Assembly: GCA_914767715.1 (NCBI GenBank)
Contig: OU612073.1
Span: forward strand, 15,624,001 to 15,688,000
Origin: Membranipora membranacea
Lineage: Eukaryota > Bryozoa > Gymnolaemata > Cheilostomatida > Membraniporidae
Direction: 5' to 3'
Length of the DNA stretch: 64,000 nucleotides
Shown: piece after piece, positions 1-64,000 of the stretch
How positions within the stretch are numbered: position 1 is the first letter of the stretch
Layout: every line of letters starts with the position of its first letter
Translations under genes and position numbers: made by a program
Notes under the pieces: generated by a model
Told to the model about the DNA's origin: nothing
The model's database searches: none
What the model saw: only the letters and a program-made list of their open reading frames with translations

Positions 1-1384
1 ATATCCATCATTCTTTTAAATTGTGATATCTGAAGACAGTGTAGGAGTAGGACATCGACTTATGAAGTCGTAATGTAAATCCATTTCACACGCTCTTTTC
101 GACTCGACCCGACTCGTACCCGAATTTAGGGAAATTTCAGTGGCTCGGCTCATTTTCATTTTTGCTGGCTCAATACAACACTACTAAATACTTAATCTGC
201 TCAATTTAATCCTTTAACTAGGATTATAGTATAGGGAATTAAATGCTAGTTAAATCGCATTCCATAATTTTTTATCTTTATCAGAGGTTGAAATTGGAGA
301 AAAAGTGCATATACACCCAAAATTGAGATCAATCCTATGCGGAACATTGGCCGAGGGCAGCCACAGAACAAACACAGCTCGGTGGTGTGGGGGCGCTGTA
401 AGCTCTCACAAAAGCACTGTGGCCACCAACGCAAACGGGGCATTTCATCACAATCGCACTCTATCAAGCATCTTGTTGAAGAGCTTATCCACGATCTATA
501 TCCTGGTCGTTGATGGCATTTGATTAAAGTTGAAACACGGGAGGCCAGGAAATATTGACTTCCTGCACCGCATTGTAAAGCTGTCAAGCTTCTGAATGTT
601 AACAGCTCAAAAAAAATTGGACTCAATGATGTTGCATCATTTTGCTTAGAAATGAAGCCAATATGGCTGTTTCTATCAAAGTGGATGGGGGTGTCAACTT
701 AATTGCAATTTTTTCTATAACTGGTGATGTATATTCTTAGAGATATAGCTCATAATTTTAGGTGTAAAATAATACATGTTCAGCCTAAAGTGAATGATTA
801 AAGTTTAATGATATAGTGAGAAATTTCAAGCAATGTCTCAAAACAGATCAAAGACTTTGGAGACAAAACTTTTACTTATGTTCTCTGAAGGGCTTTTTAT
901 ATGACAAACACACCAATTTTCAGCAGTATAGCTAATGTATTAAGATCGCCACAGACCATCAGAGGCTGATAAGTTTTTCCATAGGATCAAGCATGCTATC
1001 AAAGGGACCATTATTGTGGATACACGACTCTTTTCCAAAGGTCTCACATACACGGCCACTTTGATCAGACAAAGTACATGCAGGAAATGCCCAAAAAACA
1101 CCTTAAAATCCCCTAAATTAGGCTGTTTGGGCGTCTTGTTGTGCCCAATGTGGAAAAGTCTTGTCAGGGTTTCCTGTAGGTACACTGTGATCAATCAAAG
1201 CAGTTTGATAATACTGCGGGTCACTAAGTGCGCAAATCAATGTGACCTGGATTAAACCTGATGGCATTACAACTAAGTAAACCTTGATTGAATGTAACTG
1301 CAGAGACATTCACTCATTGTGCACACACATTCGGACACAATAATTGTTTATAGTACCAGGTGTCATTTGTTGTTAGAGGAAAGT
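1..1384. other. No gene recognised
   Basis: AT-rich sequence. Short open frames on both strands show no recognisable domain and no splice-consistent chaining. Nothing is supported here. Confidence 0.6.
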
Positions 1385-1404
1385 TATCAATGGTCTATCA
1401 CACA

Positions 1405-1755
1405 TAGGCCAGAAGCAGCCTAGCTGGAACTGCTCTATAAAATAATGGCACGGACAATTTTTGATGGCAGGAAACTGATCGCATATTATACTTCATTAAT
1501 GTTTCTTCTGTAAAATTCACCAGGTGTACCCAGTTGTAGTGGTCATATTTAGAAATTAAAAGGTGTTTTGTTTTTGCATTATATGTGTGGGGACATAACT
1601 CCCATTCTGTGTAATCTTACTAATCTAATCTTCAGGGAATTCCAGGTTGAAACTGCATTGTGGAGATTTTTCTTGACTTGCCAATTTATTTACCAAGTAA
1701 ACTTGCAGAAGTCTGCTCGTGTTAGATCAGGACAAATTTAAAATTTTCAATAAGT
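1405..1755 (+). repeat. Left copy of a ~340-bp inverted repeat pair
   Basis: This stretch reappears as its reverse complement at about 5160-5495, with matching landmarks in the same order: a block containing GGCACGGACAAT, then GTGTACCCAGTTGTAGTGGT, then the block around GGGAATTCCAGGTTGAAA. By eye the copies are roughly 80-85% identical, with small indels. The spacing (3.4 kb) and internal repeats suggest either a dispersed repeat family with two opposed copies or the arms of an old composite element. No transposase is visible between them. Confidence 0.8.
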
Positions 1756-1794
1756 ATAATGTCAGATCTTTATGAGGTTAGTATGTTACCGTCT

Positions 1795-2440
1795 TGCGGC
1801 AGCATATCCGCAATATTTCTCAAAATTGCATATAATAAGTGAAATGTTAAGAATTCAATAAAAGGTGTTTCTAGGGTGGAACAACGTGGTGAATTCAAAA
1901 TTATGGTTGTACGCAGTTGTAGCGATCATGTCAGCAGCAGCGCGGCAGCATATCCTCATTTCTTCTAAAAATTGCTTTTCATGAGTGAAATATTAAGAGT
2001 GTAAATAAAGGGTGTTTCAAGGGTATAACAACGTGCTGAATATAAAGAAATAGGGTGTAACCTAGAACAAGTTTTATCCAATTGCCTGCATGCCTATTGC
2101 TCCCAATCCACTGGTCACGCCGCGGCGTGACCAGTGGAGCGGGAGCCACAGCTCGGAATGCAGGCAAATGGACCAAACTTGGTCTAGTGTACCCAGTCGT
2201 ACCAATCATGTCAGCAGAACATCGGCAGCGCGGCAGCATATTGCAATTTTTCTCAAAATCGCTAATAATAAGTGAAATGTTACGAGTTTAAAACAAGGGT
2301 ATATCTAGGGTAGAACAACGTGCTGAATCCAAAACTGAGAGTGTACCCGGTTGTAGCAATCATGTCAGCGGCAGCGCAGCAGCATACCTGCAATTTTCTT
2401 CACAATCAGTTAGGTAAGTGAAATGTCAAGTGATTAATAT
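1795..2440 (+). repeat. Degenerate tandem repeat, unit ~150 bp
   Basis: Units share the ordered landmarks GCGGCAGCATAT, then AAGTGAAATGTTA, then GGTGTTTC with ACAACGTGCTGAAT, then GTACCC-GTTGTAGC-ATCATGTCAGC. Copies start near 1797, 1945, 2230 and 2380. A more diverged relative lies at 4700-4900, and the same GTGTACCCAGTTGTAG motif occurs inside the 1405-1755 and 5160-5495 repeats, so these belong to one family. A foldback (2053-2193) interrupts the array. Confidence 0.7.
2053..2193. repeat. Foldback with perfect 30-bp central palindrome
   Basis: The centre at 2108-2137 is a perfect 30-bp palindrome built on CACGCCGCGGCGTG. Imperfect pairing continues outward through GCTCCC/GGGAGC and GCCTGCAT/ATGCAGGC to GGTGTAACCTAGAACAAG and its partner, giving arms of about 70 bp with no spacer. 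It could extrude as a cruciform. It is probably a foldback element or an inverted duplication inside the tandem array. Confidence 0.75.
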
Positions 2441-2842
2441 GGTCAGCAGGAAACACGACTACATGTATGATCCCACCGAAAACGAAGTTTGAGGTGGTAT
2501 TATGGCAATGCCCATGAATCAGTTCTCATAGGGTACTTCTGACAACTTATGTGGCAGCTTAGCCCTATTTTTGCACACAATAAACACCTACAGTTTTGCC
2601 TATCCATCCTCAATTATTGTCAAGATAACTAGATTCATACCTGATCTTCTCTTTGGGAGTAGTATGAAAAACAGCAGGTGATGCTATGACATAGAAAACT
2701 TGCAACAGCCAGCACAGGTTTTTTGGCTTTTCCTAGCCATTTTTATTCAATCCCATAGACATAGTTTTGTCTATGTCTGTGAGATTGCATAAAAATGTTT
2801 TGTCTATGTGCAATCCTCAATCAATCATCAGTGCAACTTAAT

Positions 2843-3085
2843 AAAGCCTAAGTGCCTGGGCAAAATGTGTAAAATCTGCTTCAATAGAAATGTCGATGGT
2901 TAAAATTTGCTCAACTAGAAATTTCTATGGTTCAAAGGCTAATATCTAAAAGAACAGTCATATCTGAGCAAATCATTTAAGCCTTAGTGCCTGGGCAAAG
3001 CGTTTAAAATCTGCTTTAATAGTATTATCAATGGTTCAAAGCCATCTGCTTTGATAGAAATTTCCAAGGTTCAAAGGCTAATCAC
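2843..3085 (+). repeat. Two-copy tandem duplication, period ~135 bp
   Basis: The unit begins with TTAAGCCTTAGTGCCTGGGC at about 2977. An earlier, slightly different copy begins near 2843. Both contain AAAATCTGCTT-AATAG and GGTTCAAAGGCTAAT. Just upstream, about 2745-2815, lies a small inverted repeat around CATAGACATAGTTTTGTCTATG. Confidence 0.65.
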
Positions 3086-3637
3086 TAAAGGGGGCCTGAT
3101 ATACCCATTGTTAAACTCTGTGCTCCTAGCAGGTATCTTATAAAATAATTGTCATGTAATCTGCTTTACACTTCTCCGTTGTGAGTTTAAATAACAGCAG
3201 CTATTGCTATGATTTCTTAATTATTTTCATTCATTCATGCAAACTTGTCACAGATTATACTATTATTCAGTTCTCTTATAGTAGCTGCCCATGTACAGCC
3301 TGTCATAAGTTCAGATAGCGGCAATTGCAATCTCCTTATTATGTTAATTTTTTATCTAGACCAAATCGCCTGTATAATTTGTTGTGTCGTTGTATTTGTG
3401 ACGTGTAACACCAATCATAGATATTCCTATTCGTTAAAAGCTTGCCACAGTTCTTTTTTTACCAGGCAGCATATATCATGACATGAGATGAATTATGTCT
3501 CAGTAACAATTACCTAATGGGCTGCAAAAAAAGCCGTGGGTTTAATTCTCAGACATAGTTGTGTTTGTGAGATATTGTCGGATTTTAGAATTTTACACCG
3601 CTAATTCCTATTGGGTGGGAGTAAAAGTCCTGCATAC

Positions 3638-4389
3638 CTCTAGATCAGCTGTCGGCAACCTGCGGCCTATTTTCCAGTGCGGCCTAATGAACAATATTTT
3701 GCGGGCTGATTGTGGCCTTATGCCTGAAAAGATATATATTACACATTAATTTCGATTCCCATCTCGCATTTTGTAATCTTGATATTCAAGTATGTAGGCA
3801 CAATATATTTCAAAATAGTGGCCATTAAGCATGTAGCTTCCAAAGCCGTTTCTAGACATAATCATCTTAACTATATTGGTGTTAACCCATTTTTCAAGTG
3901 CTTTATTTTCAAAATAACCCAGAACAGTGACCTTTGGAAATTCGAATAAAAATTTTCATTGACATCATAGTAATTAATTTTTTTAGCAAATCTGTCACCT
4001 TGAACAAGAAATGCAGATGAGTATCAACAAGTTTTCATGTTACAAATGCTCCTGCTTTATCGCTGAAATGTTCCAGATTGCATCTAATTTTACAGGCATT
4101 CGCAAAAAACTTCCCCATTGCGGAGGGATGCCAGCACCCCTCCCACACCCACCCTGCCCTTCTCCATACACATGCAAAACTTCACAAGATTTTTTAAATT
4201 AGTATTTCTGTTGAGCTGAAGTTCCTTGCAACATACCACAGCTTTTACAAATAAATCTGTTTTAGTTTGTACATAGCTGTTACTCCGGTTCCGATTTTAT
4301 ACCTGAAAGATATGTTGCGCCTAATTGTGTTGAGCCTGTGTAAAATGTGGAATTTTTTTAGAAAAAGGTTGCCCACCCATGCTCTAGAT
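3638..4389. mobile_element. Non-autonomous hAT-type DNA transposon
   Basis: The element proper is 3646-4381, 736 bp. It begins CAGCTGTCGGCAACC and ends GGTTGCCCACCCATG, whose reverse complement CATGGGTGGGCAACC matches the left end at 11 of 15 positions. It is flanked by identical 8-bp direct repeats CTCTAGAT at 3638-3645 and 4382-4389. An 8-bp target duplication, a CAG start and a GGCAACC(TGCGGCC) terminus are hallmarks of the hAT superfamily. No intact transposase frame is present, so it is a MITE-sized internal deletion derivative or a decayed copy. The intact target duplication suggests a fairly recent insertion. Confidence 0.85.
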
Positions 4390-4699
4390 CAATATCGATC
4401 CATTTGCCTAAATTCGGAGTTGTTTTTCCTCCAATGGACAGGGGAGCAACTCCGAATATATGTTCACTCTGACCAGTGAACCATGAGTGAACTAAGCTAT
4501 GATCTGTCCAACTGAGCCGAATAGTTTTGCTCCTTTTCGGTGGTCTCTGATCTTATCAGTTCTAGTTTTAACAATATATTATATCACATCATTCTAAAAG
4601 GTGGTTAGCAACAGCACTACATCTCAACGAGAACAAGACAAAAAGCAGCCTAGACATAAGACTGCTCAAAACATGATAGCGTGAGACAAATTTTATGTA

Positions 4700-4900
4700 G
4701 GAAAAAAGTGTGTACCGAGTTGAAGAGGTCAGCCGCAGCACTACTGCATATCCCAAATATTCACACTATCGATATGTGATTAGTGGGAAGTCAAGAGTTT
4801 GATGCAGTTGGAACAAGTCAAGACTATAATACTGGGTTCTACATTGTATATGTGTTATCATTGCATGAGATGGTTGATGAGAGACAGCGCTACAGCATAT
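4700..4900 (+). repeat. Diverged copies of the 1795-2440 repeat
   Basis: Contains GTGTACCGAGTTGAAGAGGTCAG followed by GCAGCACTACTGCATATCC and, about 120 bp later, a second GCGCTACAGCATATCC. These match the landmark order of the degenerate tandem array at 1795-2440. No gene is seen in the surrounding 4390-5160. Confidence 0.5.
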
Positions 4901-5159
4901 CCCCATATCATGTCATTAGCATGTTAGGAAAGTATGCGAAGCTGGCATATCTAAGTTTTTCAGACTCTGACAGTTTGGTTTCTTTCTGAAAAGTGAGGCA
5001 CTCATTGAACTCTTTGCTCATGTGTTATGCAAAAGATATCCAGCCAAAAAATGACATAAGAGGCAATTGAAACGTCAAAAATGTTGTTTGTAATTGCCCC
5101 AAGACAGTGGTCTTAAGACCATACAATATCATACTAGTCCCATAAGAAGTTTGATATAA

Positions 5160-5495
5160 TTCAATTAAAATTTTTCAACTTGTGCTGGTCTGATACGAGC
5201 AGCCTTCTCTCCAAGTTTACTTGGTGAATTAATTGCCATGTCAACAAAATCCCACAATGCAATTTCAACCTGGAATTCCCTGATGATTAGGTTGCTTAGA
5301 TTACACAGAATAGGAGTTATTTCTCCACACATATAATGCCAAAACAAAACACCTTTTAATTTCTAAATATGACCACTACAACTGGGTACACCCGGTGAAT
5401 TTTACAGAACATACACCAATGAAGTATAAAACGTGATCAGTATCCTGCCATCAAATATTGTCCGTGCCATAACAACTTATGCTATAGCTGCTTCT
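5160..5495 (-). repeat. Right copy of the ~340-bp inverted repeat pair
   Basis: Reverse complement of 1405-1755. On the minus strand it carries an open stretch of about 60 codons (5165-5347), but the opposed copy has stops in that frame, so it is treated as repeat sequence and not as a gene. Confidence 0.8.
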
Positions 5496-5499
5496 GGCC

Positions 5500-7212
5500 T
5501 GACAAGGATGACTCAGCATTCTTTATTAAATTTGCACAGATGTTATTTATAGGGAGGTTGAGCTTGATTATGATGGTATTATCCACACCATGACACCAAG
5601 AGCTTTTATTTTAATCTACAACAACATCCTTTATTAAAACTATAGTATAAAGTGCAAGTGATCTCCTGATCCTAACTTGATTGACTTCAGCACTATGTCT
5701 ATGTGGTCATTGCGGTCATACAGGCTGTATGAGCGTAATCACCATACAAGGTGGCACAGCACAACTGTTGGCGCAGTGGTTATTTACCAAAAGCAATTAT
5801 TGCTGCGGATGAAGCACACAATATGTAATTCAAATCAGTCTCAACTCTTGTTAATATGTTGTTCTAATGTGAAATGTGTGTATCCCAACATTATCATGCA
5901 TTGTGAAACAGAATAGGACATTCTCCCAACCAAAAGATTCAATGCCAAAATCCTTTATCATACCAAAACTTTCATCTTTTATCACAAGGAGTTCCTCAAT
6001 CCTGGTTAATTCATCTGTGTTTGAAGTTTTGAATTCAGTTCAATTGTGTGTTCTGTTTATACAAGAACTGAAGTGACCATTTTAGAAATATGTAATATGA
6101 CAGGTCGTCGGGATCACACCTCCTAATGACATATAATGAATAATGATATGGCATTTAATGATGTCATCTAGAGATCAACCAAAAGTTCAGGCTCTTCCAT
6201 AATGGATAGAGCTGAGCTTTTCAAAATTAATCATGGCTAATACAGGATAATCTGGATCAAGGTTAATGAAAACCCTAGCTATGTTTTCATTTTATTTATC
6301 ATTATTCATCATTTCCTTTTCCTCAAGACACAGCCCATAGATGTTTACCACCAAGTTATATCATTAGAAGTATCAATTTGCTTGCTGACTAAAGACACAC
6401 TTTCCGTCTTTGGGAGTTGTCCTAACAACATCAATGTGGACACAACTATTTTTTCATTAATTACTGTAGCAGTTGCAGTTTCCATTTGCCAGGTTGATCG
6501 AAGCGTTAATACTGACTGATAATCTCATGAGAATTTAGATACACTTTGATGTCAAAATATCTATTCAAAAGTAATGAAAGCGTTGGTGTTATAGTGTTAG
6601 ATCATACAGATCTGTGTCAAGTTTCCAATTCTCAATATGATCCAAAATTATTTAGAAAACGTTCCACAAAAATTTTGTACAAGTCCAATAAGGCACTCAC
6701 CGAATGGTTGTCAAACAGAAACTATGGATTGTTGACTGTGAATTATGACTCGATTTTTTGCTCTCTAGACAGACAGGGAAGTGCTGCAGATACTATAGGA
6801 TTAAGATTTAATAAAACAGTTCAAGACAACGCTTCTGAATATAATTGTATGTATTGATATGCTACAGGAAATTCTTTTAACACAAAAGTAAGGCTCTTAT
6901 ATTGGACAAAAACCATTATAGCTTCAGTAAAATTTCAATTTACAGAAAATCAGCAATAATATGATCTGCAGAAAGGTCAAGGCTAATTGCATGCAAACAC
7001 AGAAGACTTTACAGTTGGAAACCTATTATGAATAAATCTGGGTATAGAAAACTTTGACGTCGAACACATTGGACCAAAAATATGAGGCTCGGACATTGCA
7101 TTCCTGCTATGAACACTTCATTGTCTCAGTATTATTATATGATTGAGAAAAAGAAAGAATTAACTGGCGCTCATAAATAGAACCATTCAAAACAGGAATA
7201 AAGAACTCAGAT
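5500..7212. other. No gene recognised; one unassigned open frame
   Basis: A 102-codon frame from ATG 6549 to a stop ending at 6857 on the plus strand matches no family I recognise, has no hydrophobic signal segment, and has no supporting neighbour exon. It may be chance. The rest of the stretch shows no coding signal. The 3' end of the BRICHOS gene transcript probably extends into its right edge. Confidence 0.4.
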
Positions 7213-9224
7213 CTAGAATTGATTGGAAGGTGCAAGTTTAGACTGAGATGGGGAACTTGTACCGACACAAACTGTAGCACAGGCTTGAGCGCAGGCACAG
7301 TAACCAAATCCACATACACACCCTCTGATGCAGGCTGTAACACAAGCCCTGTCCCTTTTTGCAATGCTGTGTTCATCTAGTTTCATCATGGCTAAAAAGG
7401 AATACCATGAATCGATCAACGGGAAAATTCAACTATAATACAGCTTGGGTTTCATTGATTCATCATTTCAATTATTTCCTTTTCCTCAAGATATCATGAC
7501 TGATCGCATGTTTACAAACAATTATGGTAACGTAAGTTCGTTGTCATGCACATACACACAACTCTGCTAATCTGCTTTCGATCAAAAAGAGGTAATCTAC
7601 CCGAAGACAGGCCCGGGATTGGGGGGGGGGGGGGGGGGGGGGGTTTACTCCCATTGCCTCTGGTCATGCACAAAAACAACACTCTGTATCTATAAAAAGG
7701 TGTAACCTACCTCCATCTTGTGCCGCTGGTATTTTGACCATCCACTGATAACCATCAGTACAGTGTTTATGTGCTGCCGGAGAAATGAAGCTGACATCAT
7801 CAATCTTCCCTGGCAGCAACTGGAACTGAATGTCCTCTTCGGAGGTCATTGTGATGTTTTGTCCGTCTTTATCAGCAAGGAAACTCTCTAAGCTGTACCC
7901 ATCCTGCGATGTGAATGTGGCCGGCATGACGAGACATAAACCACTATCTGGCATCTTGGAGATGTGCAACCCCTGTAAAATAACCAAACAATGTTAATGT
8001 AGGTGAAAATGCACTCATTTTAATGATTCCAGGTATCATTGTTTTTGTCAACGAGTCCAATTGATTGCAAGAAATTTTATAGCTGGTGATTTAATGTTCT
8101 TAGAGATACAGCTCATTATCATTTTGGTTTAAAATAATATATGATGAGCCTAAAGTGGATGTTTTAAGTTTGATGATATAATGTCAAATTTAAACAAAAA
8201 ACATAGGAGCCAAAAACTCAGTTCCAGGTATCATTTTGGAGTTGTATTTTCTTTTAACATGAGAAGGTAACACCTGCTTCTTGATACCCAGTGTGTGTTG
8301 CCTCCCTTGTTGCATGCAATCATAGAAACCCAACAATCCCCTTCTTTTCCTTTAATAACTTCACTACATCCATTTACACATGTTTGCACATGAAGGGTAA
8401 TTAAAATATTATTTATTCTGCTGACCTTGTTATAGTCTTGAAGGTTGAAAGAGCCGTCCTCACCCAGATACATGGCAATGTTCTCATTTCGGTTGTATGA
8501 GACCTCTTCATCATCTATTGGTTCCTGCAAAAAAACCGCTTTTCTTAAAAATCCATGTATAGCTAAAATGTTGTAAACTAATGTGGTCTTGTAAGACGTA
8601 AGTCAGGTTTATAACTTTTCGAAAGCTCTCTTTTGCCAGTGTAGTGTGGGATGTGTTTGAGGAAGTGGTTTCACTTAATGAACTCTCAACCCTATGGGGC
8701 TCATCATGAGAACCGTGTCCAACAACGATTGATAAGACTAAATGTTTGATGACCAAAAGTACAACATTGAAGTTAATTCCATAAAGACCATTTCAGTATT
8801 GATTTAAGTAATCACCTGTTCTCCGCTGACAAAGTGCACATGTTCAGTGATATCAGAATCTGTTGTCTGTGTCTGTCTGTGACAAGCACCTGTTGAGGAG
8901 TGTAACTGGGTGTATATCAGAGTACCAACAGCGCTTGTCAGGAGTACTGTCAGTATGAATGTGCTAGCTGCCAGGAAAGACCTCCCATCTGATCTAACAG
9001 TTTTCTCCATCTGTTGAAATGAAGTCACGATAAAAACTCAGAGACATGCGTATGAATATCAATTTTAACATACAGATATAGTTGTTACAAGTACTCTGAG
9101 GCGAGAAAGTATCACATTATAAAAGATTTAAAAGTCACACCAGCATATAAATGCAAAAATGTTTGTTACTCTGAAAGCAGCAGGTGTTTTCTGCAGCTCT
9201 CACCTTAATATTTTCAGTGTCCAT
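7213..9224 (-). CDS. BRICHOS-domain type II membrane proprotein with C-terminal 8-Cys peptide
   Basis: Five coding exons on the minus strand: 9204-9224, 8816-9010, 8426-8524, 7711-7972, 7213-7391. All have GT-AG borders and compatible phases, giving 251 aa. A short cytosolic N-terminus is followed by a hydrophobic anchor (residues ~18-43), a linker, and a BRICHOS-like domain with the typical signature (Asp102 in FNLQDYNKGLHISK, Cys118 in GLCLVMP, Cys176 in HKHC). Residues K204-R205 form a dibasic processing site. After it come eight cysteines spaced C-x3-C-x3-C-x-C-x4-C-x-C-x3-C-x3-C (209-234), a mirror image about the turn GFGY, then a 17-residue tail. In known BRICHOS precursors (such as arenicin-type annelid peptides) the domain chaperones a C-terminal beta-hairpin peptide released by proteolysis. 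By inference this is an antimicrobial or other secreted hairpin peptide precursor. Intron 4 holds a 23-G run. Confidence 0.8.
7621..7643 (+). repeat. Homopolymer run of 23 G
   Basis: Uninterrupted G tract on the plus strand (C tract in the transcript) inside the last intron of the BRICHOS gene. Its length in the assembly may be unreliable. Confidence 0.9.
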
Positions 9225-9292
9225 ATTTAAAGTGGTTAGTAGTAGTAGTAAGGCTGCCAGGACTTATTTACCACTGTATGTGAATGCTGCAG

Positions 9293-9300
9293 CTTTTATA
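9293..9300 (-). promoter_or_regulatory. TATA-like box of the BRICHOS gene
   Basis: The minus strand reads CACTATAAAAGCTGCAG here, about 70 bp upstream of the proposed ATG at 9224. A start site about 30 bp downstream would leave a short 5' leader. This position supports the small first coding exon chosen for the gene. Confidence 0.5.
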
Positions 9301-9302
9301 GT

Positions 9303-9885
9303 GACAAATTAATGACATGGCTAGTATCCTAGCATCATGATTGGCTGTTTTTTTTGCAGAATTTAACCAATCACCTGACAAAAGGATGCGCTCAGGGTGA
9401 AATAACAAAATAATGACTATTATTACCCTTTTGAAATATGAATTACAGGGTTATGCAGTGGTTGCGTACATAGGTACTCATATGTCATTTTGTGGAGCTA
9501 GCAAATCAAAAACCGTGATTTTTTAGGTTTGATCAAACGATGCAGAAAGAAATGTGGTGATCATTATTCAAGTTATGAAATCTTTGAGCCTTACTTTTCA
9601 TTCCAGGCTTACATCCATCCTGCGATGAGATAATCTCTAGAAGGCTTCAAATCAGCTTGAGCAATATTTAGATAAAACCATAAATAAATAAGTGGGGATG
9701 TAAAATACGTCCAACAAATCTTCTTAATATATTGCATGCCAAAAATGCTGAAAAATCAGTGACTGACTCATATTTGCCAAACATTTACTTTAACATTTTA
9801 ATGAACATGACTGAACAATGGATGATGAACACTTATCACATTACAAGGAGCTGATAAAACTAAAATCAATGGGCAAGGTGTCCAC
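9303..9885. other. No gene recognised
   Basis: Upstream flank of the BRICHOS gene. No open frame, repeat or RNA signature that I can support. Confidence 0.6.
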
Positions 9886-11125
9886 CTTGACACTCATTAT
9901 TCACTGGATAAACTTATGACCAAAGCATCCAACTCATCAAACTGTTCCTGTAGCCTAGCAGGTGATTAATTTGTTCTGGTAGGATGATATGTAATCTAAA
10001 TCATTTCAACACTTTTCTGCAAAACCACTAGCCAAATCACAGGCTGTATTTGAATACCCATGTTCGAACTCATGTTTGCTACATATACAACAACTCATCA
10101 TGCACTGAAATGTGTAATATAATTGGTTAAACAAATTAACCCAATTGTCACTTATTGTTGTGAGATATCCTGCTTAATTTTCGTCAACTGCATACATATG
10201 TGTGGACTATAAAGTCTATAAAACAATTTCATCAAAAAGCCCCTGTACAGGTATGCTGTCTTTTACATGTTCAGGAGTCTGCAATATCTTCACCTCTGAC
10301 AGGAAGTATGCAGATAATAGTTTCAACTGGGGTGAGGATGAGTTACATAAGATGAAAATTCCCAACTAGGCTGCAAAGTACATGAGTACCCATAATTACA
10401 TATGTGAGACAGAAAAATAAACATCACGCTATCCCTCCTAATGTTGTTATCCCTAATGGGTACTAATGGGCACTTGGCTGATAGGAGAGGGGTATGATCC
10501 AACATAACTTGAATAAATGTAGTTAAACTACTGCTGCCACAGAGGCAAATATGTGCTTACTTAATTCTGTATAGCTAAAATGAGGCTGTTATCTCAGCGG
10601 TGTCACCTAATGGGAAAATAATTTGCGCAAACTAATCATCAAATTCAGGTTATAAATTAAATATCTAGCTGATATAGTGACTGAGGTATCTCTTACAAAA
10701 TAAAAATACTGACGTCATCACCTAATGTGTCAATTTCATACCCTGATTTTGACCTCTGTTTGGGCAAATCACTTGCCCATTAGATGGCAATTCTAAGATT
10801 AAAGTCTCAATTGGTTATCTTCGAGCTATACAGAATTCAAATACCACATTTGCCTGAGTGGCAGCAGAAGTTTAAGTAATGATAATCTCAAGAGATCATT
10901 TTGTGCTAAAAAAATTCCAATAATATTTGATAGGTATGACACAGCATGCCCTTAATGGCGTTAAGGATGGCGATTGCGGCTGTAGGCGGTCGTTAAGTGC
11001 GAATCTATCAAGGGCTGGCTGTGAGTTTTGAAGATATATGTAATAAAAAACCGATACCAATACCAGCCCACGATTATTCCAATAAATTGCCTGCATAGGA
11101 TGCAGGTTTCATCAAAATAACTGGC
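9886..11125. repeat. Segmental duplication block 1, copy A
   Basis: Matches 29,686-31,400 in the same orientation. Shared landmarks include ATTCACTGGATAAACTTATG, ATGACGTCATC-like sequence followed by CATACCCTGA, and GACACAGCATGCCCTTAATGGCGTTAAGGATGGCG near 10,938 and 31,208. Identity by eye is about 80-95%, with insertions in the second copy (for example 30,600-30,830). No gene is recognised inside. It marks the 5' part of a duplicated unit that also carries the IFI-like genes. Confidence 0.8.
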
Positions 11126-11830
11126 GAAAACTAGAGTGAAAACTTTTAATCCAGAAAAAGTCGTACCCAGATTATTCCAGCTTGTATGTTTTTAGCCACA
11201 AATGATCCGGACTTACAAAACCATAATTTGGTCATTTTTTGGTCAACCTATCATTATGACTTCCCTGTGCGTTTCCTCATTACATCCTCAAAGTTTCCTT
11301 GTTGGTTTGAAGGATATTATTATATATTGCAATTTAATTGAATACCCTACCTTGTAATTTGCCATATGCCAATTTTTTACAATGCTAGGTCAGACGGCCA
11401 ACCCGAGCAACATATGTTTTATCTCCCAGTATGCTACTTAAATTTGTACTCTGTATTTATATTTCCGCAGATCATATAACAGTTGCACTTTTCAAATTCC
11501 TCATTATGATAGCGCAACACCCTCCAAGATATTATGACTTTATGTGAACATTCACTTTAAATTATTACAAATAGGTTTTTTCTCAAGAGTGGTCAATTAT
11601 GTTATGTACGAATTTGGTTTAGTAGACACCAATGAGATGCTGCAGGCTATTCGATTCCATGGCATTATGTAAGCTTCCTTGTTTTGTTATGTTGGCCGAA
11701 CCACAGGATAAACGGATCTTATCAAGACCACCAATTAACATCTTTAAAGAAGTCTATTTTCAAGTGGTCAAGTTTGTTATACATTAAATCTGATCTTGTA
11801 CCAACCACAGAATATATATTTATCAATGGA
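11126..11830. other. No gene recognised
   Basis: Spacer between the two duplicated blocks. No supported feature. Confidence 0.5.
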
Positions 11831-11833
11831 TTG

Positions 11834-12645
11834 GTGATTGATCAATGAAAGCTTTCGTAGGGACTGCTGCATGTCTGTTCGTATTGATTCAACCACTCTA
11901 CTGCAATTGGCTCATCATTGGATAAAGGACAGTAAGGTACAGAAGCAATTATGCACAATTTTGCACAGCAGCTTTAGGATGTGAAACATCCTGAGTCTCC
12001 ATTTCAATATTTTAATTCAAATAATATAATAGTGTGTGTAATATGCGAGTAATTCAGCTTTGTTTTCACATATTCTCAGCAGGTACTTGCAGCAAGGAGT
12101 AGCACTGTGTTTTCAGTGTCCTGGCATAACCTCTCGGCTAGGCCACCGGATACTGGCTCTCCTAACAACCATAACCAATCTCCCTATCCACACGGGTATA
12201 GTTATCATTAAGGTAGAGTCACGGGGTCTTCGGATTTTAACTATCGAGTTTTAACTGCTCATTCATATCAATGGGATGTGGATGTAAACAAAGGTGGTGT
12301 TTATTGACTTAGATTCTTAAAGATAAATCGTAAAAATTTCTCATTAGTTCGTTCGAGAAGACAGACCACAGGTATGTTTGGGCTGAAATGAAGGTAATCA
12401 AATATGTGACAGAAACTTAGCATTTTAAGACTTTCACATGATGTTGAAGTAGCCAACTGGCTAAAAAAATAAGATAGAGGCGACAAAAATTGCTCACCAC
12501 ATGTTCCTGAATCATCGTTAATCATGAATATGGCCAGTCTAGCCAGAATAGATTGCATGACTAATATTCATGACTAATATTCATGATAATCACAAAAATG
12601 GTAATCTTGTTGAACATTGATCAAAGTGTACTCGTAGGAAAGATG
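11834..12645. repeat. Segmental duplication block 2, copy A (3' flank of IFI gene A)
   Basis: Matches 26,487-27,336 in the same orientation, for example ACTGCAATTGGCTCATCATT, TTGCAGCAAGGAGTAGCACT and the CACATGTTCCT region. It continues without a break into the IFI-like gene, showing that gene and flank duplicated together. Confidence 0.8.
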
Positions 12646-14262
12646 TTACAGTTCGCTGTGAGGTATTTCTTCCCAGAAGCAATCCAGAGAGAACACCTGA
12701 GCAATAGTGAGAGGTAACCCATTAGCTGCCATATACTTAGCGATACCAGAAGCCAAAGCAGAACCAGATACACCTTTCGCAGCTAAAATACCAAGATTAA
12801 TCGTTAATTTTTGTACATTGCAGAAAAAGCTTTAAATTATCAATATTTGGCCTTACTGCATATCCACCTGCTACCATTCATACCTAACAAGTCTCCCTAT
12901 ATGATAGGGAGGCTTCAAGCTTTAAGGGGCTTTTTCCACCCACTCCCTATCTCCCTTTTCCTCCCTTTTTTAGCTTCCTTTAGCCAGAAATTTTTTCGAG
13001 CTTAACTTATTATACTATTAACTATATAACTATTATCATTACTGCTTGTATGCAGCTATTCATTATCTCTACTTAGCCTAGCACTATTGTTAGGGTTGTC
13101 TTTCCTCGTTTGGATAAAGGGCAACAACATCATTTGTAAAACAGTTAAAATGACACAATACATAATATGAATGCTCAAGTTTTGGCTTAGAAATATGACA
13201 ATTTGAGAGCCAATATGCACCCGCACTGTGGTACGCAGAGTGATACTCCAGGTTGTCAGTTCGCCCAACTTCTCATGTATGTTGTGTCAAAGTCACACTG
13301 TCCGACCCACAAGCTAGCAAAAATGTAGCAGTGGGACGCTCTTTTCTAAATAAATAAACCTTTAGGTTGACAGTGTTGTCAACAGAAAAAAGAGCGCAAG
13401 AATAGGAACTAAGTGCTGAGCACATCCCCCCCCCCCCCCCGCAAATAAACCCCTCACTTCTTTTCAAAATCAAACAAATCAATATATGTTACTGACCTAA
13501 GCTTTGCAGATATGCGAATAGTGATCCAGCTTTCACTGTTCCAATAATAGACTGAACCCAGGCAGCAAAACTGCCAGCTGCCACTCCGCCAGGGAGAAAT
13601 CCAAACAGAGCTACAACAAACAGAACGGTGGATGAGGTAAATGTGATTTGTCATAGTCAGTGGTTAGAATACTAAATTACTTGATAAAATACAAAAATAC
13701 GTCTTAGTTTAAAGCCCAACAGCTGTATGGAAACTGAGAATTGTTGAAAATAGTTCTTTATTTGTTTGGCTCAGTGGTGGCCAGTGGTAAAGAGTTAGCA
13801 GGTTGTTGTAGGCATGGATGCAAAACAAGGGTATGTAGTAGTAGTAGTATGCCATTATTGTGCATGACTCGGGTGAGTATTTCGCACAGTTTAAAAGGTG
13901 CAGGTGCAATAAATATAATATGTTGTGGGGACCCTGGGACAATAAATTAAGCTGAAAGAATATCAATAAATTGAAGTGATATAACAATAAGAACACAAAA
14001 GGTTTCGATTTGACCAAGCTAGAAAGGTTTAGTTATTACCTAAAACACTGCCGATGATTGCTCCAGCAGCCCCTGTCGCAACAGCTCCAGCTGTCATTGC
14101 AGCAATTATAGCTAACATGATGGCTTTAGTCCACCAGTCATATTTACATACTCTTCTATGTCCAGGGCACTCCTCAGCATCCCAGGAACATCCTCCTCTT
14201 TTTTCTCCGCCAACCACACAGAACACCAACAGCATGAGCGTTACAGCTAGAGCGGACTTCAT
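12646..14262 (-). CDS. IFI6/IFI27-like (ISG12 family) protein, copy A
   Basis: Three coding exons on the minus strand: 14040-14262, 13497-13610, 12646-12782. All introns are phase 1 with GT-AG ends, giving 157 aa. Residues 1-19 form a signal peptide (MKSALAVTLMLLVFCVVGG). Next is a short segment with three cysteines (25, 32, 39), then hydrophobic Gly/Ala-rich helices typical of the ISG12 domain, including IIAAMTAGAVATGAAGAIIG, FLPGGVAAGSFAAW and AGSLFAYLQSLGA. The C-terminus after SALASGIAKYMAANG ends in FWEEIPHSEL. ISG12 proteins are small membrane proteins of mitochondria or ER, interferon-induced in vertebrates and linked to apoptosis and antiviral responses. The cysteine-bearing linker between signal peptide and helices is not typical of vertebrate members. 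Intact, and duplicated at 27,337-28,535. Function is inferred from family only. Confidence 0.8.
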
Positions 14263-14329
14263 ATTCAGGCTTCGTGATCCAGACTAACCATGCCACAGCT
14301 ACCATTCGATGAATATCATTGTGGCAAAA

Positions 14330-14340
14330 GGGGACTCCCC
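14330..14340. promoter_or_regulatory. KappaB-like palindrome upstream of IFI gene A
   Basis: GGGGACTCCCC, inside AAGGGGACTCCCCTT, fits the GGGRNNYYCC Rel/NF-kappaB consensus and lies 68 bp above the ATG. The same 15-bp string is conserved 68-70 bp above the ATG in copy B and in the truncated copy C. Confidence 0.5.
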
Positions 14341-14464
14341 TTCATGGTTTCGATGTTTCGATGCATTCCCCGCAAGACGCAAGGCGATTTATTTAATTAC
14401 CATTATCAGGCTTTGTTCTGTTGCACAATGTAAACAGGCACCAATTATTGAATTTCATGCAAGT

Positions 14465-14478
14465 GAAAGGGAAATCCC
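14465..14478. promoter_or_regulatory. Overlapping ISRE-like and kappaB-like motifs
   Basis: GTGAAAGGGAAATCCCC contains GAAAGGGAAA (GAAANNGAAA, the IRF-binding ISRE core) at 14465-14474, overlapping GGGAAATCCC (kappaB consensus) at 14469-14478, about 205 bp above the ATG of IFI gene A. In copy C the kappaB half remains (31704-31713) but the ISRE half is changed to ACAGGGAAA. Copy B has lost the region. Confidence 0.4.
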
Positions 14479-14573
14479 CAACATGTATTTTTCTGTTGTC
14501 ACAATTCCCAACAGTTTGATATTCGTAGGAAATTTAATTTGCAAGAATTAGTGGTGTTTGCACGAGTGTGTGG

Positions 14574-14880
14574 CCTGACCTTAAAAGTTACCGTTAGCAG
14601 CAATGATACTCAATGCTAACAGCAATCGATATCCCTGAACAAAGAGTACATATTTACTTTAGTATTTATTTTATAATTTATTTTATTCATTTAGTGAAGG
14701 CAAGTGGGGAAAAGTGGGCCGCGATAAAAAGTACTTAGGCCCTCCTTTCGTGTTCAGCTTCCCAAGACTCTAATCTGGGCCATGCTGCAAAGGGCTGGGG
14801 CCCTCCATGCGCACTATAATATAATCTCATTAGCACTATCATAAAATGATATATGCAATTTCTTCCTCATCCAGTTTGAT
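14574..14880. repeat. Duplicated tail upstream of IFI gene A
   Basis: Matches about 31,803-32,085, including TTAAAAGTTACCGTTAGCAG, GGGGAAAAGTGGGCCGCGAT and CACTATCATAAAATGATATA. It ends near a 12-C run at 14896-14907, where the two copies part. Confidence 0.75.
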
Positions 14881-14970
14881 CTGCATTTTCAATAGCCCCC
14901 CCCCCCCTTGGGCTGGTGGCAGCTTCCTACTGAGATGGGATCATGACAGATTTGACCCGAACAATCCAGA

Positions 14971-15267
14971 ATGCCCAGCCCACATGATAAGCCGCGGTCA
15001 ACTACACTGACCACTCTGCAGACAGCCTGCAGAGGATCTGCTACCATGTGTGTCAAAGCTGTTGGGCTTGGTCATGAACTAAGTCCTCATCGGATTAACA
15101 AAGATGTGTTAGAGAACTGGTTCAGTCACCAGTGGCAGGCTTGTGAATCCAAAACCAAAATTACTGGTGAGTTGCATTGCAAAAATATTGGTCAACTCAT
15201 AATATTGAAGCATGCAACTATATTGTGTCAGACGTTGTGTACAATTGCAGGATATCAAACAGTTTAG
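14971..15267 (+). pseudogene. Fragment of a DNA-transposon transposase
   Basis: A 98-codon open frame contains LSPHRINKDVLENWFSHQ followed by CKNI and a short hydrophobic end. The pattern (I-x-K/Q-D-x-L/V-E-N-x-F-x-x-Q-x-x-A) resembles the C-terminal part of THAP9/P-element-like transposases. No other transposase parts or terminal repeats are visible nearby, so it is an isolated relic. The family assignment rests on this one motif. Confidence 0.4.
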
Positions 15268-15540
15268 ATAACCAGTTCTTCAGTTAGGATGATTATCATT
15301 GTATCTGACATAGTTTGACAGTGTGCCTACATCACAATTTATACAAGAAAATGTTACGGCACCAGAGGAGAAATTAACGTTTTGTAAAAAATGGATTTTT
15401 TAGATTGAAATTGTCTGTCTAATTATGAGTCAGCTTCTCATTGTTTATGAGGCTTTCCTCACAGCTTGGTTATTGAAGCAACTCTGGCCAACTCTGAATT
15501 CTGATTGGCTGAACATCAGGATATATAGTGTTTGGCCAGG

Positions 15541-15729
15541 TTCACTATAATGCGGAAATCCGTGATCACGAAAATTTACGTACGTGTTGCAGAAATTTAG
15601 TGCGTATTTCCGCATTTTAGTCAATCCTGTGTGGGATTGACTAAAATGCGGAAATCACATTGTGACCTACTTGTGACCTTGAGAAGCATATTTCCGCATT
15701 TTAGTCAAAATTGACTAAAATGCGGAAAT
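15541..15729. mobile_element. Cluster of foldback elements (ATTTCCGCATTTTAGT family)
   Basis: Two perfect hairpins: arms 15606-15627 and 15634-15655 (22 bp, ending ATTTCCGCATTTTAGTCAA...), and arms 15690-15708 and 15711-15729 (19 bp, 2-base loop). A further arm, CACTATAATGCGGAAAT, lies at 15544-15560. The same terminal sequence occurs at 25,535-25,625 in opposed orientations. This fits a small MITE or foldback family with nested or tandem insertions. Confidence 0.75.
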
Positions 15730-16511
15730 TTCAAATTTAGCTTTTTTACCACTGAATGTGGCCTGTAAGAAAAAAATTGATATGTGTTCTATGAAACCAT
15801 CTCATAGGCTATGTGTATGGGCAATCTGGGTTAGATAATGTGTTTTAGTACAGCTCTAGCACTATTTATGTAAAGCGGAATTCCCAGTGAAAACTTCAGT
15901 GAATTATGTACATGAATATACAGGAGAAGATAACTCTAATATGATGATTTGTCAAACAAAATCCCCATACTAGTTACTATTTCTGAAATGCAGATTTTGA
16001 TAGAGGCAAGTTTTATTGAGGAGAAATGCTTTTATGGGCATATTATACATTGAGAGTGAAGATAAAGGTCACTAATATACATTGAGAGTGAAGCCATATA
16101 ATATATGCAATTAGCAACCCCTGATATCTTACAAGTGGTGACGTTGGGTGATTATCATGGTAGTAGCAAAAAAGTCATCGGAGAACATAGGGAAACATCT
16201 GTGAAAACATGTGGATCAGTCTATTGGTGACCAAGTCCTTTATAGCAGAACCGTATACAGTAGAGCATAGCCACCCACTTTGACACCAAAGATCATTTTC
16301 GGGAAAGGCAGGGTGGTCCTTGTCACAACAATTCATAAGTGTTATTGGTTTTTCATTCTGCTCTATTGAAGTGCAAATGAACTAATTATAACTTATAATA
16401 TCTAAGCACATAGTCAAGATTGGGTGATGATACTGAGTAATTATACTTTTTATTTTCATAAGCCACACAATAATCATATTGATCAGCCTGTATAAAAGCA
16501 CAAGTGAGTCT
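15730..16511. other. No gene recognised
   Basis: Apart from a short direct repeat (ACATTGAGAGTGAAG near 16,047 and 16,079), nothing is supported here. Confidence 0.5.
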
Positions 16512-16642
16512 AGCCTGTCTTGACAAGCTTTGTTCGATGGGGGGGGGGGGGGGGGGGGGAGGGCTGCTCGACAGTCGAGCATGCAAGAGTTGACAAGCTT
16601 TGTTCCCTCCCCCCCACCAAACAAAGCTTGACAAGACAGGCT
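16512..16642. mobile_element. Foldback element with poly-G core
   Basis: Terminal inverted arms 16512-16534 and 16620-16642 (core CTGTCTTGACAAGCTTTG) differ at one position. Inside are a 21-G run (16539-16559), a small palindrome CTGCTCGACAGTCGAGCA and a third, direct copy of TTGACAAGCTTTGTT. A second member of the family lies at 22125-22185. It is probably a foldback MITE. Confidence 0.75.
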
Positions 16643-16893
16643 AAAGTGAGTCCAACAATGTAGTTGGTAGATATTTATAAAACAATTCATTGCTTCAGGT
16701 ATTGATAGTGTAGATGCGTAATATCAGCCAATATTTTACTAAAATCAGGGGTAGATTATAAGCATACATACATCTGCAACTTTGATTCACTTTGGTGTTT
16801 ATGAAATAAAACTGACCTACATTAGATGAGTTGAATTTTGGCAGGAGGAAAAGTTTGACATTTCACAATCTGAAATTTATAGATAGACTACAT

Positions 16894-18044
16894 TTACTTT
16901 GAAAAGCTCTCTATCATTTCTACGGAAGTACCAGCTAGTACCAGCTTGATGGCTGTGTCTTTCGGCTCGAAGACACAATTCATGTTGATTGGAGAGTCTG
17001 TTGTGACCTTCTGCACAAGATGGACTAGAATCGATCGATCATGAGGCAGCTTCAGTCCACAGCAAGAGTTATTCTCAGCAATCACAGAACTCGGTAGATG
17101 CATCCCTAGAGGAAAAGATAAAAATGCCAACTTTCAGCTGAGCAGACCGGGGGCAACTTAAGGACGTCTTATCACCGGTTGTCCCCTCATTGAACTTACA
17201 TGTCACAGAGAGAATAACTCTATGATTTGTCTCAATTCAATTTGAAGTGAAAAAAAGACAGGAACAGGGAGGGTATCCCACCCGTCCTCCCTGCCGAAAA
17301 GGAGACTCCCTGATGAGACAGAAACAAACAAACCGCAGCTTCTTCCCTAATGATATTGAAAATGCTTTGACCACCCCCTAGCTAATAGCTGTTGGTTGAT
17401 CATTGTGCGGGTCTCTAAAGGTCGAATGTTTCAGAATTTATTTCATATCTTTCACCTACAACTAGGGCATATGCCTCCAATCAGACAAATTATCCTGTCA
17501 CAGTATCATATGACATAAGGTTATGCTTTAGATACACACAGACCATCTTTGGTATTAAATCTAACTGCTAACTGCACGGTAGGTAAGTCTTTTGGACAAG
17601 AGCGATCAACTTCTAGCATGTCATGGCAAGATTGGCAGTCTTTTCTCAAGATCAGCTTCCAATATTGGAACTGTTTGTTTGACATGCTAGCTTCCTAGTC
17701 ACTTTTGGTCCCGCACCACATGTATCTCTTCACACCCAGTTGTGAGATGCCTAGCGAGTTTGGAATTAGGACAGATTATTTGTAAAATAATATTTGCTGC
17801 CGCAGGCCTGTATAATGCAAGTCCCTGACCGGCAGTAGTATGACGAAAAATTATCAGATAAATTTGAAAGTGGGATTCTGAAGTATTGAACAATGATGTG
17901 GTTTGATTCAACATATGTCTCAATATATATATATATACATATCACTGACCTTAGTCTACACAGTTCTTCACCATTATAAATAAACATGCTGCATAACATC
18001 AGTATACTAATACTGCAAACCTGAGCAAGGAGTCTGGAAATCAT
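16894..18044 (-). CDS. Unrecognised small secreted cysteine-containing protein
   Basis: Three proposed exons on the minus strand: 17950-18044, about 17544-17686, 16894-17105, in compatible phase, giving about 149 aa. Exon 1 encodes a short hydrophobic leader (MISRLLAQVCSISILMLCSM), and its ATG follows directly on a good acceptor (ATTTCAG), so an upstream non-coding exon is possible. Exon 2 contains RKDCQSCHDMLEVDRSCP and ends VRFNTKDG. Exon 3 begins MHLPSS, has NNSCCGLKLP and a lone Cys in INMNCVFEP, and ends MIESFSK before TAA. Exon 2 has a weak acceptor and a non-ideal donor (GTCTGT), so its start may lie elsewhere. It is likely secreted and disulfide-bonded, but I recognise no family. A BRICHOS link was considered and dropped. 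Confidence 0.45.
17110..17540. other. Intron of the secreted-protein gene
   Basis: No independent feature. A strong donor-like GTAAGT on the minus strand near 17,199 could mark an alternative small exon, but no coding exon before it fits. Confidence 0.3.
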
Positions 18045-18057
18045 CTGAAATAAAAAA

Positions 18058-18255
18058 ATGAAATATAAAATTTGTGGAGACGGTGAAATGGTGCAATCGG
18101 TTAGCGGGCTTGCTATTCACTGCCAGGCGATTGGTGCCGCAGGATTTGTGAGTTCAAATCCTGTTGGGGGAGCTTTCAAGATTGATTGTTCCAGCCCCCA
18201 GCACCCATCGGATGTATACCTCTTCTATAAAATGGGGAACCATTGTTACAGATAG
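18058..18255 (+). mobile_element. tRNA-derived SINE-like sequence
   Basis: Contains a Pol III A-box-like TGGTGCAATCGGTTAGCG (18089-18106) and a B-box GAGTTCAAATCCTG (18149-18163) at tRNA-like spacing. The cloverleaf is poor, so it is not a functional tRNA. An unrelated body follows. It lies immediately upstream of the small secreted-protein gene on the opposite strand. Confidence 0.5.
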
Positions 18256-20569
18256 TCTGTTACGATACTCAAAACAAATTTTTTTCACATTTTTAGTCAC
18301 ATTGAAGAGAATTTCTAGCCCCTAACTTCTTAGGGGTGTATATCCTCTCTTCCTAAGAGCACAAAAAAACCGTGTTTATAGAGGATAGGTTCTTTTGAAC
18401 TACCCAAGAGGAGTTATAATAAAGTGGCTTTGTGGAAATTGGGGTGTGCTAACATAAAGTCACCTCCTAACTAGCTTATTTATTTACTTCTCTTGGGTTA
18501 TTTATGAAGGATGTACACAAACCAATTATGAAAACTTGAGGCGTTGCGTGAAGTGACATGATGAGATCGTACTGTTTTTTTCCAGTACTGGTAGTGGAAA
18601 ATTCAGTCTTCCTCCAATATGATTGGATGATATTTTTGCTCGTTTTGGTTCCATGTACGTGGTTGTAGAACCATGATTAATTTTTTTTATTGAGGTGCAT
18701 ATGGGGACAAGCCATACTACAGGAATAACAGAAAAATAGGTAGCAACAGGTGCTCAATAAAATCCCGCCTCCAGCCGCGCGATGTATATATGACGGTTCG
18801 ACCAAAGCTGTGGGCTCATTCTCGGTGTAGTAGTGATCACGAAAGTTTTGTACAGGTACTCTCGAGAACTGAACAGAGAGGAATGTTAATGATTGTAATT
18901 GTTCCTCACTTCAACATGGTTGCATTTTTCTACGTATTGTTAGGAGTTTTTAAGATATAAATGGACCAGCGGGTAGGGCACTCATCTATTTGAGGTTTTC
19001 AGTGAAGTTTTATAAAGAACAACTTGCTGATAGCCCTCTGTTTACAGCCTAATTCTGTCGCCAGAAGTGTCTTAAACACGAGGCAAGTGGTATGATCAAC
19101 ACCTACTCCCACCTTATGATCATTCAGGGATTATGAGGCAACTGAGATATGTCTAGAACAGATCACTCGCAGCATGTAATGCCAAAAGTTATCAAAATTA
19201 CCTTAACATAAAGTCTCTTTCCCATGTATCCCACTCTTTGGATAGTCATGATCACACATGCAGCATTGTCCTTGCATGATATGATGAAAGTAATCGACCT
19301 GTATTAACTCACAGATCGAATTAACTTTTTGTGACACTCAGTTCTACAAGTACCAATAACAAACACAATCATTGCCAAGCTACTTCAAAAAAACGCCTGC
19401 GATGGATTTTTGAGGTAAGATACAAACAATTGGACATCGTTTGACAAACTGATCAATGATGAGGATACAGATATATTAGTTGTTCCGCAATTGATGAATC
19501 AAATTGAATTACTGGAGCTCAATGGGAAAAAATGAATAACTGCTGATTTTAACATAAAATGTCATAATCATGTCATAATTTCACACTAATTACCTTACCA
19601 CCTAGCAACTCAAGCTTTCTTCACATTATTCGGCAATTTTTTAAGATTTGTGACTAGGTCAACTTACAATGGCTTTTGCTTGTTAGACCAATGAACTACC
19701 TGATTGGTTAGACAGGCATATTGTATAGTGCTGAGTACTGCAGACGAAACAGTGGCATTTACTGTGAGTAACCAGTGGAGATCTGACATCTTCGCTACCA
19801 CACATCTAAAATGGCAAGTGGTCTTCAACCTCATTTCAAAAGTTGCACTAAATTACTTCAATTATACATGGACAATCAGTGCAACCAAATATGCTACTTC
19901 TCAGCAATGTGTTTAGAGATAATTTTATATTTCCAAGGCAAAGAGCTGCAAGGAGGCCGCTTTTTTTGTAGTGCAAGTATTTCACTATTGGGATTAATGC
20001 ACTATAAGCTGTCTAATAAATAATTCTGTGGGCCAAAACCAAGAACCAAGGATCTCCATGACCAATTCATCAGCTTTAATGATGAAAGAGGCGGTAAGTA
20101 CATTAACACTAAGCTGTGCAGTGTAGGCATATGGCCCAAGTGTTATTTTTATTTCCAACGGTGCACTGTCTAGCATGCTGGTCTATGTAACTTAATTATA
20201 GCATCTGAATGATGTGGAGCACAATTAATTCAGGTTTAAATGGGTGGACTTCTAGCCTCATGACCTATCTATAGGCAAAAGGGCTCGCACCACCCTCACC
20301 CTGCTTGCACTCTCACTGCTCACATATAGCTAGCGTTAAATTCTATTCAAAGTTACCTTAGTCAATAAGTGTGAGCAGACAACTCAGCAAACAAATCATC
20401 TAAAGCATATTTTTACACAGGGTCTGACATATGCTGAAGTAATCTTATGGGAAAAATGAAAAGTCCACAGACATCTTTGTCATCTAGACTTGATTTTCCT
20501 AAAAAACTAGAGGTAGCCTACTCACACTGATCTTTGTCTCAGTCGCAGTTCTCAATGAATAGAAATGAG
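18256..20569. other. No gene recognised
   Basis: About 2.3 kb of AT-rich sequence. Short frames near 19,704-20,023 show no domain or splice support. Confidence 0.5.
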
Positions 20570-20933
20570 TACCGTAATCCCTCACCTATAGATCGCGCGA
20601 CGTATAAGTGAAGGCGGCTATAAGAGAGTAGTATATAGACGCGACTATCATTTGAAGCATTATTATATTTAATTTGGACCAAAACCTCTTACAATCACCG
20701 AAGATGAATAGCTCAGTGGTAGAGCGTTCGACTTGTAAACATGGAGTTGTGAGTTCGAAATTCACTAAGGGCAGTTTTTTTCCCAAAACTACTTAGTTCA
20801 TTTGTAGTGAGTGTCTTAGAGCGGTGGGGTGTCTTATAGCTGTGGGGTGTCTTATAGCTGGAGCATTTTAATTTTTTCTGAGGGGGGTGATTCACTTATA
20901 AGTCCGGTGACTTATAGGTGAGGGATTACGGTA
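20570..20933. mobile_element. TA-flanked inverted-repeat DNA element (Tc1/mariner/pogo-like MITE)
   Basis: Left end TACCGTAATCCCTCACCTAT and right end (reverse complement) agree perfectly over at least 19 bp of CCGTAATCCCTCACCTATA, and imperfectly to about 45 bp through TATAAGTGAA. Both ends abut TA, the target duplication of the Tc1/mariner/pogo group. Total 364 bp, no transposase. A tRNA-like sequence sits inside at 20702-20781. Confidence 0.75.
20702..20781 (+). other. tRNA-like sequence (degenerate, TGT anticodon position)
   Basis: Reads ATAGCTCAGTGGTAGAGC as D-arm and A-box, CTTGTAA in the anticodon-loop position, and a good T-arm GTGAG-TTCGAAA-TTCAC as B-box, followed by T7 at 20775-20781. 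The anticodon stem is broken and the acceptor stem does not pair, so it is not called a functional tRNA. It is either captured tRNA or a SINE head inside the TA-flanked element. Confidence 0.55.
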
Positions 20934-22019
20934 TGAAGACCACCAAACGCTCTTCTCACAGTCAAACCATCGCCAGTAAGAGAAAAAAACCTTTTTCCTG
21001 CAACAAGCAAATATCATGCACTTACAGGCCCAGGTAATATCCATACTGTACATTGTTTTTTTCTGCATATTCTTTCAATGCAATGTGGGTTATGATCTTC
21101 AGAAGTAATACAGTCAGAAGCAATACTATGGATAAATTGACAAATTTCTAGTAATCTGAATACAACTACATGTACATTTCTAAGAACCACCAAGCCTCAC
21201 TACATCCAGCTTTCTAAAGTGGGGATCGTAAGAAGGAGGGGTGTATAGTTTATGTATGATTAAGTTAGCTTGAAAAATCTTTTTTTTTGTCATTTAGCCA
21301 TATGGCGTAAACAAACCAAAGCTCAATTTTGGTGTGATATGAAGTGAATTTGTATGAATATCATAACAAGAACTTTTTTATCACACCTTCTAAAGTAGGC
21401 TACAGCAACTGTGCTCGATCAAACCAGCAAGTAAGCTAGTGGGAAAACATCGGTATTTTGTAGCTGGCAACAGCAGTGTAGTGTAGTGTTATTATGCCCA
21501 TACATAGCTATAGCAATTACAGGAGCAAACAAATTTTGAGAATTCCATCGACCATTGATATTTCTGTGGTCGAGTACAAAATCAATTACGACACGGACAA
21601 TGCTTAAGGATATGTCCCCATTGATTCCCCAACACCCAATGTAAGAGGAATTAACTGAGCGTTAGGCGATCTACTGACCAAGGAAGCCTTTGAAGCACAG
21701 CACATGTTGTTCCAAATGAGTACAAATAAATGGCATTTTTATATCGAATTAATATTAATTAAAGTCACTCATTGTTGTGCTTTTGTACGGTGAGTGAGTA
21801 TAATGCGACCACACGCAGGTCCCATGTCCCGAGGGCCGTAACATCCACACACAACTCATCACAACCCAGGGTTAATGTGTTGTGCGCCATGTGACGCAGG
21901 GGGTTGGATCAAGTTGAAGTTAAAAGTTTAGTTTGAACGCACCAAACCGACCAAGACCTTGACAAGATTATGGACTTGAGTTCCTACCTAGGCTTATATA
22001 TATAATGTAAAATAAGGCT
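20934..22019. other. No gene recognised
   Basis: No supported coding region, RNA or clear repeat. Confidence 0.5.
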
Positions 22020-22205
22020 TGCAAGTAAGTCCCAGGCCAGGGGCACCATGGGACTATCGGCATCTGGAGAACAAACAAGCATGTAATAGTATACTTCGCC
22101 AATCCGATGTCCATTGGCAAAGTAAGCCTGTCTTGAAAAGCTTTGTTTGAGGGTGGGCGCCGAAAAAAGCTTGTCAAGACAGGCTATGGGCATGGCAAAG
22201 TATAC
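22020..22205. mobile_element. Second copy of the CTGTCTTGACAAGC foldback family
   Basis: Arms 22125-22147 and 22163-22185 (AGCCTGTCTTGAAAAGC and its partner) match the element at 16512-16642. Flanking sequence (TAAGTCCCAGG, GGCATCTGGAG, CATTGGCAAAG) also recurs in the foldback cluster at 24,898-25,203, so several foldback types are nested here. Confidence 0.65.
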
Positions 22206-22448
22206 ATGCTTATAATGTCAGTACCAAAAATGGGCACTTGAGATATGTAGTTATATTCAGCCAGCCGCAGAAGTCAGAGGGTACAGATAGAAATGGAAAC
22301 AAATGCACCCAGTAACCTCCATGGTATTTTGTAGTCACAAGCATACACAACGAGCAGAGAGACGCAGAAGTAATCCATCAAAGATGTAGCGACGATAACC
22401 GCAGCATGCTAATCCGGTCAGGAAATAGGAATTCCAGTGACGCAGTAA

Positions 22449-22890
22449 TTTGGTTTTCCAACACGTCATAGTACCAAGTACCAAGTAATCTCCAGGGTGA
22501 CACAGAAGTAATTAACCAGGAAGTAACAACAACAAAGTCAGCCCAAAAATAGAACAACAAATTCCAGAGGGTAGACTGAGGAACAGCAGCAATATACCAC
22601 GTGATGTGACCACAGAACGGTTTCATATAACGAAGCCACAAGAGACACTAATCCTAGTACCAAGTACCAATTAATCTTCAGGAATTTGGTTTTCCAAAAC
22701 GTCATAGCACCAAGTACCAAGTAATCTTCAGGATGACACAGAAGTAATTAATCATGGAGTAACAACAACAAAGTCAGCCCAAAAATAGAACAATAAATTC
22801 CAGAAGGTAGACTGAGGAACAACAGCCATATACCACGTGACGTGACCACAGAACGGTTTCATATAACAAAGCCAAAAGAGACACTAATCC
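22449..22890. repeat. Two-copy tandem duplication, period 236 bp
   Basis: Copies 22449-22654 and 22685-22890 are about 93-95% identical by eye (TTTGGTTTTCCAA-ACGTCATAG ... AGAGACACTAATCC). The linker contains a partial third copy of GTACCAAGTACCAA-TAATCTTCAGG. Non-coding. Confidence 0.85.
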
Positions 22891-23400
22891 ACTAATCCGC
22901 CGACAGCTAATCAAACGACAACAAGCAGAGTCAGCAAAAAAATCGGCACCTATATAAAGGCCGAAATTTTGAACAGTAAATTAGTACAGTTTAATTATTT
23001 GAGCAGCACAGTCAACTTTTTACATAGCTAGTAAAAGACATTATATTTTGATTTAATAAATACTAGTTTTAAATCAAAGATCTTTGTTGGAACGCTAACA
23101 CTAAAGTGGAGTCTAAGGACCAATATATACTGTGAGTATCATTTGAATTACATTATCATTTTTTTTATAAGTATCAAGACAATAAACAATAACTTTAGTG
23201 AATATACTGTTGTAATTGATTTCTATGCATATAGTAATTGGCAAAGTAATTAGGGACAGTTCGTCAGGTACTCAGACGTTAGGTCATATTCACTAAGAGT
23301 TTATAAGGCAATTTTGCAATCAACTAAAGTAAGTCGTTGTTAATTGTTACTATAACAACACTCTGAAACAGGATTCAAAATTAACTTTAGGAGGTTTAAT
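22891..23400. other. No gene recognised
   Basis: Flank between the 236-bp duplication and the minisatellite. Nothing supported. Confidence 0.5.
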
Positions 23401-23707
23401 CATTGTGACCCACCATAAACGCATGTAATTCGCGTAGGTGCTCATGTCAAAGTCGGAAATCATTGTGACCCACCATAAACGCATGTAATTCGCGTAGGTG
23501 CTCATATCAAAGTCGGAAATCATTGTGATCCACCATAAACGCATGTAATTCGCGTAGGTGCTCATATCAAAGTCGGAAATCATTGTGACCCACCATAAAC
23601 GCAGGTATTTCGCGTAGGTGCTCATATCAAAGTCGGAAATCATTGTGACCCACCATAAACGCATGTAATTCGCGTAGGTGCTCATATCAAAGTCGGAAAT
23701 CATTGTG
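23401..23707. repeat. 60-bp minisatellite, five full copies
   Basis: Five head-to-tail copies of exactly 60 bp (23401-23700) plus the first 7 bases of a sixth, differing at only a few positions (for example T at 23529 in copy 3 and GCAGGTATTT in copy 4). The unit is a multiple of three, so the minus strand stays open through the array with a 20-residue repeat (core DFDMSTYANYMRLWW). The visible differences change amino acids where they fall, there is no gene around it, and coding is unlikely. Confidence 0.95.
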
Positions 23708-24897
23708 TAAAGTGGAACAGAATTAATTAGTATTCATATTTGCTTGGGGGTTAAATAGATTAAGTTTCGGAATAATAGTTTAGGATTAGATTCTTGTGTT
23801 TTAAAGAAGTAGGACGCTACCGATTTAAGATAAGATACCTCTAATCTGTGAAACATTAATTCAACATTGAATATAGAAATTGAACATTAATTTTAGAGTG
23901 ACCACAGACTGATACCTCTTTCCTTCACTAGAAATTGGGTTGGAGTCTTTAGCTAATTTAACTTGGCTAAGAGGCCTGTGATACTGATACACCGCCTTGA
24001 TTACCTGATTGGGCTTCCAGGCACTATACAGAGATCAAGTAGGTGCTTATAAATAAAATCAGTCACCTAAGTTGAATAAAAAAAAATATCAAACGTACCT
24101 GAACACATTCATAAATAGTGATTGTGTCATATAATCATCTAAGGATTATATTGACTTTGTGGTGTAAGAGCATTGTCTCGAAACTCATCAAGAGTTTTAC
24201 TGTTAGAACAAGACAGGGGTCTTAGCAGGTTATCGGCAGGAACCTTTCTTAAACAACTTGAAGGCAACTTCTAGTGAAGCTAAGAAGAGGTCAGGCTCAA
24301 TAACAACCCCGTAGTAAATTGCTTTGTGGAGTAGTGGGAACCAGCTGTTCGTCACTATAAATTAATAAGTTAAATACCTCGTACTCACCAGAGTGCTAGC
24401 ATTACCAATTGGAACCACGTTTTAATAGATTTGAGCGATCTTGTCTTTCTTCAGTGCATGAAAGAGGAGGTAACTCCAAATTAGAACTACAAATAAATTA
24501 CACAATAAAGTGACATTTTGAAGTGTCCGGAGTGCAAGATTTAAAACCATAACTACAAACATAGTTAGAACCAATTTTTAAGTAGGACGGTTATAGAACA
24601 ACTATACATACTAATAGTACACGGCATTTACTTTAGTATAGGATAGGACGACAATTTCCGTTCCTTACAGCATAGACTCTCTTAAAGTATATGCGCACAG
24701 TGAGTGAGTTACAATTTCCGTTCCTCACAATAACCTCCACACAGTCACTGATCTAAGCACACAATACAGCACTAACTTGAGTAAGTGTAACGTGTTGGTA
24801 GAGTATTGGTTTAGTTCAGTGAGTGGGGAGGCTACTAGACTTGTAACTAGTAAGTAAGCTGAGTAAGTAGTAGTAATAGTAATACCTACAGTAAAGT
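23708..24897. other. No gene recognised
   Basis: Contains only a short direct repeat (ACAATTTCCGTTCCT at about 24,651 and 24,711). No supported gene. Confidence 0.5.
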
Positions 24898-25203
24898 CAT
24901 AGGCATCTGGAGTTACAAGCATTTTGCCAATGACCATGATCATGGACATTGGTCACCCATCCTAGTCCTTTCCAAGCAAGGTATAGGCCATAGGCATCTG
25001 GAGTTACAAGCATGTCCAGTATCAACCATACATACTGGACATGCTTGTTGTATTTGTAACTCCAGATGCCTATCTATCTATGGTAAAGGCATGGGCCCCT
25101 GGGACTTACATGTCTTTCTTTGCCAATGTCCAGTATCAACCACCCCAAAAAACACTGATACTGGTCATTGGCAAAGTAAAGACATGTAAGTCCCAGGGAC
25201 CCA
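24898..25203. mobile_element. Nested foldback elements
   Basis: One hairpin spans 24,989-25,072, with arms around ATAGGCATCTGGAGTTACAA and a central CATGTCCAGTAT/ATACTGGACATG. A second spans 25,092-25,203, with arms of about 48 bp around GGGACTTACATGTCTTT and GCCAATG-CCAGTATCA. An extra single arm (CATAGGCATCTGGAGTTAC) lies at 24,898. The arms are long and nearly perfect. No coding capacity. Confidence 0.8.
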
Positions 25204-25534
25204 TTACTTAGTTACTGAACTGAAGTAATGATGATGATTATTATTATTATTTATATATACATACAAACGTTGGAAATATTTAGCTGAATTAGTGAGTGCT
25301 ACTACTATACAAGGATGGAAACTGTTACCTGAAACTGGAAAGGAAAACACTACAGCAGTATAGTCTTCATTAGCAGAGTAGAGTATGCAGCTTTACAGAG
25401 CTTCTTCATGAAGAATATCACCAGGCATCAACCAAAATCCTGACCATGTTTTGGATTAGGCAGAAAATGAGATGACTACCCCTGATTGGCTTGGTAGGAT
25501 TCAATTAACCAATTAGAATGTGTTTTCCAAATTT

Positions 25535-25630
25535 CCGCATTTTAGTCATTTCATCGTAAAACTGAGAAACACGCGTGCTAACGCGTACTTTCAAGAGATA
25601 TTCCGCATTTCCGCGTTTTAGTGAACCCCG
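25535..25630. mobile_element. Foldback copy of the ATTTCCGCATTTTAGT family
   Basis: Begins AAATTTCCGCATTTTAGTCA and ends in TTTCCGCGTTTTAGTGAACC, with the two ends as direct and near-inverted versions of the family seen at 15,541-15,729. Confidence 0.55.
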
Positions 25631-26486
25631 TGTTTGGCAAAGGTCATAAGCATTCCTTTTTTTCATTGCCTCAGACAAGGTGACACTGACACTGTACTCG
25701 CGTAAATAAAAGTATAAACCAATTTGTAAAGTTGCAGCCATTTGATTGCGTAGCAATAATTGACATGAGAAAAAATATTTTGGTAAACCGTTATATACAA
25801 CTTTTAATATTGTAATAGGAAACTCATTACTCCAATCTTTGTTTATTTCTGGTCTCTACTTAGGGTAGCAACACAGTCAACATTCAATCTATGAGTCTTG
25901 GGAGTTATCACCAGGACTGTGAGCAGCATGAAGCCAGGCCACGTTATAGCAACTGGAAGCTGCCGCTGAGCACTCTTGATGAGTTGCGGTGAGTAAGATT
26001 TAAAAGAGGTGGTCTCAGTGGCAATAAAAGGTGCGATATAGAGTCCACTGCAACAGCATATACCTATGTATATCCTCTATTTATCGTGGTTTGATATAGA
26101 AATGTGCGACAGTTTACCAATCCTGTGAACATAGTGAATGTTGTGCATTCACTTGCTGCGCAGTATGCAATAAATATCCTGCCGGTGCACTTATTCCCTT
26201 GCGTGTTGCCCAGTTTAGCCCAAAGATTGTCAGCAGGATGTGGTTTCCGCAGTGTTAATTTGTATTAATTGTCGCATCGAGATTACACGGAGAATGTAAT
26301 TAAGAAGTGTTTTTTTTATCAAAATGCTCAGCTGCAAATATCACCCACTCACAAATGTAACGTGTTTGATCATTTATGGCGGCCCATAGATCTTTGGCTA
26401 CATTGGCAGCCATAGATCATATACATGTATCAGCATTAACATAAAATCTTGCACTGCGCTAACCAGACAATACATATATCTATGTT
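25631..26486. other. No gene recognised
   Basis: No supported feature. Confidence 0.5.
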
Positions 26487-27336
26487 GGTGATTAATCAAT
26501 GGAAAATTTTGTACAGAAAGCTGCATGCCTGTTCATATTGACTCAATCACTCTACTGCAATTGGCTCATCATTGGATAATGCTCAGGAAAGTGCAAAAAT
26601 ATTTCTGCATGCTTTTTGCACAGCAGTTTTAGGATGTGAAACAAGGTGAGTCTCCATTTCAATCTTTTAATTCAATACATTGATGGCCGTCGGTAGTCAA
26701 TGTGTTGGCTCTGATTGGCTTGTTGGTTGAGAGATACCAGATACCAATACCAGGTCAGATGGTACTTTCCTTTCCTTAAATAAGAGTGTGTACAGTATGT
26801 GAGTAATTCAGCTTTGATTTCACATTTTCTCAGCAGGTAGGTACTTGCAGCAAGGAGTAGCACTGTGTTTTCAGTGTCCTGGTATTGGCTCTCAGCTAGG
26901 CCACCAAATGCTGGCTCTCCTATCAACCATAACCCATCATCTGAAGCACACTGGTATAGTCATCATTAAAACTGCTCATTCATATCAGCAGGATGTGAAT
27001 GTAAATAAAGGTGCAAGAAATTGGTGGTGTTTATTGACTCAGATGAACAAAAATAAATCGTATAAACTTCTTATTAGTTTGTTTGAGAAGACAAACCACA
27101 GTATCTTTATGTTGAAATGAAATTAAATCAATATATGACAGTAACTAAGACTTGCACATGATGTTGAAGGAGCTAATTGACTAAAAAAAAAAGATATTTG
27201 CAACAAAGACGCACTCACCACATGTTCCTCAATCATTGTCGTTCATGAATATAACCAGTCTAGACAAAAGAGTTTTAATTACCAATATTCATGATAATCA
27301 TAAAAAACGGTAATCAAAGTGTGTTAGTGTGGTATA
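26487..27336. repeat. Segmental duplication block 2, copy B (3' flank of IFI gene B)
   Basis: Same-strand match to 11,834-12,645. It leads directly into the last exon of IFI gene B, as in copy A, and carries an insertion around 26,680-26,790. Confidence 0.8.
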
Positions 27337-28535
27337 TTACAGCTCATCATGAGGTATTTCTTCCCAGAAGCAATCTAAAGAGAACACCTTAGCAATAATG
27401 AGAGGTAACCCATTAGCTGCCACATACGTAGCGATACGAGAAGCCAACACAGCACCAGATACACCTGTTGCAGCTAAAAACAAAGATTGATCCGTTATTG
27501 AATTTTTCTCTTCGTTGTACATTGCAGAAAAATCATAAAATTGCCATTATGTTTTGGACTGTTCGTACCCACACTACCAAATGTACTGCTGATTTGTAAG
27601 ATTGGCTGTGATTGGACATGAAAGACTACACTTACTGTCACTATATCTGTAAGACTTTTTGTTGTATGAGTCCGGATGTCAAAGTTACGCTTTCCAACCA
27701 AGATGCTAGAAAAAATTTAGCAGTAGGGTGCTCTTTTCTGTACCTTATCTCTTTTGTAAATAAACTCCTCACTACTTTTCAAAATCAAACAATCGATAAA
27801 TCTAAAGTTACTTACCTAGGCTTTGCAGATATGCAAATAATGATCCAGCTTGCACAGGTCCAATGATCGACTGAACCCAGGCAGCAAAACTACCAGCAGC
27901 TACGCCGCCAGGGAGAAATCCAAACAGAGCTACAACAACAAGAACGATGGATGAGGCAAATGTGTTTTGTGATGGTCAGTGGTTAGAATAAATTACTCGA
28001 TATAATACAAAATATGTCTTAGTTTAAAGCCCAACTGATGACAGATGTATGGAAACTGCGAGAATCGTTGAAAATACTTGTTTATTGTTTGGCTCAGTGG
28101 CCGCCAGTGGTAAAGAGTTAACATGTCATAGTAGGTTTGTATGGAAAACAAGGATATGGGGACCCACGGACATTGAATTAAACCCAGAGCATACTTATTT
28201 TACTAAATTTCTGTAGACATGCTTTTCCAGTGCAAAAAATCAGAAAGAATGTCAATAAATTGAAGCGATATAACAATGAGAACAGGGTGTAGTTATTATC
28301 CATCTCGCATACCTAAAACACTGCCGATGATTGCTCCAACAGCGCCAGTCGCAACAGCTCCAGCTGTCATTGCAGCAATTATAGCTAACATGATGGCTTT
28401 AGTCCACCAGTCATATTTACATACTCTTCTATATCCAGGGCACTCCTCAGCATCCCAGGAACATGCTCCTCTTTTTTCTCCGCCAACCACACAGAACACC
28501 AACAGCATGAGCGTTACAGCTAGAGCGGACTTCAT
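27337..28535 (-). CDS. IFI6/IFI27-like (ISG12 family) protein, copy B
   Basis: Minus-strand exons 28313-28535, 27816-27929, 27337-27473, each exactly the length of its counterpart in copy A (223, 114, 137 nt), phase 1 introns, 157 aa. The signal peptide is identical to copy A. The cysteine segment and Gly/Ala-rich helices differ by only a few residues in exon 1 (GAVGAIIG for GAAGAIIG). Exon 3 is more diverged (ASRIATYVAANGLPLIIAKV) and ends FWEEIPHDEL. All splice sites are intact, so it is probably functional. The exon-1 and promoter region is nearly identical to copy A while exon 3 and its flank differ more, which suggests gene conversion at the 5' end or different constraint. Confidence 0.8.
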
Positions 28536-28735
28536 ATTCAGGCTTCGTGATCCAGACTAACCATGCCACAGCTACCATTCGATGAATATCATTGTGGCAA
28601 AAGGGGACTCCCCTTCATGGTTTCGATGTTTCGATGCATTCCCCGCAAGACGCAAGGCGATTTATTTAATTACCATTATCAGGCTTTGTTCTGTTGCACA
28701 ATGTAAACCGGCACCAATTATTGAATTTCATGCAA
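28536..28735. promoter_or_regulatory. Promoter region of IFI gene B
   Basis: Almost identical to 14,263-14,458 above copy A, including the kappaB-like GGGGACTCCCC at 28603-28613, 68 bp above the ATG. The match stops abruptly at about 28,735, so the ISRE-like/kappaB-like pair present in copy A is absent here. Confidence 0.55.
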
Positions 28736-28741
28736 TTTCAT

Positions 28742-28800
28742 CGTCAAATTCAATTGTTATTCCAGCCATCACTGGCGTAGAATAACAATTGAGCTTGACG
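28742..28800. repeat. Hairpin at the duplication breakpoint
   Basis: Arms 28742-28762 (CGTCAAATTCAATTGTTATT...) and 28780-28800 differ at 2 of 21 positions around a 17-base loop. It sits a few bases beyond the point where copy B stops matching copy A. Confidence 0.75.
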
Positions 28801-29685
28801 GGATATGATTTTGATGATTGCCAGACGTGAAGGATTGTGTTAACATGAAACAGTTAATTATTAATCAATATCCGGTTAGCCATGCGCAACCCACAAAACT
28901 AAAAGTTCAATAATTGGAACATATACACAATAGACATATAATAGGACTGACACCTATTCCTATTTTTTCTATCTTTTCATGACTGCTGCCCGTCAGTACA
29001 TGTAATTCTAGCAGAGATCATTTATCCAAAGATCTTTATCTCAAAATTGACAGGCATTGTGATGGGGTTGGGAAGGCGGGCAGAGGGATAATGTACATAC
29101 TGTGCATATATCAATAAATATAGATAAAACAGGAGTGTCTGGAATAAATGAAGAAGGGATGATCTTATATTATGCTTAGTATATACAAAGTTTTAAATTT
29201 TCTTTTGTCCTCGGACTACATGAGCTACAATCAAAACAGCAAATTGATGACATTAAGTTACTTAATCTCTCACAACTCTAAAACTCAAAATCTATTTAAC
29301 GGTTGATTTAGAAAAAATTAAAAGTATATTGCTTTAGGAATAATAATTTAATTGTTTTGTGATGGCATTAAGCCTGCTGTTGGTCATCGTTATTGTATAC
29401 TGCACAGTGACACGCTTCATGTGAGAATTACTCTCATCAAATGTGTTATTATTGTGTTTTATCCCCTGCATCACGTTCCACATGCAAGGGTCATTAAAAC
29501 CTCACCTATGTATGTATGTATGTATGTACTTTTTTTGTATTGTATAAAAAATAATATTTAAACATGTTGCTAGCCAAATGTGCGAAAAAAGGAAATTTCA
29601 GAGCTTCACGGAGTGAGACCCATATTTGCCGAAGACATTATATGAGCATAATAAAACTAGTATCACTGTTCAGTTTTCTCATCTG
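28801..29685. other. No gene recognised; short GTAT microsatellite
   Basis: A (TATG)n tract lies at about 29,505-29,527. No gene is supported. Confidence 0.6.
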
Positions 29686-31400
29686 TCACTTATTATTCAC
29701 TGGATAAACTTATCACCAAAGCATCCAACTCATCAAACTGGTAAAGGTTTGAATATACACCGGTCCTGTAACCTGGTTAGTTAGTCAGTGTTGGGTTGGG
29801 AGGATAGAACACCTGGCCCTGACATCGTGGATATTATTATTCTCGCAGATTTTATTTTGATTGGATGATATTGAAACTAAAAAGATGTCAAAATTCTTCT
29901 GCAAAACCAAAAGCCAAATCACAGACTGTATTTGAATACCCATAATGCACTAATTCATGGCTGCCTGCATAGACAACATACTCACCAAGCGCCAAGATTG
30001 TATTTGGTTAACGCTAAACAGATTAACCCATTTCTCACCTGTTGTGAATCCCCCATTTTTAATTGGCATGAATCTAACCTACGTCTATATGTGTAGACTT
30101 AAAAGATGGTCTGTGTATAACCATTTAATCAAAAAGCCCCTGTGCTGGGTGTACAGTCATTAACATTTTCATTAGTCTGTATTATTTGCACCGTAGAAAG
30201 AAAGTATGCAGAAGATAATTTCAATTTCGGTGAGGATGAGCACCTACCTAACATGAGAACTCCAAACTAGGCTACAAAGTACATGATTGCATGTGAGACA
30301 GAGAAATTACCATCAAGTTATCTCACCGAATATTGTTATCCTTAATGGGCACTTAGTCGACGTGAAAGGGGTATGATATAACATTGTTTCACTAAGTGTA
30401 GTTAAACCGCTGCTGCTGCTAAAAACTGACACAGTGAGACTGCAATATCAACACATACTGACTCTCGTGATCTGACTGGGCATGTCGATCACTGATAAAC
30501 TAGGCTATCATTACCACAAAGCAGGTGTCGTAAGGCTAAGTATGCATCATGCGTGACTTGAATTTGCGCATGTGCAAGAACGATGAGTTTAGTTTGGGTT
30601 CTGATTGCAACTTTGCAAAGGGGAAATGGGATATACCCTGCATAAACTGTCAATAAAAATCAGCTAATGATGACAAGAGAGGATAACTATTAATAACAAA
30701 TCCGCACGCTTTGATGAGTATGTCACCAGAGCAGGTAGCCAATCAGATGGCTTCGGAATTCCGAGACTCAATTTTGCAGAGATCAGCTCATGCCCAGAGC
30801 TGAGCATGCGCAGAATGATCTCAACATTGCCATCTAATGGACATATAATTTGCCCAAAATGATGTCAAAATCAGGTTATAAAATTAATTATCTAGCTGAA
30901 ACAGTGACATAGTTGCCTGTCTTACTAAATATGGCGTCATCACCTAGTGTGTCAGTTTCATACCCTGAATTTGAAGCTCTGTGCAGATTACTTGCCCATT
31001 GTTGACCATTCAGAGATTAAAGTCTCAATTAGTTATCGTTGAGCTAAGAGCACACTTTTACCTGAGTGGCAGCAGTAGTTAAGTACTAATTATCTCAAGA
31101 GATCATCTCGTGCTAAAACTAATAGCACGACATACCGTCCAGCAATCTCACCCACCCAGAAACGCTTGAAAAGCTTTTTTCAATTTTCAATGGTACTTTT
31201 ATAGGTATGACACAGCATGCCCTTAATGGCGTTAAGGATGGCGATTGCGGCTGTAGGCGGTCGTTAAGGGCGAGATTGCCATCCTGAATCTATCAAGGGC
31301 TGGCTGTGAGTTTTGAAGACATATGTAATAAAAAACCAAAACCAATACCAACCTACGAATATTTCAATAAAATGCCTGCATATTATGCAAGTTTCATCAA
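29686..31400. repeat. Segmental duplication block 1, copy C
   Basis: Same-strand match to 9,886-11,125, longer because of insertions. It runs straight into a truncated IFI exon 1 at 31,407, whereas in copy A about 2.9 kb of block 2 and IFI gene separates these parts. A deletion between block 1 and exon 1 explains the junction. Confidence 0.8.
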
Positions 31401-31406
31401 AATCAA

Positions 31407-31502
31407 TCACTCCTCAGCATCCCAGGAACATCCTCCTCTTTTTTCTCCACCAACCACACAAAACACCAACAGCATGAGAGTAACGGCTAGAGTGGACTTC
31501 AT
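31407..31502 (-). pseudogene. Truncated IFI6/IFI27-like exon 1 (copy C)
   Basis: The minus strand from ATG 31502 gives a signal peptide nearly identical to copies A and B (MKSTLAVTLMLLVFCVVGG) and the first part of the cysteine segment (EKRGGCSWDAEE). It then hits TGA exactly at the junction with duplication block 1. The hydrophobic ISG12 helices, donor site and exons 2-3 are missing. If transcribed it would encode a 31-residue peptide. It is most likely a deletion pseudogene, with promoter sequence intact above it. Confidence 0.8.
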
Positions 31503-32085
31503 TTTCAGGCTTTGTGTTCCAGACTGGCACAGCTAGTCAGCTACCATCTGCTGAAAAACGTGTCGTATAAAGGGGACTCCCCTTTATGGTTTCAATGTCG
31601 CTATGCATTCCCCGCAAGACAATTTATTTACTTACCATTATCAAGCTTTGTTCTGTTGTACAATGTAAACAGGTACCAATTATTGAATTTCATACAAGAG
31701 ACAGGGAAATCCCCTTCATGGACTTTTCTGTTGTCACAATTCCCAACAGTTTGATATTCGTAGGAAATTACATTTGTAAGAATTAGTGGAAATTTGCACA
31801 AGTAGCCTGTCCTTAAAAGTTACCGTTAGCAGCAATCGATATCCCTGAACAAAGAGTACATATTTACTTTAGTACTTATTTTATTATTGATTTTATTCAT
31901 TTAGTGAAGGCAAGTGGGGAAAAGTGGGCCGCGATAAAAAGGACTTGAGCCCTCCTTTCATGTTCATCTTCCCAAGACTCGATTCTGGGCCACGCTGCGA
32001 AGGGCTTGGGCCCTCCTTGCGCATTACAATATAATCACATAAGCACTATCATAAAATGATATAAGCAATTTCTTCCTCGTCCTCT
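31503..32085. promoter_or_regulatory. Retained promoter and tail region of copy C
   Basis: Matches 14,263-14,880. The kappaB-like GGGGACTCCCC is at 31572-31582, 70 bp above the remaining ATG. A second GGGAAATCCC is at 31704-31713. The neighbouring ISRE-like core of copy A is altered here. Confidence 0.55.
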
Positions 32086-32882
32086 CGAAATACAGCAGAA
32101 AATGTTAATATACCCGCCTTTCTAGCAGCCCACTGTCTATTGGTAAGCAGCGAGCAACTCAGCTACAGGTAAATAAGATTAAATTTCGGCAGCAGAAACC
32201 ACTACCTACATGCCAGTTTACAGTGTAGTTCTAATTTGTGTACAAACCGATATGATTCCTATCTACAATATCAAAAGAGATACAAAATTGGATGATTATA
32301 GTTTTGTCTTATTGTTTCTGGACCAGTTTCCAAAACATATGACTACGCGTGCCTTTGGTTATTTGGGCCACAAATATGAAATGTAGGTTCATGTCCAGCA
32401 AATAGCATTAAATATACATTATCAAAGAGGACATCCCTGATGCATGAAGAGGGAATACACGGGCAAGTTATTATCATGTCAACAAACCGTTTTTTTTTTC
32501 AAAGCAATATCAAAATGAGGTTTCCAAAGCATTTTAAGATAGGCATCAAAGACAATAATCAGGAATCTCTAATAACATTTTTAACAGAACTGTCTTCTTG
32601 CACAAATCTGGCTTCATTCCTTTGCAAAAATGGTTCGATGAGTGTCAGGTAAAATTAATAAATAGTAGATCTGAAAAAATGTCTTGTGTCCTCAATTCCT
32701 ACGGACATAAAACTAGCTAATACGCACCCCACAGAGACTGTTTCTCGAATTTAATCAGCGCCTACCAGAAAAGATAAGTATAAGGTTTAGATTAAAACAA
32801 AGTGACTACCACACAGATTTTTCGTCATTCTGAATAACTCGGTGGATTTATATTTAACGGGTACCAATAGAAAAAAGCTGAG
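32086..32882. other. No gene recognised
   Basis: A 70-codon plus-strand frame near 32,440-32,652 has no recognisable domain. Nothing else is supported. Confidence 0.5.
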
Positions 32883-33312
32883 TTAAAGTTCATCATAAGG
32901 TACTAATTCCCAGTAGCAATCCAGAGAGAATACTCGAGCAATAGTGAGAGGTAATCCATGAGCTAAACACACAAAGAATGTAGATTTAATAAAATTTTCG
33001 TAGTATTAGATTTTCACATCGATGGAACATTGATAGCTAATATAACCGAATAATCACTCCATGGCAAACATATATCCACGCATGTAATGCACAAGATGTT
33101 CTGTAGTTTTCTCAAAAATAATTCCAGGTAAACCAGATGCCCACACATTTGTATACATGGAAACTAAGTGGGAATTATGCTTACCAAGCCACCAAGTTTG
33201 GATCTATGGCACATAATTGACTGCGCATAGGGGGCAGGGGTAAAAAACAAACGAACGGGCACCCACTAGCAGCTCCTCAGACAGGGAGAAATCAAACGAG
33301 AGCTACAACAAC
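32883..33312 (-). pseudogene. Decayed IFI6/IFI27-like exons 2 and 3 (copy D)
   Basis: On the minus strand, an exon-2 remnant at about 33,262-33,304 follows an intact-looking acceptor (GTTGTTGTAG) and keeps the TTTCTCCCTG region, but the frame meets a stop after three codons. An exon-3 remnant at 32883-32962 keeps an acceptor in phase and reads HGLPLTIARVFSLDCYWE, then ELVPYDEL to a stop. It lacks about 19 residues at its start compared with copies A and B. No exon 1 is found above it. This is a fourth, older family copy. Confidence 0.75.
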
Positions 33313-34449
33313 CAAAACCATCAGCTTATAGCAGTTGAATTGCAATAAGGCTTTAAAAATATGTACTAACTTGTTGCAACACATTTGAGATCATTACAAC
33401 CTACACATAATTAGACATTTATCATATCTTCTACTCAACAATTCTACTCAATCTTTTGTGTGAATTGGGATATCCTTGAATTCATGAAACGTTGTATGCT
33501 CACGATGCTTGAATCCAAACAGAAATGCTTTCTGATGTAAATAAAAATTGGTTAACAAGATGGAGTGGATGATAAATATTAAGAGCTTCTCATTGATTTT
33601 GGATCAGGGTCAAGACTGAGAAGAGTAACGACAAACTGTAATTAAATAACCTACTGCTACTGCTGGTAGTTTGGACGGACACCATATCTCTATCTAATCA
33701 GGCTACAGTCAATGAATTATGGGAGATTTCCAAGCGGGGAAGTGTTAATGAAGGGACTCTTTTCTTTCTACTGTTTCAAACAACCGAATGCCTCTTCTTC
33801 TCAAGGTACAAGTCTGGATAGCAGATAAAGACATGTCAATCATTACCATTGCATTATGGGATGCTGGCAGTGATGTTCCATGATCAACCACATTGGGCTG
33901 TGGAACGGAATGCCACTACCACTAACAGCAACCCAAGCTGAGTGTGAGTAGAAATACAGGTTTTCAGATACTTTAGTCTGTTTGAAATCTTAAATTTTTT
34001 AAGTCTATGTATATCAATTGCGGCTAGCTAAAACCAGCAAAAAAGTTACTTTTGCTCCATCAATTTCTAGATACAAATTTTTCATAAGTTTGATTTCAAC
34101 CGTCCATTAGCAAGGGAAGAAACTTGAGAAACACAGCAGTATTCTGCGGTTTTATATGACAAGGTTTTGAGCCTATTCTGATTAGGCGATTCAATCCAAC
34201 GAACTTATGTGCCTACAATAATACCTTAGCCAAAGGATGTGCTTTGTTTTTAGTTTTACATGAGGAGTTTTCAGCATAACTATTTTTATTCCTTCAATGA
34301 TAAAACAGCAAAATAAGGCAATAAAATAACAGGACATGTAACAACAAAATAATTAACAACCATTAAAAATCATTAACACTGTAACAAACATTGACTATTA
34401 AGTAGTAACACTAAATCTTTTTCAGACACTCTCCTAGTGGCCTTAGTTT
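33313..34449. other. No gene recognised
   Basis: Gap between the IFI pseudogene and the SYCP1-like gene. Probably includes the 3' UTR of the latter. Confidence 0.5.
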
Positions 34450-37400
34450 TTATTCTGAGCCAAATCCGAAACAATCAGAATCAGATTCTCTGATAGGACG
34501 AGCTGCATTCATAGGTCTGGTATGTCCCATCACTGCAGCCTTATGCTTCTTCTACAAAACAATAAACCAGTGATCAAGATATCAACAGAGCAAAGACACA
34601 TCAGGATATAAGGTACCAGAATTCCCTAAACCAAGCGTCAGAGACGACCACTTATTTAATTTGGCTACCAAAGCGCAATATTAGAGTTAAACACTCCTTG
34701 GTTTGACTAGTAAGGTCTTTAATTTTTGACAGGATGAAAGGATCAAGATTAATAACTGAATGTTTCACCTACTTACTCAATATGATATTTTATCACTATT
34801 TTTTCTTTGATTTGTTGCGCTAGCTAAGTCAAGACTTACCATAGTTTTGGACACTAGACCCAACTCCTCCCTTTTTCTGGTGTCAGAAGCTGGCCTGAGA
34901 CGCTATAAAATTTGAAATAGTATAAACGCAATATTGCTAGCAAACAACATCGACTATGATTGTAACTGCAGACTTTGTTGAGAGAAGTGAGGGAAATGGG
35001 CCGCAGTCAAGCCCCAAAACTTATTGAGCTGTGGTGCTGATCAACATTATAACATAGTTTTTAGTTTTTTCTCCCAATATTAATTCACTTCCTATAATTT
35101 CCACTAACAGTCATGTAAAATTAACATACTTTCTTTGGTGGGCGAATCATCTTGGACCTTGGCAGTCTATCCCCAGCGCTCTGTGAGGAGAGAGCGGGTG
35201 AGATGGAGTGATTCATAAGGCTACGATTAGTTGGTGTTAGGGGTTGGGTAGTTCTGCTGCTCGGTGTAACACATAGTGACTTCTGCTGACTGAGATTAGT
35301 GATAGGAGTTATCATACCTCTACCAGAAGCTACACTCTGAGGTGTAGATGATTTGAATGACTTATTGACCGTCTACAAAAAAAACAGAACATCATGAAAT
35401 TAAAAAAACTCATTTCTTGAGGAGAAAGTATTGGCTTATGATTATTTTAGCTAGGTTGGGGTGCCTTTATGCTGGCTAGCACCAACATCAGCTGGTCGAT
35501 ACAAATTAATGAGGTTGACTAAAAGATGGCTAGCCATAAATTTCAGTATTTCAAGCAAGTGCTAACAGACAAACTTTTCCTCCTGGGAACACTTTGATTA
35601 TCTACGGTATGCCATGGCTATTCTGACAAAATCATAATTGACATCCAGCCATTTTTCTGTTAGCTCCAAATTAATTTTTATGGATTAGCACCTGCTGAAC
35701 TCTGATGCAGCGCACTTCAAGACATATTTATCTGATAAGATTAGACTTATTAGACAAATTAGCTCCAAAATCACTCATTGAAAATGTACATCAAATTAGT
35801 GAGCGATTTGCAAGTGCGACCATAGCAAGTCGGCGATCGGCCAGCAATTTCGGCTGATTTAACTTGAAAGACCCACTTGGATACCTTATCTTACAGATAA
35901 ACCCTCTTCACACCCACCTCGATATCAAGCACTGAAGTATCCGAGTCAGAAGGAACAGCACCTTTCTGTTCTATTGGTGTACTGAACACTACACGGTTAG
36001 GCTTAGATGCAGATCCTTCACTTCGTAAAATACCTTTGGGATTATCCTGCATAACGCATAAATGATATCCAAAAACTAAAAAGGGATATCATACTATCAA
36101 GAAGTAAGTATTAGCTAGAGTATAATTTAGCTAGTCAACTTAAAGTTAGCTAACAACACACTATGGTTAGCTGATGTGAGTTTATAATGTTAAGGGGGTG
36201 AGTGAATGGTAGCTAAACTTAAACCAAGCTATCTCAAGCATTGGCAAAATGTTGAGCTTTAAATTCTTCTAGAATTTAGGGTATACACCTTCATAGCTAC
36301 AGTGAAAATAGATCTACCAATATGAAAAAGTGTTACAGTTGTTAAAATCTATACTCACAGAAGCTTGGCTAGATATAGGAGTTCGAGGAGTACTAAAAAT
36401 TGGAGGAGGTTTTCTCATCTGGCTACTTCTGGGTGTAGAATTCTTATAAGCTGCTATCCCACTCATCTGAGGAGTTGTCATACCAGGAGCGGAGTGAGAC
36501 TTGTGAGGGGTTAGGGATTTAGGAGTTGAGGGGGTACGGGCAGGTGTAGCGTGAGCCGTAGGTCTGATAGTGGCGTGCTGAGGTGTAGCTACCGGTGTCA
36601 TCGGCACCGCTACGGCAGCACAGCGCGACTTGAGATTCTGTACGGCGCACATCAGCTTACTAAACTCACAGTCCTTAAAAATCAGATAAATAGATAAAAG
36701 CTATATTATCCTAAACAGCTTTTTTGCATCAATTTTAAAAAAATAGTACAAAGCTTGTAATAACAACAATTTTATTTTCAAAGACATGAGTTTTAAATTT
36801 CTGTTAATGTTGTCATTTATGAATATGGCTAGTTACGGTTTCTTTTATTTGACTTTGTAACATAGGCTGTAGTAGTTATAAATTTCTCCTTTTTTTTTAT
36901 CACCAGCAAGTTGTACACAAAAAGCGGCGTGTATGAAAATTTCTTGATGGCAACCAACCTTTTGACTCCGCGGAGGTATGGCTTGTAGTAGTGCCTCCAT
37001 GTCAAGAAATGAGACAACCCACGTCTATTTTAAATAAATTTCCCATGTCTTACCTTGACGAGAAGTTTGTTAGAGACCTCCTGCAGCTCCTGTGTTTTAT
37101 TGGTTAGCTGAGAGACAACCTCATTATTCTCTTTCAGGCTCTGATCTAGTGATTTCTTAGTTATCTCCATATCTCTGTTTAACTCCTCTACTTTCTGAAC
37201 TTCCTAAATGCGGCAAAAATAACAGGAAAATAAAAACTGTCATATACCTACTGCCTTTTTTAAGCCGTTATGTAGACTGTATATGTATGCCCTTACCCTT
37301 AGTATTGGGCTCGGAGATTCGTAGAACATGCGAATGGAATTAAATTAATTAAAAATTATTATAATGTCAATAAAAGTATTAAAAAAAATTTAGACGTCTA

Positions 37401-40400
37401 TGCCAACATGTCAACAAATACCAAAACCATTCTAAATAACTTATGGGTATTCTTTTGGCAAAATAGGACCCAACTAATTGCTGGTTTGGAATGATTGATT
37501 GTGATGAGTATATTTTGTATTAGAGGGCCATGTAATTGGCATATTTTTGTTCTGCAGATGTGTAACACCTTAAAGATATATGCTCATGTTGAAATAATGC
37601 AGCCATACCTGATCTAGTTTTGTTTCTTTTTCTGTTAGCATCCTCTGTAGTTCATCATGGACTTTAGTGAAAGTCTCACTATTCAGTTTGATCTGAGATT
37701 CGTATTCGGCCTGCTGCGCCTTTACAGTATTGTTTAGAGTGTTTATTTCACCGTCATGATTGTCTATGGTCTCCTTTTGTTGACTTGTCAGTTCTTCAAT
37801 CTAGATAAACAGAAAATATTGCATCAAATGAACAGTTTGTGAAAAAGGTTCATATTCTATAGTTCTAAATTCCGCCGAGTGCTAATCTGTTGTAAAATTT
37901 GTTTTTTTCATTTCTCCTGCTGGTATTTAAAAACATGGGATCCCAAGTGCAACGTTTATAATTTAATGGAAGCTTTTTATTACAATGAAGAAGGGATTGT
38001 GAAAAAACATCGACCAAAAAAGTATCAAACTTTTGGCATTATATATTTAAAGGAAAGAAAATCCACCCAATATCATATCTTTCATAACAAAATCGTACTC
38101 AGTATCAGTCTCATCGTTTGTCATCTTTCTTCTGGGCGATAGCTAGCGAAAATGAAAATATTTGCTATTACCTTAACATTAGCCTGCTGGAGCTGAGCTT
38201 CTACATCAGATATGTTCTGTGCTAGGCTATCCTTCTCCTTCTGATGCTCTTGTCTCATATTATCCATCTGTAGAAAATAATCAACGAGAAAGAGCATTAT
38301 TAATGGGAAGAACAAGTAACCCCAACTTTAAAGATTCTTACCTCAGGGAGTTTTGTCCCATACTCCCTGCTGGCTATTAGCTGTAGTGTATCTGCATGAT
38401 TACCACAAATACAAAGAGTGTTAGAGGTTTGCAAGTTGTCAGTGCTACATCAGTAAATGTGTTTGTCAGGGTGGGATTTCCACAAATTATCACGAATGCT
38501 GGATGTTTTAAAAGAGCGTCATCGTCTGTGTGTGTATTTTGAGGAAACGGGCTGAGATCATATAAATCATAATAGATATATTCATTTTGAATCAACATAA
38601 TGAGCGAAATTGCTAGGGAGTGTGGATATATCTACATTATTCATGACTTATTTTGAGGCTGGTTGCCAAAAACCAAGTTAGTGTATGTGTCCATTATGAG
38701 AGGCATCATTATTGTAATCAATAAACCTTTGTAAATCGGCTATCGACTTTAAAAGTGCTGTTTAACTTACAGACTCCTTCATAGCGCTCCTAAATGATGA
38801 CTCATCAACAGCATACTGGTCCATAAGTTCTCTGAGTTTGGCTAACTCCTCCCTGCAAAATATCATCATACAATAAATATGGGAAAACACTGGATAATAT
38901 AACAGTATCACATGTTCGGTGGCTTATATGTTAGTGTGCGCTGCAAGATTTTAACTGAAACTATTGCATATTACGCTGATTACACTTCAATTAAGCATAT
39001 TTACTGACCCCAGATTATGGATTAACAATGTATACTCGACAGAATACTTCCAAGTGGTAACTTACTGTATGTTAAATATTATGCTTTGATGTGGTAACTT
39101 ACAATTGCAATGTAACAGTGGCCTGTTTCTGCTCTAGGTCATCATTTGTCTTCTGGAGTAGTTCAGAAGTAGATATTTGAGTAGACTGCAGCAGTTCACA
39201 ACTTGCCTGCAACAAAATCGAAACCATTACAGGCTACAATTTCACCAATTTTTAGTATAAGATAAAAATCTGAGGTATCGCTAAATATCCTTGTCCCGTC
39301 GGGACAAATAGGCGGCAGCTTGCAATTCTCAACTTTCCAAAGCAATCTCACTTGTCAGGTGAATCAGATTCAATGACGAAACATGTACACAGCTCCCAAA
39401 GCAGGAATGAAACAGATACTCACAGTTAGCTCAGATTTAGTGATATTGAGGGATTCGATTTCTTGTTTCAGTTTTTCCTCACTCTCGCACTTAACCTTAT
39501 ACGCCTCATCCTTATCTTTCATCTCATTCTCTAGTGTAAGCTGTAATGACAGGGAAAAAGGAGCAACACTACAGAAATCAACAGACACAAAACCTAGATT
39601 TCTCAATTATCAGCGGGTGTGCCCTACTGCTAAGATATCAGTATCAAATTCATAAATCAGTGTGTCATATATTATACTCAGCGTCTGTGGTATTCTATCA
39701 ATGAATATAGATTAACATTTCGTAGGGTACCTGCTGTATACGGAATTTATCTACACGACTCTTCAGCTCCTCAATCTGCTTCTCACATTCAGCTTCAAAG
39801 ATAAAACGTTTTATCACGAGTACAAAGGCGTTCTTAGTCGTAGTCTTTGTTATTCAGCACAATAATTGTGATAATAAATGTCAATGATGCAGTAACCAAA
39901 TGAACGGTATACATCTAGTACAAGCGCACATTCACGTACAGGAGAGAACTAACGATACATGATTTTGAAGAAACCAAGTTGTCAAACAAAATTGCCATGT
40001 CCTCACCAACTGAGGTCAATCTGTCGAAAAGAATAATTCTTACCTTTCTCATTGCATAACTCTTCACATCGAGACACCTCGCCCATCAGCGAAATATTCT
40101 TCTCATCCAACCTGAATATGTATTGAGATTGATCATCTTGAAGAGACCAGTATTTGCCCACTCTCGTGGTGGATACAAAATATTAGAGAAAATATTGATG
40201 TTTCTACTCAAAATCCTCCTAACAATGATGCACTGAAGGAACTTACCTGGACTGACAGTTGTCTAGCTTATCTCTTAGATCATCCATATCAGACACTAGA
40301 GTCTGTTTAGTAAGGGCGTGGTAAGCTTCAGACTGTCCTATTTTAGTCTGCAGAGAATTCATCTCCTCATCCTTACATAACTTCAGCTTCTCCATAGCAG

Positions 40401-43400
40401 CCATCAACTCTGCCTATATATAGAGAAAATTGATGAGTATATTGATGTTATACCGTCATAACCATAATAGCACTAAGTAATTCAAAGAAGTCAAGAAGGT
40501 TGCACGTACATCAATGGATGAAAGGTTGTTTCCATCAAAATGTGGTAAGTCCCTAACAATGCATTGATTGATATCACCTTGAAAAACAAAATACAAAATA
40601 AAAGTGAAGTATGTGAGTTACTGGTCCATCTCACCATGAATTAAAAAATGCAAGCAAAATGTTCCACTGATTTGCCCCATCTTTTAAGTGGTAGTAATGA
40701 ATATACATGGATTTATATGTAAGTGGTAAATATATGAATTTCAATTACCAAATTACTGGAGGACAAACTTGTCATGACAATGGACTCAGAAAATATTTTC
40801 TACTTAGAATAGGGTTATTACCTCTTTAATTGCGCTGGACTGTTGAGCTTCATCAAGGTTCTTCACCATCAGTGTCAACTCCTTAGCTTTCTCTTCTGCA
40901 AACAAATATTATTTATCAGTGTAACCACCTGAGAATGATCACAGCAGGGAGAATCACAGACACAATATAAATTTGGAGTTGCCCTTTCAATGCAAAAGAG
41001 AGGATAACTTTTAAGGGTCCAGGGTAACCACCTGTCTTGCACGCTATTTATGCATCGGGTCGAATGTGTATATATGCAATTGACGTATACCGAACAATGA
41101 ATTAGACCAAATGAACTTTTTGATCCACTTATTGTTCAATTTTAGCTCAGAAAACAATATAATACCTAGCTGTTTCCTCAGCCTCACTGACTCTGTATCC
41201 TTATCTTGTATTACATCCTTCATGGACTGCTCCTTCTCAATCAGCTCCTGTATGACAGTCTTATATTCTGTCTCTCTACTCTCAACTGCATACATACAAG
41301 TAGTGAGGTGATTGTGTCACACAAGCCAAATATTTATTGGAAACCCAAAGTAAAATCAATTTGGCTAACAATGTGTTTGGTTTCGCCGCAGGAGACTTAA
41401 TCTTAGGATTGAATTCACTAAGTTATTATTTTCACCTTAAGATCGCCCGGGTTTTATAGCACTGTATATTGGAGTCTTTCATGATGATGATATATATATA
41501 TAGCTATGTAAACTCCAATATATTATGTTAATATGATGCTGCTTACCAGTTTGCTCCATGGCAATGAGCTTTTCTTGAATGTCACTCTTTCCTTGACCAA
41601 TCTCTTCAAGGGCTCCCTGAAACAAAGCAAATGGGGATATGAACGCAGTATAACATTACATCCAGTGCCACTGCAAAACGACACAAGGTCAACCTCGGAA
41701 AACAAAAACCACTGGTTATATTATAGGGTATAATTAATAGCCAAACCAGCAGCAATTCCAACATTGAGCAAGATGCCCTAGCTGTCTCAAGCCATAGAAT
41801 CTGTAAGTCATAACAGACAATGGATGCTATTTTTTTGTCCCGTCTATGTGGGAAAATGATTAAATTAATGATAACTTTGGGTCAATAACTTACATTAACT
41901 CGTAGGGAATGTGACTCAATTTTCTTTGTCAACATAGCCTTAACACTGTCTCCCTTAGCCAAGAGACGTTTGATACCCAGATGATCTTCTGCCAAAGAGA
42001 AACACATCTCCCTTGTGGTAGCCACCCTGTAATAGTTAACATTATTATTGATGTTTTATGTTTATTATAATTATTATTGATTGTTTTTTGCCAGTCCTAT
42101 TTTGTTGTCTTTCAGGATGTTTTTGAAGATGGCGCATTCACCATGTCTTAAAAACAGTAGTGCTGTAGAGTCAGTAGACAAGCCATAGGTCAGTGCGCTT
42201 TGGACTGACCTAGCCCTGCAGAACAGAATTACATCATGTACCATATCCAGGAATGGCAAATGCTGGGAAGTACTACTAGGCCCTCATATCACTTACTTTT
42301 TTACTATCTCTTCATTGTTGGATTTCTGCCTTCTCAGGTTGTTTGACATCTCATTATTTTTCATCTACAAATAATAACATTATTGTTGTAGTGCTAACTG
42401 TTCACAGAGAAAGAATTTTCGATTTTGACTCAATTGGTACAAAATCAATGCACCATGCAGAATTGTCTATAATTATAATCCCACAGATAGCTTGAGTCCT
42501 AGCCAGACTTTAGGCTGCTGCTCTTCTTAATATAAGTATTTGGAGTAATCTTTTGACGCAAATAAAGCAACATATATCATTTTATCTCAGAGTAAGGATA
42601 TATATCCTTACTCTGTGATTCTATCTGATAAGGATATATGTTTGAAGGAGCAGTGATGATCATAACCAGAAACAACTGACCTTGACTGAGGTTAGCACAC
42701 TAGACAGAGAGCTTATCCTTGTCTGCTTCATTAGTATATCTTCTGTCTGTCAACATATTAACATATAAATACCATATGTTTATACTATACAATATATAAT
42801 CGAGTATTTATATGCTTACGGAAGATGCTATAGTGCGGATTTGTACAAATTATTGTGCGGTCAAGCTAGCTCGATTTTTTTCATAACAAATTATTCCTTT
42901 TACTATACCCTCTTATGGCCAGAGGTGCATAGTATAGCACAAATTTGTACAGTAGTATCCTTATCACTGCGGCCCCATTTTTGTTGACTCAAACAAAGTT
43001 AGTGATTTAAGCAGAAAAAATATAGGGTCAAAAAGGGAAGTTTTATCAGCATATCAAAGCCTAGAACATGATGTTCTCATGATGGAAAAAGAACTTGATG
43101 AGTAGTCGGTACATCAGAAAGCACTGTTAATAACTTTAAAAATTCTACAGTTCTTTGTCATCTAATATCTCACCTTTTGTTTGATTTGAGCTAGTGCTTG
43201 CACTTTGAACTGCTGAATTTTCTTTGCTTCAGCCTGAAGGCTCTCATACAATACCTCCATTTGATCCTCTGTGGATGTAATACCCTGAAAGATAGACTCA
43301 TGTCACTATTTAAATAGAAATTTCACGTCAGAACTAAAGCGAGAGTTAGTCTGTATGCCCCAGGGAATTAGATCTAGGGTTTGAGTGCCCAGTAAAAAAT

Positions 43401-44892
43401 TTTCAGTTTATATTCTGAGTTTGTATGAAAAGCAATACACGACAATATATTGCCCGAATTATAATGGATAATACAGACTACAGGTTTTAGGCAATTTCTT
43501 GATCAGACTAATGACCTCGAATGTAGTCCAAATCAAGAGATTGCATACACAGTAAGAATTAAGTATAGATACCTTGCTAGCTGTGAGAGGCTGATGGGAG
43601 ACAGATTCTATTGGTTTTTTAATTTCAACAATGTCTCCTTGAAGTTGAGATTCTGCATGTTTTACTGTAGTGGCTGGTTTAACTTCTGGTACACTCAATT
43701 TTTTGGACACCTTTACTTTAGTTACAGAAGCACTTTTTGCAGGTGGTATTTTTAGTTCTTTTACAGGCTTTGGAACAGCAAACACAGGAGTCGATTCAGC
43801 TATCGGATGAATGTTCTTCAGGCTGCCTTTCAGGGGAAGAGGTGTTCGGAACTCCCTATTTATCTGAAAAAAATTGGTTTTCCCATGATATCGCACCGCA
43901 TGTTTACTCTAGATTCAATACTAATTCCTTAAAATCTGTGAAAAAAACATCCTTTTACAACATAGAACAAGTTAGCTCCCCATGTTGTTGCTTGCAAAAG
44001 CTGTGACGTAGAAAGGGCCGTACCAAATATCAAGGTTTCACCAGTATCAAGGCGCGGAGGGAGTTTCTGAATTAAAGACAGCCAAGATCACTACATGTTT
44101 CTGATCGATCCAGTGACAGTGGGTCAGCAAACCTGCTAGGGGTCTTATTCTCTAATTGCTAGAAAACTATGGTTTATCATTCTGAGAAACAATTTGTGAA
44201 AAAATTTGAAAAACCAATTGTTGGATAATTTGAGCAAAGGGATAATAGTTGCTATAAAAAGCATTTCTCATTCTATATAAAGACCCCACCTGATCAATAC
44301 ATCACATGTCTTACAATAGTACGTCGCCACAAGAGGGTACAAACAGGTTTCAATTTTATAGTACTAGCAGATTTGTCAAGCTTTATTTATATCGAGAAAT
44401 TACTAAAATAATGCAAATAGTACTTCATTATCGATGTGAGAACTGTCAAATTCTTTTGCAATTATTTTGTTTAATTATCATAATAATGAAGTAAAGACTC
44501 GACGATAAGTCATATTATTAATTTAGTAAGTAAACAAATTTAAGCAAACCACTCCCACATATCATCGTTGATATGGGGGGCTCAGACTGATTGAGACCAG
44601 AAATATGTGCTTGACAAAAAGTCCGCTATTAATTAACACATGTTGCTGTTAATGTTTCTCTATACAGTGCTGCGTGCATTACACTCAGTCACTGGTCCTG
44701 GACTGACAGTGACTGAGTGACAGACACGACATGCTTCTCTTCCTACTTACTTACTACTTACTATCTATCTAATCTACTAGTACTACTACTACTCACGTGA
44801 TTGCTGATATCTTTCATAACAGGTTGGAAGCTAGTTTCCTCAATAGTTGTATTTGCTACTGATGAGTTCATGTGTCTGTTGAAGAAGTCCAT
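34450..44892 (-). CDS. SYCP1: Synaptonemal complex protein 1 (SYCP1)-like
   Basis: Twenty-four minus-strand exons, all phase-compatible, 985 aa (vertebrate SYCP1 is about 976): 44797-44892, 43573-43863, 43174-43284, 42681-42746, 42297-42364, 41894-42026, 41547-41616, 41166-41285, 40822-40895, 40247-40413, 40044-40111, 39731-39792, 39424-39540, 39103-39206, 38771-38852, 38342-38380, 38172-38267, 37609-37800, 37054-37203, 36359-36673, 35918-36046, 35130-35372, 34840-34902, 34450-34551. Residues 1-130 are disordered, ~135-720 form a long coiled coil, and ~705-985 are Ser/Thr/Pro-rich and basic. The coil start (LYESLQAEAKKIQQFKVQ) and EIVKKVATTREMCFSLAE resemble the conserved SYCP1 N-terminal coil. 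SYCP1 forms the transverse filaments that join homologous chromosomes in meiosis. The identification rests on layout, length and short motifs; another long coiled-coil protein is possible. Confidence 0.72.
42588..42615. repeat. Perfect 28-bp palindrome in an SYCP1 intron
   Basis: Centred on GGATATATATCC with outer arms CAGAGTAA/TTACTCTG, just 5' (plus sense) of exon 4 of the SYCP1-like gene. Likely a short foldback. Confidence 0.85.
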
Positions 44893-46065
44893 CTTGTGGC
44901 TTTTCATGCAGTTTAACCAGCAGGTTGGAAAGTAAGTGACCTTTTTTCAATTTCCCGGCTAAAAATAGGAGCAGACGATGAAGCAAGACAATCCAATGAG
45001 CATATTTAAAACACCAAAATATATTTCTCAAGAAATATATTTTGGTGTTGCACATGCGCAGTTATTTGTATTTTGGTTTCCAAACATGGCGACTCCTGTT
45101 AAACTTTAGTGAGATTGAGCACAGTGCACTGAAACTTTGCTGAAATTCTTATACAGGAACCAATATGATTGGTTTGGACTTCTCTTGATGGTTTGGTCGG
45201 ACTTGGATACTCCCACCTGTGTGCTATGAATACATGTAGCTATTCAACAACCCAAAATAATGGTGGTTATTCGTATCCTTTAATTTATCATAACAACAGT
45301 CTGAACAGTAATACACAGACAGTAACACTACACTTTTTTTATTGTTGAATATTCATACGTTAGTTTGAATATCAGCATGTAGTGAAGTGTTTACAATCTA
45401 ATCTTGCCAAGGGAAAGTCCAAGAAACAGCATACTTACTGGTACCAATGAACTCCCAGTTCATTGCTGGTACAACCAAGGAGCTCCATCACCAGTTCATT
45501 ATAATGGAAAGAAAGTGATTTAAATTAATATATATTAATTTTTTAAAGCTCCATCTACTTATTGTATGAGAATCTTCAAAATATTATTGCTTTAACTATG
45601 GTTACTACCACCCAGGAGTAACAGGGGATACTCCTTGCTACCACTGACTAGGCCTACCTCACTCTTGTCTAATTTACCTAGATGAAAAAACAGCTGTGGG
45701 AGAGTGAGACAGACACATACAACTCTCAACTGACTGGTTTATCAGTCCTCCTAAACTGCAGCATGTTGTGTTCAGCCTTGCTAGAACAGTTATCCCCATG
45801 TTCAGTAGTCTTTATCTTAGCCTTAGGTTTTCAAGCTTTAAATCTACTGTTAGTAGCTGTGATGTCTATAAAGATATGTTTCTTCGCAGTAAACTTATTG
45901 CTGTGATGTCGAGCGACCCACCAGTGTCGTGATAGCATGATAACAATCGACCTTTATAAATAGATTTGATAGCACATAATGACGTAGCCAACCTAACCTC
46001 CCTTACTCTATCGCCTTCTAAGTGTAGCTCATTTTCCTTATGGACTTATATACCTGAATTTACAC
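44893..46065. promoter_or_regulatory. Head-to-head intergenic region (SYCP1-like / CEP126-like)
   Basis: The start codons of two divergent genes are about 1.2 kb apart. At 45010-45049 lies a perfect hairpin with 19-bp arms (AACACCAAAATATATTTCT) and a 2-base loop. At 45083-45094 the plus strand reads AACATGGCGACT, close to a YY1 site (AANATGGCG). A hydrophobic 74-codon frame at 45682-45906 has no family match and is not called. A shared promoter is possible but inferred only from layout. Confidence 0.4.
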
Positions 46066-49000
46066 ATGAACCTTAACATGAGTTACATCAGAGCTAAGTT
46101 TAGCACTCTACAACAGCATCACCTTGATCAACTGAGGGAAGAGGTGCTTGGACAGCGAGGAGATGTTGCTGTGAAGAATAAGAAACTCTCTGCCGAAACT
46201 AACAAGCGCCGGCGGTAAGAAATTACAAGTTTTATAGCATGATGTACTTTGTCATGCCCGTATTCAAACTTCTGTGCTTAGTACACCCTGCTTATATGTC
46301 TTATCTGATTTTAAAAGTATTATCAGGCAGTGTCCCATCACTGTTCTTAAGAAAAGAAAGTGTGCTAAGACATAATCCCCAAATACTATCTGGTGAAAGT
46401 TTATGTATTATGCGGCAGTTTAAACCTGAATCAGACTGTAGCAGTGCCAATTAAAAGTAATATTATTTTGGGATAATGTATCTCAGTTGCTTCAGATTGA
46501 GCAAGCACTGGGATTAGAACATCGCTGAATGTCAATCTGATTATAATCCATGTTGACACTTGTAGGGAGTTAGTAAATAAGAAGAAAGCTCGCGAGACAG
46601 AAGAAGAAGATAGAAGAAAGGAGATATTAGCTGAGAGAAAAGCTCGAATACAGGATGTGACATATCGATATCAGAGAGGAAGTGCTCCTAAAACTAATCA
46701 CCCCACTCATCACCATAATCACAGAACGAGACCTAAATCTCCGAGAACTAGTAAGTGATAAACTGCAATATTGTATTATTTTTTTCTCATGAGATATTGT
46801 TCATTGAGGTACCGTTATTCTGATAAAGGAATTAAAGGACAAGTTTGCTTCTTTTGGGGGTTTGATGTGAACTCTGTGTTTCTATTATGACTACGTCTGC
46901 CTACTAGCATTCTTTTACCAGGGTGAGAACAATTTTGCTCACTATGACCAGTTTCCTTGTATTAATTGGGCTTTGTTTTCCTTGAGCGTTGACACGCTGG
47001 TTTTCCCATGATATTTGGCATATCTAACATGACATGTAACCATTATGCGAATAGCACGGAGATTACGCCAAACAGAATGGTTGTAAAAGTTAGTCTCTAC
47101 ACATTCATAACAAGTTTGGTGGGCAAGTTTCAGCATAATAAGTCTGTTTCTCTATTTAAGGGCGAGCTGTGAGTGCACCTGTTAGTAGACCCGCTCATAT
47201 CAACCTGGATGATGCATTAAAAACTATCAGAGGAAATGGTCAACAGCAGCAGTATAATATAGGAGATAGTGGAGCTGTCTTCCTACAGGTTAGTTTGGTA
47301 GTTGTTCAAACTTCCTTATGATTATTTACGCCTAAGTTCTCTGTCATGAAGAACTTTTTTTGTTCTCCTACCCAAAATCTCTTTTCAATGTTCAAATATT
47401 TGTGGGTAGGAAAGCTCAGCTCGACATCATAGTGAGATAAACTGAAACTAGATCATTGTTCAACAGTCATTCGATATTTCCAGTGATCTTTCTATCCAAA
47501 TACTTTATACAGTAAGGTGATATATACTATAATGACCTTAGATTTCTTACTAAACTCCGCTCACATTATTTATAATACCAGTGTTCTATAGTAATTATTA
47601 TGATTTTTTTAATAATGAAACCTGTTTCTAAGTTCAAAGCAGGATCATTCCATTTAGTAAGGCTACATAACAGTTTATTCAAACATTCATGATTTAATAT
47701 CAAACAATACATGGTATTGTATTACATAAGGTCAGCTATGCTATAAATATTTAAAGTTTAATACACTGAATAATTGTTATGCCGAGGTAACTTCTAAACT
47801 TAATCATAGTTAGAAATGGTCATTGAACCAGCTGATCCTGCTAAATTGATACCCCACATGTAGCAGCATATTATGAGAACTTGACTGTTTTAGTCTTGAA
47901 CTATAATGACATGGTAGTAAACGTGATGTTGGAAATTGTAGAAATTTTCATTGATGTACGAAAATTTGTGTATTTCTAATTATCAGTGTTTAGTGAAGAA
48001 TTCCAATAGTCTCTGATTTTACTTGTCTTACTTTACTGATTTTATTTTACTGTTCTTCGTTGTTGTAGAAGTATGGTGCACATATACATCATGCTGGTTC
48101 TGGCGCAGCGTCTCAACATGTGAACTCTACTGACGCTACCCCGACACATAGTCAATCTGTCAGAGAATATCCTCCTAACGGCCCTAACCAGAGTCAATTC
48201 GAGCAACAGCTGGCCCAACATCAAGGTATGTCACTGTCGACAGTACTGCTGATCTTGCATCATGTTAGTTTGTAAATATGCCATTGGAAGATGGTGATTG
48301 ATGAAATAAGGGAAAAGTTTTAAACAACTTCTGATGGTTCAAGTAAAGTTAGCAGGCAAGCCAACATACATAGATGGCGGCCATAAGGTCGTTTTAAATT
48401 TTCCGTTATGTCAAATCTGAAGGTGCTAACAGCGTTCATCGCAAATCAATAGATATCATCCAGGCCTACTTAGCTTCAGTGACTTCATAATCAGCTATTT
48501 TATTAGCTTACCTATACTAGTTTATCTGCTCAATGATTTGAAATTATGTTACTCGGATGAAATCATGGCATACACCAGCTTCTTGCCCTGATAATTGTTA
48601 ATCATGCTAGTGCTGGTAATCTATTAGTGTATCGCAAGTTTCTCATGAGTGATTGGTTGCCTGACAATGGATCACACAATAAATTATGCTTTAACTTTAT
48701 GTCTGTCAGTGTATGGTTCGCCAAAACCAAAGTCCAAATCTCAGATCAAACACTCCGATCGTCCTGTCACCTCCACTGGTATGTTCCGTGTAGCTGTGTT
48801 TGTTTCTGCGGGAATGTGATTTCCTTTACTGGGTTTGTGTTTCCCTTCCATAATAATGTGTCCTTGACCTTCTTAGATTTGAAGAAGAGGCATATTTCTC
48901 AGACTAACAGCATGTCTATCTTCAGCAATTCACAAATCCATCGCTAACAATGTTATCTCGTTGACTACTTAGGTAGCCTCAACTTGTTTGTTATGCGGAG

Positions 49001-52000
49001 ATTAAAATATTTGTCATAAATCTCTGCATAACTACAATCACTCACCCACACAGCAACTAGATGCAATAGAATAAGCTTTCCATGTTTGTCAATTTGTCTT
49101 CTACAAGAAAGAGTTTCCCATTTCGATAATAACACAGTAAACCCAATGTGTTCAACTGTGAAATCTTTGGCAAGGTCTGAAAAATCATAATATTCAACTT
49201 CAATCTAAAACAAAGCAAAATATACATTAGTTTTGAGCGCCCAAACGTTGCCCCGGTCATCAGAAGGATCATCCTGTTATCACCCATGAATACTGAATGT
49301 CATTACCACAGGCTAGGGACAAAGTTTACGACCTCAAATGGACTGTAGGCCTACATCTGTCAAGCGTTATTCTTTGTATAACTTCTGATTGTATAAAGTA
49401 ACGTCCCTGCATGAGAAACTACCCGCTTGGTTTCGCGTTAGTGCTTTGTATATTGATATGCATGAAGCATGTATTTATGTGTCAATGGCTGGTTTAAAGC
49501 AGAACATCTAAGTTTTGAAGCCTTCAAAGTTTACATAATGATAGTGCATAGTACACCTTCATGGAAGGCTGACAGGCAATAGGAATTGTCCAAGTTTGTA
49601 AGCACCTAATTGGACTGATTCATTTTCCATCGTGGGAGTTAGAATAGTGATTACTTGCTGACTGAATGCTTTATATTACAGCGATAATACATCAGACCAA
49701 GACAATTGATCAGATACAGACACACAATGAGAGGCTTGTACAGGACCTAAGGCTGTATGAAGACTCAAAGCCCACTCAATCACTGAACAACATGCCCCTT
49801 AACGATGACGCCCAAAGCGTAGAGAGCCTAGATAGCCTAGAGTCTGAACAGCCCAGTAACAGAAGTCATCAAATTGATGTTCAGCCATTTCCTTATAACA
49901 CTCACCTTAACCAGCCAGCCATAGAGAACGATCATGCTGTTGGAGGTGGGACGTATCGCCAGGAGTCCCCAACTGTGATACAAGCAGAATTCAGGGCTAA
50001 GGCTAACACTTCCACTGCACCAAAGCAGGGCCGAGCACACAGTGCCCCAGTACAGAGACAGTTAACTAAGACACAGGCTACTCCAACAACAGACACACAA
50101 GTATTCCTCGGGTTTCAAGTTGTTAATAGCGGAGATTATTCAAAGTTAAATAAAACTGAGCCAAACAAACACAAGCATTCAGATACACTGGCTGTAGAGA
50201 GGATAGCCGCTGAGAATTTTTATCAGCAGAGTGTTAGTAGAGCCGGCCGACAGAACCAGAGCAGACATACAGGGAGGCCTAGTGAGCAAACAGAACCACA
50301 TCAACAACAACCTGAGAACCACTCTATCTTAGAAAAGACCGATGGTAAGAGTAAAGTTTTCTGAAGGCGCTTATGTTGCTCTTATGCTACAGTAACCAGG
50401 GGGCCTTTCAATTAGAAAGAGTGATGCTTTACTAAATCAAGTTATCACTATAACATCACTCAAAACTATCACTCACTTGGTCTTGACTGAGCGATCTGAA
50501 AGCGAGAGCCTAGCAGGTATCACTCACTGACTGAGCGATCAGATTGCGATTTTGGCTGTTTCTAATTGAAAGACCCCCCCTGATGACCTTTTCATGGCTA
50601 AGCCCCTGTTTTCATCTTTATGCCCCCAACACAGTATACTTAGAAACATCATGGAAGAGAAAAGTGCTAAACCATCCTATATGCTATTATGTAAGCTGAG
50701 TGTTTGAACAAAGAAGTCATATTTTGTGCCTTTAGACAGAAAGTTTGGTGTCTGTAAGTTGTCTGACCTTGCTATCTGATCAACCCATCAATGAGATAAA
50801 TTATGAAATTGGACGGCCTGTAAAACTGTAATCTTGAATAGACTTTGGCTTCTGGTCTGATAATAAATTTGAATGGCCTCTTAGTTTGACCGGAAATAAC
50901 GCCTTTATTTGCAACTGATGTAAATTCAGCACTACTCTATTGTGTTATTCAGAATTCACTGTGTTGCTTCCTGGTCACTTTGATTGCTTTCCCTGAGACT
51001 GAAATAATTTTGGATTTTGCAGTGCTAGTATCAGTCTTTATATTTATCTCATTGAGTACTGCTATCCAATCGCTTTCACATCATTAAGCTAGCTCTCTTT
51101 CACATCCCGCTAAACAGTAGTTTGAACTAGAAGCTCTCCGTATATACCAGAGAGGGAAGCAGTTCCCTGCGTAGAATATCCATGCAGCTCTTGTTTGTCA
51201 CACTTGATTGTTTTCCTATAGATATGAATTGTTCAATGCCGTTTTCAACGCCAATACTAGTTGCCTCTGCGTCAATTTATCCTTTTCTCATTCTAGGGTC
51301 TCCTATAAGGATGGCCTTGGTGTTAATTCTGCTTTAGTCCAAGCTCATCTCAAGATTTTAACTGCAAAGGTGTTGGATGATTCAAGGTTATTTATAATTT
51401 TCCTCTTCTATTCCTTTAGATGGCGCTTCATTCTACCTGAAGAGTAGGACAGAATCACAGACCACAGTCTCTGAGTTCCCACCTCAGGCTTGGGGTACTC
51501 CTGAGAATAGTAGCAGGGTCGAACCACCGCCTCCTCAGCCTAACCCTCCTACCAACCATCCGTATAATCCACCCTATAACCCAGCCGCTGTGCTCAAAAG
51601 CGCCAATACTCATCAGCATCAGGATGTGTATCAGAATAATAACAATTACTCAGACGGTATTAGTGACACTGCTAGTGACTGTGGTCCACCAGTCAGGAGT
51701 ATTCTGAAGAAGAGGGGCAGTACTCAGGGCACCCTCTCTAGATCTCAGTCTACACCCAGTATCAGAGATAGCCTTGAGATAACTAAGGAACACAGGAAGG
51801 GAGGAGGGAAAGTAGAGACACCCAAGGTTGGTGATTCATATGTTGGGTTCAATAGTTAAGTTTGTATACCATAGAGGAGTAAAGTTTTGCCGAAGGAGAC
51901 TTTTGCTTTCTCACACAAGCTTGAAATAGCCAAATTTAATCCAGCCAACACTTTTCTCTACCTCTTCACTTTATATGGACTCCTATCTATGTTAGCCAGA

Positions 52001-55000
52001 ATCTAGTAGCAGCTAATATTTAAGTCAAATCATATAGTTACTCCTCTTCGATACTAACATGATATATTCCTATTTAATTATCTTGCTAAAATTGAGCTCA
52101 TGTTATGTCCCAATAACTCTCAATTTGGCTTTTGCCATAGTTATATAGATTCTTTTTCAGTACCAGTGTGGCTTTTGTTTTGCTGTCTGGTTAGTTAGTT
52201 TCTTATTCAGTACTGTACCACATTACTATATTGAGATTTATATATATTACAGAGTGCTAAGAAGTCAGTTAGATTTACTACATTTGGTTCTGAGCCAGTT
52301 CTATTTCAAAAGGGGTCATCTCCTAGCAGTAAGTAAACCTTCTAACCAGCCCTGTGTTTAAATTTGGATGAAACTAGATTGAAGTAAAAACCTCCTGACA
52401 TTGTGATTTGGTCCAACACACACACACTCTTCAGACTATGCCTATACCATGATAAAAAGTTGAGATCGGTTAATACACTCAGAGTTACAGCAAGTTTCCG
52501 ACTGCATCATGTACTCGAGGCCATCATGACTTGATAACCTCGGCTGTATATAACGTCGATCAAAGATACAGTAAAATGCTGGCTATTTAATTTACTCATG
52601 GCCCTCATGAGGTGATGACGTTGTCCTGACAATATAACATAATATATTAAGGTTACTTACAGCTAATAGAACATATTCTGTTATTGCAGGCATACCTAGA
52701 CCTGTGAGGCAGCAGCCACCGCACAATAGAACTTCTCACAACACGAATAAGAATGTACCTCATATCTCTAGTGCCATAACTCCGAGTGTATCAGACAAGC
52801 CAATCTCATCTAAACCTTCTACTACTTCTCCTCATAGAGGTCCTGTGGTGGCCAACCATGATATACAGCTCCACAATAATAATTCAGGTAAATCTACACA
52901 ATAATAATACAGGTAACCCTCCTGGCAACTCATTTTAAATGAAAATTGCACTTTCATCCGATTTACGGCATGGCAATGAAAATGTCAAGATTTCAGATGA
53001 TTTTGCACCAATATAATAAAGAATGTATTATATTATATATGTGAACATTGTGTAAATAATAGTATCTTATGTGCTCTTCCTCCTGTTTTCTCAAAGAGAA
53101 GAAAATTTGGCATTTTGAAAGTATTATACTTAATATTTTTATTACAGTTTTGGTTATACAGTACTATCCCCAACACTGTAACATTTTAATTCTTTCAGCT
53201 CCCTCAGCCAAGCCCAATATATCAGATATAAGGTTAGACAGAACTCCCACTGATGATGAGATTGATGTTCTCTGGGACCGAGTGAGGGATTGTCTACAGG
53301 AGACCCCTACAGGCAGTGCTAGGTCCGCCCCTGTGAGCAGTGCTAGGTCCGCCCCTGTGGATAGTGTTAGATCCGCTCCTGGGGACCTGCAGCAACAGTT
53401 TGTCACTGAGAATAAACCTACCATCAATAATTCTAGTCTTCCACCTAAACCTCCCATCAAAAAGGTAATGTCTCCGAAGTTACATAATTCAATCTGTGCA
53501 GTTATTTTCAGCTGTTAACTGACGTTACTAGCCTGTGATACTGTCTAGACTTTTTTGAATGTAGCTTTGTTCTCCATTTTGACTGCCAGATTACGCAATA
53601 TTTGTTGAAAACGTATTGTGAACAAATGTACTACCAAATCAATGGGAGTAAGGTTATTATTTTATTTGCCTCATGAACTCTCAATATTTGATTTTCTTAG
53701 GTTATATACCCACTTTTCTAATAGAACTGACCCTTTAAAATAACTTTCATCACCTAAGTCATCATAAGCTACATGCTGAACTGAACTCAAATTTGTGGAA
53801 GTTTTCAAGGGGTGATTGAACACTACACTTAAGATAAAACTGAACATGAATAAAACTAATGCCGATAATTCATAATTTGTCAAGACTCACACACACAATG
53901 CAAGTCTTTGAGGATCAAAATTTATTCTGCTGTTGTATTATTATTTTTCACACTCACTGTGTGTCTGTTTTAGATCACTGCTTCAAACATTAACCAGATA
54001 GGTAAGTCACCCTCGGCTCAGCAGGGTATGCCCCTAAATCGAGGTCGCTCAGGGTCAGATCCCAGTCTACACCAGTCCACTCTTCAGAGGCCTAAACAAA
54101 ATCAGACGTCATTCATAACAACTCCTGAGCACCAGTCAGCCCATAACCAGCTGATGAATGGATATCATCACAGCCCCGCTGCAGCTGTGCCCGGGCATGT
54201 CGGTAACGGATACACGACTGTACCCGGACATGTGGGTAATGGATACACTAGTCCTCATTATAAGATGAACGGACACGTGACAGCTGGCAGTGGTGGCGGG
54301 AGTAATACACCCATACATAGCTCTAATGAACCCAACATGTCTGTGATGGTGAATAACTCGCCTCATGACGGTGAGTGAATTTCTTATAAACATACTGTGA
54401 TACTATTGACATCATTAGCATAATGATACAACTGTGAGAAATGAGAGACAACACAACAGCTAGGCGTTAGAGTGATCTATATTTTGATGGAATTGAATTT
54501 TATTTGCCCCTCACTGTAGCTGGTTTCATTTGTCAGGAGGCTGAGAAACAACGTTCCATGCACGATCGAGTTGCTGTCAGCGCAGATCTGTAGAATGAAG
54601 AAATGAATCAAACCATTGACCTGAGTGGCCATGTTATCCTTTCGATCTCCTGAGTATCAGCTTCTCAGCGGCTTGATTATATATTATATTTTTTTATTAC
54701 AATTCCATAAAACATATGTTTTATATTATAGTTTCCGAATCCATGATGTCATTCATGGCGGCAGAGGCCCTGTCAGGACATGAGAGTATGTCAGATCATG
54801 ATATCCTTAGAGCCATGTCTGATACAAACTACAGACAGAAAATATCGGGTGGTAACAACAACCGCCCCGTAGCACCCATGTCCGCTCTATCAATGGAGGA
54901 ACAGAGGATATTACAATCACTAGATAGACTCAATAATAAACTGAAAGGTATTTATTATTGATATGGTATTGCAGATGATTTTTGCACTTAATTTTAGCTT

Positions 55001-56575
55001 TCATCCACATTAAGTACCAGATTTTTTTCCAGTCTGCCCAAGAACTTTGAATTGATTAACATATACAGTCTTTCCTTTTGTATCTCTTATTCAAACATGA
55101 TTGTATAAAATTCCCAATCCTATATAAACGATGTATTTTATTTGTTAATTTGTAGTTGTGGAGGACGTTCAAAACTCAGCCAGATCTACGAAGGTAGGTG
55201 TCCGCCCCTCCCCTGACATAATTTTGATATGCTCTTCACTAATATCGGTTGCAGAACTTTCAACATTTCTCGATTATTATATTTTACAAGATGATTCACT
55301 TCTCATTTCACACTGTCTGAGATCAGTGGGAAAATCCATTTCTCTTTTCTCACATGTATTTCGGAGTTGTGCCCTCTTTGATCATATTTTAGACAATCAA
55401 CATAACATGTTATGTGTTGTACAAAATATGCTGTCTGTTAAAATTTGTCCCCAGTTTTGATTTAACGGTGATGGGGTTCACCATTCTATGGACCATAACA
55501 GCACACAATACGACAAACCATCCACATACTGAAACCATTTGGTGTCACATATAGAAGTACAGCCCTTAAATTTAAACGAAATGCTGTTATCGGATCGATT
55601 GATATCAAATGAAAATGGTGGAGGTCAAATTGAAATTTTGTCCACCATCTATCACAATCCCCACTGCACGCGATGTTATATGTTCCTGCTTATGTCTTTC
55701 TCTGTTTTATGTTTGATTTAGAGCGATTGTACACCGGCCGGGGTTAATTATAATGGATTCATGTCTCCGCACAACTACACCGCTCAGTCCAACTTTGCGA
55801 ACCCTCTCATAAACCATCGAGTTCAGCATAAGCCACACCCACCAAACACAGGTCATGGGCCAAGGTCGTTCTCCGCTACTCCTGTAAGATATATTTTTAG
55901 TCACACTTGCGGACTAAAATTTTCTCTGACCACCGTGATGACGACATGTTGCAATTAGCATGATAGCTGTCAAGAATTTTCTCTGTGTTTGAATGTCATG
56001 TAGTCTACATGCTAAGATGATTGTAGTAAGGCTATAAGCTATCAAACAATTTTGCTTCTAACTATTACTGTAAGAACACCTAGAGTTTAACATTGTTCTA
56101 TTGCTTGTCAATTCGTTGTTGGGTTATTTGGTCTTCTATGCTTTGAATCCATTTTCACTGATTTATGTCATTATTACAATCATTGACCAACATGTTTCTC
56201 ATGGGATGTCATATCATATGATGGTGAATACTGATTGGCTTTTTTTGTCACAGAACAAAAAAGAAATCCCCTACTGCTCTATTTGAGACCCCGTATAGGC
56301 CACTTCACATGCCCCTGTACATGCCCGTATGCTCATCTATGCATCCCCAATGTGCGACCCTATATATACCAGATGCGTAAATAACAAAATGGCATTTATA
56401 TTAACCTATATCTATTTTGTGTTTTTAGAGAGGATTCAGAGGACATAGACCCATTCAGCCAAGGCAGCGAACATCGTCAGCGGAGAGTGTGAGAGCACAC
56501 AACTCTGCTATGATCTCATCAAATAATCCAACCAATCACGCGACAGGGTCTAATCGCCAGTTCAGATTGTATTAA
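46066..56575 (+). CDS. CEP126: Centrosomal protein CEP126-like
   Basis: Fourteen plus-strand exons, all phase-compatible, 1062 aa (human CEP126 is about 1117): 46066-46214, 46566-46750, 47161-47288, 48069-48225, 49682-50344, 51420-51826, 52253-52328, 52690-52887, 53199-53464, 53974-54370, 54732-54947, 55156-55193, 55722-55883, 56429-56575. The N-terminus has the family's basic helical segment (KNKKLSAETNKRRRELVN, then ERKARIQDVTYRYQRG; residues ~43-92). Long disordered Ser/Asn/Gln/Pro-rich stretches follow. Short conserved islands are RAVSAP/DDALKTI, LKKRGS...KKSVRF, DDEIDVLWDRVRDCL and EEQRILQSLDRLNNKL. CEP126 acts at centrosome and cilium base in microtubule anchoring and ciliogenesis. ATG 46066 and 46078 are both in frame. 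Exon 6 ends on an unusual GTTGGT donor. Exon 9 has a triplicated SARSAPV-like repeat and exon 10 a doubled VPGHVGNGYT. Confidence 0.78.
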
Positions 56576-57343
56576 TATTATGTTTTCAACTGAAATCTGT
56601 ATAGCATTCTAGCAGAGATAACAGTGGAACGTCAAAAATTTCAGCTTTTTCAGTAGTTTAGCTAGATATCAGGTATTTATTTTTCTATCTTTTGAAATCT
56701 CTATTGCAAAAAATTCAAATCTCTGTTTTTGATTCAAGTCATTATTTCTTCAATATGCGATCAATGTTAGCCATGCAACCATCCGTCCGAAATGATGAGA
56801 TTTGAGCTTTCTCATGAAAGGTTTTTCTTTATAGATTTATGTTCATCTCAACTTTTATCAAAGTATTAGTTGTTCCAGACTGTCTCAGACCATGGGGCCT
56901 TCTTTGTACAAAATTTGAATTAAACCTGTGATATTGTTATTTTTATACAGAATGAAAAAAATAATATGGTTATGTTGACAATATTGTCAGAACCAAAAAC
57001 AATTGAACAATTTTGTACTTCTACATCAAAAAAGATAACGATACCAGCTGGCACAATATTTGAATATTGGAATGTTGTAGGAGAACAAAAACGCGAATGG
57101 GCAACAAGTATATGAAATAAAGAAATCAAAATTGTTCTCATAACTTCCCGCATTTAAGTGCTGTAATTGTACTATCGTTTTTTCTCATGGAAATTTGAAT
57201 GTAAATATTCCATTAACTACAACTAATATGGTTGCCTCTTGCCTAAAATCTTGAAGCACAGACTCAGTTTCATATTTTCTTACTCTACATCAAGCAACAA
57301 GGGAGTGGTTGCCTAGATCACTGATACTTGATCATTTTTTTCA
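56576..57343. other. 3' flank of the CEP126-like gene
   Basis: AT-rich, no open frame with support. Probably includes the 3' UTR. An AATAAA is present near 57,116 on the plus strand. Confidence 0.4.
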
Positions 57344-57830
57344 ATAGACAGTTTTCTGAGCTCTGATTTGAGCATCAATTCAGAGTTGTCCTCACTCCAG
57401 TTTGGTACTTTTAACCCATGCCGCATAGGGAAGCGTGCTGAAATGAGGGTTATCTTGAAAACCGCTTGTGTTCGGATAAAAATGATTTTTGATTCAGAAT
57501 CTGATAGGGACATAGTTTGGGAAATAATTTTAGTATTTGGATAATCAATTATAGCATTTCCTGCCTGTTTTGCGGACGATTGGGCAGAATTTTACTTGAA
57601 TTTTATCACTAAAATTGAGATTTATCAGCTTTCAAGGCTCGAATGATTTAAAATCCCTGTCTCACAGGGTTTTCAATGGTGATGATTCTGAATCAAAAAT
57701 CATTTTTATCGTAAAAGAAGCGGTTTTCAAGATAACCCTCTTTCAGCACGTTTTTCCTATGCAGCATGGATTAAAAGTACCAAACAGGAGAGAGGACAAC
57801 TCCTCAAACTAGAGCTCAGAAAACTGTCTA
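57344..57830. repeat. Long inverted repeat (arms ~155 bp)
   Basis: Arms 57344-57504 and 57681-57830 pair with few gaps. Landmarks are TAGACAGTTTTCTGAGCTC at the outer ends, CATGCCGCATAGG/CCTATGCAGCATG in the middle, and AAAATGATTTTTGATTCAGA with its partner at the inner ends. The 176-bp spacer is unrelated. It lies in the convergent gap between CEP126 and stomatin genes, so read-through from either side would give a long hairpin RNA. Origin is probably a foldback element. Confidence 0.85.
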
Positions 57831-58074
57831 TACATTTAATTGACTGCCGTAATCACTTCGATAATCTTTTCTATAAGGAGTCAAAATGTAGAAAAAAACA
57901 GCGAAGAAAAAATCAATAACAATACATATTCAAATCTAACTACTACACTCATTTTCATTGGCTTAAAAAATCAACTAAACTCATATTTAAAAAGAGAAAG
58001 TACGGAATATTGATATATAGCTGATCATTTCTATAGCTATCTTCTCATCATGATTATTCAGCTATGTTACACTA
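57831..58074. other. 3' flank of the stomatin gene
   Basis: AT-rich sequence with no independent feature. Probably 3' UTR on the minus strand. Confidence 0.4.
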
Positions 58075-61000
58075 TTATTTCTTAGCGAGTGCTGACAGCA
58101 TATCTACCGGCAGTGGGAATATAATAGTACTGTTATTCTCTGCTGCCACAGTCTGTAACGTCTGTAGATATCTGAGCTGTAAGGCTGTACCTGATGATGA
58201 GATAACGTCAGCAGCTTCCTTCAGAGCTCGTGATGCTCTCTGTTCTCCCTCGGCAGCGATCACCTACAGGCAGCGGATAATAACATCATACAGTGATAAA
58301 ATGGTTGATTAAAATCAGGTGTCTTATAGCACGCCAAAATATTAGTTGCCTTAGTGGCAAGGTCATAATGTCTGCGCCAGGTTGTTCTCTGTTTGCAGGC
58401 AGGTTAGAGCACACCTGTTGGCCAACCGAACCCCAGTAGGCGATGGACTACAGTGGGATTTGTACCCACGACCTTCAACATTAGCATGCTAAAGGAGCAG
58501 CGCTCTCACCAACTGAGCCACCTTGATTGTGAGATGTTGGTGTGTAAAGTAACTCATATGAAGTTGGGGTTTTATTGACTTGGTTTACGCGCTCCTATTA
58601 ACTAGCCTAGAGGATTTAATATTAGCTATAGTTTAGCTAGCTAGTTTGAGGGTGACTTTATGTTAGCTATCACCAAATTTTGGCTTGCTTATTTAGGAGC
58701 TCATGTAAAGTAAAGAGGGTGGCGGAAGTGCTAGCAGCCAAAATTTACTGACTGACAGCAACATTTTTTGCTTAAATTCAAAGACTCAGCAATGATTAGA
58801 AAATGTCATATCAGTCAATCCCATGCATCACTTACTATCTGACATTGATATGCTTACATATGCATGCGATCACCCATATCATGTTCTTCATTTTGGACTT
58901 GATATCTTATCTAAGGCTGCTTCATATAGAATTTGATGTACCGATAATGGGGTATGTGCCAAACAATGACATACCATCACCATGATTATGAGACAATTAA
59001 AAATCCATATCTCTGACTGGTAGAGAATCCACAGAAGGAGTTTGGTGAGACCACCCAATGACAAAGTATTAAGGGGCTGATACATATTAGGTACTGAGAC
59101 TAAATTGACTCTAATTATCGGATATACAGCTGTTAGTAGTGTAATCTCTGATGTTTAGTGGTGGAGAGTGATATGGAAGTAATCAATTCTGTTTATAAAC
59201 CAGTTATACGATTGAAGAGCCCTAGCTACGCTTCCATCAGGGCACTACTGTAATATCAAATGTAGGATAGAGCTACGGAGACAATGCTTTAGAGCATAAT
59301 GTGTGAAATTTAAACTCCGTTTTCTTCAAAAGATAATATTTTTATAATGTGCAGACTTTTATATCACTAGTAACTTTTTAGCTCTACAAAACCAATATTT
59401 CTTAACCATAACGGCAGAGACAGAATAAAGTATATATATATATATATAAGAGAACTTTCACAAGGAAGAAGTTGCCTTACCTTAGCCTTAGCTTCTCTTG
59501 ATGCTTCAGCCTCAGCCGCCATTGATCTCTGCATCGATTGTGGTAATCTAACATCCTTCAACTCTACTCTCTCAACCTGCAATTAGAGAGATCAATTATG
59601 TTAAAGCAAAGCGGGTTATTCTAATTTTCAGTTTAAAGTGATTTCGTTCTTGGGCTGGGCATATCTAAAAGATGTGAGCTGAAGGTACCCAACCCATTCC
59701 CTATTGGACACCAGTGTATGAATCAGATCTTAATGAAAGCATTCTGCTAAATGCATTTCTGGCTCTATCTACAAAGACCCTTCAGATATATGTGTACTCA
59801 ACTCCTGGTCTAAGCACAAAAATGGATTAGCTACTTCACTGACCTTGACACCCCAGGGGTCGGTAGCCACATCCAGACTCTCCTGTAGATTATGAGCTAT
59901 CTCATCTCTCTCACTGAGTATCTCAGATAGGTTCCTCAGACCGAGGTGGTTTCTCAGTGTAGTCTGGGCTAGAAGCTGGGTGGATCTGTGTGCGTTCTCC
60001 ACAGACTTAATACTACGCACTGGATCACTGATACGGTAGTAAGTCACAGCGTCAACGGCAACTGTCACGGAATCTTTAGTCAAAATCTATAAGAAAGGAT
60101 TAAAAACTGTCTAAAATATAGGGAGCTCATGTCATCATCTATATCGTAGTCTGTATCAACATAGTTTTACCAACATCATTACAAAGAGATCACCAGCATC
60201 CAGCAAAATTAAATGAGGATTTCCATGAAAGTTGTTAATGATCCTTTTTGGTCATTGATTGAGCTGAACATCCTACCTCCTGAGGTGGGACATCATAGGT
60301 GATAGTTCTCAGATCCTGTGTCATGATCGTATCCATACAGGGTAGGATGAAAAATAGACCTGTCAAATATGACAAGAAAAATTCTTATCAAAATTACATG
60401 AGGAGATACACAGTGCTTTCTCTTATTCTCAAAAGACGCGAAAAGATCTATGCATAATTTGAGAGAGTAAAGAAAAACTGCATTTCAACATACATTTGTA
60501 ATTAACACCTGAGAATTTTTCTGCTATGTATGTGTTCCACTATCAAAGCTGTGAAATTTGTATGGTAGTCAATTCAACGTTAGTCATGGCTCATTAATAA
60601 AGGGAAAACTATGATTCCCCGCAGATTTCCTTTTTCCTAGGTTAGTAGAGATGAGAAGTTAAGCGACAGTCTACAAGACAGAATGATATTGAGTTTGTTA
60701 TGCAATGCTTGCCAAACGATATGCTTGTTGCAGTACATTCACTCACCAGGTCCTCTTGCCCCTCCGGCGATTCGCCCCAGTCTGAATATGACAGCTCTCT
60801 CATATTCTTGAACCACCTGTTATCACAAAAAAACACTATTTTTTATATTACAAATACAGAACAACCAATTGAATTCCCTGATAAAAACATTTAAGAGAAA
60901 TTTGATATACCACAATGCATTGTTATCACTGAACTAATACTTCCATTTCATCATCAAATTGGAAAGTTAAGGGGTTAAGATCTTTCTCATTGGAAGGCAT

Positions 61001-62928
61001 AACGACTGTCTCAATCGAAGATGAAAATATAGCCAGTGGATAGACAGAGTATGTATTTTGATAAGAAAATGAATGGAATTCAAAATATGATGGGATTAAT
61101 ACGAGTGTTTTTCAAATTATGAATATTGTTTTGTTATTATAATGGGGTCATGTGGGAGGATGTTTCCCCGCCTGGTAATATTTGGGGTAGAGCTACCACT
61201 TCCTGCCCAACGGGTATTAGAGTGAAGTCAAAACTGCAGAAGTCTTGGCTATGTATGAAATCAACAAATGTGCAAATGTGCAATGTAATACTAGTCATAT
61301 CCTTGCAGTCCCACTTTAGTTTATCTTGACAATCGACATGAGGGCTAGTGTACATCTTTCAGGTAATTTACTGAGTGAGAATTTTCTTACCTTGATGCAA
61401 ACACACATAGAGAACGGAAAGGTACATATTACAAGGAGTATAGAGAGAGCTTTCAAACAGAACTCGCAGCATCCTCCGCCGGATTCTATAATATATAAAC
61501 ATAAGCGATGTCGTCATACAATAATCAGTAAGCCTATATATATGTATGAGGACAAGAATAGAAGTAAACTATAAACGGATCAAATAAATTAGAGGCTGAA
61601 AGGGATTCTGTCAAACAGTGTACCATGATATAAGTTCGCTCCATAATGAAGATGATGATGTGATCCTTATCCATGGACTTTATATTAAGTCTATGTAGGC
61701 CTATTCATCCTAACCTACATCTGGAAATGAACAATAACGCCCTCGCCTGCCCCCACTACTGACTTGGTTTGTTGTACATTTAGATTTTACTGCAGAAGTA
61801 AATCATATAAATCAGTTTATCAAAGCGCTGCATAAAATCGTTGCTGTGCTCATTTAATAATTGTATCGCTGAATTTATTTGAAATTGTGTAAATCATCAA
61901 ACTTGGTATATGAAAACACAGCCGAGAATTCAGATTGCTACTACGAAACAGCTTGTAGGCTTAAGGACCCAGCCACAAGCTGACAAAACTTTTATACTTT
62001 GGCGATTAGTATTAGCTGAAGGCTTTTCATCTTCACCACAGTAGCCTGCCAGTACATTTGACATATGTTTCTGATGTGCTTTCCTGTCAGCCTTTATATT
62101 CGACTTTGACCTTGTCCTCCTTGCATCTCCAACTTTATCCAAAGCTAAACCAAGAGCAGTCATTGCTGCCATTGTCTTTACCTTATTGAATTTCAGATTA
62201 TTTTCACAGTACTTTTACCAAGGAGTTTACTCCTTGCATTTACAGTATACCAAAGAAATAAATGTGGTAGAAGAATTGACATGTAAAGAGATATTCTGTG
62301 TACTCCTCTGCGTTGCTAACATGTATGAGGAACTGAATTTGAGATTTTGTAATGATATATCTGTTCAGTCATGGTAAAATCATGACATGAGAGCCAAATT
62401 CAGGTACACATGAAAAATCTACAATTGGATATGAACTATAGGTATTTATGATGCAATTTTCCTCTCATCTGATACACAACATTTGACACTATTGAATTCA
62501 AGGTATACCACCTGTTACCGGATGTCATCGTATGAACCTGAGCCGGATGGTTCTCTCAAGTACCATGTGGTTTTCAGATTGCCATGCATGATATTTCTAT
62601 ATTGTATATAATGTGTCTGTGAGTCATGTCAGTCTTATAATATATTTTTGTTTTGATCCCACAACTCTTCAAATTACCTTTTGTGTGAATAGGGTGGAAA
62701 ATAAATTGTAGGCAAAATAAGATAGATCCTTTCCTCACCTTAGCCCGCCCCCCTCCCGAAAACAGAACATGCTCGATAAAACATTTATTGATCTTGTGCA
62801 ATCATGCTATGATATCTACCTTCTTCACCCCTGTATAATTGCTGCTGCTGCTGGTGGTGACTGGATCCTGGTTGCTGAGTCTCCCTCATCTGGTATGCTG
62901 TCGATGAATTCCCTCCCTTATGTGACAT
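58075..62928 (-). CDS. STOM: Stomatin (SPFH/band-7 family)
   Basis: Seven minus-strand exons, all phase-compatible, 294 aa (human stomatin 288): 62820-62928, 61391-61485, 60747-60816, 60277-60359, 59844-60086, 59481-59576, 58075-58263. A Gln-rich cytosolic N-terminus (1-36) precedes a membrane hairpin (about 46-67) with the family's central proline in TFPFS (Pro60) and cysteines 42, 43 and 46 as likely palmitoylation sites. The SPFH domain follows, with EYERAVIFRLGRI, GLFFILPCMDTI, LTKDSVTVAVDAVTYYR, LLAQTTLRNHLG, ERDEIAHNLQESLD, AAEAEASREAKAK and the oligomerisation end ALQLRYLQTL...STIIFPLPVDML. Stomatins scaffold cholesterol-rich membrane and regulate ion channels. Sequence agreement with vertebrate stomatin is extensive. 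Confidence 0.93.
58430..58527 (-). mobile_element. tRNA-derived SINE-like sequence in stomatin intron
   Basis: The minus strand shows A-box TGGCTCAGTTGGTGAGA (58506-58522) and a T-arm GTGGG-TACAAAT-CCCAC that includes the B-box. The anticodon arm is replaced by a palindrome (TTAGCATGCTAA) and the acceptor ends do not pair, so this is a tRNA-derived repeat, not a working tRNA. It lies in the last intron of the stomatin gene (58,264-59,480). Confidence 0.55.
59431..59448. repeat. TA dinucleotide microsatellite
   Basis: (TA)9 inside the last stomatin intron, close to the donor of exon 6. Confidence 0.85.
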
Positions 62929-64000
62929 GTCTCCTCTCTCTAATATAAGCCTGTTCAGTCACTATATTCTTTGGCTAACAGGTTTTATTTTCTTATATAA
63001 CTGTTGGCTTTAAGGTGTGTCAACAGTAAATGTGTGGCGATCATCGGTGTCATTCTTATTTAAAGGTAGCAGTCACAGTTGTTGCGAAACAGATTTGCAT
63101 TTATTAATAGGTCAATACATTTGCCTAGGTGAGTTTTAGATCAATGACAATATTATTGCGTTATCACGTTAGTTCCTTATCAGTTGAGGGGGAGCTGTAT
63201 TTTAGTATCTTTGTTGTCAGCATGCACTCAGGAGTGTAATATTATAATGTATATGGATAATACGTATGCTTATCACCTGCATAAAATCAGAGCAATAATA
63301 TCATATCACAAGGCAGGCAGTGTGCTTTCGATTCATCATTGTTGCCTAATCCCATCACATGACTATGACAGGCAGAGTATTCTTTAGGACAAATGGATCA
63401 TAGTATTTCATTATCTTTGGTTATTATGATGAAATATCTCAGCCTACACCCATTTTATAAACAAAACTGTCATGTATATAATCTAGGACACTGATGAGGA
63501 CTTTATGTCCCCTTCTCATTCCATCCATAAAGTTTATGCTGATAATGAATGAATTTATGTGAATAATTTGTAGGATTCCCTAGCTCTTATTATTGAAGGG
63601 AACTTTACACTCGTTGAGAGTTTAAAATAAAAGCGAGCATCGGGAAGGAATTAAAATTGACACGAGGAAACTCCCAAAACCATATCTAAAAAATGCAAAT
63701 TACAAGCCTCTGGAAATCAATTCATTACAGAGTTCAGTGATAAACACTGACCCAATGTACTGTATATTGGGTAGGATCATCGATCTCAATTAGTAATGTG
63801 TCATTTAATTGGTCTTACTGTAAAAATGCACACCTCTGCTTAACGTGAATTGCCATTACTGCCTGCACCATAATGAATTTTTGTCTACGTTATAGTAATG
63901 CCATAAATTATGATACACAGGTAGGCTCATATTTTTTTGTAACAGGTAACAGACCATCCAACCATTTATCCATTGATCCGTTTATCCATGGGTCCATGGA
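62929..64000. other. Upstream flank of the stomatin gene
   Basis: Holds the promoter side of the stomatin gene, though no clear TATA box is seen. No other gene is recognised to the window end. The tail has a short repetitive run, CCATCCAACCATTTATCCATTG. Confidence 0.5.

Follow-up and report, generated by a model that had tools for sequence, protein, structure and literature searches.

A five-exon gene and its tandem duplicate

The window, by which we mean the whole 64-kb stretch of DNA that was analysed, harbors on its minus strand a gene of five exons that join into a single frame of 251 residues, with GT-AG boundaries at all four introns (Table 1). The last exon (7391-7213) continues exon 4 (7972-7711) in phase, with the junction falling between G and CC, as the initial annotation had proposed. 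The encoded precursor comprises an N-terminal hydrophobic stretch (the anchor in exon 2, assigned by eye to approximately residues 18-43), an acidic linker, a BRICHOS-like region, the dibasic pair Lys204-Arg205, and a tail of 46 residues.

Table 1. Features of the precursor gene, with positions in the window
Feature	Position	Strand	Content or basis
TATA box (TATAAA)	9295..9300	-	71-76 bases upstream of the start codon
Exon 1	9204..9224	-	start codon, MDTENIK; counterpart in the tandem paralog L031
Exon 2	8816..9010	-	hydrophobic anchor and linker
Exon 3	8426..8524	-	acidic linker, then the first part of the BRICHOS-like domain, including Asp102 (QDYNK)
Exon 4	7711..7972	-	bulk of the BRICHOS-like domain, with Cys118 and Cys176
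Exon 5	7213..7391	-	last exon: peptide and stop codon (TAG)
Lys204-Arg205	7354..7359	-	candidate proprotein convertase site
Predicted released peptide, residues 206-251 (46 aa)	7216..7353	-	inferred from the frame and the dibasic site
Eight-cysteine core, C-X3-C-X3-C-X-C-X4-C-X-C-X3-C-X3-C	7267..7344	-	spliced frame, scans, paralogs

A tandem duplicate of the entire gene lies approximately 10 kb outside the window (locus L031, G000:C9:15613842-15615455). The duplicate has intact counterparts of all five exons and four introns and thus keeps the exon chain first read in the window; it shares the upstream block as well. Over 247 aligned codons, dN between the two genes is 0.043 and dS is 0.265; the values are 0.010 and 0.413 for exon 4, and 0.045 and 0.100 for the 30-codon stretch of the peptide core, which differs at only five nucleotides and is not readable alone. 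The introns are 73-84% identical, and the coding substitutions are distributed 15/4/34 over the three codon positions. Because the duplicate is intact, dN lies far below dS, and substitutions follow this pattern, the comparison identifies the window gene as a real gene under purifying selection and not a chance frame.

Elsewhere in the window, a 60-base tandem repeat (23398-23707; 5.2 copies, 97%) lies within a minus-strand open frame (23350-23733) that reads it as repeats of 20 residues, and a 236-base unit is present in 1.9 tandem copies (22443-22890; 92% matches). A Band_7/SPFH (stomatin-like) exon is located on the minus strand at 59769-60086 (E 6.9e-16).

The BRICHOS-like domain and its family

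The conserved residues that mark BRICHOS domains, an Asp and two Cys (PMC10182729), correspond in the window protein to Asp102, Cys118, and Cys176. A search of the genome with this protein, covering 339 Mb in 18 contigs of which one carries COX1, yielded 63 exon matches. By hand count, a BRICHOS exon is present at 32 places with E <= 0.001, the window's own included, which implies a large family in this genome; stop codons occur within the matched stretch at six of these places, in some cases because the match runs past the exon. Twenty of the paralog places were read as long loci; two others, L028 and L029, were read with 1.5-kb flanks. Both cysteines are invariant among the 21 sequences of the exon 4 alignment (the window gene and 20 paralogs), and the Asp of exon 3 is present in 19 of the 20 paralog loci; in the remaining one, L039, the end of the exon was not captured.

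A profile of exons 3 and 4 built from 19 genes matches human Bri2, the one known BRICHOS protein compared by profile, with a probability of 87.5 and an E value of 3.6e-6 (hhalign). Of the 116 columns, 39 are aligned, in the region of the Asp and the first Cys and without the second Cys, and none of 200 shuffled Bri2 controls reached the same score; the profile of exon 4 alone gives a weaker match (probability 48, E 1.9e-4). When scanned singly, 7 of the 21 members match the BRICHOS family PF04089 (best E 0.017), more than match any other family. Pfam finds no BRICHOS match in the window protein or in its BRICHOS part, and the window member matches no family. An AlphaFold model of exon 4 (pLDDT 69.3) shows the order E-E-H-E-H-E; with this model, which is incomplete because it lacks exon 3, Foldseek/VIA returned no BRICHOS entry. 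Sequence-profile similarity to a known BRICHOS protein supports a BRICHOS-like domain, and together with the C-terminal Lys-Arg it bears out the precursor architecture of the initial annotation, even though Pfam is negative for the window protein itself.

Cysteine spacing and hairpin register among paralogs

Downstream of Lys204-Arg205, the last exon encodes eight cysteines at residues 209, 213, 217, 219, 224, 226, 230, and 234. Their gaps of 3-3-1-4-1-3-3 are mirrored around a central GFGY, so that dibasic site and spacing are both as originally described. Eight Cys can be laid out over 26 positions in 134,596 ways when the first and last positions are both Cys; 220 of these layouts (0.0016) are mirror-symmetric and 20 (0.00015) combine symmetry with odd arms, odds that carry no correction for other features that might have caught the eye. 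Across all six frames of the 64-kb window, the full pattern (central loop of 2-6 allowed) occurs once. Recurrence in paralogs is a better test of the spacing than such layout odds.

The exact spacing recurs in 2 of the 20 long paralog loci, the tandem duplicate L031 and locus L032 on contig C11; it was not found among the possible last exons of the other 18, several of which have competing candidates. When the window and 54 loci (344,431 bases including overlaps) were scanned in all six frames, an eight-Cys mirror layout with odd arm gaps was present only in the window gene, L031, L032, and a CQCQ microsatellite run in L041. Used alone as a genome query, the last exon matches only the window gene and L031; similarity searches therefore cannot show how frequent the layout is. 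L032 is approximately half identical to the window gene in the BRICHOS region, and the two cores share all eight cysteines but only 3 of 18 other residues. L032 lacks intron 4 and carries BRICHOS region and peptide in one open frame, separated by a short collagen-like linker. In the tree, it does not group with the window gene but with L033 and L034 (support 98/98), within a five-gene clade that also comprises the window gene and L031 (support 90/91, not starred). Since the spacing straddles the split of this clade, it was probably present in the common ancestor of the five genes, all of which retain I-x-K-R at the dibasic site.

The only relatives encountered outside this genome are two short environmental proteins (P0001 and P0002, from short ENA contigs), both of which end before the peptide. 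They are relatives of the clade; the start of one matches exon 2, and the other resembles exon 4 (72% identity over 46% of the L032 query).

The geometry of the core is more widely conserved than its spacing. In the window gene, L031, and L032, the four nested Cys pairs share one register sum (27, 27, 27, 27), and the offsets within each arm are even, which places all cysteines on one face. Equal sums are the condition for directly opposed rungs, giving the core the appearance of a hairpin. The spacing in L034 is 3-5-3, with sums of 16 and 16; the inner six cysteines of L033 are spaced 1-1-4-1-1, with sums of 15, 15, and 15. L033 has three cysteines before the loop and five after it, the last two lacking a partner in that register. 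By layout counting, the chance of symmetry with odd arms is 0.038 for L034 and, uncorrected for their selection, 0.006 for the six chosen cysteines of L033. A register that is kept while the spacing changes is what a disulfide-laddered hairpin predicts. The initial annotation had named loss of the spacing in relatives as grounds for rejecting its reading; the spacing is exact in L031 and L032 and altered in L033 and L034, whereas the hairpin register suggested at the time extends to all four (in L033, to the inner six cysteines only).

An AlphaFold model of the peptide, proposed as a further check, agrees with the hairpin only in part. The model (3 alignment rows; mean pLDDT 56.4, pTM 0.30) is weak. 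It has two short inner strands, one spanning residues 11-14 of the modelled peptide and the other residues 17-20; pairing of the two across the turn would match the register expected for rungs C3-C6 and C4-C5. Neither outer arm is modelled as a strand.

The last exon of L033 (G000:C11:10072655) alternates Cys with His or Gly and adjoins collagen-like Gly-Gln-Pro stretches; its peptide may be a metal binder or may fold into a ladder denser still. At L040 (G000:C3:31875790), a candidate last exon encodes, after Lys-Arg, a long alternating Val-Glu strand followed by a Val-Arg stretch and two cysteines, possibly a salt-bridged hairpin with one disulfide. L041 and L042 (G000:C11:4766350 and 4834642) are near-identical duplicates whose downstream candidate last exons contain a repeat that reads as Cys-Gln in one frame and as Met-Ser in another. 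An open frame at L052 (G000:C8:9565500-9566300) encodes Lys-Arg and, downstream of it, repeats of Cys-Pro-Pro, a collagen-like run of Gly-Gln-Pro, and clusters of Cys. Giant collagen-like open frames of 4750, 4493, 3777, 3058, 3201, and 1813 aa (e.g., G000:C4:16160690-16173322, C4:25475667-25488131, and C4:25453829-25461595) are perhaps cuticle collagens of the annelid type. Such frames and the BRICHOS peptide family would point to an annelid.

A predicted disulfide hairpin and its known counterparts

We consider it reasonably probable that the locus is an intact BRICHOS-type pro-peptide gene of a large family, whose released peptide is a four-rung disulfide hairpin that acts as a secreted effector. 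How the precursor is processed and chaperoned, how its cysteines pair, and what the peptide does are inferred as follows. The precursor would probably be a type II membrane protein, the BRICHOS-like domain of which most likely shields the beta-prone, Cys-rich C-terminal segment in the ER until the disulfides have formed. Cleavage after Lys204-Arg205 by a furin-like convertase would then free the 46-residue peptide. Its 26-residue core would most likely fold into a two-stranded hairpin around GFGY, with the four rungs C1-C8, C2-C7, C3-C6, and C4-C5 all on the same face. This rigid hairpin would be the conserved product, leaving the opposite face free to vary. The likeliest role would be that of a secreted defence or surface effector that acts outside the cell and does not rely on positive charge; the defence role is the weakest link of this explanation.

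A conventional BRICHOS antimicrobial peptide of the arenicin/capitellacin type, i.e., a cationic, amphipathic, membrane-disrupting hairpin with additional disulfides, is an unlikely alternative. The precursor plan matches that of published marine-worm BRICHOS peptides, transmembrane precursors included, and the outer gaps of tachyplesin and capitellacin comprise three residues. The pattern given for these two peptides, C-X4-C-X4-C-X4-C (PMC10745061), has the same central four-residue gap as the window core. Net charge is +2 for the window peptide and likewise for its core, but it is spread over 46 residues in the former, and it is +1, -3, -1, and -4 in the four clade relatives, the negative values belonging to the three C11 members. 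Annelid BRICHOS antimicrobial peptides are described as enriched in positive charge, but the same source describes HfBRI-75 and HfBRI-91 as Cys-rich BRICHOS peptides without clear positive charge (PMC10745061). Because the five clade peptides differ in net charge (+2, +1, -3, -1, -4), the arenicin-type action envisaged in the initial annotation is not favoured; an antimicrobial role of the window peptide is possible, but charge does not support it.

Rather unlikely is a helical hairpin or another pairing that does not form a ladder, such as C1-C4/C5-C8. The CX3CX3C motif would also fit one face of a helix, the second arm contains Ala and Gln, and the AlphaFold model of the peptide has three helical residues at 26-28; however, the CXC motifs in both arms and the CXCXC of L033 do not suit a single helical face, and a register sum that stays constant over three different spacings fits a hairpin. 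It is improbable that the peptide serves a structural role in cuticle, mucus, or tube, as a disulfide-rich knob on collagen or as a cross-link of it. Such a role would agree with the collagen-like linker ahead of the eight-Cys core in L032, the Gly-Gln-Pro repeats of L033, and the matches of the L032 linker to giant collagen-like frames in the genome, but these matches are weak and of low complexity (E about 0.1-10), and the peptides of the window gene and L031 have no collagen-like stretch. A metallothionein-like secreted peptide, in which the CXC and CX3C thiols hold Zn or Cu and form no disulfides, is quite improbable, since the CXC pairs of the core, the alternation of Cys with His or Gly in L033 (6 His, 8 Cys), and the four His of L034 are set against the lack of His in the peptides of the window gene, L031, and L032, against a mirror symmetry and constant register that metal binding does not need, and against the oxidising environment of the secretory pathway.

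If the laddered hairpin is accepted, a more specific proposal can be made, though only tentatively: a hairpin folded under the guidance of BRICHOS and closed by four cross-strand disulfides in one register, whose cysteines move only in register-preserving pairs while other residues and charge are free, and which in one branch sits on a collagen-like stalk, would constitute a new peptide scaffold. In that case, BRICHOS domains would chaperone disulfide ladders in general and not cationic antimicrobial hairpins alone. Should the pairing be right, the core would be a naturally evolved 26-residue hairpin that carries a fourfold disulfide staple and leaves one face free, and it could serve as a scaffold; the BRICHOS domain would handle an extreme client of disulfide folding. 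Selection that retains the Cys register but releases charge is relevant to the question of whether annelid BRICHOS peptides are all antimicrobial. Given the relatives in this genome, comparisons with more species could test the register rule directly.

Among the closest known counterparts are the annelid BRICHOS peptides arenicin, alvinellacin, capitellacin, abarenicin, and HfBRI-25, as described in PMC6780910, PMC9410094, PMC7761999, PMC6265681, and PMC10745061. Their precursors are reported to consist of an N-terminal hydrophobic region, a BRICHOS domain, and a C-terminal Cys-rich, double-stranded beta-sheet (PMC6780910), with a dibasic cleavage site ahead of the peptide (PMC6265681, PMC10745061) at which a furin-like cut is commonly inferred (PMC10745061, PMC9410094); transmembrane precursors are described for Heteromastus (PMC10745061) and spoon worms (PMC9410094). 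The window precursor likewise has a hydrophobic N terminus (by eye), a BRICHOS-like domain, a dibasic site, and a C-terminal peptide. Unlike the annelid hairpins, which by these accounts carry at most two disulfides and are for the most part cationic, its peptide has eight Cys in 26 residues, is nearly neutral, and has anionic relatives. It resembles HfBRI-75 and HfBRI-91 of Heteromastus filiformis (PMC10745061) in being Cys-rich and not clearly cationic, but those peptides, compared by description only, have 75 and 91 residues, 11 Cys, and models with pLDDT of 30-60. Since both have been reported, non-cationic Cys-rich BRICHOS products are already known. As in the annelid families, BRICHOS is conserved while the peptides are highly diverse.

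Four disulfides following a BRICHOS domain are not new, and with OAF, chondromodulin, and hepcidin as four-disulfide precedents, the initial claim of a new class was overstated. Hepcidin has no BRICHOS domain and a different spacing with adjacent cysteines, and we know of no mirror Cys spacing in chondromodulin-I or tenomodulin. According to its description, OAF shares the BRICHOS domain, a convertase site, and nested cysteines, and an AlphaFold model shows it as an extended antiparallel hairpin held by four disulfides; its mature part, however, has 70 residues (204-273) versus 46, and its pairing is modelled, not solved (PMC9714404). Chondromodulin-I and tenomodulin are described as type II membrane BRICHOS precursors from which furin releases a C-terminal domain with eight Cys and four disulfides, but that Cys-rich domain has about 70 residues and is confined to vertebrates, according to PMC11173128. 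Hepcidin is a short, ladder-like hairpin with eight Cys and four disulfides (PMC9989193). The cyclic cystine ladder of theta-defensins has parallel disulfide rungs across two antiparallel strands, as predicted here, but with three rungs and six Cys in a head-to-tail cyclic peptide of primates (PMC10096437), versus eight Cys in the window core. The terms "four disulfide" and "eight cysteine" are absent from the text of a 2026 review of beta-hairpin antimicrobial peptides (PMC13001179), and the open literature searched yielded no BRICHOS peptide with this compact mirror spacing. What appears to be new is the placement of eight cysteines in 26 residues on one conserved register.
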